From Tannerella forsythia (GTDB lineage: Bacteria; Bacteroidota; Bacteroidia; Bacteroidales; Tannerellaceae), in NCBI RefSeq assembly GCF_003860135.1, contig NZ_RQYN01000038.1, positions 1 to 43,813 on the forward strand: 43,813 nt of DNA, written 5' to 3'. The notes beneath the pieces were generated by a model. The model was not told the DNA's origin and ran no database searches. It worked only from the letters and a program-made list of their open reading frames with translations. This document shows, one piece after another, positions 1 through 43,813 of this stretch. Every line of letters begins with the position of its first letter. The first letter of the stretch is position 1. The position numbers and the translations under genes were made by a program.

Positions 1-81
1 TATGGTCGAATTTTTGTCCTCTTTTTATTTGCGTATTAATATAGTTTGTTAATTGTCAATTGTTATGCATGGTACATGTTG

Positions 82-108
82 TAGAGACGTCCAATTTGGG
101 CGTCTCTA
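82..108. repeat. GTAGAGACG-type palindrome
   Basis: Arms TAGAGACG (82-89) and CGTCTCTA (101-108) are perfect complements, and the spacer contains a further CCAA/TTGG pair, so the whole element folds into one hairpin. The same core word with similar left flank (TTGTTATGC...ACATG) recurs near 25690-25722, and a longer related hairpin lies at 19545-19594. It may terminate transcription entering from the left or be a dispersed palindromic repeat; the sequence does not decide. Confidence 0.6.
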
Positions 109-151
109 ATCATATTGTACACTCCGGACCGTGTAATTTGGGATTAATGCC

Positions 152-159
152 TACTTTTG
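152..159 (+). promoter_or_regulatory. Bacteroidota -7 element for mnmD
   Basis: TACTTTTG fits the TAnnTTTG consensus of Bacteroidota primary promoters and lies 28 bases before the mnmD ATG. No convincing -33 TTTG is visible at the expected spacing. Confidence 0.45.
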
Positions 160-187
160 CGATGAATATCCTAACAGCAAACAGACG

Positions 188-922
188 ATGAGTAACAACA
201 GTGAACCATATCAACAATCGGAATATATGCTTCTCCAACTTACTTCCGACCGATCGCATACACTGTTCAGCACGAAAGCCGGACAGACCTACCACTCTGC
301 CGAAGGCGCCATCATGGAGTCGCTGCATGTATACATCTCGCCGGCTTTTGCTCATTTCCGCGACAAGCCCCGGCTCGACGTGCTCGAAGTAGGGTTCGGG
401 ACGGGTCTGAACGCACTCCTGACGATGATGGAAGCAGAAAAAACAAACCGAACCGTCTACTATGAGACCATCGAACCTGACCCTGTCCCCGAGTCTGTTT
501 ACACACGACTAAACTACCCCGACGAGCTGAAAACCGGACGAGAGGCCTTTCTGACCCTGCATCGCTCGGCCGACGATGAACCCATCGCGTTCCCCTCATT
601 CCGCTTCGTAAAAAGACAAATCCGCATCGAAGCGTACCAAACCGACAGGCTGTTCGACGTCGTCTATTACGACGCTTTCTCGCCCGATGCTCAACCGGAG
701 CTATGGACACGCGAGATCTTCGAGCACGTCTCTCGCCTTTTGCATCCCGGCGGCATTCTCCTCACCTACTCGGCCAAAGGGACGGTCAAGCAGGCCCTGC
801 GCGAGGCCGGATTCGAGGTGCTGCGCTTACCCGGCGCCGGCAGCAAGCATCACATGCTCAAGGCAATCAGAAAAGAAGAAGCATCGAATAATGACGCTCC
901 TGCACAATCGGCGACACAATAA
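188..922 (+). CDS. mnmD: MnmD: tRNA 5-methylaminomethyl-2-thiouridine methyltransferase
   Basis: This 244-residue SAM-dependent methyltransferase resembles the stand-alone version of the methyltransferase half of bifunctional MnmC (DUF752 family). It would methylate the aminomethyl group of the wobble uridine (U34) of certain tRNAs, the last step of mnm5s2U synthesis, in the cytoplasm. The SAM-binding loop VLEVGFGTG is at residues 65-73 and the family motif DAFSPDAQPELW at 162-173. There is no FAD oxidoreductase half, as is usual in Bacteroidota. The ATG at 188 follows a -7 element. msrAB follows after 62 bases in the same direction. The family is secure; the exact substrate is inferred from it. 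Confidence 0.88.
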   Translation: MSNNSEPYQQSEYMLLQLTSDRSHTLFSTKAGQTYHSAEGAIMESLHVYISPAFAHFRDKPRLDVLEVGFGTGLNALLTMMEAEKTNRTVYYETIEPDPVPESVYTRLNYPDELKTGREAFLTLHRSADDEPIAFPSFRFVKRQIRIEAYQTDRLFDVVYYDAFSPDAQPELWTREIFEHVSRLLHPGGILLTYSAKGTVKQALREAGFEVLRLPGAGSKHHMLKAIRKEEASNNDAPAQSATQ

Positions 923-984
923 AGCAAGGCGGCAGTCCGTTTATCAGAGAAAGCGAAAATCAATCACACTAAAACGTATAAATA

Positions 985-2031
985 ATGATAACGAATTGGA
1001 TAATAATGATGGCAACATGTATGATGGGACTGTCGGGCGGAGAGAAATCGCAGACCAACCCCAACGATAAACAACAAGAGAAAGATATCTATCTGGCCGG
1101 AGGATGCTTCTGGGGAACGGAACATTTTCTAAAACAGATCGAAGGTGTAAAAACAACGCAAGTCGGATATGCCAACGGCAACAAAAAGAATCCGACCTAT
1201 CAAGAAGTATGTACGGGTACGACCGATTTTGCGGAGACGGTAAAGGTGGAATACAACGCTGCCACGGCGGAGTTGCCTTTCCTTATCGAGCTGTTCTTTA
1301 AAACGATCGATCCTACAAGCCTCAACAGGCAGGGGAATGATCGAGGCACACAATACCGGACGGGGATTTATTATACCGATCCGGCCGATCTGCCGGTCAT
1401 TCAGCAAACCGTCAACCGTCTGGCATCGGCGTATAAACGTCCGTTGGTGGTTGAAATCAAACCCTTGATCAACTTCTACGCGGCCGAAGATTACCATCAG
1501 GATTACCTCGACAAGAATCCCGGCGGTTATTGTCACATCGATCCGTCGCTGTTCAAACTGGCACGCAACGCACGGATGGAGAAGCCTCGAACCTACGCCA
1601 AACCGGACGACAGCGTCCTGCGTGAACGGCTCACGCCCGAGCAGTATGCCGTGACTCAGGAGAATGCGACCGAACGCCCCTTCCAGAATGCTTACTGGGA
1701 CGAACATCGTCCGGGCATTTACGTCGATATTACCACGGGCGAACCGTTGTTCGTCTCGACCGATAAGTTCGATTCCGGATGCGGATGGCCCAGTTTCTCG
1801 AAACCGATCGACCGCAAGTTAGTGGTAGAGAAAAAAGACACCTCGCACGGCATGATCCGCAAAGAAGTGCGCAGCTCGACGGGCGACGCGCATCTGGGAC
1901 ACGTCTTCGACGATGGCCCGAAAGACAAAGGAGGACTGCGTTACTGCATCAACAGCGCCTCATTGCGGTTTATTCCGAAAGAAAAGATGGAAGCCGAAGG
2001 ATACGGTAGCTACATCGGGATGGTCAAATAA
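985..2031 (+). CDS. msrAB: MsrAB: fused peptide methionine sulfoxide reductase A and B
   Basis: A single 348-residue polypeptide joins MsrA (about residues 33-190) and MsrB (about 215-340), repairing S- and R-methionine sulfoxides of oxidised proteins. The MsrA motif GCFWG is at residues 40-44 with catalytic C41. The MsrB end carries CGWPSF (266-271), the histidines of GDAHLGHVF and [11 protein letters not shown] with catalytic C321. The paired CxxC zinc ligands of the zinc-type MsrB are absent. The first about 18 residues are hydrophobic and Met-rich ([10 protein letters not shown]), suggesting an export signal or membrane anchor, so repair may act outside the cytoplasm; this is weaker than the enzyme call. 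The start could also be M8 at 1006. Confidence 0.92.
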
Positions 2032-2057
2032 ATCTTCGGCATCCCTCCACAACCACA

Positions 2058-2105
2058 CCAAAGTTTTTTTCAACAAAGGAAGATTTTTGGGGCCAAAGTT
2101 TTTTC
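2058..2105. repeat. short direct repeat CCAAAGTTTTTT
   Basis: Two copies of CCAAAGTTTTTT begin at 2058 and 2093 in the gap between msrAB and the radical SAM gene, separated by a T/A-rich stretch. The function is unknown; simple-sequence origin is possible. Confidence 0.4.
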
Positions 2106-2124
2106 TTCTTTCGTCCGGAATGTC

Positions 2125-2132
2125 TTCCTTTG
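2125..2132 (+). promoter_or_regulatory. possible -7 element, nearly leaderless
   Basis: TTCCTTTG differs by one base from TAnnTTTG and ends 8 bases before the ATG at 2140. If used, the mRNA of the radical SAM gene would have almost no leader. Confidence 0.3.
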
Positions 2133-2139
2133 TGAGGAA

Positions 2140-3408
2140 ATGAACGAAGGGATTTTAGAGAAACTGAAGATACTGGCCGAGTCGGCCAAATACGACGTCT
2201 CGTGTGCTTCGAGCGGCACGGTGCGCAGAAACACCTCCGGCGGATTAGGCAATACCGCCGGCGGGATGGGCATTTGCCATAGCTTTACGGACGACGGGCG
2301 CTGCGTATCCCTCCTCAAAATCATGCTCACGAACCATTGCATGTACGACTGTGCTTACTGCGTCAACCGTCGCAGCAACGACCACCCGCGTGCCACATTC
2401 TCGGTCGGTGAGCTGGTGGAACTGACCATCGAGTTTTACCGTCGCAACTATATCGAGGGACTGTTTCTCAGCTCCGGCGTCATGCGTAGCCCCGACTATA
2501 CGATGGAACGCATGGTGCGTGTCGTCAAAGACCTCCGTACGGTGCATCGTTTCAACGGATATATCCACCTCAAGAGCATCCCCGGATGCAGTCAGGAGCT
2601 GGTCAACGAAGGAGGGCTTTATGCCGATCGCATGAGCGTCAACCTCGAAATCCCGACAGAACAAAACCTGAAACTCCTCGCGCCGGAGAAAGATTTTCAA
2701 AGCGTCTTCACACCGATGCGCTACATTCAGCAGGGCATGTTGCAAAGCCTCGAAGACCGGCGCAAATTCCGGCATGCTCGGCGTTTTGTTCCTGCCGGAC
2801 AAAGCACGCAAATGATCGTGGGCGCGACCTCCGAGACGGATAAGGAAATCCTCACCATCTCGTCCGCGCTGTACCGTAGGCCGAGCATGAAACGCGTTTA
2901 TTATTCGGGATACATACCGGTGAATACGTATGATAAACGATTACCGGCCGTAAGACAAGCGCCTTTGGTACGTGAGAACCGTCTCTATCAGGCAGACTGG
3001 CTCATGCGTTTTTATGAGTTCAGGGCAGACGAGATCGTCGACGACCGTTTCCCGAACCTCGATCCGGAGATCGATCCGAAGCTGGCGTGGGCCTTGCGGC
3101 ATCCCGAACATTTCCCGGTAGATGTGAACACGGCCGACTATTCGATGATCCTGCGAGTGCCGGGCATCGGTGTGAAGTCGGCCAAGCTGATCGTAGCCGC
3201 ACGCCGTTACGGCCGACTCACATCGGCACAGTTGAAAAAGATCGGTATCGTGATGAAGAAGGCGCAATACTTCATCACCTGCCGTGAGTTGCCGATAAAC
3301 ACGGTACATGAAGTGACGCCCGAATACGTGCGCCGCATCCTGACCGAACCGAAGAAGCGCAAGATGGCGACAGACGAACGCCAGCTGACCATCCCATGGG
3401 CAGAATAG
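2140..3408 (+). CDS. putative DNA modification/repair radical SAM protein (TIGR03916-like)
   Basis: This 422-residue protein has a radical SAM [4Fe-4S] motif, CMYDCAYC, with cysteines 67, 71 and 74, which would bind the cluster that cleaves SAM. The C-terminal part (about residues 326-362) carries a helix-hairpin-helix, VPGIGVKSAKLIV, typical of DNA-contacting proteins. This architecture, together with the adjacent TIGR03915-type gene, matches the family named putative DNA modification/repair radical SAM protein. The substrate and product are not known. The next gene begins 13 bases after the stop, behind a purine-rich AGGAGG run, so the two form a transcriptional pair. Confidence 0.85.
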   Translation: MNEGILEKLKILAESAKYDVSCASSGTVRRNTSGGLGNTAGGMGICHSFTDDGRCVSLLKIMLTNHCMYDCAYCVNRRSNDHPRATFSVGELVELTIEFYRRNYIEGLFLSSGVMRSPDYTMERMVRVVKDLRTVHRFNGYIHLKSIPGCSQELVNEGGLYADRMSVNLEIPTEQNLKLLAPEKDFQSVFTPMRYIQQGMLQSLEDRRKFRHARRFVPAGQSTQMIVGATSETDKEILTISSALYRRPSMKRVYYSGYIPVNTYDKRLPAVRQAPLVRENRLYQADWLMRFYEFRADEIVDDRFPNLDPEIDPKLAWALRHPEHFPVDVNTADYSMILRVPGIGVKSAKLIVAARRYGRLTSAQLKKIGIVMKKAQYFITCRELPINTVHEVTPEYVRRILTEPKKRKMATDERQLTIPWAE

Positions 3409-3421
3409 GAGGAGGAAGCGT

Positions 3422-4183
3422 ATGGTGATTTTCTTCTATGACAAGACTTTCGAAGGATTGCTGACAGCCGTTTTCGACGCATATAACCGGAAAACATTTC
3501 CGCAACGCCTGATGAAAACAGGCGAAACGCCTCCTCTGTTTACGGACGAAACCTATACGGTGTGGACGCAAAAAGCATCGGCCGATCGGGTATGGAAAGC
3601 GCTGGAAAGCAAGCTAAAAAAAGAAGTCTGTAACATGCTGATGCGTGTCTGGCTGTCGGAACTGCCCGGAAGCGATGAACTGCTGTTCCGTTATATCCGC
3701 AAAACATTCGACACAGAGCTCGACATCTCTCTGAACTTCGGCGATGCCGATGTGTTGGAAGTCGGTAAGATTGCCCGTAAAGTAGGCCATGAAGCACATT
3801 ATCTCAAGCAGTTCGTACGCTTTCAGAAAGCGGCCGACGATCTGTTCTTCGCCCCCGTCCGACCGATATATAACGCGTTACCCCTGACCATCGACCATTT
3901 CACCGACCGCTTTGCCGACCAGTCTTGGGTGATCTACGACCTGCGACGCAAGTACGGTTACTATTACGACCTGCAAACGGCACGCGAAATCACGTTTACG
4001 GACGATGAACAGCTGTTGGGCGGCCGGTTGGACGAATCGCTGATGGCCGAAGACGAACAACTGTTTCAGGACTTGTGGCGCGGCTACTTCAAAGCGATGA
4101 CCATCAAAGAACGCATCAACCTGCGGAAACAGCGTCAGGATATGCCCGTCCGCTTCTGGCAATACCTGACGGAAAAGCAATAA
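3422..4183 (+). CDS. TIGR03915-family putative DNA metabolism protein
   Basis: This 253-residue soluble protein begins MVIFFYDKTFEGLLTAVF and ends in a basic helix with KERINLRKQRQDMPVRFW. The start, the length and the position directly after the helix-hairpin-helix radical SAM gene match the TIGR03915/DUF4130 family, which is regularly paired with that radical SAM protein. I see no classic catalytic motif. An AGGAGG-like run at 3408-3417 precedes the ATG, notable because Bacteroidota rarely depend on Shine-Dalgarno sites. It probably acts in a two-protein complex with its neighbour; the biochemical role is unknown. Confidence 0.78.
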   Translation: MVIFFYDKTFEGLLTAVFDAYNRKTFPQRLMKTGETPPLFTDETYTVWTQKASADRVWKALESKLKKEVCNMLMRVWLSELPGSDELLFRYIRKTFDTELDISLNFGDADVLEVGKIARKVGHEAHYLKQFVRFQKAADDLFFAPVRPIYNALPLTIDHFTDRFADQSWVIYDLRRKYGYYYDLQTAREITFTDDEQLLGGRLDESLMAEDEQLFQDLWRGYFKAMTIKERINLRKQRQDMPVRFWQYLTEKQ

Positions 4184-4208
4184 GTGTTTGTCTGCTCCCG
4201 GCCTTATG

Positions 4209-4253
4209 ACGGCACGATACAGAAGGGCATCTGTCCGGCCTGTATCGTGCCGT
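4209..4253. terminator. bidirectional terminator hairpin
   Basis: A perfect 14-bp stem (4209-4222 with 4240-4253, core GGCACGATACAG) has a 17-base loop and lies exactly between two converging genes (stops at 4183 and 4259). There is no long T tract on either side, so the terminator call rests on stem strength and position. Confidence 0.7.
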
Positions 4254-4258
4254 ATCGA

Positions 4259-6589
4259 TTATCGGCTCACATAGTCGTCGAAGTATTTGCAGTATGTACA
4301 GGCATCTTTGTAGAAGGCCGTTTCTTTATACTGCGTCAGCTGATTGAAATAATTCACCGTTTCGGCGGGTAAATCGTCGACACCCGTGAAATAATCCTGC
4401 CCTTTATACGAACGTTCAAGTTCGTTCTTGGCCAGCGCGAAAAGAATCCGCGCTTTCAGCTCGTCGTCTTTCACTTGTTTGAGCGCCTTTTGCAGGTACT
4501 TCCCGGCCAGATCGGTCGTGTTGCGGTAATACGATTCGCCGTAGATCACATAGAACGTCTGTTCGGGATTGGCCATATAGTTGTCTTTCGCTTTCTCTTC
4601 GTTATAATCCGAATATTTCTCCGAGAAATAGCTGTTGTCGGTATCGAAACGCAGGTAATGGCGGAAATACCCCGTTGTCGTAACGTTATAGAAAAAGTTT
4701 CCGAGCAGGAAATTCGCTTTGGCCGCCTCGGCATCATTTTTCTCGCCGGCTTTCCGGAGCTTCAGCAATGCGTCGGTGACGTCGTTCTCGCTCATCCGTT
4801 GTTTGATAAAGGGGAAGTTGGCCAGATAATCGTCGCGCATCACGTCTTTCTCGGCTCCGCTGTACCACTCCCGGATATTGTATCCGAAGATACGGGCGGA
4901 GACGTGTATTCTGGCTTTCTTTTCGGCCTGAAAATACCGATGAGCCGCTTCGAGGTTACCCTCCGTCAGGAAAAAAGTTCCGTAGAGGAGGTTGAACGAA
5001 TCGTCCCGAAGGTTTTTATCGAGCCACGTCTCCAATTCGTTTTTGTTCTTCTTGTTATGAAATGCGGCCAGCTCGTCGAGCAGCGGTTTCTGGAGATTTC
5101 TCCGCACCGATGCGAGCGTATTGCTGATCAGAAAAGCCTTGGCATATTCCTTTTGCAGATAGTAACGGTTGGCGAGGATTTGGAGGAACGTCCGGTTCGA
5201 CGGATTGTTCCGGTCGAGCATCTGCGCGTATTGAGCATGGAGCGTGCGTTCGGTCTCCGGGCTGATCTGCGTCTGCTCGGCTATATAAAGATGGGCGGCG
5301 ATGATGTCTTTCTGGCGCGCGTAAGTGGCGTCGGCAGTCGTTATCTGCGCGAGGTGGTTACGGGCTTGTGCGAAGTCTTTACGCAGGAAGCAGAGGTAAG
5401 CCGTCGTCAAGTTCCAGAAATCTTTTTTGCGTGCCAAACGAATCATCTTGGCAGACAGCTTGTACGATGCTCCCAGAAAATTCGTGATCTCTTTCTCTGT
5501 GAGTAACGGATACCGTTTGTCGGCGGCTTTCAGCGAATAAGAATACCGGTCGGCCAACACATCCCGTTCGATGGCATTGATGGCGCGTACCATCAGTACT
5601 TTCGCCTCGATGGCGTCGGGATCGGACGAGACGATCTTCTCCAACTCATTCAGCGGATTATTGAAAGCCTTGTATCCGAGCATAAAGTAAAGCGATCGGC
5701 GTTCCGCGTCGGTCTGAACGGACGACAACAGACGTTCCGTGTTCCAATCGGCTTGCGGTCTTTCGTTATAGTCATTGTTATGTATCAGAAAGACGGATGC
5801 ATAGGCCGATTTTTTCAGGTCGGCGGAATACGTAAAAACTTTGATAAAGTCGGAAATAGCTTCTTGTGTCCGGCCCAGTCCGTAGAGTGCGCCGGCCTTC
5901 TGACTGAGCGCGTAGTAATACATTTCGGGCTTATAATCGAGTGTTTTGACGTATTTGTCGAACAGCGTCACGGCATCGTTGTATTTCCGGTTGTAATGCG
6001 CGAACCGCACGAGCTGATAGCCGTAACGCAGCTTCAGTTCCTTATCCGTCTCGGCGTTCCAGCTACGTATCAAAACGTTGGTAACTTTCTGCTCATCCAG
6101 TTCGGACACCTCTTTGAGGTCGCTGTATTCGGAATAGTAGTTCCAGCTTTCGGTTTGACGGATGATGTGCATATAAGGCTCCAAGTATTTGGCATAAGCC
6201 AGATAGAGCAAGGCCTGTTTGTGACGCTGCACGAAGTCGGGCGTAAAGAACGCCAGCTTCGGATCAGTCGTTTGACTGCCTTTCGTCAGCGCCTGTATGT
6301 CGGCGCGGGTAGCTTTCATCACCAAATAATGCGCCTGATCATAGTTCAGTCCGAGGTATTTTTGCCATTGTTCGATATTGGCATTGCGCGCCTTCCATCG
6401 CGGGTTGGCGCTTTCGTAAAAAGGATGGTCGTAGCTTAGCAGGAAAGGAGCGTAACGCGGGTCTTTGATCAGTTCCTGCGAGAAGACGTTGCAATAGTCG
6501 GCATCCATCTCATAATAGGAACATCCGAGGGACGGCTGCACAGCGGATACAAAGATCAGAAAAAAGAGACATGTTTTTGCTTTCATCAT
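4259..6589 (-). CDS. large exported helical-repeat protein
   Basis: This 776-residue protein starts with a signal peptide (MMKAKTCLFFLIFVSAVQ); cysteine 23 in SLGC could be a lipidation site, but the lipobox is imperfect. The rest is long, charged and alpha-helical, with spaced A/Y/L patterns such as KYNDAVTLFDKYV, YYALSQKAGALYGLGR and FLLGNFFYNV that look like TPR-type repeats. It probably sits in the periplasm or on the outer membrane as a scaffold. Its ATG overlaps the stop of the upstream lipoprotein gene by one base (TAATG), so the two products are likely translated together. I recognise no named family. Confidence 0.75.
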   Translation of the reverse strand: MMKAKTCLFFLIFVSAVQPSLGCSYYEMDADYCNVFSQELIKDPRYAPFLLSYDHPFYESANPRWKARNANIEQWQKYLGLNYDQAHYLVMKATRADIQALTKGSQTTDPKLAFFTPDFVQRHKQALLYLAYAKYLEPYMHIIRQTESWNYYSEYSDLKEVSELDEQKVTNVLIRSWNAETDKELKLRYGYQLVRFAHYNRKYNDAVTLFDKYVKTLDYKPEMYYYALSQKAGALYGLGRTQEAISDFIKVFTYSADLKKSAYASVFLIHNNDYNERPQADWNTERLLSSVQTDAERRSLYFMLGYKAFNNPLNELEKIVSSDPDAIEAKVLMVRAINAIERDVLADRYSYSLKAADKRYPLLTEKEITNFLGASYKLSAKMIRLARKKDFWNLTTAYLCFLRKDFAQARNHLAQITTADATYARQKDIIAAHLYIAEQTQISPETERTLHAQYAQMLDRNNPSNRTFLQILANRYYLQKEYAKAFLISNTLASVRRNLQKPLLDELAAFHNKKNKNELETWLDKNLRDDSFNLLYGTFFLTEGNLEAAHRYFQAEKKARIHVSARIFGYNIREWYSGAEKDVMRDDYLANFPFIKQRMSENDVTDALLKLRKAGEKNDAEAAKANFLLGNFFYNVTTTGYFRHYLRFDTDNSYFSEKYSDYNEEKAKDNYMANPEQTFYVIYGESYYRNTTDLAGKYLQKALKQVKDDELKARILFALAKNELERSYKGQDYFTGVDDLPAETVNYFNQLTQYKETAFYKDACTYCKYFDDYVSR

Positions 6590-7587
6590 TATTTCAATTC
6601 TTGAATGGTAAATCGTTTTAAAAATCCTTCGCTCAGGTGAAAATAGACGATGCGGTAGTCACGGTCTATCTTCCGATGTAAATATTGTTTGGCCTCAGCC
6701 AACAACGGAGGTGTAATTTCCTCGAGTTTCACGGTGAACCCTTGGTTGATATACAGTCCGTGCAAAAAACAATCCTGCTCTACTTCAAACGTATGTTCAC
6801 CGGTCTGACGGAAGAGAGGCGGCTGCATATCGCCGGCCGAAAGTCCGTTAACGAGCTTCTTCTGACCCAAATGGTTCGTCACGATCCCCCACGAATAAAG
6901 CGGAAGAGCGACATCGAACCTTAACGGATAATCGTTGATATTTCGGGTATAAGCTTTGAGGAGCGAGATATCGAGAATCGAGTTGGCCGATGCATCGCCG
7001 GTGGGATCGGAGGTCGCGTAGCACATCAGATAACCTTTATCGGCAGGTGGCACGCCTGTCTGCTTCTTATCCTTGATCTGATGGAGGCGTAGCGTACACG
7101 ATATATTCTTGACTGAACGCTTTTTCAGAATTTCGAGAAAACGGAAGTACGCGTTTCGGGTACGCGCCGTCCAGTCACAGTCGATCTTGATTTCGTGTAT
7201 TTCCGGAAAACGGTTGACGGTGGCGATGTCCCGAATCAGTTTTAAGGTATGCTCAGCGAGTTCGTCGATCTTCTCGTCCGTCATATCGACAAACGTACGA
7301 TTCGTAATAAACACCACCGGCACATATTCCGTCGGCAAAATCTTCGCATCGAACCGTTTGATTTTGGCTACGGGCACCGGCGCACCGTCTTTCAGATCAA
7401 TATCGAAAAGTCGGATAAAAAGCCTTTCACAAGCCAATGAGTCAAAATAGTTCCTTTCCGTTTCGCCGATATGTACATCGGCTTTCCAATAATAAAAGTC
7501 GACCGGATGCTTGTGTTCATGGCGGCAAGCCACCGTCAAGACGATCCATAAAAGCCCATATAGTACATGTTTCATTTTCATCTTCAT
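6589..7587 (-). CDS. lipoprotein, possible TIM-barrel (DUF3142-like)
   Basis: This 332-residue protein has an N-terminal hydrophobic segment ending LTVAC, so C21 is the likely lipidated residue. The body contains alternating beta strands and helices, including EIHEIKIDCDWTART and GYLMCYATSDPT, which recall the barrel of DUF3142-type putative glycoside hydrolases. The acidic D/W residues in IDCDW may mark an active site, but no function is established. It overlaps UPF0316 upstream by 4 bases (ATGA) and the large exported protein downstream by one, so it is the middle gene of an operon. Periplasmic location is likely. Confidence 0.72.
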   Translation of the reverse strand: MKMKMKHVLYGLLWIVLTVACRHEHKHPVDFYYWKADVHIGETERNYFDSLACERLFIRLFDIDLKDGAPVPVAKIKRFDAKILPTEYVPVVFITNRTFVDMTDEKIDELAEHTLKLIRDIATVNRFPEIHEIKIDCDWTARTRNAYFRFLEILKKRSVKNISCTLRLHQIKDKKQTGVPPADKGYLMCYATSDPTGDASANSILDISLLKAYTRNINDYPLRFDVALPLYSWGIVTNHLGQKKLVNGLSAGDMQPPLFRQTGEHTFEVEQDCFLHGLYINQGFTVKLEEITPPLLAEAKQYLHRKIDRDYRIVYFHLSEGFLKRFTIQELK

Positions 7588-8135
7588 TTTCCCAAACGGG
7601 GCGCAGCGGCAGCAGAGAAGATGCCTCGCTGCTTGGAGCGGACATCCTCGATCAGATAAAAAGCATCCGGATCGAACGAATTCACCAGACGAACGACTTT
7701 CTTCTCGGATTTACGGCTGACCGCCGTCTCGATAACCGCAACTTCCGAGATTGCTCCTTCTCCTCTGAAACATGTAGAGCCGAATCCGTTATCGTTGAGT
7801 AGGCGCGTCAGTTCCGCACCGTCTTTCTTCGTGTAGATGCGGAACAGCAAAAAACCGATGGCAATCTTACTTTCGACCATAATTCCCACGAAATTACCGG
7901 CCGCATAACCAGCGGCGTACGAGAGATAAGCCACGATATCGTTGGCGTTGGAAAATATTTGCGAAATCACAATCACCCAGATAAACACCTCAAAGAAGCC
8001 GACAACCGGCGCCTTCTTCTTTTCCCCTTTCGAGACGAAGATGATGCGCAAAGTTCCCAAGGTCACATCGCAGATACGACCAAAGAAAATAATAATCGGT
8101 GTCAACCAGGGGTAAACCTCTAAAAATTCGAACAT
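7584..8135 (-). CDS. UPF0316/DUF2179 (DUF5698) membrane protein
   Basis: A 183-residue protein has about three membrane segments in its first half (TPIIIFFGRICDVTLGTLRI, FFEVFIWVIVISQIF and the following YAAGYAAGNF region) and a soluble C-terminal DUF2179-type domain (KDGAELTRLLNDNGFG...VAVIETAVSR). The function of the family is unknown. An upstream ATG at 8240 would add 35 residues, but the -7 element at 8193-8200 lies between the two starts, so I chose MFEFLEVYPW at 8135, which also matches the family start. It is the first gene of a minus-strand operon and overlaps the next gene by 4 bases. Confidence 0.83.
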   Translation of the reverse strand: MFEFLEVYPWLTPIIIFFGRICDVTLGTLRIIFVSKGEKKKAPVVGFFEVFIWVIVISQIFSNANDIVAYLSYAAGYAAGNFVGIMVESKIAIGFLLFRIYTKKDGAELTRLLNDNGFGSTCFRGEGAISEVAVIETAVSRKSEKKVVRLVNSFDPDAFYLIEDVRSKQRGIFSAAAAPRLGK

Positions 8136-8192
8136 AGACGTAAAAAAGTTTTTCGCGTTGTTTGTCACAACGGCGATATTGATAATACGCGA

Positions 8193-8200
8193 CAAAGATA
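8193..8200 (-). promoter_or_regulatory. -7 element for UPF0316 operon
   Basis: On the minus strand this reads TATCTTTG, a perfect TAnnTTTG match, 57 bases upstream of the chosen ATG. It excludes the longer start at 8240 if it is the only promoter. Confidence 0.6.
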
Positions 8201-8273
8201 ACGTTTTTCCGACGGATTGAGTGAGCAAGATCGCAAACATTAAAATACCTCAATTCATTTTTCCTCTTTTTCT

Positions 8274-8303
8274 TGTCCGATGGAGGATTTTTATCTACTT
8301 TCG
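8274..8303 (+). promoter_or_regulatory. promoter of lolD-like gene
   Basis: TTG (8274-8276) and TACTTTCG (8296-8303, one mismatch to TAnnTTTG) are spaced by 19 bases, as in Bacteroidota promoters. The implied start site near 8310 lies after an in-frame ATG at 8280 and before the ATG at 8337. Confidence 0.5.
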
Positions 8304-8336
8304 CAACTTCATCCCATCAGACAAGTTATTTTAACA

Positions 8337-8984
8337 ATGATACAAGCGCGAGGAATAAGAAAACGCTTCGACAAACTGGAGATTCTGAAAGGTATTGATC
8401 TGACGATCGACGCCGGAGAAATCGTCGCCATCGTCGGGCCGAGCGGCGCCGGTAAAACGACGCTGCTGCAAATCATCGGAACGTTAGACAAGCCCGACAG
8501 TGGCACGCTTCTGATTGACGGTGTGGAACCGTTCCGGCTCAACGAAAAGCAGGTAGCGGATTTCCGCAACCGTCATATCGGTTTCGTCTTTCAGTTTCAT
8601 CAGTTACTGCCGGAGTTCACCGCACTCGAAAATGTAATGATTCCCGCGCTGATTGCCCGCCAACAAGCCTCTGCCGCCGAGAAAAGGGCGAAAGAGCTGC
8701 TGGATTTTCTGAAACTCTCCGACCGGGTAACGCACAAACCCGCCGAACTGTCGGGCGGCGAGAAACAACGGGTCGCTGTGGCACGCGCGCTTGTCAACCA
8801 TCCGTCCGTGATTTTGGCGGACGAGCCTTCGGGCAGCCTCGACACGCGAAATAAGGAAGAGCTGCATGCGCTGTTCTTCGACCTGCGAAACGAAATGGGA
8901 CAGACTTTCGTCATCGTCACGCACGATGAGCAGCTGGCAACGAAAGCCGACCGCATCATTCACATGAAAGACGGACGGATATGA
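8337..8984 (+). CDS. lolD: LolD-like ABC transporter ATPase
   Basis: This 215-residue ABC ATPase has Walker [10 protein letters not shown] at 34-42, the signature [15 protein letters not shown] at 138-152 and Walker B VILADEP at 158-164 followed by SGSLDT. Length and sequence ([26 protein letters not shown]) fit the LolD/MacB-type group; LolD powers release of lipoproteins from the inner membrane to LolA. The permease partners are not in this window, so an antimicrobial-peptide or FtsE-like role cannot be excluded. The start at 8337 is preferred over 8280 because the promoter lies between them. Its stop overlaps the next start by 4 bases. Confidence 0.8.
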
Positions 8985-10339
8985 GTACGGCAACACGAAC
9001 AACATTCGGCCGATTGGGTGTCGTGCTTGCTACCATCGGGAGCGCGGTCGGATTAGGCAATATCTGGCGTTTCCCGTATATGCTGGGCACCAATGGAGGC
9101 GGCGCGTTTCTGCTGATTTATCTTCTCTGCGTGTTGCTTCTCGGACTCCCGGCCGTCATCGCCGAGTTCTTCATCGGGCGACACACGCAACGCAATGCCG
9201 CCGGAGCCTTCAAAGCCATGGCCCCCGGTACGGCTTGGCGACTGGTCGGATACAACGGCGTCCTGATCGCGTTCCTGATTCTCGGCTTCTATTTCGTCAT
9301 TGCCGGATGGACTTTCGAGTACCTTTTTCAATCCGTCACCGAACCACTCGCAGGGAAAACGACGGCCGATTTCGAGACCGAATTCACCGATTTTTCATCC
9401 GGCGTCTTCCGACCCGTCTTTTGGACTCTGCTCTTTATCGGCCTTACACATTTCATCGTAACGATCGGTGTGAAGAACGGGATCGAACGGGCATCGAAAT
9501 TCCTGATGCCGCTCCTCTTCGCCATCATGATCTTGCTATGCGTACGCAGCCTGATGTTATCCGGTGCTCGCGAAGGGTTAGAGTTTCTTTTCAAACCCGA
9601 TTTCGGGAAAATCAACTCGTCCGTCGTGTTCAGCGCCATGGGACAAGCTTTCTTTTCGCTCAGCATCGGCATGGGATGCCTGATTACATACAGTTCGTAT
9701 TTTCACAAAAAAACCGACTTGCAACGTACCGCGATCGAAGTCGTGGTACTCGACACGCTCGTCGCACTGCTGGCCGGCGTAATGATTTTTCCGGCCGTCT
9801 TTCATTTCGGTGTCGAACCGACCGAAAAAGTTGCCCTCGTATTTATCACGCTACCCAATATTTTCGCTCAGATGCCTTTCGGAAACGTATGGGCTTTCAG
9901 CTTCTACCTCCTTCTGGGCGTAGCGGCGCTGACGTCTACCATCTCGCTCCACGAAGTAGCCACAGCCTACATTCACGAAGAACATGGCATCAAACGCCAA
10001 CGGGCAACCGTCTACGTATCGCTCGGCACCTGTATGCTGGCCATGCTCAGCTCACTCTCGTTCGGACTGATGAAAGACTGTACCCTCGTGGGGATGACTT
10101 TCTTCGACTGCCTCGATTTTCTGACCGCTAAAATCATGCTTCCCCTCGGCGGTATGCTCACCTGCATCTTTGTCGGGCATCGCGTAGACCAAAAAATCCT
10201 GAAAGCCGAACTGACGAACCAAGGCAGCGTACCATTCTACTTCTTCCGGACATACTGCTTTCTGGTCAAATACATCGCTCCCACAGGGATCGGGATGATT
10301 ATCCTTTATCAGTTCGGCGTCTTCAACATCGCCGGTTAA
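8981..10339 (+). CDS. sodium-dependent transporter, NSS/SNF family
   Basis: This 452-residue integral membrane protein of the neurotransmitter:sodium symporter family has the diagnostic first helix [20 protein letters not shown], where the unwound GxGN region and backbone carbonyls bind Na+ and substrate. About 11-12 membrane helices follow. Bacterial members usually import amino acids with Na+; the substrate here is not readable. It overlaps the LolD-like gene by ATGA, so the two are co-transcribed, although no functional link is known. The Na+ gradient could come from the decarboxylase pump encoded at 12.1-16.2 kb. Confidence 0.9.
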
Positions 10340-10340
10340 C

Positions 10341-10520
10341 GTTTAAGGGCGTTGTTGTACAACAACAGGGTCAAACATGCTGTTTAAGGGTCGTTGTTGT
10401 ACAACAACGGGGCAAAACATGCTGTGGGGCAAAACATGCTGTTTAAGGGTCGTTGTTGCACAACAACGGGGCAAAACACGCTGTTTTAATGTCGTTGTTG
10501 TACAACAACGCCTAAAAACC
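10341..10520. repeat. tandem 42-bp repeat array with 18-bp palindromes
   Basis: Four units begin GTTTAAGGGT or a variant at 10341, 10382, 10441 and 10483. Each contains the palindrome CGTTGTTGTACAACAACG (10351-10366 without its outer pair, 10392-10409, 10451-10468 with a T to C change in the centre, 10493-10510). Units are 42 bases long; a 17-base partial duplication of the unit end (10424-10440) makes one interval 59. The array begins two bases after the transporter stop and ends about 150 bases before pyrH. There are no unique spacers. The rest of the gap (10521-10648) shows nothing recognisable. Confidence 0.9.
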
Positions 10521-10648
10521 GGAATTTACACAGGGTGACCGGACGTTTTTGTCAGTTTCCGCACGAAGACGCGCGGTTCAAAAACGAAAAATCGGCCGAA
10601 GCATCCGTCCTTTTTTCTCTGTCGGCGCAAAATATCGCGGTTTTTGCC

Positions 10649-10656
10649 TACATTTG
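10649..10656 (+). promoter_or_regulatory. -7 element for pyrH
   Basis: TACATTTG is a perfect TAnnTTTG match, giving a start site near 10663 and a leader of about 10-20 bases. It rules out the much longer in-frame start at 10549. Confidence 0.6.
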
Positions 10657-10680
10657 TGGCCATTCAAAACAATGTTTAAG

Positions 10681-11388
10681 ATGAAATATAAAAGAATCTT
10701 ACTGAAGTTGAGTGGCGAATCGTTGATGGGTAACGCAGGATACGGCATTGACGAAACACGCCTCGCAGCGTATGCCACACAGATTAAGGAGATTGCCGAC
10801 ATGGGCATTCAAATCGCAATCGTCATCGGCGGAGGGAATATTTTTCGCGGACTGAGCGGCGCGGCGAAAGGCTTCGACCGGGTCAAAGGCGATCAGATGG
10901 GCATGCTGGCTACAGTCATCAACAGTTTGGCACTAAGCTCGGCGCTTCATGCCGCAGGAGTAAAGACTCATGTCATGACAGCCATTCGCATGGAACCGAT
11001 CGGCGAATATTACAGCAAAACACGCGCCATCGAACGCCTCGAAGCCGGAGAGATCGTGATTATCGCCGGCGGCACCGGCAACCCGTTCTTCACCACCGAC
11101 ACGGCCTCGTCGTTGCGCGGTATTGAAGTCGAAGCTGATGTAATGCTTAAGGGCACACGGGTAGACGGTATTTATACGGCCGACCCGGAGAAAGACCCCT
11201 CGGCCGTCAAATTCGACGAAATTACGTTCGACGAAATTTATCGTCGCAACCTGAAAGTCATGGACCTGACGGCTACGACGATGTGCAAGGAAAATGGTCT
11301 TCCGCTCATTGTATTCGATATGGACACCGTCGGAAATCTGAAAAAAGTGATGCTTGGAGAACCAATCGGCACGCGTGTGCACGATTGA
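10681..11388 (+). CDS. pyrH: UMP kinase
   Basis: This 235-residue amino-acid-kinase-fold enzyme phosphorylates UMP to UDP with ATP in pyrimidine nucleotide synthesis. Typical motifs are ILLKLSGESLMG at the N-terminus, IVIGGGNIFRG (phosphate-binding glycine loop) and GTGNPFFTTDTASSLR, characteristic of bacterial PyrH. It would be a cytoplasmic hexamer. I start at MKYKRILL, the family's usual beginning; an ATG three codons upstream (10672) is also possible. The gene has its own -7 element. The 281-base gap downstream holds a 12-base direct repeat (CTTCCGAATCCG at 11463 and 11499) and no clear terminator. Confidence 0.93.
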   Translation: MKYKRILLKLSGESLMGNAGYGIDETRLAAYATQIKEIADMGIQIAIVIGGGNIFRGLSGAAKGFDRVKGDQMGMLATVINSLALSSALHAAGVKTHVMTAIRMEPIGEYYSKTRAIERLEAGEIVIIAGGTGNPFFTTDTASSLRGIEVEADVMLKGTRVDGIYTADPEKDPSAVKFDEITFDEIYRRNLKVMDLTATTMCKENGLPLIVFDMDTVGNLKKVMLGEPIGTRVHD

Positions 11389-11626
11389 CGTTCGAAACAT
11401 TACCACAATCCTTTGTGCCGGATGATCAGCATGAAGCAGGATGCTTTCCCTCCCCCATCCTCCTTCCGAATCCGGCATTCTCGGGAGGCATAAGCGCTCT
11501 TCCGAATCCGCCTCTTCCCTGCTCCACTCCACCTCTCAGAACCAGCCAGTCTCCCATTTTCGACAAGATGTAAAAAAATAAATATTTCGCACACGGTGCT
11601 TTCACCTATGTTTCAATTTTATTTTA

Positions 11627-11634
11627 TACCTTTG
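11627..11634 (+). promoter_or_regulatory. -7 element for methylmalonyl-CoA cluster
   Basis: TACCTTTG, the commonest -7 form in this window, lies 36 bases before the epimerase ATG. It probably drives the whole 11.7-16.2 kb cluster, since no equally good element was found between those genes. Confidence 0.6.
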
Positions 11635-11669
11635 TCCGATAATTACTAACATATAAATAAAGATTTACT

Positions 11670-12071
11670 ATGGAAATTTCGCACATTGAGCATCTTGGCA
11701 TTGCCGTTAACAGCATTGAGGAACATCGTCCTTATTACGAACAGGTATTAGGACTTACATGTTACAGTATTGAAGAAGTACCCGACCAGAAAGTGAAAAC
11801 AGCGTTTTTCAAAGTCGGACAAACGAAAATCGAATTACTGGAGCCTACCAGCCCCGACAGTACCATCGCCAAATTTATCGAAAAACGAGGCGAAGGGATT
11901 CATCACATCGCATTTGCCGTTCCCGACGTACAGCAGTCGCTCGATGAAGCAGCCTCGAAAGGCGTACAACTCATCGACAAAGCCCCGCGTCCCGGCGCCG
12001 AAGGACTTCAAATCGCTTTCCTACACCCCAAATCGACACGAGGCGTACTCACCGAACTGTGCATGAAATAA
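11670..12071 (+). CDS. mce: methylmalonyl-CoA epimerase
   Basis: A 133-residue vicinal-oxygen-chelate protein interconverts (S)- and (R)-methylmalonyl-CoA. Expected metal ligands are visible: H8 in IEHLGIAV, H79 in GIHHIAFAV and E129 in LTELCMK. Length and motifs fit the family exactly. It opens the propionate cluster, supplying the epimer used by the decarboxylase encoded 37 bases downstream; methylmalonyl-CoA mutase itself is not in the window. Cytoplasmic. Confidence 0.93.
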   Translation: MEISHIEHLGIAVNSIEEHRPYYEQVLGLTCYSIEEVPDQKVKTAFFKVGQTKIELLEPTSPDSTIAKFIEKRGEGIHHIAFAVPDVQQSLDEAASKGVQLIDKAPRPGAEGLQIAFLHPKSTRGVLTELCMK

Positions 12072-12108
12072 TTTTGCCACGAATATTAACTACTAACATC
12101 AAAAAATA

Positions 12109-13662
12109 ATGAGTAACCAACTTGAAAAGATAAAAGAACTGATCGCCTTGCGTGAAAAAGCACGTCTGGGCGGCGGTGAAAAAGCGATCGAAAAACAGCA
12201 CGAAAGAGGGAAATATACGGCTCGCGAACGAATTAACATGCTGCTCGATGAAGGTAGCTTCGAAGAAATGGACATGTTTGTCGAACATCGCTGTGTGAAC
12301 TTCGGACAAGAGAAGAAGAAAATCCTCGGCGACGGTGTAGTAACCGGCTGCGGTACGATCAGCGGACGACTCGTCTATGTGTTCGCACAAGACTTCACCG
12401 TCTTCGGCGGCTCCTTGTCGGAAGCAATGGCACAAAAAATTTGCAAAGTGATGGATATGGCCATGAAAATGGGAGCGCCCTGTATCGGAATCAACGACTC
12501 GGGAGGTGCCCGTATTCAGGAAGGTATCAACGCGTTGGCCGGCTATTCGGAAATCTTCCAGCGCAACATTCTCGCGTCGGGTGTCATCCCGCAGATTTCG
12601 GGAATTTTCGGGCCGTGCGCCGGTGGCGCCGTTTACTCACCGGCATTGACCGACTTCACCCTCATGACCGAAGGTACCTCGTACATGTTCCTCACCGGAC
12701 CAAAAGTGGTGAAAACCGTAACAGGCGAAGATGTGACACAGGAAAATCTGGGTGGAGCAAGCGTTCACTCTACGAAATCGGGAGTTACCCACTTCACGGC
12801 GGCTACCGAAGAAGAAGGACTTGCCATGATTCGCCAATTACTCAGCTATATCCCGCAGAACAATCTGGAAGAAGCTCCCTATGTGGAATGCAACGACCCG
12901 ATCGACCGCCTCGACGACAACCTGAACGAGATCATCCCCGACAGTGCCAATCAAGCCTACGACATGTACGAAGTGATCCGGACGATTGTCGATAACAACG
13001 AATTCTTCGAAATACAGCCCAGCTACGCCAAAAATATCATCATTGGTTTTGCTCGATTCAACGGTCAGTCGGTCGGCATCGTAGCCAACCAACCCAAATT
13101 CCTCGCAGGAGTACTGGATTGCAACGCATCACGTAAAGGCGCGCGTTTCGTACGTTTCTGCGACGCTTTCAACATTCCGATCGTTACCCTCGTCGACGTG
13201 CCCGGCTTCCTTCCCGGAACAGGACAGGAATACAATGCGGTGATCCTGCACGGAGCCAAGCTGCTTTACGCATACGGCGAAGCAACCGTGCCCAAAGTGA
13301 CCGTTACATTGCGCAAATCGTACGGTGGATCGCACATCGTGATGAGCTGTAAGCAACTGCGCGGAGACATGAACTACGCATGGCCGACAGCCGAAATCGC
13401 CGTAATGGGTGGATCGGGTGCTGCCGAAGTACTGTATGCCAAAGAACTGAAGGAAGCGGCTGATCCCGCGGCACTCATGGCCGAAAAAGTGGCAGAATAC
13501 AACAAAGTCTTCGCCAACCCGTATAACGCTGCCAAATACGGCTATATCGACGATGTGATCGAACCGCGTAATACGCGATTCCGCATCATTCGCGCTTTGC
13601 AGCAACTTCAAACGAAGAAACTGACGAATCCCGCGAAGAAACACGGAAATATTCCTTTGTAA
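12109..13662 (+). CDS. mmdA: methylmalonyl-CoA decarboxylase/propionyl-CoA carboxylase carboxyltransferase subunit
   Basis: This 517-residue crotonase-fold carboxyltransferase moves CO2 between methylmalonyl-CoA and carrier-bound biotin. The N-terminal half has [14 protein letters not shown] and [17 protein letters not shown] (acyl-CoA site and oxyanion loop). The C-terminal half has [20 protein letters not shown] and [15 protein letters not shown] (biotin half-site). With the downstream carrier and Na+ pump it should act as a sodium-translocating methylmalonyl-CoA decarboxylase, producing propionyl-CoA during succinate fermentation. Use as the beta subunit of a carboxylase is possible but no biotin carboxylase gene is nearby. 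It probably docks at the inner membrane face. Confidence 0.93.
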
Positions 13663-13683
13663 CAATCAATAAACACACGTAAA

Positions 13684-14568
13684 ATGAGAAAAACAGGAAT
13701 GATTCTGGCTGTACTGATGCTGATCGGCAGTTTCTGTGCCAACGGACAGTCTACTTCTTCCATGCGGCTCAACGAAGTACTCGTCATCAACGTCGATAAT
13801 TTCGTCGACGCGTACGGCGCGCGGAACGGATGGATTGAACTGTATAACAATTCGCCCGGAACAGTCGACATCAGAGGATGCTATATCACGAACGATAAGA
13901 ACAACCCCAAAAAATACATGATCCCGAAAGGTGATGTAAAAACAAAAATCGCTCCTCGTCAACATGTATTATTCTGGGCAGACAACAAGCCGTCACACGG
14001 CACGTTTCACTTGAATTTCAAACTCGATCCCGATAAAGAGAACGAACTCTTCCTTTACGACTCGGACGGAAGAACATTGATCGATCATGTCACGATCCCT
14101 GCCGGTCAACAGCCGGACGTCAGTTATGGCCTGACACTGGATGGCACAGGTACATGGGAAATCCTCTCCAGAGCAACCCCCGACACGAACAACAAAACAC
14201 TCGATTCGAACGAAAAGATTGAAAACTTCAAGCAAAACGACTCTTGGGGCGTGGGCATGACACTCACGGCCATGACCGTCGTATTTCTGGGATTGTTGAT
14301 TCTGTTTATCGTATTTAAGCAAGTGGGCAAAACCGCCATCCAAATGAGTCGCCGCAGAGCAGAGAAAGTCAGCGGAGGACGTCCGGTAGCCGGCAATGCC
14401 AACGAACCCGGAGCAGTCTTCGCAGCCATCGCAACGGCTCTGTACGAGGTGGCGGAAGATGCGCATGACTATGAGAATACGGTATTGACGATTCATAAGG
14501 TCGCACGAACTTATTCGCCGTGGAGCTCGAAAATCTACGGATTACGCAGCATGCCGGATAAAAAGTGA
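13684..14568 (+). CDS. lamin-tail domain fused to OadG-like gamma subunit
   Basis: A 294-residue protein with a signal peptide (cleavage near residues 21-22, CANGQ), a lamin-tail-like beta domain at about 27-160 (LNEVLVINVDNFVDAYGARN, GWIELYNNSPGTVDIRGCYI) and a single membrane helix at about 196-217 (TLTAMTVVFLGLLILFIVF), as in OadG/MmdD small subunits. Gamma subunits normally have only about 80-110 residues and assemble the carboxyltransferase with the Na+-pumping beta subunit. Here the added domain would face the periplasm, and the C-terminal about 80 residues the cytoplasm. Its place between carboxyltransferase and biotin carrier supports the subunit role. The job of the lamin-tail domain is unknown. 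Confidence 0.82.
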   Translation: MRKTGMILAVLMLIGSFCANGQSTSSMRLNEVLVINVDNFVDAYGARNGWIELYNNSPGTVDIRGCYITNDKNNPKKYMIPKGDVKTKIAPRQHVLFWADNKPSHGTFHLNFKLDPDKENELFLYDSDGRTLIDHVTIPAGQQPDVSYGLTLDGTGTWEILSRATPDTNNKTLDSNEKIENFKQNDSWGVGMTLTAMTVVFLGLLILFIVFKQVGKTAIQMSRRRAEKVSGGRPVAGNANEPGAVFAAIATALYEVAEDAHDYENTVLTIHKVARTYSPWSSKIYGLRSMPDKK

Positions 14569-14614
14569 ACGAGAGAAAAGGTCTTATTTTGTACAATTAT
14601 TAACAATTAAATCA

Positions 14615-15046
14615 ATGAAACAATTTAAATATACAATCAACGGCAACATCTATAACGTGACGGTAAACCGTGTAGAAGATGATATCGCAGAAGTGGAAGT
14701 GAATGGTACGCCGTACAAGGTAATGATGGACAAACCGGCGAAAAAGACGGTAGCCGCCGTTAAGCGACCGGCACAAGCTCCCACGACATCGACCGGCGCA
14801 CCGGTCGTTGCGCGTCCGTCAAGTGGCGGAGGCAAAGGGGCCATTAAATCACCGCTACCTGGAGTTATCTTGAGCATCGACTGCAAGGTGGGTGATACCG
14901 TTAAAAAAGGGCAAAAATTGCTCGTTCTCGAAGCGATGAAGATGGAAAATACCATCCCGGCCGACCGCGACGGAGAAATTGCTGAAATCAAAGTGAACAA
15001 AGGCGATTCTGTACTGGAAGGTACCGATTTGATCATTCTTAAATAA
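14615..15046 (+). CDS. mmdC: biotin carboxyl carrier subunit
   Basis: A 143-residue carrier has a short N-terminal beta domain, a Pro/Ala/Thr-rich flexible linker (about residues 41-70) and a biotinyl domain with the biotinylation motif EAMKME; K109 would carry biotin. It shuttles CO2 from the carboxyltransferase to the membrane beta subunit. The linker length fits swinging-arm carriers of sodium-translocating decarboxylases. The next start follows the stop by 8 bases. Confidence 0.92.
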   Translation: MKQFKYTINGNIYNVTVNRVEDDIAEVEVNGTPYKVMMDKPAKKTVAAVKRPAQAPTTSTGAPVVARPSSGGGKGAIKSPLPGVILSIDCKVGDTVKKGQKLLVLEAMKMENTIPADRDGEIAEIKVNKGDSVLEGTDLIILK

Positions 15047-15054
15047 GGAAAGTC

Positions 15055-16218
15055 ATGCAGGAAAGCTTCTTATCATTTTTGGGAGAGAACATGCAGACGT
15101 TTCTCTCCTATACAGGATTTGCCAATGCAACAGGAGGGCACTTGATTATGATCCTGATCGGACTCCTATTTATCTTTTTGGCAATCAGATACGAGTTCGA
15201 ACCCATGCTGCTGATCCCGATCGGATTCGGTATCCTGATCGGTAACATTCCGTTCAAAGATGCGGGATTGCAAGTGGGAATTTATGAAGAAGGCTCCGTA
15301 CTTAACATCTTGTATCAGGGGGTGGTGAAAGGATGGTATCCCCCACTGATCTTTTTAGGTATTGGCGCAATGACGGACTTCTCGGCATTGATTTCCAACC
15401 CCAAGCTGATGTTGATTGGAGCAGCGGCTCAATTCGGTATTTTCGGCGCTTATATCATTGCATTGCAAATGGGATTCGAGCCGAGTCAGGCCGGAGCCAT
15501 CGGTATCATCGGTGGTGCGGACGGCCCTACGGCCATCTTCCTTTCATCCAAGTTAGCCCCTAACCTGATGGGAGCCATCGCGGTGTCAGCCTATTCGTAC
15601 ATGGCGCTCGTGCCGATCATCCAACCGCCGTTTATGCGTATACTAACGACGAAAAAGGAACGGCTGATCCGTATGAAACCTCCGCGTGCCGTATCGCAGA
15701 CCGAGAAGATTATCTTCCCGATCATCGGACTTTTGCTCACGTGTTTCCTTGTTCCGTCGGGCCTACCGCTCTTAGGGATGCTCTTCTTTGGAAATCTGTT
15801 AAAAGAAAGTGGAGTAACGCGTCGTTTAGCAGAGACTGCCCGCGGTCCGCTAATCGATACGATCACGATTCTGTTGGGGGTAACAGTCGGTGCCTCTACA
15901 CAAGCGACCCAGTTCCTTACTTGGGACTCCATTAAGATCTTTATGCTGGGAGCCTTGTCATTCGTGATTGCTACGTGTGCTGGAATTCTGTTCGTGAAGT
16001 TCTTCAATATTTTCCTGAAAGAAGGCAACAAGATCAACCCTCTGATCGGAAACTCCGGAGTATCTGCCGTACCGGATTCGGCGCGTATTTCGCAAACAGT
16101 CGGGTTGGAATACGATCCGAGCAACTACTTGCTGATGCACGCCATGGGGCCGAATGTGGCAGGCGTAATCGGATCAGCTGTTGCAGCCGGTATTCTGTTG
16201 GGATTCCTGGGCGGATAA
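15055..16218 (+). CDS. mmdB: sodium-translocating decarboxylase beta subunit
   Basis: This 387-residue polytopic membrane protein decarboxylates carboxybiotin and exports Na+. The family motif GGADGPTAIF with an aspartate near residue 156 matches the conserved Na+-binding region, and MALVPIIQPP and GNSGVSAVPDSARISQ are also family hallmarks. It ends the propionate cluster. Members are usually 375-435 residues. The Na+ gradient made here could support the NSS transporter at 9 kb. A strong hairpin 32 bases downstream (16251-16287) may terminate the operon, although it also belongs to the intron remnant on the other strand. Confidence 0.94.
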   Translation: MQESFLSFLGENMQTFLSYTGFANATGGHLIMILIGLLFIFLAIRYEFEPMLLIPIGFGILIGNIPFKDAGLQVGIYEEGSVLNILYQGVVKGWYPPLIFLGIGAMTDFSALISNPKLMLIGAAAQFGIFGAYIIALQMGFEPSQAGAIGIIGGADGPTAIFLSSKLAPNLMGAIAVSAYSYMALVPIIQPPFMRILTTKKERLIRMKPPRAVSQTEKIIFPIIGLLLTCFLVPSGLPLLGMLFFGNLLKESGVTRRLAETARGPLIDTITILLGVTVGASTQATQFLTWDSIKIFMLGALSFVIATCAGILFVKFFNIFLKEGNKINPLIGNSGVSAVPDSARISQTVGLEYDPSNYLLMHAMGPNVAGVIGSAVAAGILLGFLGG

Positions 16219-16239
16219 TTGATCATACCGATTCTACCA

Positions 16240-16329
16240 ATCGAGTAGGAGGAAAACGAAGTAGTTTTCTTCCTACTTTCGTTTTCCGACCTCTCACACC
16301 ACCGTACAAGCGGTTTCGCATACGGCGGT
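16240..16329 (-). mobile_element. 3' end of a group II intron (domains 5 and 6), remnant
   Basis: Read on the minus strand, 16329-16298 forms a 32-base domain-5 hairpin: ACCGCCGTA pairs with TACGGTGGT, upper stem GCG/CGC closes an AAAC loop, and a two-base TT bulge sits on the 3' side. The lower stem holds the CGC catalytic-triad position. Next come GTGAGAGG, a 14-bp domain-6-like stem (16287-16273 with 16264-16251), and the terminal CCTACTCGAT ending at 16240. No reverse-transcriptase reading frame is found upstream in that orientation, so the rest of the intron appears lost. The bulge and loop differ from usual domain 5 sequences, suggesting decay. Confidence 0.68.
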
Positions 16330-16370
16330 TTCACAATCTATATGCATTTGCTTATGATGCGAATCCAGCG

Positions 16371-16553
16371 TTAAAAAATAAGATACAAGAAAGCGAGCGC
16401 CAATTTTCCGAAGATGTGCACCAGTAGTCCGTTGGTTGATCTTACTTTCATCGCTCTTTGAATATTTGTTTTTTTGTTCAGCCAATTAATGTCATCTCCC
16501 CAAGCCTGTTTGAAGACCGTTAGACCCAAATTACGCGATGCACTGTTCGGCGT
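16371..16553 (-). pseudogene. unrecognised truncated reading frame
   Basis: A frame of 60 sense codons, bounded by a stop upstream and a stop at 16371-16373, has no ATG near its beginning; the only Met lies mid-way. It includes AWGDDINWLNKK and GLLVHIFGKLALAFLYLIF. The mixed polar then hydrophobic composition looks protein-like and could be the C-terminal scrap of a mobile-element gene next to the intron remnant. I do not recognise the family, and chance is possible. Confidence 0.25.
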
Positions 16554-16560
16554 TTATTAA

Positions 16561-16810
16561 TAATGGACGTACGAATGTACGACGATGATTATGTCAGGCT
16601 TACAGCCCTCCGCCGAGATGCGATGACTTTTTCCCCAACGCTTCGCATTGGGCTGAATTAAGGCGCCCTTTCGGGGCTTTTACAACAATCAGCCTTCAGC
16701 CGGCCAACAACTCCACAAATAAACATCTCAACATTTCAACAACTCAATACCCGAAGAGCATACAAGGGCTGAAAGCCCGGATTATTTCAGCCCCATCCCG
16801 CAAGGGTGGG
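16561..16810. repeat. gene-free stretch with several hairpins
   Basis: Several inverted repeats follow each other: CGTAC/GTACG at about 16567-16580, CCCAA/TTGGG at 16634-16652, GCCCTTTCGGGGC with a T run at 16665-16682, and GGGCTGAAA (16766-16774) with TTTCAGCCC (16785-16793). A partial AACAACTCAA...CCCGAAG word is at about 16738-16756. These look like degraded dispersed palindromic elements. No reading frame here looks genuine. Confidence 0.5.
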
Positions 16811-16942
16811 GGATCGACATCCGAAGGCCTGAATGAAATTCATGCTTATTTCTTCTATTGCGGAATCTGAGATGAATATGTCATTCCGAATATAGTGAGG
16901 AATCTCACACCGAAAAAGAACGAGATTCATCGCTCGCGCTTT

Positions 16943-17093
16943 GAATGACAAATGTCCGAACGCGAATTTCGCAAATAACCGCGAATCAACGCAAATTAAA
17001 CTGGTAAAACTTGTCATAGACTTGTGCAACTTGTGGTTAAATGCTTACTTCTGACTGACAACTCAACAATTCAACAACTCAACGCCCGAAGGG
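16943..17093 (+). repeat. mosaic dispersed repeat, copy A
   Basis: This stretch contains in order: a CGAATTTCGCAAAT block (16954-16976), a block whose reverse complement begins CCACAAGTTGCACAAGTC (17006-17036), and AACAACTCAACGCCCGAAGG (17073-17092). The first and third blocks recur in the same order and orientation at 19507-19703; the second recurs inverted at 25643-25672. No coding frame is supported. Confidence 0.7.
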
Positions 17094-17160
17094 CTTCACT
17101 CTTCGTTTTTCACTTTCCCATAACCATTCATACATCTGGTGTGATGTTCAAAAAAAATCG

Positions 17161-17168
17161 TACCTTTG
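17161..17168 (+). promoter_or_regulatory. -7 element for gpmI
   Basis: TACCTTTG, a perfect -7 match, lies 46 bases before the gpmI ATG. Confidence 0.6.
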
Positions 17169-17214
17169 TCGGCTGAATGATAGAGACAAAAAACAAATCA
17201 AATTCAAAAAATCA

Positions 17215-18747
17215 ATGAACAAAAAAGCGATATTAATCATTTGTGACGGCTGGGGAATCGGCGACAAGAAGAAAGACGACGTGATTTCGTGCACGCCCAC
17301 GCCTTATTGGGACTATCTGTTGGAAACGTATCCGAACTCGCAGCTTCAGGCTTCGGGCGAAAATGTGGGACTGCCCGACGGTCAGATGGGAAACTCCGAA
17401 GTAGGACACCTCAATATCGGCGCCGGACGCGTGGTCTATCAAGACCTCGTGAAGATCAATAAGGCTTGCCGCGACAACAGCATCCTGAAAAATCCGGAAA
17501 TCGTCCGTGCCTACGAATACGCCCGTACGACGGGTAAAAATCTTCATCTGCTCGGACTGACGTCGGACGGCGGTGTACACAGCTCGCTCGACCATCTGTA
17601 TAAGCTGATCGACATCGCTCATACGTACGGCATCCAAAATACATTCGTGCACTGCTTTATGGACGGACGCGACACCGACCCGAAAAGCGGCAAAGGATTT
17701 ATCGAACAACTCACCAAACATTGCGCGGAAAAGACGGGTACGGTGGCCAGCATCATCGGACGATATTACGCGATGGACCGTGACAAGCGCTGGGATCGCG
17801 TCAAAATGGCCTACGACTTGCTGGTGGAAGGCAAAGGTAAACCGGTGACGGATATGGTGCAGGCCGTGCAGGATTGCTACGATTCGGATTCGGAAGCACA
17901 TAAAAATACGGACGAATTTATGGAGCCGCTCGTCAATAGCGCCGTCGACGGACGCATCAAAGAGGGCGATGTGGTTATCTTCTTCAACTTCCGTAACGAC
18001 CGTGCCAAGGAGCTGACTATCGTCCTCACACAGCAGAATATGCCTGAGCACGGAATGAAAACAATTCCGAATCTGCAATATTTCTGCATGACCCCCTACG
18101 ATGCGACCTTTAAGAATATGCACGTGCTTTTCGATAAGGATAACGTGGAAAATACGATGGGAGAATACGTGTCGTCCAAATCGCTGAAACAATTACACAT
18201 GGCCGAGACGGAGAAATACGCGCACGTAACGTTCTTCTTCAACGGTGGCCGTGAGAAACCGTTCGAAGGCGAAGACCGCATCCTCGTACCGTCGCCCAAA
18301 GTGGCTACGTACGACCTGAAACCGGAGATGAGCGCGTACGAAATCAAAGACAAACTCGTAGAAGCCATCCGTACGAACCAATACGACTTCATCGTCTGCA
18401 ACTATGCGAATGGCGATATGGTGGGACATACGGGCGTGTACGAAGCGATTGAAAAAGCGGTCGTAGCCGTCGATGCCTGCCTGAAAGAAACGGTCGAAGC
18501 GGCTAAAGAAGCCGGCTACGAAGTGATTGTGATTGCCGACCACGGAAACGCCGATCACGCGTTGAATGAAGATGGCACCCCGAATACGGCTCATTCGCTC
18601 AACCCCGTGCCGTTCGTCTATGTCACCGAGAATAAATCGGCGAAGGTCGCTGACGGTATTCTGGCCGACGTAGCTCCGTCGCTGCTTCATATCATGGGAC
18701 TGGAACAGCCGAAAGAGATGACGGGCCAAAACCTGATTCAAGACTGA
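17215..18747 (+). CDS. gpmI: cofactor-independent phosphoglycerate mutase
   Basis: This 510-residue glycolytic enzyme of the alkaline-phosphatase superfamily interconverts 3- and 2-phosphoglycerate with Mn2+. The metal-binding start CDGWGIG is at 10-16, the phosphorylated serine is S61 in [16 protein letters not shown], and the second metal site is D442-H443 in IADHGNADH. The length is exactly that expected of the family. Cytoplasmic. It has its own promoter, and a hairpin with AAGGGTGTGT/ACATACCCTT arms follows at 18788-18839. The gene and the DUF3109 gene after it are flanked by direct copies of a mosaic repeat. Confidence 0.96.
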
Positions 18748-18787
18748 AACAGACCTCGTAAACGAATCTCAACGTAGAAACAGAAAA

Positions 18788-18840
18788 AAGGGTGTGTGGC
18801 ATCGGGCCGGCCGGAAGACCTGCCTGTGAACATACCCTTT
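18788..18840 (+). terminator. probable gpmI terminator
   Basis: Arms AAGGGTGTGT and ACATACCCTT pair with one G-T wobble around a GC-rich loop that itself contains GGGCCGGCCGG. Only three or four T residues follow. It ends 13 bases before the DUF3109 ATG, so read-through is possible. Confidence 0.45.
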
Positions 18841-18853
18841 ATCGAATTATCCG

Positions 18854-19426
18854 ATGATACAAATCGACGATACATTGGTCAGCCTCGACCTGATTGAACG
18901 CTCATTCTTCTGCGACCTTGCCAAATGCAAAGGCGAATGCTGCGTCGAAGGCGACGCGGGCGCACCGCTCGAAAAGGAAGAGTTCGACATCCTCCGCCGG
19001 ATTCTGCCCGAAGTATGGAACGATCTCTCGCCGGAGGCACGAGAAGTCATCAACCGTCAGGGAGTCGCGTGTATCGACGCGGACAACGACATGGTCACGT
19101 CGATCGTCGACGGCAAAGATTGCGTCTTCACGTATTACGACGCGGAGGGCACGTGCAAATGCGCCATCGAAAAAGCGTATCGCGAAGGACGTATCAACTT
19201 CATGAAACCGATCTCCTGCCACCTCTACCCCGTACGTATCACACAGCACAAACATTTCCGCGCCGTCAACTACCACCGCTGGAAAATCTGTCGCGCGGCC
19301 GAAGTGCTTGGCGAACACAAGCGCATGCCTGTTTATCGCTTCCTCCGTGAACCACTGATCCGCTGTTTCGGAAACGAATGGTACGAAGCCCTCGACGCTT
19401 GTGCCAAAGCGTTGGAGAAAAGTTGA
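18854..19426 (+). CDS. DUF3109 cysteine-rich protein
   Basis: A 190-residue cytoplasmic protein contains a cluster of cysteines at 20, 25, 29 and 30 (FFCDLAKCKGECC), a second at 90, 101 and 103 (KDCVFTYYDAEGTCKC), plus C122 in ISCHLYPVRI and C146 in WKICRAAE. The pattern fits DUF3109, related to YkgJ-type proteins thought to bind zinc or an Fe-S cluster. No enzymatic role is known. It follows gpmI in the same direction, 106 bases away. Confidence 0.82.
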   Translation: MIQIDDTLVSLDLIERSFFCDLAKCKGECCVEGDAGAPLEKEEFDILRRILPEVWNDLSPEAREVINRQGVACIDADNDMVTSIVDGKDCVFTYYDAEGTCKCAIEKAYREGRINFMKPISCHLYPVRITQHKHFRAVNYHRWKICRAAEVLGEHKRMPVYRFLREPLIRCFGNEWYEALDACAKALEKS

Positions 19427-19506
19427 AGCGTTGAGTCGTTTGGACTGATGATGGCTGAATGCTGAACGCTTATTAAAATTACGAATGACAAATTACGAAT
19501 TACGAG

Positions 19507-19703
19507 GTCCGAACACGAATTTCGCAAATGGACGCAAATGAACACGGTACGCACTGTAGAAGCGCAATTCATTGCGTCTCTACACCGTGTACCCGGAATG
19601 ACAATTAACCATTGACAATTAATAAATGTGTGTTCGCCTCTACATTCATAAACAATCAAACAACTAAACGAATCAACACCTAAACAACTCAACGCCCGAA
19701 GGG
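19507..19703 (+). repeat. mosaic dispersed repeat, copy B, with palindrome
   Basis: The CGAATTTCGCAAAT block (19507-19529) and AACAACTCAACGCCCGAAGG (19683-19702) match copy A at 16.9-17.1 kb almost perfectly. Between them an imperfect hairpin (19545-19594) centres on GCGCAATTCATTGCG, with the outer arm CGTCTCTAC shared with the GTAGAGACG family. The last block abuts the rnr stop codon, so it also forms the 3' untranslated end of that operon. Confidence 0.7.
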
Positions 19704-19704
19704 G

Positions 19705-21903
19705 TTACTCCGCTATCACGAAGTCGAGCTGTTTGCGTTCGAGGTTGGCCTGTGCGATTTTGACCGTCAGCGGATCGCCAAGACGGTATGTGCGTTTGCG
19801 TCTCCGGCCGACTAACGCATAGTTCTCTTCGTCGAACGCGTAGAAATCATCGTCCAGATCGCGGATGGGCACCAGCCCTTCGCATTTGTTTTCGTTCAGT
19901 TCGACATACAACCCCCACTCCGTTACGCCTGAGATTACGCCGTCGTAGACCCGACCGATCTTATCGCTCATAAACTCTACCTGCTTGTATTTGATGGAGG
20001 CCCGTTCGGCGTTGGCGGCGATCTGCTCCATCTGCGAACAATGGTCGCAAAACTCCTCGTAGCGGTCTTTCTTCACGCTTCTTCCACCCGTAGCGTAGCG
20101 TTCGAGCAGACGATGCGCTATCATATCGGGGTATCGCCGGATGGGCGACGTGAAATGCGAATAGTAGGGGAACGCCAGTCCATAATGACCGATGTTCTCG
20201 GTCGAGTAACGGGCTTTTTGCATGGAGCGGATAGCCAGCGTCTCGATCAGGTTCTCTTCGGGCTTCCCTTGCGCTTTATCGAGCAGGTTATTGATGCCTT
20301 TCGTCAGTTCGCTCTTGCTCCCGTCGGCTTTCAGTTTGTAACCGAAACGGCGGATAAACTCGGCAAAGCTCTTCATCTTCTCGGGATCAGGCTGTTCGTG
20401 AATACGGTAGACAAACGTTTTCTTCGTCTTCCCCTTGGGTAGTTTGCCGATCGACTCGGCCACCACGCGGTTCGCCATCAACATAAACTCTTCGATGAGT
20501 TTATTCGCCTCCTTCGACTCTTTAAAGTAAACGCTGAGCGGCTTGCCTTTTTCATCGATCTCGAACTTCACTTCGTAGCGATCGAAGTCAATGGAGCCGC
20601 TCTCAAAGCGAGTCTTGCGCAACTGCTGCGCGAGATGATGGAGGGTCAGGATCTCGTCTTTGTAATCGCCCTGCCCCGTTTCGATGATGCTCTGAGCTTC
20701 TTCGTACGTAAAGCGGCGGTTGCTTTCGATGATCGTACGTCCGATGCGCGAAGCCAAAATCTCGGCCTCGTCGTTCATCTCGAGGATGACGGAAAAAGTC
20801 AGTTTTTCTTCGTTAGGACGAAGCGAGCAAAGGTTATTACAGAGCGACTCGGGCAGCATCGGAATCGTGCGGTCGACGAGATAAACGGACGTCGCACGTT
20901 CGTAAGCTTCTTTGTCGATGACACTGCCGGGCTTCACATAGTGCGTCACGTCGGCAATATGTACGCCGACTTCCCAATGACCGTTCTCCAGCTTACGCAA
21001 CGACAGCGCATCGTCGAAGTCCTTCGCATCTTTCGGGTCGATAGTGAAGGTGACGACATCGCGGAAATCTTCGCGTCCGGCACGGTCTTCATCGGTGATC
21101 TCGGTGGGAATGCGGTTCGCCGCTTCTTCCACCTTTTCCGGATACGTGTAGGGCAGGCCGAACTCGGCCAGAATAGCGTGCATCTCCGTATCGTTATCAC
21201 CGGCTTTACCTAGAATATCAATGACTTCTCCCAGCGGATTCTTAGCGCCTTCGGGCCACTCGATAATACGTACCACGGCCTTGTCGTTGTTCCGTCCGCC
21301 GTGCAAATGCTCACGCGGGATAAAGATATCGTTCGAGAGGGTCTTGTCTTCCGTTACTAAGAACGCGTAATCCTTGGCAATTTGCAATCGTCCGACGAAG
21401 GTACTTTTCTTGTTTTCGAGCACCTCCATCACTTCGGCCTCCGGCTCGGCGCCTCTGCGCCGCGCAAAAAGCTGCACACGCACCTTGTCGCCGTCCATCG
21501 CATGGTGCGAGTTGCGTTCGGCCACGCGGATCGGTTCGCCGCCGTCTTCGGGCAGAAACGCGTTGCGGCCGTTGCTCCGTCGCTGGAAGATGCCGACGGC
21601 AACGGTGCCGAGGCTGTTGAGGCGGAAACGTCCCGGCTCTACCTCGGCCAAAATACCGTCGTAGGTGAGGTCGTAAAGCAGATCGGAGACGTAGAGTTTC
21701 TGCACCTGTGCTTCGATGCCGATGGATTTACTGATTTGCTTATAGTTGTAAACCGCCTTCGGGTTCAGCTGAAAGGTGTTCAGGACAGCCTGTACGATGG
21801 CTTCTTTTTTCATTCGTTTGCTGCGCGAAGTCTTCTTTTGTTTCTTGTCGTTTTTTCGATTCGGCTTTGCAGCCGTCAGGTCTTTCTTTTTTCTAATTTT
21901 CAT
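19705..21903 (-). CDS. rnr: ribonuclease R
   Basis: A 732-residue 3'-5' exoribonuclease of the RNB family degrades structured RNA and helps rRNA quality control. A lysine/arginine-rich leader (1-33) precedes a winged-helix-like region, two cold-shock domains (about 95-235), and the RNB domain with Mg2+ ligands D289, D295, D297 and D298 in TIDPKDAKDFDDALSL. A C-terminal S1 domain (about 650-732, GVISGVTEWGLYVELNE) ends the protein. The gene overlaps the SMP-30 gene upstream by 11 bases, so it lies last in the mutS operon. Its stop adjoins a dispersed repeat. Confidence 0.94.
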   Translation of the reverse strand: MKIRKKKDLTAAKPNRKNDKKQKKTSRSKRMKKEAIVQAVLNTFQLNPKAVYNYKQISKSIGIEAQVQKLYVSDLLYDLTYDGILAEVEPGRFRLNSLGTVAVGIFQRRSNGRNAFLPEDGGEPIRVAERNSHHAMDGDKVRVQLFARRRGAEPEAEVMEVLENKKSTFVGRLQIAKDYAFLVTEDKTLSNDIFIPREHLHGGRNNDKAVVRIIEWPEGAKNPLGEVIDILGKAGDNDTEMHAILAEFGLPYTYPEKVEEAANRIPTEITDEDRAGREDFRDVVTFTIDPKDAKDFDDALSLRKLENGHWEVGVHIADVTHYVKPGSVIDKEAYERATSVYLVDRTIPMLPESLCNNLCSLRPNEEKLTFSVILEMNDEAEILASRIGRTIIESNRRFTYEEAQSIIETGQGDYKDEILTLHHLAQQLRKTRFESGSIDFDRYEVKFEIDEKGKPLSVYFKESKEANKLIEEFMLMANRVVAESIGKLPKGKTKKTFVYRIHEQPDPEKMKSFAEFIRRFGYKLKADGSKSELTKGINNLLDKAQGKPEENLIETLAIRSMQKARYSTENIGHYGLAFPYYSHFTSPIRRYPDMIAHRLLERYATGGRSVKKDRYEEFCDHCSQMEQIAANAERASIKYKQVEFMSDKIGRVYDGVISGVTEWGLYVELNENKCEGLVPIRDLDDDFYAFDEENYALVGRRRKRTYRLGDPLTVKIAQANLERKQLDFVIAE

Positions 21904-22876
21904 TGTCTTCTTTCTTTAACTCCTGCCCAAAATAATTCGGACGCACACCGATGGCTCCCGGTTTGCAGGCAAATATGCAGCCGCTCAGAGGATAGGCGGC
22001 CAGTTCTTCATCGGTCAGCCCTTCGCGGGCTGTGGTAATGTACAGCGTGTCCATGTTTTCACCGCCGAATGTACAGGAAGTCACGTTGGGCGCGGGCACT
22101 TCCACTTTCATGATCAATTCGCCGGTGTAGGCATTGTAGCAATAGACGCCGAAACCTCCCCATTGCGCCACCCAAAGGTTATCGTTCCGGTCGATGGCCA
22201 TTCCGTCGGGCATCCCGCTACCCTGCGGGATGTTGACAGCGATACCGTTGGCAATGATGTCGCCCGAGCGCGCGTCGTAACGGTAACGTTTGATTTTACC
22301 TGTCGGCGTATCGTTATAATAAATGTATTTCCTGTTTCTCGACCAGACGATACCGTTCGAGATGCTCACTCCTTTCACCATCGCGTCGACTCTCCCGTTG
22401 GGACGGACACAGTACAGGGTCGCTTTTCCTTTTTCGCCGTCGTGGCTCATCGTACCGACCCACAGCCATCCGTTGGGCGAGCATTTGCCGTCGTTGCAAC
22501 GTAAGCTGCCGCCTCTCGTTTCGATCGGGGCAATTTCTTCCTTAGCCTTGCTTTTCAGATTCAGACGAACGATGCTGTTCTCAAGTGCTACGACCATCGT
22601 CTCCTCACTTTCGGGAACCACCGTGGTGACCTTCCGGTCGAACTTCCATGAGCGGCATTTCTTCTTCTGCGGCAAAAACTCATACAGCGTTTTACCTTCG
22701 ATATCAACCCAGAACAGCGACTGCCGGTCGGGATGCCAAATCGCGCCTTCGCCTAATTGGGCTTCGGTCTGGTACACGACTTCGGCATTGATATGCTCAA
22801 CCTGCGAGCACGATACCGCCACCCCCATCAGTATGACGGCACAGAGCAAAAGTCCTATCTTTCCGAAGCCACGCAT
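21893..22876 (-). CDS. SMP-30/gluconolactonase-like lipoprotein
   Basis: This 327-residue lipoprotein (lipobox VSC, C23) is a six-bladed beta-propeller of the SMP-30/gluconolactonase/LRE family. Expected metal ligands are E43 in GEGAIW, N174 in ISNGIVW and D224 in GMPDGMAID. Members hydrolyse sugar lactones in sugar-acid pathways; the substrate here is unknown. Lipid anchoring places it in the periplasm or at the outer membrane. The start overlaps the mutS stop by one base, and its 3' end overlaps rnr by 11, an odd partner for two nucleic-acid enzymes. Confidence 0.88.
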   Translation of the reverse strand: MRGFGKIGLLLCAVILMGVAVSCSQVEHINAEVVYQTEAQLGEGAIWHPDRQSLFWVDIEGKTLYEFLPQKKKCRSWKFDRKVTTVVPESEETMVVALENSIVRLNLKSKAKEEIAPIETRGGSLRCNDGKCSPNGWLWVGTMSHDGEKGKATLYCVRPNGRVDAMVKGVSISNGIVWSRNRKYIYYNDTPTGKIKRYRYDARSGDIIANGIAVNIPQGSGMPDGMAIDRNDNLWVAQWGGFGVYCYNAYTGELIMKVEVPAPNVTSCTFGGENMDTLYITTAREGLTDEELAAYPLSGCIFACKPGAIGVRPNYFGQELKKEDNEN

Positions 22877-25488
22877 TATTTCACCTGAATGATTCGTTTG
22901 ATTTCGCTTAACTTATTCAACGCTTCCAAAGGCGTTAAATTGTTTACATCTAAATTTTTTATTTCGTCGCGCACCTGACTGAGCACCGGATCGTCGAGCT
23001 GGAAAAAGTTCAACTGATACCCTTCACCGCCCGAAGCAAGCCCTCGAACAGGCTTCGTTGAGGCTCCGTTCTGGCTGTTATCCGCCTCCATCTGTTTCAG
23101 TATTTCATTCGAGCGTTTGACGATGCTTTTCGGCATGCCCGCCATCTTCGCGACGTGGATTCCGAAGCTGTGTTCGCTGCCGCCCGGCGTCAGTTTACGC
23201 AGGAAGATGACCTTTTTACCCGATTCCTTGACCGATACGTTGAAATTCCGGATACGTTTGAAAGAGCGTTCCATTTCGTTCAGCTCGTGGTAATGCGTGG
23301 CGAAGAGCGTCCGCGCGGCCGCCTGAGGCTGTTCATGGATATACTCGACGATCGCCCACGCGATGGAGATGCCGTCGTAGGTGCTCGTTCCGCGTCCCAG
23401 CTCATCGAAGAGCACGAGGCTGCGAGGCGAAAGATTGTTGAGGATATTGGCCGCCTCGTTCATCTCGACCATAAACGTCGATTCGCCTACCGAGATGTTA
23501 TCCGACGCCCCGACGCGGGTAAATATCTTATCTACGCGCCCGATCCGTACGCTGTCGGCCGAGACGAAGCTGCCGATTTGCGCCATCAGCGTGATCAGCG
23601 CCGTTTGCCGCAGCAACGCCGATTTACCGGCCATATTCGGTCCGGTGATGATCAGAATTTGCTGCTGTTTCTTATCCAAATACACGTCGTTGGCCACATA
23701 CGGTTCGCCCGTCGGGAGCTGTTGCTCGATGACGGGGTGACGCCCGCCTTTGATGTCGATCACGTCCGAATCGTCGACTACCGGACGTATGTACCGGTTA
23801 CTCTGTGCCGTCCGCGCGAACGAGATCAGGCAGTCGAGCCGGGCAATGATGTGAGCATCCTGCTGAATGGGACGGATATACTTCGTCAGTTCGGCCACGA
23901 GTTCACTGAAGAGCTGCATCTCGAGCGAGAGGATCTTCTCCTCGGCGCCGAGGATTTTTTCTTCGTATTCCTTCAGTTCTTCGGTGATGTAACGCTCCGC
24001 ATTGACTAACGTCTGCTTCCGGATCCATTCGGGCGGGACCTTGTCTTTGTGCGTGTTGCGCACCTCGATGTAATAGCCGAACACGTTGTTGAATGCGATC
24101 TTCAGGCTGGGGATGCCGGTACGCTCGCTTTCGCGTTGTTGCACCCTCATCAGGTAGTCTTTCCCGGAATAGGAAAGTTGGCGCAACTCATCCAGCTCGC
24201 TGTTTACGCCATGCGCGATGACGCCTCCTTTGTTGACGAGCGCCGGCGGCTCATTGCATATTTCTTTCGCGATGCGCTCGCTGATCGTGGCGCACGGGTC
24301 TAACTGCTCGCCGAATGCCTGCAACGACGGCTCGTTGCAGTTAAGGCAGATCTCCCGTATCGGAGCGATAGCCTGCAAGGCCGTTTTCAGTTGCACGACC
24401 TCGCGCGGCGAGACACGCCCGACAGCCACTTTCGAGATGATCCGTTCCAAGTCGCCGATTTCGCCGAGCAACCGGCACAGCTCGTCTTTGTCGTCCGGAT
24501 GACGGAAGAAGTATTCGACCGTATCTTGCCGGCGGCGGATGGCGTCGAGGTCTTTCAGCGGAAAGAGCAGCCAGCGCCTGAGCAGGCGTGCGCCCATGGG
24601 CGAGGTGGTGCGGTCGAGGATGTCGAGCAGCGAGATGCCCCCTTCGTTCATCGTCTGCACCAGCTCAAGGCTGTGAACGGTAAACTTATCGAGCCGCACA
24701 TACCGGTCTTCCTCGATGCGCGATAACGTGCTGATATGAGAAACCTGCGTATGTTTCGTCTGATCGAGGTAAATGAGAATGGCTCCTGCCGCAATAATCC
24801 CCTGCGACAAATCGGCCACGCCGTAACCCTTCAGACTCGTAATCTCGAAATGTTTGAGCAAGCGTTCGTCGGCGGTCGAAGAGGTGAAGACCCAGTCGTC
24901 CTGCTCAAAAAGACAGTAGTGCGATCCGAATGCCTCGCCGAAACGACTGCGCAGGCCACGTCTGACAAGCACTTCCTTCGGAGCGAAGTTCGTCAGCAGT
25001 TTATCGATCGTTTCGGTCGTTCCTTCGGCCGTCAGAAACTCGCCGGTCGAGATATCCAGAAACGCAATGCCGCAGAGGCTTTTCCCGAAATGCACCGCGG
25101 CAAGGAAGTTATTTTCGCGATGGTCTAAGACGTTGTCGTTAATCGACACGCCGGGCGTAACAAGTTCCGTGACGCCGCGTTTGACGAGCTTCTTCGCTAA
25201 CTTCGGGTCTTCCAGCTGATCGCAGATAGCCACTCGGCGTCCGGCGCGTACGAGCTTAGGCAGGTACGTGTCGAGCGCATGATGCGGAAAGCCGGCCATC
25301 TCGACGTGCTGCGCCGCGCCGTTGGCACGCTTTGTCTGTACGATGCCGAGGATATCTGCGCCGACCACGGCATCTTCGCCGTACATCTCGTAGAAGTCGC
25401 CGACACGAAACAGTAGGATCGCATCAGGGTGCTTCGACTTGATGTCGAAGTATTGCTTCATCAATGGGGTTTCGACTATTTTAGACAC
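22876..25488 (-). CDS. mutS: DNA mismatch repair protein MutS
   Basis: This 870-residue MutS1 recognises mismatches and short loops. The mismatch-reading Phe-x-Glu is F32/E34 in [10 protein letters not shown]. Domain order is mismatch recognition, connector, lever/clamp, then the ABC-type ATPase with Walker A GPNMAGKS near residue 615, Walker [11 protein letters not shown] and the ATHYHEL segment. Length is normal for the family. It begins the operon with the SMP-30 lipoprotein and rnr, driven by the -7 element at 25518-25525. Confidence 0.96.
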
Positions 25489-25517
25489 AATCGGTTGTTA
25501 CGTTTATTTTGTTTGAA

Positions 25518-25525
25518 CAAAGATA
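25518..25525 (-). promoter_or_regulatory. -7 element for mutS operon
   Basis: On the minus strand this reads TATCTTTG, a perfect match, 30 bases upstream of the mutS ATG. Confidence 0.6.
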
Positions 25526-25642
25526 ACGCAAATTTTGCCGGCAAGCCCTCATTTTCATGTTTAATTTTGTTAGTAGGCTTAGTATTTAACTGTTACGACA
25601 GGGGTGATTGGGAGTCAGCTATCAGTAATCAACGTTCAGATA

Positions 25643-25722
25643 CCACAAGTTGCACAAGTCTTTTACAAGTTTCACAAGTTTAATATTGTTATGCGTAACA
25701 CATGGCGTAGAGACGCAATGGC
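25643..25722 (+). repeat. CACAAGT iterations and GTAGAGACG half-element
   Basis: CCACAAGTTGCACAAGTC plus the following ACAAGTTT (25643-25672) is a near-exact inverted copy of 17006-17036 (about 28 of 30 bases); ACAAGT recurs four times at 9-11 base steps. Just after it, TTGTTATGC...ACATG...GTAGAGACG (25688-25716) matches the left half of the palindrome at the window start. This accounts for most of the 404-base gap between the divergent mutS and sirtuin genes; nothing coding is visible. Confidence 0.65.
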
Positions 25723-25843
25723 TGCTGAAAACTGAACTTCCGAAAGATTGATCGTAGCGCGTATTCATTCTCCTTTCATCCTTCTTCCAGCTGTTCAGAA
25801 CGAATTGCTCGATACTTTTCTGTGATTTCTGATCAAAAAGACG

Positions 25844-25851
25844 TACCTTCG
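25844..25851 (+). promoter_or_regulatory. probable -7 element for sirtuin
   Basis: TACCTTCG has one mismatch to TAnnTTTG and lies 42 bases upstream of the ATG. A TGTG 19 bases further upstream may serve as a weak -33 element. Confidence 0.4.
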
Positions 25852-25892
25852 AAGTCTGAAAAACGTTATGTCTCATTTAAAACGCAATCGTC

Positions 25893-26585
25893 ATGAAAAA
25901 AATCGTTATTCTTACAGGAGCCGGAATGAGTGCCGAAAGCGGAATCTCCACGTTTCGCGACTCGAACGGATTATGGGAAAATTATCGGATTGAAGACGTG
26001 GCTACGCCCGAAGGATTCATGAAGAATCCGCAGTTGGTACTCGACTTCTACAATCATCGCCGGCGCGAATTGCTAAGCACTCAACCGAACGCCGGACATC
26101 GTGGTCTGGCTGACTTGGAAAAAGATTTCGAGGTGCATATCATTACGCAGAACGTCGATAACCTGCACGAACAGGCAGGCAGTACTCATGTCATTCACCT
26201 GCATGGAGAGTTGATGAAGTCCTGTTCGGTCAAGAACCTCGATTGTCCGTATGATATTTCACCCGAGCAGCCCGATCTGCATGTCGGAGACAAAGCACCC
26301 GACGGCGGACAGCTGCGTCCCTTTATCGTCTGGTTCGGTGAGCCCGTGCCGAAAATCGAAGAGGCGATCCGATACGTCGAGGATTCTGATATTTTCGTCG
26401 TGATCGGCACCTCGCTCAACGTCTATCCTGCGGCCGGATTATTAAACTATGTCCGTAAGGGACAGCCTATCTTCCTGATTGATCCGAAAGAAGTGAAAGC
26501 GTATCGCAGCGATATCGAATTTATCCGGTGCGGCGCTTCGGAAGGTGTAAAGCAACTGACCGAACGGTTGAAGACGATGCGGTAA
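25893..26585 (+). CDS. sirtuin, NAD-dependent protein deacylase
   Basis: A 230-residue sirtuin removes acyl groups from lysines using NAD+. NAD-binding residues are in GAGMSAESGI (9-18) and TQNVDN (85-90); the catalytic histidine is H104 in HLHGEL. Y53 and R56 in FYNHRRR form the Y-x-x-R pair that marks class III desuccinylases/demalonylases such as SIRT5 and CobB. The structural zinc site looks lost: only C111 and C118 are seen and the second CxxC before LRPFIVWFGE is absent. It precedes the ECF sigma operon by 109 bases in the same direction. Cytoplasmic. Confidence 0.9.
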   Translation: MKKIVILTGAGMSAESGISTFRDSNGLWENYRIEDVATPEGFMKNPQLVLDFYNHRRRELLSTQPNAGHRGLADLEKDFEVHIITQNVDNLHEQAGSTHVIHLHGELMKSCSVKNLDCPYDISPEQPDLHVGDKAPDGGQLRPFIVWFGEPVPKIEEAIRYVEDSDIFVVIGTSLNVYPAAGLLNYVRKGQPIFLIDPKEVKAYRSDIEFIRCGASEGVKQLTERLKTMR

Positions 26586-26592
26586 AAAAAGT

Positions 26593-26619
26593 TGTAACAA
26601 AATATGCGCTGCTCCGTCT
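26593..26619 (+). promoter_or_regulatory. candidate ECF-sigma promoter
   Basis: TGTAAC (26593-26598) and CGTCT (26615-26619) are spaced by 16 bases, the general layout of ECF-sigma promoters (AAC in -35, CGTC in -10). It lies 8 bases after the sirtuin stop and about 75 before the first gene of the sigma operon, as expected for autoregulation. A Bacteroidota-like TGCCTTTG (26664-26671) is an alternative housekeeping promoter. Confidence 0.4.
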
Positions 26620-26694
26620 TCTCTATGACGAGGCAGTTTTCCGATCGGCCGAAGGAAGCGTTCTGCCTTTGCAATGAACTTAAAAAGAAGAACA

Positions 26695-27171
26695 ATGAGA
26701 AAGAATGTTTTAATCATGTTGTCGGTAGTCCTTATGTGTCAGGGCTGCTTGTCGAAAGGAAAGAAAGAAATTGTCGAGCACACGAACAGTCCGGTAGAAC
26801 AGTTATTTCGCGATTTTGCGAATGAGAAAGGAACCGTGCGAGTGGGCGTCGGGGGAATGGTGATGGCGTTTGCGCGTTCATTTGCCGATACGAGAGGAGT
26901 GACGGGCGTGAAAGTCTATTCGTTCGGTGAGTGCAGTCAGGAGGTAAAAGATCGCCTGAACGAAGTGATCCGATCGTTAAAAGACGACACGTATGAGACG
27001 CTTGTCTCAACGAGTCAGGATGGAGAACGTACGAAAGTGTTGGTCAAGATCAAAGAAGATCGAATTCGTGAGCTTGTCGTTATAACCGGTGGAAGCGATC
27101 CGGCGCTCGTACAGATCAAAGGAAACATCAAACCGGAAGATATCGAAAGTCTGATAAAGGAGCATCAATAA
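26695..27171 (+). CDS. DUF4252 lipoprotein
   Basis: This 158-residue exported protein has a signal sequence ending LMCQGC, so it is probably lipidated at the cysteine, followed by a compact alpha/beta domain (VEQLFRDFANEKG, VRVGVGG, ELVVITGGSDPALVQIKG, DIESLI). The ending and pattern match DUF4252. The second DUF4252 protein three genes later shares the order of elements, so one may be a duplicate. An in-frame ATG 7 codons upstream (26674) is less likely, because the signal peptide begins MRKNVLIML. It opens the sigma-factor operon; the family's function is unknown. Confidence 0.78.
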   Translation: MRKNVLIMLSVVLMCQGCLSKGKKEIVEHTNSPVEQLFRDFANEKGTVRVGVGGMVMAFARSFADTRGVTGVKVYSFGECSQEVKDRLNEVIRSLKDDTYETLVSTSQDGERTKVLVKIKEDRIRELVVITGGSDPALVQIKGNIKPEDIESLIKEHQ

Positions 27172-27183
27172 GCTTCGCATACG

Positions 27184-27672
27184 ATGACGGCAGAGAGCTT
27201 TAAACAGCGCTACTTCTCCTTGCATCCAAGGCTGTACCGAGTTGCGTTCGCTATCTTGAAGAATGAAGATGATGCGGCCGATGTGTTGCAGGACGCGTAC
27301 TGTAAACTTTGGGACAGCCGTGAGCAGTTGCACGCGGTCGGTCATCCGGAAGCTTTCTGTATCACGATGGTAAAACGCCTCTGCCTTGATCTGCTCCGAT
27401 CGCCGAAGTCGGCACAGAAGAGCACGGTAGAAGACGCTCTTATCATAGATGATCAGACGCCCGGCGAAGTATTAGAGCAGAAAGAGATGCTGGGAAGGGT
27501 CAGGATGTTGATGCAAAGACTGCCGGAAAAACAACGTCGCGTGCTTGAACTGCGAGGATACGCCGACTGTTCATTGGAAGAGATCGAGCGCATCATGGGT
27601 GAGACTTCCGCCAATGTACGGGTGTTGCTTTCGCGGGCACGAAATACATTAAGAATGAAAATAACGAATTGA
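27184..27672 (+). CDS. ECF-family RNA polymerase sigma factor
   Basis: A 162-residue sigma factor has only regions 2 and 4. Region 2 includes YRVAFAILKNEDDAADVLQD and AFCITMVKRLCLDLLR (about 15-75); region 4 includes LPEKQRRVLELRGYADCSLE and IMGETSANVRVLLSRARN (about 112-158), the -35 helix-turn-helix. The next gene encodes a small single-span membrane protein that may be its anti-sigma factor, 3 bases downstream. The flanking DUF4252 genes probably belong to its regulon. Whether it relates to SigP, the ECF partner of PorX in P. gingivalis, needs a tree; porX follows about 1 kb downstream. Confidence 0.9.
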   Translation: MTAESFKQRYFSLHPRLYRVAFAILKNEDDAADVLQDAYCKLWDSREQLHAVGHPEAFCITMVKRLCLDLLRSPKSAQKSTVEDALIIDDQTPGEVLEQKEMLGRVRMLMQRLPEKQRRVLELRGYADCSLEEIERIMGETSANVRVLLSRARNTLRMKITN

Positions 27673-27675
27673 ACG

Positions 27676-28194
27676 ATGGGAGACCGAAAAGACATAAAAG
27701 AATTGTTGGACGCTTTTTACGCGGGCACGACAACGCGTGAGGAAGAGGCGCGACTGAAAGCATTCTTCGACGAGGCAGACCTGCCTGAACGATGGCAGGC
27801 CGACCGCGATATCTTCCGCGCTCTCTACGATCCCGATCACCTCACACTGCCGGAAGGTCTCTCCGACCGACTCGAACAGGCGCTCGACCGACATATCGAG
27901 ACCTCACATCGTTCGAGAAAGCAACCGAGCAAGATTAGGAGACTTTACGTTGCGATCGGGAGTGTGGCGGCCGCCGCATTGCTCTGCGTGGCCTTGTTCT
28001 TTATCGGAGAGCATCGACAATCCGTGCCTGTTACGGCCGATACGTTTACCGATCCGCACGAAGCGGAGCTTGTTGCGACGGAAGCCTTGGCGCTTGTCTC
28101 GATGCACCTGAACAAAGGGATGTCTCCTTTCGAGAAGGCGCGAAAGAATATGGACAAGACGAATGAAGTACTTGAAAAATTAAATTTGAAATGA
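27676..28194 (+). CDS. single-span membrane protein, putative anti-sigma factor
   Basis: The 172-residue product has an acidic cytoplasmic N-terminus (1-80), a basic stop (RKQPSKIRR), one membrane helix (about 91-110, YVAIGSVAAAALLCVALFFI) and a short periplasmic tail. This topology, and the position 3 bases after an ECF sigma gene, are typical of anti-sigma factors. No zinc-binding HxxxCxxC is present, so it is not of the ZAS type. The two genes are almost certainly translated together. Confidence 0.65.
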   Translation: MGDRKDIKELLDAFYAGTTTREEEARLKAFFDEADLPERWQADRDIFRALYDPDHLTLPEGLSDRLEQALDRHIETSHRSRKQPSKIRRLYVAIGSVAAAALLCVALFFIGEHRQSVPVTADTFTDPHEAELVATEALALVSMHLNKGMSPFEKARKNMDKTNEVLEKLNLK

Positions 28195-28195
28195 G

Positions 28196-28684
28196 ATGAA
28201 AACGAAATACCTACTGTTAATTGTGTGCATTGTGTGCAGCGGGTGGGCTTCGGCTCAACGGCATAGCCTGTTCGACAAATACGCCGATCAGGACGATGTG
28301 ACCGTCATCAACATCTCGAAAGCGATGTTTAAAATGATGGGGGGGAGCTTGAAGAAAAGCTCCAACGCCAAAATCGATCGGGTCGATATAACCGGTATTG
28401 TCGATAAGATCGACAACCTGACGGTTCTAACTTCGGATAAGAGCGGGCTGAAAGAGAAGATGTATGCCGACTTCAGCGCGATGATTGCCAAAGATCGCAA
28501 CTATGAGGAACTGATGCGAATCAAAGACGGCAAGTCGCGCGTGACGTTTAACATCAAGAAGCGAGGAGAGTTGATTAACGAACTGATTATGCTTGTCAAC
28601 GATGAAGATGATTTTGTCATTATTCAGATCGCAGGAAGCTTCACGCTGAAAGATGTGCAGAACATCACCTCGCATGTACAATAA
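28196..28684 (+). CDS. second DUF4252 exported protein
   Basis: A 162-residue protein begins with a signal peptide cleaved after ASA (MKTKYLLLIVCIVCSGWASA) and carries a DUF4252-like domain (VINISKAMFKMMGG, LTVLTSD, ELINELIMLVNDEDDFVIIQIAGSFTLKDV). Unlike the first DUF4252 protein it has no lipobox, so it is predicted to be soluble in the periplasm. It starts one base after the putative anti-sigma stop. Together the four genes form sensor/response-like machinery for the envelope; the signal is unknown. Confidence 0.75.
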   Translation: MKTKYLLLIVCIVCSGWASAQRHSLFDKYADQDDVTVINISKAMFKMMGGSLKKSSNAKIDRVDITGIVDKIDNLTVLTSDKSGLKEKMYADFSAMIAKDRNYEELMRIKDGKSRVTFNIKKRGELINELIMLVNDEDDFVIIQIAGSFTLKDVQNITSHVQ

Positions 28685-28728
28685 AATAAGGCCGGACTAC
28701 GTTCAGTCTACAACATGATTCCGGAAAT

Positions 28729-30273
28729 ATGAGAAAAGATAAAATACTTTGGGCAGACGACGAAATCGATCTGCTGAAGCCTCATATTCTCTTCCTCGAA
28801 GAGAAAGGCTATGAGGTTACGCCTGTCATCAGCGGGCAGGATGCCATTGACTGCTGCAGGGAGCAGACCTTCGACATTATTTTTTTAGACGAGAACATGC
28901 CCGGTCTGACGGGGCTCGAAACGCTCTCCACCATCAAAGAGATCGCTCCGACAGTACCGGTCGTGATGGTCACCAAGAGCGAAGAAGAAAGTATTATGAA
29001 TCAAGCTATCGGGAATAAGATCGCCGACTATCTGATCAAGCCGGTCAACCCGAATCAACTGTTTCTTTCGATCAAGAAGAATCTGCATAAAGACGATATC
29101 ATCACCTCGGCCACAACGGTTAGTTATCAGCAGGAGTTCGGACGTATCGGGATGCAGATCGGTGATTCCTTGACGGCCGACGATTGGATGGAAGTCTATA
29201 AGAAGATTGTCTACTGGGAGCTGGAGCTGGAAGAGAATCAGGTGCAGATGCAGGACATGTTGATCATGCAGAAGCGAGAGGCCAACAATGCTTTCGGTAA
29301 GTTCATCAAAAAGAACTATCTGGATTGGATACGTTATCCCGACCAGCGTCCGCTGATGAGCCCGGACTTGTTTAAGAAGAAAGTATTTCCGTTATTGGAC
29401 CAAGAAGAAAAAGTCTTTTTTATCCTGATCGATAACTTCCGGTTCGATCAGTGGCGGGTGGTGAAGAATCTGCTCTCGAGCTTCTTCACCGTCGATGAAG
29501 AGATGTATTACAGCATCTTGCCGACTGCCACACAATATGCGCGGAACGCGATCTTCTCTGGACTGATGCCGGCACAGATTGAGGAGATGTTTCCCGAACT
29601 TTGGGTCGACGAAGAGAGCGAAGAAGGGAAAAACATCAACGAAGAGCCGCTGATCCGCACGCAGATCGAGCGGTTCCGCAAAAAATATTCGTTCTCGTAT
29701 CACAAAGTATATGATTCGCATTTCGGAGAGAAGTTGCTGAACAACCTGAATGAACTTATGCACAACCAACTCAATGTGATTGTGATTAACTTCGTCGATA
29801 TGCTTTCGCACGCCCGTACCGAGAGCAAGATGATTCGTGAGCTGGCACAGACCGAAGCCGCATACCGCAGCCTGACACGCTCGTGGTTCCAGCATTCTAC
29901 CACGCTCGACTTGTTCAAGAAACTGGCGGATAAAGGATATAAAGTGATTGTTACGACCGATCACGGAACGATTCAGGTCGACTCGCCGATTAGAATTACC
30001 GGTGATAAAAATACAAGTACGAACTTGCGGTATAAGCTCGGCAAGAACATGTCCTGCGATTCTAAGTATGTTTTCGAGATCAAAGATCCCGCCAAGGCCG
30101 GGCTTCCTTCTCCTCATCTGAGTACGAGGTATATCTTCGCGACAAACGAGTCCTTTTTCGCTTATCCGAATAACTATAATTATTATGTTCCTTACTATCG
30201 GAATACGTTCCAGCACGGAGGCATTTCGATGGAAGAGATGATGATTCCTTTCATAACGATGCAACCCAAATGA
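28729..30273 (+). CDS. porX: PorX: response regulator with PglZ domain
   Basis: This 514-residue protein joins a receiver domain (1-120) and a PglZ/alkaline-phosphatase-like domain (about 225-505). The receiver has acidic residues D10, D11 and phospho-acceptor D54 in [10 protein letters not shown], with T82-K83 and K104. The C-terminal part shows metalloenzyme residues D235, T266/T268 (PTATQ), D357-H361, D411-H412 (TTDHGT) and H496 (QHGG). This matches PorX, which controls the type IX secretion system in P. gingivalis with the kinase PorY and the ECF sigma SigP; its effector domain is a zinc phosphodiesterase. No strong promoter is seen in the 44-base gap upstream, suggesting read-through from the sigma operon. 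It overlaps tsaE by 4 bases. Confidence 0.92.
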
Positions 30274-30692
30274 AAACGCTTCATATAACAGACCTGAGCG
30301 CCATCCGTGAGGCGGCGAGAGAATTTATCGGCGATATGGAGACAGGCCGCCGCGCTGTCTTTGCCTTCTACGGAAAGATGGGCGCCGGAAAAACGACATT
30401 CATCAAGGCCGTCTGCGAAGAGCTTGGGGTAAAAGACGTGATCAACAGCCCGACCTTTGCCATTATCAACGAGTATGCCATTCCCACATCGGAACGGTTG
30501 ATCTATCATTTCGATTTTTACCGTATCAACGAGATCGGTGAGGCGCTCGACATCGGAACGGAGGATTATTTCGACAGTGGGGCGTGGTGCTTCATCGAAT
30601 GGCCCGAGAAGATCGAACCGCTTCTGCCCGACGATACCGTCTGCGTGACTCTTACCGAGCAGGAAGACGGCACACGCACCGTCGTTTACTAA
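30270..30692 (+). CDS. tsaE: TsaE: tRNA threonylcarbamoyladenosine ATPase
   Basis: This 140-residue P-loop ATPase has Walker [10 protein letters not shown] at 35-43 and the family segment [10 protein letters not shown]. With TsaB and TsaD it makes t6A37 on ANN-decoding tRNAs. Length and motifs are as usual. It overlaps porX by ATGA and meets the convergent aminotransferase gene with a 4-base overlap of stops, leaving no room for a terminator. Confidence 0.93.
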
Positions 30693-31822
30693 ACCACTTG
30701 AAAGAACTCGCGAATCTGCTCGACGATGTAAGCCTGCGTGTCTTCCGTCAGCTCCGTATGCATCGGCAGCGACAATACCTCGCGACTTAGCCGTATGGCC
30801 TCCGTCATATCGCCGGAGGCACGCGCAATCCATTTATACGCTTCCTGCTCTTGCACAGCCATCGGGTAATACACCATCGAAGGGATGCCTTTTTCTTTCA
30901 GGAAGGCCTGCAAGATGTCTCGCCGTCCATTCTTCACTTGCAGCGTATATTGATGATAGACGTGCGTCGAGAAAGGCGACTTCGCCGGGATGCAAATACC
31001 GGATAGCGAACTCAATTCCTTGTCGTAATATTGTGCGGCCTTCTGACGAGCTTCCGTAAAGCTCTTCAGATGGCGCAACTTGACGTCTAAGACAGCCGCC
31101 TGCAACGTGTCGAGGCGCGAGTTACAGCCGACGATGTGATGATGATACTTCTGACTTTGGCCATGATTGGCGAGCATCCGGACGCGTTCCGCCAATCGTT
31201 CGTCGGAGGTGATGACGGCTCCTCCGTCGCCGTAGCACGCCAGCGGTTTGGTCGGGAAGAAGGACGTCGTACCGATGTGTCCGATCGTGCCGGCTTTCTT
31301 TACCGTTCCGTCGGAGAAAGTATAGTCGGCGCCGAGCGATTGAGCATTGTCTTCGATCACGCCGATTTTGTATTTCGCGGCGAGCTTCATCACCGGCTCC
31401 ATGTCGCAGGCCTGTCCGAAGAGATGAACGACGATTATAGCCTTCGTTTGTCGCGTAATGGCTTGTTCGAGTCGTTCCACGTTCAGGTTGAAGCTGTCGG
31501 GGCACACATCGACGAGGATCGGCGTGATGCCTAAGGAGGCGATCATCTCGGCGGCCGCAATGTAGGTGAACGCAGGGAGGATAACTTCGTCTCCGGCCTG
31601 TACATCCCATGCCTGTAAGGCCAAACGGAGCGCGTCCGTTCCATTCCCGCACGGGATTACGTAAGGCACTTGCAGGTAATCGGCCAAATGTCCGCAAAAC
31701 GTCCGCACCTGAGGCCCGTTGATAAAGGCCGTGGCGTTCAGTACCTCTTTTACGGCTTCGTCGATTTCTGCTTCGAGCCGCCGATACTGGCTTTTCAGGT
31801 CGACCATTTGTATATCCATCAC
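30689..31822 (-). CDS. PorR/WbpE-like sugar aminotransferase (DegT/DnrJ/EryC1 family)
   Basis: This 377-residue PLP enzyme has the lysine K192 in [16 protein letters not shown], with D158 and Q161 in IEDNAQS. The segment [16 protein letters not shown]...RLDTLQAAV is very close to that of WbpE, which aminates UDP-2-acetamido-3-keto-glucuronate. The P. gingivalis relative is PorR, needed for the A-LPS polysaccharide that anchors secreted cargo. The rest of the pathway is not in the window. It overlaps metG upstream by 4 bases (ATGA), an unexpected operon partner. A different nucleotide-sugar substrate is possible. Confidence 0.82.
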
Positions 31823-33879
31823 TTCACTTCGCTTCCGGGTTCAACTGCTTTCTGGGGCATCACGACGGACAGGCTTCCGTCGGCGTTCTCGGCCGAGAGA
31901 ATCATTCCTTCGGAGGTGATGCCTTTGAGCTGCCTCGGGGCAAGGTTGGCGATAAAGCATACCTGTTTGCCGACAAGCTCTTCGGGCTTATAATGCTTGG
32001 CGATACCCGATACGATGGTGCGCCCGCCCAATCCGTCGTCGATTTTGAATTGCAGGAGCTTGTCCGCTTTCGGTACTTTGGTACATTCCAGCACTGTGCC
32101 TACGCGGATGTCGAGTTTGGTAAAGTCGTCGAACGCGATGGTTTCGCGTATCGGTGCGGCACGGCGCTCGGCTGCTTCGTTAGCCTTCTTCGTATCGAGC
32201 AGTTTCTGTATCTGCCGGTCGATGACGGCATCTTCGAGCTTCTCGAACAGCAATGCGGACTTGCCGAGCTGATGACCGGCTTCGAGGAGATCGACCGAGC
32301 CTAAGCGTTCCCAATCGAAACGGTCGATGTTCAGCATTCGGTTCAGCTTCTCCATGCTGAAGGGTAAGAAAGGTTCGAAAACGATGGAGAGGTTCGCCGT
32401 GATTTGGAGCGCGATATGGATGATTGTCTCGACGCGTTTCATATCCGTCGCGGCGAGCTTCCACGGCTCGGTATCGGCCAGATATTTGTTGCCGATGCGT
32501 GCCAGATTCATCGCCTCGCGTTGTGCGTCGCGGAAATGGTATGTATCGAGCAATCGTTCGACGGTTGCTTTTACATCGGCAAACTCGCGCAGCGTTTCGC
32601 GGTCGTAGTCGGTCAGTTCGCCACAGGCCGGCACTTTTCCGCCGAAGTATTTCTCCGTTAAGACGAGGGCTCGATTGACAAAGTTGCCCAGAATAGCAAC
32701 CAACTCGTTGTTGTTGCGTGCCTGAAAATCTTTCCACGTAAAGTCATTATCTTTCGTTTCAGGAGCGTTAGCCGTCAGGACATAGCGCAGGACGTCCTGT
32801 TTGCCGGGCATTTCTTCCAAATATTCGTGCAGCCAGACCGCCCAGTTGCGGGAGGTCGAGATTTTATCGTTTTCGAGATTGAGAAATTCGTTGGCGGGTA
32901 CGTTTTCGGGCAGGATGAACGAGCCTTCGGCCTTGAGCATGGTCGGGAAGACAATGCAATGGAAGACGATATTGTCTTTGCCTATGAAATGTACCATCTT
33001 TGTCTGGCTGTCTTTCCACCACGTTTCCCATTGGCCGTATTTTTGCGGGTCGGAGTCGCACAGTTCCTTCGTATTGCTGATGTATCCGATCGGAGCATCG
33101 AACCATACGTATAATACTTTTCCTTCGGCGCCTTCGACGGGTACGGGAATTCCCCAATCGAGGTCGCGGCTGACGGCGCGCGGTTGCAGACCCATGTCGA
33201 GCCAGCTCTTGCACTGTCCGTACACGTTCGATTTCCACTCTTTGTGGTCTTCGAGGATCCATTGACGGAGGAAAGGCTCGAAGCGGTCGAGCGGCAAATA
33301 CCAGTGCTTCGTTTTTCGCATCACGGGCGGATGGCCGCTGATCATCGACTTCGGATTCTTCAGGTCGGTCGGGTTGAGCGAGGTACCGCAACTCTCGCAC
33401 TGGTCGCCGTAGGCATGTTCGTTGGAGCAATGCGGGCAGGTGCCGGTAATGTAGCGGTCGGCGAGGAACTGTCCGGCTTCCTCGTCGTAGTATTGTTCGC
33501 TTTCTTTTTCGATGAAAACGTTATTCTCATAGAGAGTCCGGAAGAAGTCGGAAGCCATCTTGCGATGCGTATCGGAAGTGGTTCGCGAGTAGACATCGAA
33601 CGATATGCCGAAGTCCGCAAACGTTTTCCGGATCAGGCTGTGATAGCGGTCCACAATGTCTTGCGGCGTGACGCCTTCCTTCTTGGCGCGCAGCGTAATG
33701 GGTACGCCATGTTCGTCGGAACCTCCGATCATGAGCACGTTCTCGCCTTTGAGGCGGAGATAACGCGTATAGATGTCGGCAGGAAGATATACGCCTGCCA
33801 TGTGGCCGATGTGTACCGGTCCGTTGGCATAGGGGAGCGCCGTAGTCACCAATGTTCTTTTGAAATGCTTTGTTTCCAT
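31819..33879 (-). CDS. metG: methionyl-tRNA synthetase
   Basis: This class I synthetase is 686 residues from the chosen start. It has HIGH at 23-26, the zinc knuckle cysteines 148, 151, 161 and 164 (CPHCS...CESCG), a KMSKS-type loop reading KISTS near 339, and a C-terminal tRNA-binding OB domain ([20 protein letters not shown]). An in-frame ATG at 33903 overlaps the -7 element 33901-33908, so [10 protein letters not shown] at 33879 is preferred. Cytoplasmic. The sugar aminotransferase gene follows with a 4-base overlap. Confidence 0.95.
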
Positions 33880-33900
33880 CTTTTTCTTACTTTCGGGACG

Positions 33901-33908
33901 CAAAGGTA
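33901..33908 (-). promoter_or_regulatory. -7 element for metG operon
   Basis: The minus strand reads TACCTTTG, a perfect match, giving a start site near 33894 and a leader of about 15 bases before the ATG at 33879. It decides the metG start. Confidence 0.65.
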
Positions 33909-33949
33909 GTTAAAAAAGAACGAAGATGAGGAAGAGACAGGTCGGAAAT

Positions 33950-35725
33950 TTACGACCGTCCGCGGTTCTTACGGCGTGAGGACGTTTGTCGCCATGGCTT
34001 TTCGCGTCCCGGACGGCGTGATGCACCGCCTCGGCCGTCGGGTTGCTCGGTTTTCCGCTCTTTTCGCCGGCCTTTCCCTGCGTTCGCGGAATCGTCGCCG
34101 CGGTCCATCTTCACGAAGATAGAACGCCCGTCGACTTCGTACTGATTCATGCTGTCGACTACTCGTTGTGCTTCGCCTTTGTCAACCTCGAAATAGGAAA
34201 CCTTCTCGCGCAAATCAATACGGCCGATCTCGACCTTGCGGCCGGGCACGCATCGGTTGATGAGTTCGATGACTTGGGCCGGGAAGAGGCCGTCGGCCTT
34301 TCCGAAGTTCAACGTAAGGCGTTTGAAACCGTTCTCGGCTTTCTGGGCGCGGCGACTCGAGTGTTCGGACTCTTTTTTGCCGCGAGCCGAGGGTTCGTCT
34401 ACGTCTTCAATCTCTCCGGCATCGCGGTAATAATCGATCATCCGGTTAAATTCGAGCGATATCAGGCGTTTGATGATATCTTCCTTTTCGAGCCATTCGA
34501 GCTTGCGGAACACGGAGGGCATGAGCGAGGCAATTTCTTCTTCGTTTACTTTCACTTTTTCGAGCTGGTCGATGAAGTAGAAGAGTTGTTTTTCGCAGAT
34601 GGCATCGCCTGAGGGCAGCGTGCCTTTTTCGAATTGTTTGTTGACGATTTTCTCTATCTGTCGTATTTTACTTTTCTCGCGGACGTGGCAGATCGAGATC
34701 GAGATACCCGTTTTTCCGGCGCGTGCGGTACGTCCGCTGCGATGCGTGTATGATTCCACATCGTCGGGCAGGCCGTAATGAATCACGTGGGTGAGATTGT
34801 CTACATCGAGACCCCGCGCGGCTACGTCGGTGGCCACAAGCAACTGCAAGTTGCGGATGCGGAACTTTTGCATGACGTAATCGCGTTGTGCCTGACTCAG
34901 TTCGCCATGGAGCGAGTCGGCATTGTAGCCGTCCTGAATAAGTTTGTCGGCGATTTCCTGCGTTTCTTTGCGGGTGCGGCAGAATACGATCCCGTAGATG
35001 TTGGGATAGAAGTCGACGAGCCGTTTAAGCGCGAGGTATTTGTCTTTGGCATGCACCATATAATAAAGGTGGCGGATGTTTTGATTCCCCTCGTTTTTGC
35101 GTCCGATGATGATTTCTTTCGGGTCGCGCATGTATTCTTTCGTGATCCGTGCAATCTCCTGCGGCATGGTGGCCGAGAAGAGGAGCATGTTACGCCCCTC
35201 GGGTACTTCGGCCAAAATAGCGTTGATGCTTTCGGAGAACCCCATGTTGAGCATCTCGTCGGCCTCGTCGAGGATGACGTGCTTAATTTCTTGCAGGTTA
35301 ACCGTGCGCCGGTTCATCAGGTCGAGCAAGCGTCCGGGCGTAGCCACGACAACGTGCACTCCTTTTTTGAGGGCTTTGATCTGACTGTCGATGCTTGATC
35401 CGCCGTAAACGGGCAGAACCTTGAGCGCGTCGATGTATTTGGAGTAGTCGCTCAGGTCGCCGGCGATTTGCAGACACAGTTCGCGGGTAGGACAGAGGAT
35501 GAGAGCCTGCGGTGTTTGTTTATGTATGTCTGTTTTTTGCAGCACGGGCAGACCGTAGGCCGCGGTTTTTCCCGTACCGGTCTGTGCCAATGCGATGACG
35601 TCGTTATCTTCTCCCAGCAGAAAAGGAATCACTTCCTCTTGTACCGGCATGGGGACTTCGTAGCCCATCTCGCGGATCGCCTTCAAAATAGGTGAGGCAA
35701 TCCCTAATTCTTCAAATGTTTTCAA
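33950..35725 (-). CDS. DEAD-box RNA helicase with DbpA-type RNA-binding domain
   Basis: This 591-residue helicase has motif I AQTGTGKT (47-54), PTREL (79-83), TPGR (129-132), DEAD (153-156), SAT (184-186) and HRSGRTARAG (328-337). Residues 468-541 (RLTLNFGKADGLFPAQVIEL and following) match a DbpA/CsdA-type RNA-binding domain, which in DbpA recognises 23S rRNA. The last 50 residues are rich in Arg, Gly, Lys and Ser, a likely unstructured RNA-contacting tail. It probably serves ribosome assembly or cold adaptation. It has its own -7 element (35750-35757). Confidence 0.93.
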   Translation of the reverse strand: MKTFEELGIASPILKAIREMGYEVPMPVQEEVIPFLLGEDNDVIALAQTGTGKTAAYGLPVLQKTDIHKQTPQALILCPTRELCLQIAGDLSDYSKYIDALKVLPVYGGSSIDSQIKALKKGVHVVVATPGRLLDLMNRRTVNLQEIKHVILDEADEMLNMGFSESINAILAEVPEGRNMLLFSATMPQEIARITKEYMRDPKEIIIGRKNEGNQNIRHLYYMVHAKDKYLALKRLVDFYPNIYGIVFCRTRKETQEIADKLIQDGYNADSLHGELSQAQRDYVMQKFRIRNLQLLVATDVAARGLDVDNLTHVIHYGLPDDVESYTHRSGRTARAGKTGISISICHVREKSKIRQIEKIVNKQFEKGTLPSGDAICEKQLFYFIDQLEKVKVNEEEIASLMPSVFRKLEWLEKEDIIKRLISLEFNRMIDYYRDAGEIEDVDEPSARGKKESEHSSRRAQKAENGFKRLTLNFGKADGLFPAQVIELINRCVPGRKVEIGRIDLREKVSYFEVDKGEAQRVVDSMNQYEVDGRSIFVKMDRGDDSANAGKGRRKERKTEQPDGRGGASRRPGREKPWRQTSSRRKNRGRS

Positions 35726-35749
35726 CTGATTTCTTTATTGATAAGGCCG

Positions 35750-35757
35750 CAAAGGTA
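35750..35757 (-). promoter_or_regulatory. -7 element for DEAD-box helicase
   Basis: The minus strand reads TACCTTTG, 25 bases upstream of the helicase ATG. Confidence 0.6.
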
Positions 35758-35830
35758 CGGATTAATTCGGAATATCGGGGTAGAAACGTTTTTTTTCTTC
35801 CTGAAAGTATCGAATTTCATCTTTTTTCAT

Positions 35831-35838
35831 TATCTTTG
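35831..35838 (+). promoter_or_regulatory. -7 element reading into the 36-kb repeat array
   Basis: TATCTTTG on the plus strand is a perfect match and no gene starts within 500 bases. A transcript from here would run through the 42-bp array to the DUF6261 gene as a leader of about 580 bases, or be an RNA in its own right. Confidence 0.5.
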
Positions 35839-35994
35839 TTGGCGTATGATGTATGGCGCTGTTTCTCTGCGGTAAGCGTACCTCCGGAACGCGGCGCCGG
35901 AATCCGTCGGAGCGAAGCATCGGATTGCCCGAAAAGGCGATTGTCGGGATCCAGACATGAAAAACGCTTTAAACGATATCGGCGACGGATAAGG

Positions 35995-36352
35995 TAAATG
36001 CTGAGAAAATCCTCAAATACGGGCGCTTTTAGAGCAAACTATCGCGCGAGCTTTTAAAATCGTTGCTTTTTAGGGCTGACAGGTAGTGCGCGTTGTTAAA
36101 ATCGCCTCATTTCGGGGCAAACGGCCATGAAAATCCCGAAATGCGGCTCTTTTAATGCCCGACAAGCGATGTTAGCCCTAAAAAGCAGCTCTTTTGGGAG
36201 CAAACAAACGCGTTGGCCCCTAAAATTATCGCTTTTGAGGCTTGGCAAGCAGTGTTAGCTCTTAAAATCGTTGCTTTTCGGAGCGGACAATCACGTAAAC
36301 TCCCGAAAGCATCGCTTTTTATAATCGGCGCGTAATGTAAGCCCTTAAAAAA
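35995..36352 (+). repeat. degenerate 42-bp tandem stem-loop array
   Basis: Eight units begin at 36021, 36062, 36104, 36143, 36185, 36228, 36270 and 36311 with lengths 41, 42, 39, 42, 43, 42, 41 and 42, and a half-unit precedes them (about 35995-36020). A loose consensus is GCTTTT-GGGGC-AAACA, then about 12 bases, then GTTAGCCC-TAAAAT. The first and last parts pair within units, for example ATTTCGGG (36109-36116) with CCCGAAAT (36135-36142) and TTTCGG (36276-36281) with CCGAAA (36303-36308), while the sequence itself varies. No unique spacers and no coding frame are present. Confidence 0.75.
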
Positions 36353-36382
36353 ACCTTGAGCGGCAGAGAAAAAGAAATAACC

Positions 36383-36405
36383 GAACTTTGTTCAAAACAA
36401 AGTTC
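36383..36405 (+). promoter_or_regulatory. perfect 10-bp palindrome before DUF6261 gene
   Basis: GAACTTTGTT (36383-36392) pairs with AACAAAGTTC (36396-36405) around a CAA loop, followed by TTTAAAT. It ends 17 bases before the ATG. It could be an operator, an attenuator hairpin or a translation-blocking stem; its AT-rich composition is atypical for a terminator. Confidence 0.6.
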
Positions 36406-36422
36406 TTTAAATAGGATCGCTT

Positions 36423-37166
36423 ATGAAAAGAAAAAGATTCGCAGTAGCCGGAATGACTCGATTTACGAATGCCCGGCACGTCCATTTTCACATGCAGACG
36501 TATGAAATGATTGGACAGTATGGATTCGACAAGGTGAATGTACCGTTGACATTGTCGGACGAGTGGAAACGTTGTATCGTCCTTGAGACGGAACTCAACA
36601 ATCAAGCGCGCGCTCATGTCGATACGGCGCGCCTGATCCAAATTGATGCCGAGCGCGACAGTCTGACGACGTTCCTCTTCGGCGCCATCCGTAACGCGAC
36701 CTCCTCGCCGTTTGATACCCAGAAAGCCGCAGGCGAAGAATTAATGATCATCATCAGACCGTACAAAAATTTGCAGCGGCAGGCGCGTGACCGTCAGACG
36801 GCTCAGACGGAAGGGCTGATGCTCGACCTGAAGAAGCCTGAAAACGCGGCGCGCATCACGATCTTGGGGCTTGACAATACGGTGGAGCTTCTGGAGAAGT
36901 CGAACCGGAGATATCAGGAGATCAGAAGCGGACTGACGAGCCAGAAGGCGGCCGAAATGGTAGAGGGACTCTCAAGCGTTCGCCCGCAGACGGACGAGAT
37001 CTATCATGCGGTAACCGATCGGGTGTTTGCTTCGTACCTGCTTACGCCCGACGCGCAGCGCAAAGAAGAAATCGGAGCATTGATAGACCGGATCAATCTA
37101 TTCATCGCCGAACAAAAAGCGGCTTACAAGCAGAGTCAGGCGCAAAAGACGAAAGGCGACGAATAA
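36423..37166 (+). CDS. DUF6261-like hypothetical protein
   Basis: This 247-residue, highly charged, mostly helical cytoplasmic protein has no signal peptide, membrane helix or catalytic motif. It begins MKRKRFAVAGMTRFTNARHV and has the stretch NARHVHFHMQTYEMIGQYG, then heptad-like helices near 150-185 (ILGLDNTVELLEKSNRRYQE). It resembles the Bacteroidales family DUF6261, recognised from memory, with moderate certainty. The gene stands alone behind the tandem array and a palindrome, so the non-coding context is its most notable feature. Two hairpins follow: 37172-37196 and 37241-37274. Confidence 0.65.
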   Translation: MKRKRFAVAGMTRFTNARHVHFHMQTYEMIGQYGFDKVNVPLTLSDEWKRCIVLETELNNQARAHVDTARLIQIDAERDSLTTFLFGAIRNATSSPFDTQKAAGEELMIIIRPYKNLQRQARDRQTAQTEGLMLDLKKPENAARITILGLDNTVELLEKSNRRYQEIRSGLTSQKAAEMVEGLSSVRPQTDEIYHAVTDRVFASYLLTPDAQRKEEIGALIDRINLFIAEQKAAYKQSQAQKTKGDE

Positions 37167-37171
37167 CGAGA

Positions 37172-37196
37172 CGAAGAAGTACGGTACGCTTCTTCG
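37172..37196 (+). terminator. hairpin after DUF6261 gene
   Basis: CGAAGAAG (37172-37179) pairs with CTTCTTCG (37189-37196) around a 9-base loop, 6 bases after the stop. It lacks a T tract, so termination is only suggested. Confidence 0.4.
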
Positions 37197-37240
37197 GGAA
37201 GTAACCGATTGGCGAGGGTAGATGCTCTCGGAGTGTAAAA

Positions 37241-37274
37241 ATGGGCGAATTGCACGAAGTTGCAGTTCGCCCAT
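37241..37274. terminator. bidirectional terminator hairpin
   Basis: ATGGGCGAATTGCA (37241-37254) pairs with TGCAGTTCGCCCAT (37261-37274) with one G-T wobble. It sits between the converging DUF6261 gene and the lipoprotein gene ending at 37297. Confidence 0.65.
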
Positions 37275-37296
37275 GATGGTATCGGGTAGCCCGCGG

Positions 37297-37875
37297 CTAT
37301 TTGAGCACGAAAGTACGGAGAATTTCCCTGCCGACCGATTGCGCGGGGTTATCGCTCTCGATTACGTAGCTGAACGCAAGCATGTATGCTTTCCCGTTTT
37401 TTACCCAGATGTATAATTCGTTTTTGGTCGTGAACTTACCCGGAAAATCTTGGGTGTAGACAACCATTTGACAGTCGCGTCCGGCGCGTTGGATGCGCTT
37501 GCTCTCAATGATGTTTTCACGAAGCATCTTCAGGGCGGCCTTGACATACTGGTCGAGGTCGTATCCCGTACCTTTCAGACTTTCGGTGACGAGCGAGATG
37601 TTTTCGCGAAACTGATCGTCGGAGTCTGTTTGCGGAGAATAGATGAAAAACTCCGTTCCTTCCACATCGGTCTTCTGCATCCAGTCTTTCGGATAGCGGA
37701 TGGTGTAATCTTTTCGGTCGATGACTTTCCAGTCGGCGTATAAAGAACGTATCCCTTCGTCAGACAAGCTCGTCGAATCCTGCTCGGCGGCGTTCTTCTG
37801 CCCTGCCTGGCCCGTTTTTTGGTTGCAGGCCGTGATCATGCAGAGTGCACAGATCCATAAAAAGTACTTTTTCAT
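37297..37875 (-). CDS. small lipoprotein, PsbP/DcrB-like fold possible
   Basis: The 192-residue product has a signal peptide with lipobox ITAC (C17), a Gln/Asn-rich linker, then a domain starting DYTIRYPKDWMQKTD and continuing TEFFIYSPQ, ISLVTESL and CQMVVYTQDF. The KYxIxYPxxW opening recalls PsbP/DcrB-type lipoproteins, of unknown role in most bacteria. It shares strand and neighbourhood with the larger lipoprotein upstream, but a terminator-like hairpin separates them. Location is the outer or inner membrane facing the periplasm. Confidence 0.72.
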   Translation of the reverse strand: MKKYFLWICALCMITACNQKTGQAGQKNAAEQDSTSLSDEGIRSLYADWKVIDRKDYTIRYPKDWMQKTDVEGTEFFIYSPQTDSDDQFRENISLVTESLKGTGYDLDQYVKAALKMLRENIIESKRIQRAGRDCQMVVYTQDFPGKFTTKNELYIWVKNGKAYMLAFSYVIESDNPAQSVGREILRTFVLK

Positions 37876-37890
37876 ACGATTTGGAATAAT

Positions 37891-37931
37891 AAAGGGCGGT
37901 AAAATCCTTTTTCAAGATTTCGCCGCCCTTT
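37891..37931 (-). terminator. terminator of the TPR lipoprotein gene
   Basis: Arms AAAGGGCGGTAAAATC (37891-37906) and GATTTCGCCGCCCTTT (37916-37931) pair at 14 of 16 positions. On the minus strand the stem is followed by TATTATT. It lies 20 bases after the stop of the gene ending at 37951 and 16 before the ATG of the next lipoprotein. Confidence 0.7.
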
Positions 37932-37950
37932 GGGTATAAAAACAAAACGA

Positions 37951-39642
37951 TTATCGAATTACGTTGATAAAGGCCGAGTTCGTCGCGTATTTCGCGAATT
38001 CGAGATCGTTGGCTGCCTCCTTAGCCAGCGACTGTTTTTTACCGATCGCGGCTTTCAGATGATTAACCACGCCGTCCGCGTCGTTTGTGCGCGCGGCTAC
38101 GACGGCCTTCAAATAATCCGTTACGGCATCCGGGCGCGTCACTGCGTTGAGTGTCTGCGACGCCTTGCTGTAGTCCTTCGTCATGATCTGAGCCAAAGCG
38201 GCATTGTTCGTCTTTGCCGCGCCGAACGAGCTGACAGCCTTCGCGTAGTCGCCTTGTTCAAGATAAAGGATACCCAGTGCTTCGCCTAATTCGGCTACGT
38301 CCGAAGCTCCACCGATCAGTTGCTGAGCTTTTTCCTTATCTCCTCTCGTGAGGGCGATGAGACCGAGGTTGATGTTCGCTTCGCTGTTCGGTTTCACGCT
38401 GTTCGATTTGTTGAACATCTCTTCTGCCTTCTTCAGGTCGCCCGCGTAGAAGCGTTGCATCCCGATGTTGTTCCATGTACGATAATCGTCCGGGAACTGC
38501 TGACTGGCTTTCATGTAGATGGCTTCCTTGTCCGTGTCGTTGTCCGTCAGTGTAGCGGCATACAGCAGCTCTTCTACGTTGAGGGCTTTGGGATTCGTCT
38601 GAGCCAGACGGCTGATTTCTTCGTCCGACTTACCGATGATTTCGATATTGGCCGTCAGACGCGAGCGGCGCAGCTGCGGCAGAATCTCGTCGGCCAGCGA
38701 TTTGAATACGGACGAAATGTTCTTGATTTCGCGCTCACGTTCTTCCGGGTCTTTGTACATCGACAGTACGCGGAGCACCAAATCCTTGTCCTGCAAGTTC
38801 GATTTCGATACCAGTTCTTTGAAACCTTCCCAGTCCTGAGCCGTGTAATTCGCGTCGACGGGGATATCGATCTTCTGTTTTTTCAATTCCCCTTTCACGT
38901 AGCGTGTCGTGTTAGCCTCGCGCTTCTCGGCCAACGTTTCGTTCAGTTCCAAACCACCGTCGGGCGACGCGTAAGCGGATACTTCGACCGATACATTCTG
39001 GTTCGGAGCGTCATTGGCGCTCTTGATGCGGTTCTTCCAGTCGCTCAGCTCGTTTTTCTTCAACTCGTTGGAACGAAGTTCCGCTTGCTGAATCAGGAAC
39101 AGGATGTTCGCGTTGTAAGCCTCTTTAATGACACGTTGGAACTTGTCTGCTCCAACCGCCGGATTAGCCGTCGCGGCGTTGGCAAGCGCCGAAGTGGCTA
39201 CGACTCCGTCGGCGATCTTGATGTCCGGCAGACGCACGACCTTATTTTTAATCTTGGCATCGAACGTCAGATACAGCGCCGACTTTTTCATCTCCGGTTT
39301 GTATTTGAACGACGATTTCATGGTCACATTCCCTCCCGTGCCGTAGGGTATCGTCGGGTTATTGGCTCTTACCTTTTCTCCCTGATAGGTATAAGCCGTA
39401 CCCCAGGTCTCGCCCGTGGCATAGCGCAGTACCGGCGTGATTGTTACCACCGCGTTTTTGTTGAACCACTTAGCCGGATAGGCAATGTTGATGGTCACAG
39501 GTACCTGGCCACCTACTACCTCCAACGGCTGAGGATCAGCTTTGATATAATCGGTTGATAACGGCTTTAACTTCCCCGAACAGGAAGCCAGTGCAAAAAT
39601 TACGGCCATTGCAAGGAATGGCAGAAAAATCTTTTTGTTCAT
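37951..39642 (-). CDS. TPR lipoprotein with OmpA-like segment
   Basis: This 563-residue lipoprotein has a lipobox ASC (C21). The N-terminal part (30-150) is beta-rich and repeat-like. Residues about 218-250 (VEVSAYASPDGGLELN...LAEKREANTTRYV) match the peptidoglycan-binding OmpA/Pal core pattern, and about 370-480 has TPR helices (YRTWNNIGMQRFYAGDLKKA, ANINLGLIALTRGDKEKAQQ). It could link the outer membrane with peptidoglycan or secretion components. It is not PorE, which has a WD40-like and a C-terminal OmpA domain. The ATG at 39642 follows a TAGTTTTG -7 element (39727-39734, minus). The exact function is unknown. Confidence 0.8.
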   Translation of the reverse strand: MNKKIFLPFLAMAVIFALASCSGKLKPLSTDYIKADPQPLEVVGGQVPVTINIAYPAKWFNKNAVVTITPVLRYATGETWGTAYTYQGEKVRANNPTIPYGTGGNVTMKSSFKYKPEMKKSALYLTFDAKIKNKVVRLPDIKIADGVVATSALANAATANPAVGADKFQRVIKEAYNANILFLIQQAELRSNELKKNELSDWKNRIKSANDAPNQNVSVEVSAYASPDGGLELNETLAEKREANTTRYVKGELKKQKIDIPVDANYTAQDWEGFKELVSKSNLQDKDLVLRVLSMYKDPEEREREIKNISSVFKSLADEILPQLRRSRLTANIEIIGKSDEEISRLAQTNPKALNVEELLYAATLTDNDTDKEAIYMKASQQFPDDYRTWNNIGMQRFYAGDLKKAEEMFNKSNSVKPNSEANINLGLIALTRGDKEKAQQLIGGASDVAELGEALGILYLEQGDYAKAVSSFGAAKTNNAALAQIMTKDYSKASQTLNAVTRPDAVTDYLKAVVAARTNDADGVVNHLKAAIGKKQSLAKEAANDLEFAKYATNSAFINVIR

Positions 39643-39851
39643 GATGCGTGTTGTTTAATTTATATTTGTTTATATGTCTTCCAATAGCTTCGTCACGTCT
39701 TTCCCATGCGTCCTGAATACGGACTGCAAAACTAAGATAAATTCTCGGAATTCACATTCTTTAGATGCTCAAAAGTGCCGATTTAACACAAATTAAACCA
39801 GCTATTGACCCAACACCTGCTTAGCCCTCGATATCGTTACGAAGAATTGTG

Positions 39852-39859
39852 TAATTTTG
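39852..39859 (+). promoter_or_regulatory. -7 element for aroA, nearly leaderless
   Basis: TAATTTTG fits TAnnTTTG and ends 9 bases before the aroA ATG at 39869, implying an mRNA with a leader of only a few bases. Confidence 0.45.
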
Positions 39860-39868
39860 CGGTCGATT

Positions 39869-41104
39869 ATGGATGTAACAGTCAAAGCTCCCAACAATAA
39901 CATCTGTGCGGCTATCTCTTTGCCGGCTTCCAAAAGCATCAGCAATCGCGTGGCGATACTCAATGCTTTATCTCCCGCTCCGCAGCCGCTGTACAATCTC
40001 TCCGACAGTGACGATACGGCTGTGATGCTCGATGCGCTACGTACCGACTGCGAAACCGTAGACCTTCGAGCCGCCGGCACTGCCATGCGCTTCCTCACGG
40101 CCTACTTCGCTTCCCGACCCGGCCGGCGGACGCTCACCGGAACGGATCGAATGCGTAACCGACCTATCCGCGTGCTGGTCGATGCCCTGCGTATGCTCGG
40201 CGCGAAGATCGATTATCTGGAAAAAGAGGGCTATCCGCCGCTGAGGATTACCGGCAGAGACTTAAACGGAGGAGAAGTAACCCTCGACGGAGGTGTCAGC
40301 TCTCAATACGTCTCCGCCCTGCTGATGATAGCTCCCGCCACGACGCGCGGAATACGTCTGCACCTGACGGGCACCCTGATCTCCGAACCGTATCTCCGCT
40401 TGACGGTCGCGCTCATGCGACAATTCGGTGTCGCCGTCGAAGAAGAAGGGCAGACCTTTACCGTCCGTCCGCAGACGGTTCGTCCCATACCGTTTACGGT
40501 CGAATCCGACTGGAGCGCCGCCTCCTACTGGTACGAAATAGCGGCCCTGTCGCAGACGCCGGTCGAGATCGAGCTGATAGGGTTGCTCCCCGACAGTTTG
40601 CAGGGCGATTCGGCCATCGCGTTGCTCTTCCGGTCGTTCGGCGTACACACCGACTTTACCTCCGAAGAGCGTGTCAGGCTTACTCGACGAGCCGTCTCCC
40701 TGCCGAGCCGCTTCGATTATGATTGCGTACGTATCCCCGATATGGCTCAAACGCTCGCCGTGACTTGCGCCATACTGCGTATACCTTTCCGGTTGAGTGG
40801 ATTACAGAGTTTGAGGATCAAAGAGACCGACCGGTTGAAAGCGTTACAGACGGAACTGGGCAAACTCGGTGTCGTGCTCACAGAACATGACGGGAAGATC
40901 CTTGAATGGGATGGCAGCCGGTGCCAAGCCGAGCCGGAACCGGTCATCGCCACTTACGACGACCATCGGATGGCGATGGCCTTTGCTCCGGTCGCGTTGT
41001 GCCGCGAAGAAGGGATTCGGATCGCGAACCCCGAAGTCGTGTCGAAAAGCTATCCCCGCTTTTGGGACGATCTTCAGACCGCGGGATTTCAAATAACCTC
41101 TTAA
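39869..41104 (+). CDS. aroA: EPSP synthase (3-phosphoshikimate 1-carboxyvinyltransferase)
   Basis: This 411-residue shikimate-pathway enzyme joins PEP and shikimate-3-phosphate. K22, S23 and R27 in LPASKSISNR bind shikimate-3-phosphate; AAGTAMRFL (68-76) is the PEP/glyphosate-site region, and SSQYVSALLMIAP, SDWSAASYW, and RIKETDRL with its lysine and arginine complete the active site. The sequence is somewhat short of the usual 420-430, but no motif is missing. I use the ATG at 39869; the TTG at 39857 lies inside the -7 element. Confidence 0.94.
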   Translation: MDVTVKAPNNNICAAISLPASKSISNRVAILNALSPAPQPLYNLSDSDDTAVMLDALRTDCETVDLRAAGTAMRFLTAYFASRPGRRTLTGTDRMRNRPIRVLVDALRMLGAKIDYLEKEGYPPLRITGRDLNGGEVTLDGGVSSQYVSALLMIAPATTRGIRLHLTGTLISEPYLRLTVALMRQFGVAVEEEGQTFTVRPQTVRPIPFTVESDWSAASYWYEIAALSQTPVEIELIGLLPDSLQGDSAIALLFRSFGVHTDFTSEERVRLTRRAVSLPSRFDYDCVRIPDMAQTLAVTCAILRIPFRLSGLQSLRIKETDRLKALQTELGKLGVVLTEHDGKILEWDGSRCQAEPEPVIATYDDHRMAMAFAPVALCREEGIRIANPEVVSKSYPRFWDDLQTAGFQITS

Positions 41105-41126
41105 CCGGATAGATAAAATAAATGAA

Positions 41127-41567
41127 ATGGTGATTATGTGGTATATTCTGTTAAGTATCGTCGTGCTGGGATTGGTTGCCGCAGGACTGGGACGATGGGA
41201 AAAATATATGCGACGTCGCAGGTATGAGCGCGGCGAGATTGAGAGCCTTGACGAGGATGAGCCGTCGGCCGATGCCGCTGCCTCCTCAGGATGTTGCGGG
41301 CAGCATGAGCTGTGTGAACGGGACAGCTTGCTGGCGGCTGTCAGCCGGGCTGTCGAGTATTATGACGATGAAGAGCTGGATGCCTATCGCGGTACACCGT
41401 CGGACGCATACTCCGATAACGCTGTCGAAGAGTTTCGCGAAGTCCTCTACACATTGTGTGAAGAGGAGGTCGCCGGCTGGGTACGCAGCCTTCAGTTGCG
41501 CGGCATCTTCCTCCCCGACGCGGTCAAAGACGAAACCTTCCTGATCGTAGGCGAACGAAGAAAATAA
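41127..41567 (+). CDS. small cysteine-containing membrane-anchored protein
   Basis: The 146-residue product starts with one membrane helix (about 4-22, MWYILLSIVVLGLVAAGLG), then a basic patch RRRRY, an acidic linker with cysteines SGCCGQHELC (about 54-63), and a soluble domain rich in D/E and Y (DDEELDAYRGTPSDAYSDNA). The C-terminus ends FLIVGERRK. No family is recognised. It follows aroA by 22 bases and is probably co-transcribed with it. The CCGxxxxC group could bind a metal or form disulfides; the start could also be 41136. Confidence 0.6.
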   Translation: MVIMWYILLSIVVLGLVAAGLGRWEKYMRRRRYERGEIESLDEDEPSADAAASSGCCGQHELCERDSLLAAVSRAVEYYDDEELDAYRGTPSDAYSDNAVEEFREVLYTLCEEEVAGWVRSLQLRGIFLPDAVKDETFLIVGERRK

Positions 41568-41696
41568 CATAAGGCCAACCTCCGAAAGAGCGGCTATCTG
41601 CCAGACGAATACGGCAAAATCAATCTGCGACTTCAAAAACAAATCAGAAATAGAGAAAAATTTCTTTAATTGAATCGTCTATTCCGAAAAATATCG

Positions 41697-41704
41697 TATT
41701 TTTG
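41697..41704 (+). promoter_or_regulatory. -7 element for pckA
   Basis: TATTTTTG fits TAnnTTTG, giving a leader of about 118 bases before the pckA ATG. Confidence 0.5.
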
Positions 41705-41740
41705 TAACCTGAATAAGGAAAAGGTTATCATTCCCGACAA

Positions 41741-41790
41741 AGAACAAAGCAAAGAGACAAAATAAAACGCAGAACAAAGAGACAAAGAAC
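41741..41790 (+). repeat. A-rich direct repeats in the pckA leader
   Basis: AGAACAAAG occurs at 41741 and 41771, and CAAAGAGACAAA at 41750 and 41775, within the untranslated leader. They could be slippage products or affect translation; nothing further can be read. Confidence 0.4.
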
Positions 41791-41828
41791 ATTATATAAT
41801 ATTTAATCAATTAATTCTTAAACGCAAC

Positions 41829-43421
41829 ATGGCAAATTTAGATTTAAGCAAGTACGGCATCAAGGGCAATTTCGAAATTGTACACAATCCGTCGTACGAA
41901 GTATTGTATCAGGATGAGATGAATCCGGCCAACGAAGGATTCGAAAAGGCAAAACTCACCAAAAGCGGCGCCACCGCTGTTTACACCGGTAAATTCACCG
42001 GCCGTTCGCCTAAAGACAAATATTTTGTAAAAGACGACGTTACCAAAGATACCCTCTGGTGGGACGGCACCATCAACCGTCCGTGTACGAAGGAAGCGTT
42101 CAATTACTGCAAAAGCCGCGTGGTTGAACAGCTCTCGAAAGCGAAAAAACTCTACGTGGTGGATACCTTCTGCGGAACGAACGAAGACACCCGCATGAAA
42201 GTGCGTTTTATCGTTGAAGTAGCTTGGCAGGCTCACTTCGTAACCAACATGTTCATCCGTCCTTCGCACTACGAGCTGGCGCACTACGGCGAACCCGATT
42301 TCGTTTGCTTGAACGGTTCCAAAACTACCAACGATAAATGGCAGGAGCACGGACTGAACTCCGAAAACTTCACCCTCTTCGACCTGACCGAAAAGATGCA
42401 GGTGATCGGCGGTACCTGGTACGGCGGCGAAATGAAGAAAGGTATCTTCTCGCTGATGAACTACTACCTGCCGCTGCGCGGCATCGCTTCGATGCACTGC
42501 TCGGCAAACGTGGGCAAGGAGGGCGACGTAGCCGTATTCTTCGGACTCTCCGGAACGGGTAAAACCACCCTCTCGGCCGACCCGAAACGCTACCTCATCG
42601 GCGACGACGAGCACGGCTGGGACGACCACGGCGTGTTCAACTACGAAGGCGGTTGCTACGCGAAGGTGATCAACCTGAGCGAAGAAAATGAACCGGACAT
42701 CTGGCGCGCTATCCGTCGCGACGCACTGCTCGAAAACGTAACGGTCGACGACCAGGGCAACATCGACTACGCCGACGGCTCGACTACCGAAAATACCCGT
42801 GTGTCCTACCCCATCTACCACATCAACAAGATCGTGTTGCCTTCGCGTGCCGGACATGCCGACAAGATCATCTACCTCTCGGCCGACGCCTTCGGCGTAT
42901 TGCCTCCGGTATCGATCCTCGACGACAATCAGGCACAGTATCACTTCCTCTGCGGATTCACCTCGAAGCTGGCCGGAACCGAGCGCGGCATCACCGAACC
43001 GCAACCTTCCTTCTCGCCCGCCTTCGGCGAAGCTTTCCTCACGCTTCACCCCACGATGTACGCCAAACGTCTGGTGGAAAAGATGAACAAGCACAACGCC
43101 AAAGCATACCTGGTGAACACGGGATGGAACGGTACCGGAAAACGGATTTCGCTGAAGGATACCCGCGCCATCATCGACGCCATCATCGACGGTTCGATCG
43201 AGAAAGCGGAAAAGAAACACATTCCGATTATGAACCTCACCATTCCGGCCAAACTGGAAAAGGTATCCGACATCCTCGACCCGCGCACGACCTATGCCGA
43301 CGCCGCCGAGTGGGAAGCCAAAGCCAAGAAACTGGCCGCGATGTACATCAAGAACTTCGAGCAGTACTGCGACAACGATGCCGCCAAGGCATTGATCCCT
43401 TCGGGACCGCAACTGGACTAA
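41829..43421 (+). CDS. pckA: ATP-dependent phosphoenolpyruvate carboxykinase
   Basis: This 530-residue enzyme interconverts PEP + CO2 + ADP and oxaloacetate + ATP. The nucleotide loop GLSGTGKTT is at 239-247, preceded by the PEPCK kinase-1 motif area and followed by GDDEHGWDD (metal-binding aspartates). In anaerobic Bacteroidales it usually runs in the carboxylating direction, feeding oxaloacetate to the succinate and propionate path encoded at 11.7-16.2 kb. Length is normal. Expression ends at the strong terminator at 43453-43487. Confidence 0.96.
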
Positions 43422-43452
43422 TTCGTCCGTCTGCCTGAAGGAGTATAAAAAG

Positions 43453-43487
43453 AGGGTGTTCTTGCAAAAGAGCACCCTTTCTTTTTA
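43453..43487 (+). terminator. pckA rho-independent terminator
   Basis: AGGGTGTTCTT (43453-43463) pairs with AAGAGCACCCT (43468-43478) around a GCAA tetraloop with one G-T pair, followed by TTTCTTTTT. This is the clearest intrinsic terminator in the window. Confidence 0.85.
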
Positions 43488-43813
43488 GCGGTCGGCAGTC
43501 GGATTGCGGCATTCGTGATTCGTCCGTTGTAACTCGTTATTTTATAATCACAAGGGACACAAACGATACACGAGAAACACAAGTTAGTTTTTCAGACGTT
43601 TAGTTGTTCGAATGTTTTTCGTTTAAACATTCAAACCTGCCTACATTCTACAGTAATCTCCGGTCAAATAAAAAAGGGCAAGCCTGTCCTGACTTCGTCA
43701 TCGTGTCACCCAAAAATTCTCATCAAATAATTTAGCGATTTTTTTTGTGCCTGTTCATGATCATAGTTTTCCTAATGGTCTTCTTATTCTTTGGTAATCG
43801 CACCTCTATTGTT
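43488..43813. other. non-coding right end
   Basis: The last 326 bases hold a CACAAG-rich stretch (43550-43585, ATCACAAGGGACACAAACG and similar) resembling the dispersed CACAAGT element, then AT-rich sequence. On the minus strand a frame of 27 codons runs off the window edge and stops at 43732-43734 (it ends MNRHKKNR). It may be the 3' end of a gene, but it is too short to support. I see nothing else. Confidence 0.4.

What the first reader, a model, noticed from the sequence alone, without database searches (positions are those of the whole stretch)
35995..36352. Degenerate 42-bp tandem stem-loop array before a DUF6261 gene
Eight units of 39-43 bases (starts 36021, 36062, 36104, 36143, 36185, 36228, 36270, 36311) have diverged in sequence, yet most keep a TTTT-GGG...CCC-AAAA pairing. 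Units such as 36109-36142 (ATTTCGGG/CCCGAAAT) and 36274-36309 (TTTCGG/CCGAAA) differ in bases but pair within themselves, which hints at selection on structure. A -7 element at 35831 could transcribe it. It could be a long structured leader, a multi-hairpin RNA or a protein-binding array.
Basis: partly seen in the sequence, partly recalled or inferred. Interest (0 to 1): 0.75.

Follow-up and report, generated by a model that had tools for sequence, protein, structure and literature searches.

The report
Protein family with private repeat arrays
Genes of an uncharacterised bacterial protein family (DUF6261) are mostly preceded by a row of palindromic DNA repeats spaced 41-42 letters apart, whose letters differ from gene to gene and in several cases reappear elsewhere in the same genome, which points to an undescribed protein-plus-repeat system.

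Summary
The array is real: eight degenerate units, arms at 36027-36317 every 41-42 bp, upstream of a DUF6261 gene (36423-37166) in a Tannerella-like genome. It is one case of a wide rule. Of 102 DUF6261 genes, nearly all from the same genus, 85 have a tandem array upstream: 84 of period 40-43, one of 83. In other Bacteroidota genera 47 of 56 have one within 600 bp upstream and 1 of 55 downstream. Repeat sequences differ between gene lineages, but site spacing stays 41-42 bp in 154 of 166 cases. Units carry a short dyad. Stems show no compensatory excess and no G-U preference, so RNA structure is not supported. Arrays of the same sequence also lie without the gene elsewhere in the genome (window 10341-10519 is one), and array plus gene has been copied as a unit. 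Best reading: a two-part cassette whose helical protein probably binds the palindromes of its own array as DNA, four helical turns apart. Binding is inferred. My searches of the held papers found no description.

The parts
36023..36352 (+). Degenerate 41-42 bp tandem array, eight units, linked to the DUF6261 gene
   Evidence: the close relative G025 has it at 95.7% identity over 328 bp
36423..37166 (+). DUF6261 gene, 247 aa, all-helical by prediction
   Evidence: PF19775, E 1.1e-35; AlphaFold model mean pLDDT 90.9, pTM 0.56
35831..35838 (+). TATCTTTG, a Bacteroidota-type -7 element (consensus recalled), before the array
36383..36405 (.). 10-bp inverted repeat between array and start codon, identical in the close relative
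10341..10519 (.). Orphan 42-bp array (GTTGTTGTACAACAAC palindromes) of the family linked to another DUF6261 gene (contig C182, locus L007); starts just after the stop codon of an SNF-family transporter gene, about 150 bp before an amino-acid-kinase-family gene (pyrH by my reading)

Best explanation
The array and the DUF6261 gene form one two-part cassette. SHOWN: DUF6261 genes in several Bacteroidota classes are mostly preceded by a tandem array with 41-42 bp spacing; repeat sequence follows the protein lineage; units carry a short dyad in the pooled data; arrays of the same sequence occur elsewhere in the same genome without the gene for the four families searched; array and gene have been copied or converted together. 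INFERRED: each DUF6261 protein recognises the dyad of its own repeat as double-stranded DNA, probably as a dimer per site. Sites 41-42 bp apart lie about four helical turns apart, so bound proteins sit on one face and could bind cooperatively. The array before the gene would regulate that gene; orphan arrays would be further binding sites. Protein and repeat change together, so paralogues stay insulated from one another.
For: Linkage: 85 of 102 genes, 78 of 88 with at least 500 bp upstream; 13 of the 15 own-genome genes; 24 of 27 loci, one from each of 27 other genomes of the order. Control, duplicates removed: other genera 47 of 56 upstream, 1 of 55 downstream, 0 of 17 unrelated ORFs upstream; Tannerella 36 of 48 against 22 of 284 unrelated ORFs. 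Spacing: 41 or 42 bp in 154 of 166 site pairs; 41-43 in 35 of 35 pairs from arrays with under 75% unit match. Dyad: longest stem 6.5 against 4.3 in mononucleotide shuffles; complementarity 0.84 at 2-7.5 bp from the centre against 0.62 in shuffles treated alike, and no difference outside that range; stem positions vary less than others (7.2% against 12.7%). DNA rather than RNA: G-T 83, A-C 73, no compensatory excess; promoter-like element on either side of the array. Repeats follow the protein: arrays match in 10 of 10 pairs with 80% or more protein identity, 1 of 6 at 70-80%, 0 of 12 at 60-70%, 1 of 2,629 below 30%. Orphans.
Confidence: 0.5

Rival explanations
1. A selfish two-component repeat system that works like RAYT and REPINs: the DUF6261 protein, by an unknown chemistry, spreads its array-gene cassette and gene-less arrays through the genome.
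For: Three copies in one genome share 95-97% identity from the first palindrome of the array to within a few bases of the stop codon, with flanks that show no other match than one 53-bp piece in one of the three pairs. Orphan arrays of a family match each other in the array and little beyond, and sit in varied intergenic places. Copy number reaches 51 in one genome.
Against: No transposase or nuclease family is convincingly matched. No consistent target-site duplication at 13 array borders. Gene conversion between existing copies could give the same sharp ends. No empty site was found: the closest relative keeps the window orphan and more distant ones are not syntenic there.
Confidence: 0.22
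2. An RNA system like type III toxin-antitoxin: the array is transcribed and cut into 41-42 nt RNAs that bind or restrain the DUF6261 protein.
For: Lineage-private repeats directly upstream of a protein gene, unit length near that of type III antitoxin repeats (recalled); promoter-like element before the array in the window and in 18 of 78 loci; good RNA fold on the + strand.
Against: No wobble preference and no covariation; promoter-like element between array and gene in 19 of 85 loci; no terminator-like site on the + strand between array and gene in the window; arrays far from any DUF6261 gene; no toxin family matched.
Confidence: 0.18
3. Passive minisatellites or MITE-type repeats that happen to lie near DUF6261 genes.
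For: Porphyromonas gingivalis has a MITE with 41-nt tandem repeats (PMC4596501, first part of section 7 read); Tannerella has many arrays away from DUF6261 genes.
Against: Upstream-biased linkage in several classes; spacing kept in strongly diverged arrays; P. gingivalis-type terminal repeats not clearly enriched around 13 arrays (3 against 1.6 shuffled).
Confidence: 0.05

Closest known systems
RAYT / REPIN (REP-associated tyrosine transposase with dispersed palindromes), PMC3116915 (abstract and section 12 read)
   Same: A protein gene near its own palindromic repeats, repeat groups tied to particular protein copies, further copies dispersed between genes
   Different: No Y1/HuH transposase matched; repeats form head-to-tail arrays of 41-42 bp spacing, on the upstream side; many parallel families per genome
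Type III toxin-antitoxin (ToxIN), PMC8860590 (passages read)
   Same: Tandem repeats directly before a protein gene, repeat private to its protein (the latter recalled)
   Different: No stranded RNA constraint seen; arrays elsewhere in the genome; protein predicted all-helical, whereas ToxN has strands; promoter position not fixed
P. gingivalis MITE464/PgRS and BrickBuilt, PMC4596501 (abstract and first part of section 7 read)
   Same: Dispersed elements with 41-nt or 23-nt tandem repeats in another Bacteroidales member
   Different: Those have IS5-like terminal repeats, and no partner gene was described in what I read; whether they lie near DUF6261 genes was not tested
Iteron or operator arrays bound by their neighbouring gene's product (recalled)
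   Same: Phased direct repeats with dyads upstream of the gene
   Different: Here the sequence differs between paralogue lineages while spacing is kept, and many such pairs coexist in one genome

Membership tests
DUF6261 (PF19775) | Match to the Pfam model over its curated cut-off | tested here: met
   Window protein 123.3 bits against 27
RAYT / REPIN | Protein is a Y1 (HuH) tyrosine transposase | tested here: not met
   15 members scanned against Pfam: DUF6261 in all, no transposase at E 0.1
RAYT / REPIN | Gene-associated palindromic repeats also dispersed outside genes | tested here: met
   8 places for one family, 3, 3 and 2 for others in the own genome; places at contig ends (C182 and C183; C125 and C2) may be halves of one array
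RAYT / REPIN | Repeats occur as inverted doublets | tested here: not met
   Head-to-tail arrays with dyads inside units
Type III toxin-antitoxin | Tandem repeat array directly upstream of the gene | tested here: met
Type III toxin-antitoxin | Repeats fold as RNA (stranded structure) | tested here: not met
   G-T 83 against A-C 73, compensatory 13 against 10.6 permuted (57 of 80 arrays had a stem that could be counted); pseudoknots themselves not modelled
Type III toxin-antitoxin | Promoter before the array and terminator between array and gene | tested here: inconclusive
   Promoter-like element before the array in 18 of 78, after it in 19 of 85; terminator tested in the window only, none on +
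Type III toxin-antitoxin | Known toxin family (ToxN, CptN, TenpN) | tested here: not met
   no such match among 15 members at E 0.1
PgRS/BrickBuilt MITE | IS5-like terminal inverted repeats around the array | tested here: inconclusive
   3 matches within 2 mismatches in 7.7 kb of flank of 13 arrays, 1.6 in shuffles
DNA-binding operator array | Protein binds the repeat | not testable with these tools
   needs a binding assay

The most novel reading that the evidence does not exclude
DUF6261 and its array are a new class of two-component mobile repeat system: each protein recognises only its own palindromic array, copies or maintains the array-gene cassette and gene-less arrays in the genome, and paralogues diverge into dozens of mutually insulated protein-repeat pairs, with array spacing locked to four helical turns by how the protein assembles on DNA.
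Probability: 0.25. Interest if true: 0.92.

Novelty: categorically new. Interest (0 to 1): 0.8.

Why it matters
A family of unknown function, found in 28 of 204 sampled genera of its order, gets a testable partner. Up to 51 such genes in one genome, most with their own repeat, would be a natural collection of orthogonal protein-repeat specificities, useful for learning how recognition diverges. If DUF6261 binds these arrays it is a nucleic-acid-binding protein that the libraries searched here do not recognise.

Tried and rejected

Literature: 'DUF6261' gave one paper, on streptococci, listing only. Searches gave no paper, one unrelated paper each (listing only). PMC5771137 was seen in passages, nothing on these arrays. 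Searches are listings used to choose papers. The library lacks most subscription papers, so 'not in print' is not claimed.

Full report
WHAT WAS CHECKED. The window is contig C158 of a draft genome of 3.3 Mb. It is too degenerate for default tandem-repeat settings, but with milder penalties it appears at 36023-36351. Its T-rich arms recur at 36027, 36068, 36109, 36150, 36192, 36233, 36275 and 36317. The gene behind it, 36423-37166, is DUF6261.

THE ARRAY IS THE RULE, NOT A CURIOSITY. The own genome has 15 DUF6261 genes; 13 of them show an array of about 41-42 bp units (one as 83 bp) upstream, with differing sequences. I then collected DUF6261 loci from relatives, including a closed same-genus genome (G030) with 51 genes (regions fetched). 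After removing repeated fetches, and counting genes with identical last 300 bases once (so the window gene is counted through its close relative L050), 102 genes remained; all but a few are from the same genus. Of these, 85 have an array upstream; with at least 500 bp of upstream sequence it is 78 of 88. The criterion admitted periods 37-46 and their multiples, but the periods found were 42 (44), 41 (36), 40 (2), 43 (2) and 83 (1). In 27 loci, one from each of 27 further genomes (27 of the 48 with a match in the order search), 24 have one: 18 of 41 bp and 6 of 42 bp. Of 17 loci from the phylum search and one earlier locus, 12 have one; one miss (L128) has a misplaced start. Control, with duplicates removed: in other genera 47 of 56 DUF6261 genes have an array within 600 bp upstream and 1 of 55 downstream; in Tannerella 36 of 48 upstream and 7 of 48 downstream, against 22 of 284 and 18 of 259 for unrelated ORFs. 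Two records from other collections fit: a Parabacteroides distasonis gene annotated DUF6261 (NZ_OY725748.1) and a gene on an unannotated faecal scaffold each have a 42-bp array upstream.

SEQUENCE IS FREE, SPACING IS NOT. Pairs of DUF6261 genes with at least 80% protein identity share array sequence in 10 of 10 cases (mostly orthologues of very close species or recent copies, so not independent); at 70-80% 1 of 6, at 60-70% 0 of 12, at 50-60% 1 of 23, at 40-50% 2 of 80, at 30-40% 0 of 400, below 30% 1 of 2,629. Yet the distance between neighbouring sites is 41 or 42 bp in 154 of 166 cases, and 41-43 in 35 of 35 cases from arrays whose units match under 75%. Arrays so diverged would be expected to have lost register by small insertions and deletions if spacing were free (inference).

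WHAT A UNIT CONTAINS. Unit consensuses hold longer perfect stems than mononucleotide shuffles (mean 6.5 against 4.3; 34 of 80 individually at p 0.05). Around the best centre, complementarity is 0.84 at 2-7.5 bp against 0.62 in shuffles treated alike, with no difference nearer or further out. In the L007 family most arrays begin and end with the palindrome (my reading). Stem positions are more conserved than others (7.2% against 12.7% changed), but changes are not compensated: 13 double changes that restore pairing, permuted mean 10.6, maximum 17. Broken pairs are G-T 83 times, A-C 73 times and other 137 times (G-T against A-C p 0.47), so neither strand is favoured as RNA. In the window alone, arms pair with their own unit no better than with other units. 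The promoter-like TAnnTTTG lies in the 250 bp before the array in 18 of 78 loci (5.2 expected from shuffles, but 13 of 78 on the reverse strand, so that enrichment is not strongly directional) and between array and gene in 19 of 85 (3.5 expected, 3 on the reverse strand). In the window it lies before the array, so there the array is probably transcribed. Together this looks more like a conserved duplex-DNA site than an RNA structure.

ORPHAN ARRAYS OF THE SAME SEQUENCE. Four array families were searched in the own genome. The family of locus L007 has 8 places, one of them at window 10341-10519; those of L001 and L002 have 3 each; the window's own has one further place, on C172, seen as two short matches. 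Some places lie at contig ends (C182 and C183; C125 and C2) and may be halves of one array. Similarity between family members is largely confined to the array. Among fetched arrays, 15 of 54 orphans of G030 match a DUF6261-linked array of G030 and 1 of 54 matches one of G000; for G000 it is 2 of 6 and 0 of 6 (the orphan set includes some repeats inside coding sequence, and the two backgrounds differ in size, 52 and 13 arrays). Flanking genes are varied: transporter and pyrH, adenosylhomocysteinase and ispG-like, response regulator and fumarase-like, a susC-like gene (several names are my reading of the sequence). The window orphan is kept in the close relative G025; in G030 a 42-bp array of unrelated sequence lies upstream of its pyrH, in a locus where no such transporter was found. 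G030 has no detected L007-type array although it has a 50% identical relative of that protein, in line with repeats turning over as proteins diverge. No convincing DUF6261 remnant lies near own-genome orphans.

ARRAY AND GENE TRAVEL TOGETHER. In G030 three loci share 95-97% identity over about 1.4 kb that begins at the first palindrome of the array and ends within a few bases of the stop codon. Beyond that, only a 53-bp piece shared by two of them was matched in the stretches held. Copying or gene conversion would both explain this; either way array and gene behaved as one unit. A second pair (L080, L085) shares a longer stretch.

MECHANISM AND RANKING. I rank DNA recognition of its own phased sites first (0.5), a RAYT-like spreading system second (0.22), an RNA antitoxin-like array third (0.18), passive repeats last (0.05). 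The first two are compatible. The genomic association is firm; the binding step is inference. I call it categorically new because the two nearest kinds, RAYT/REPIN and type III toxin-antitoxin, each fail a tested defining feature; that judgement rests on the held papers and libraries only.

Noticed in passing
L009 and L012, roughly 480-530 bp before the DUF6261 start codon: Runs of 8-9 G followed by TATTT in the leaders of two related DUF6261 genes, a possible phase-variable tract.
   Followed up: no
L147 about 4690-4960 (between an adenosylhomocysteinase-like gene and the orphan array): A dispersed repeat of about 260 bp with many matches in the close relative G025, next to but distinct from the 42-bp array.
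   Followed up: no
L088:3731-5293 (G030): A very long array of 82-bp units, about 19 copies, downstream of a DUF6261 gene.
   Followed up: no
L065, L080 and L085 after the DUF6261 stop codon (G030): REP-like repeats (GGGGCGTATTGCATACGCCCC and CCGGGTACATGT types) after some DUF6261 genes.
   Followed up: no
L181:2322-2553 (G030): A 42-bp array with TTGACA-type palindromes upstream of pyrH, matching no other locus fetched by then.
   Followed up: partly
window 36383-36405: 10-bp inverted repeat just before the DUF6261 start codon, identical in the close relative.
   Followed up: partly
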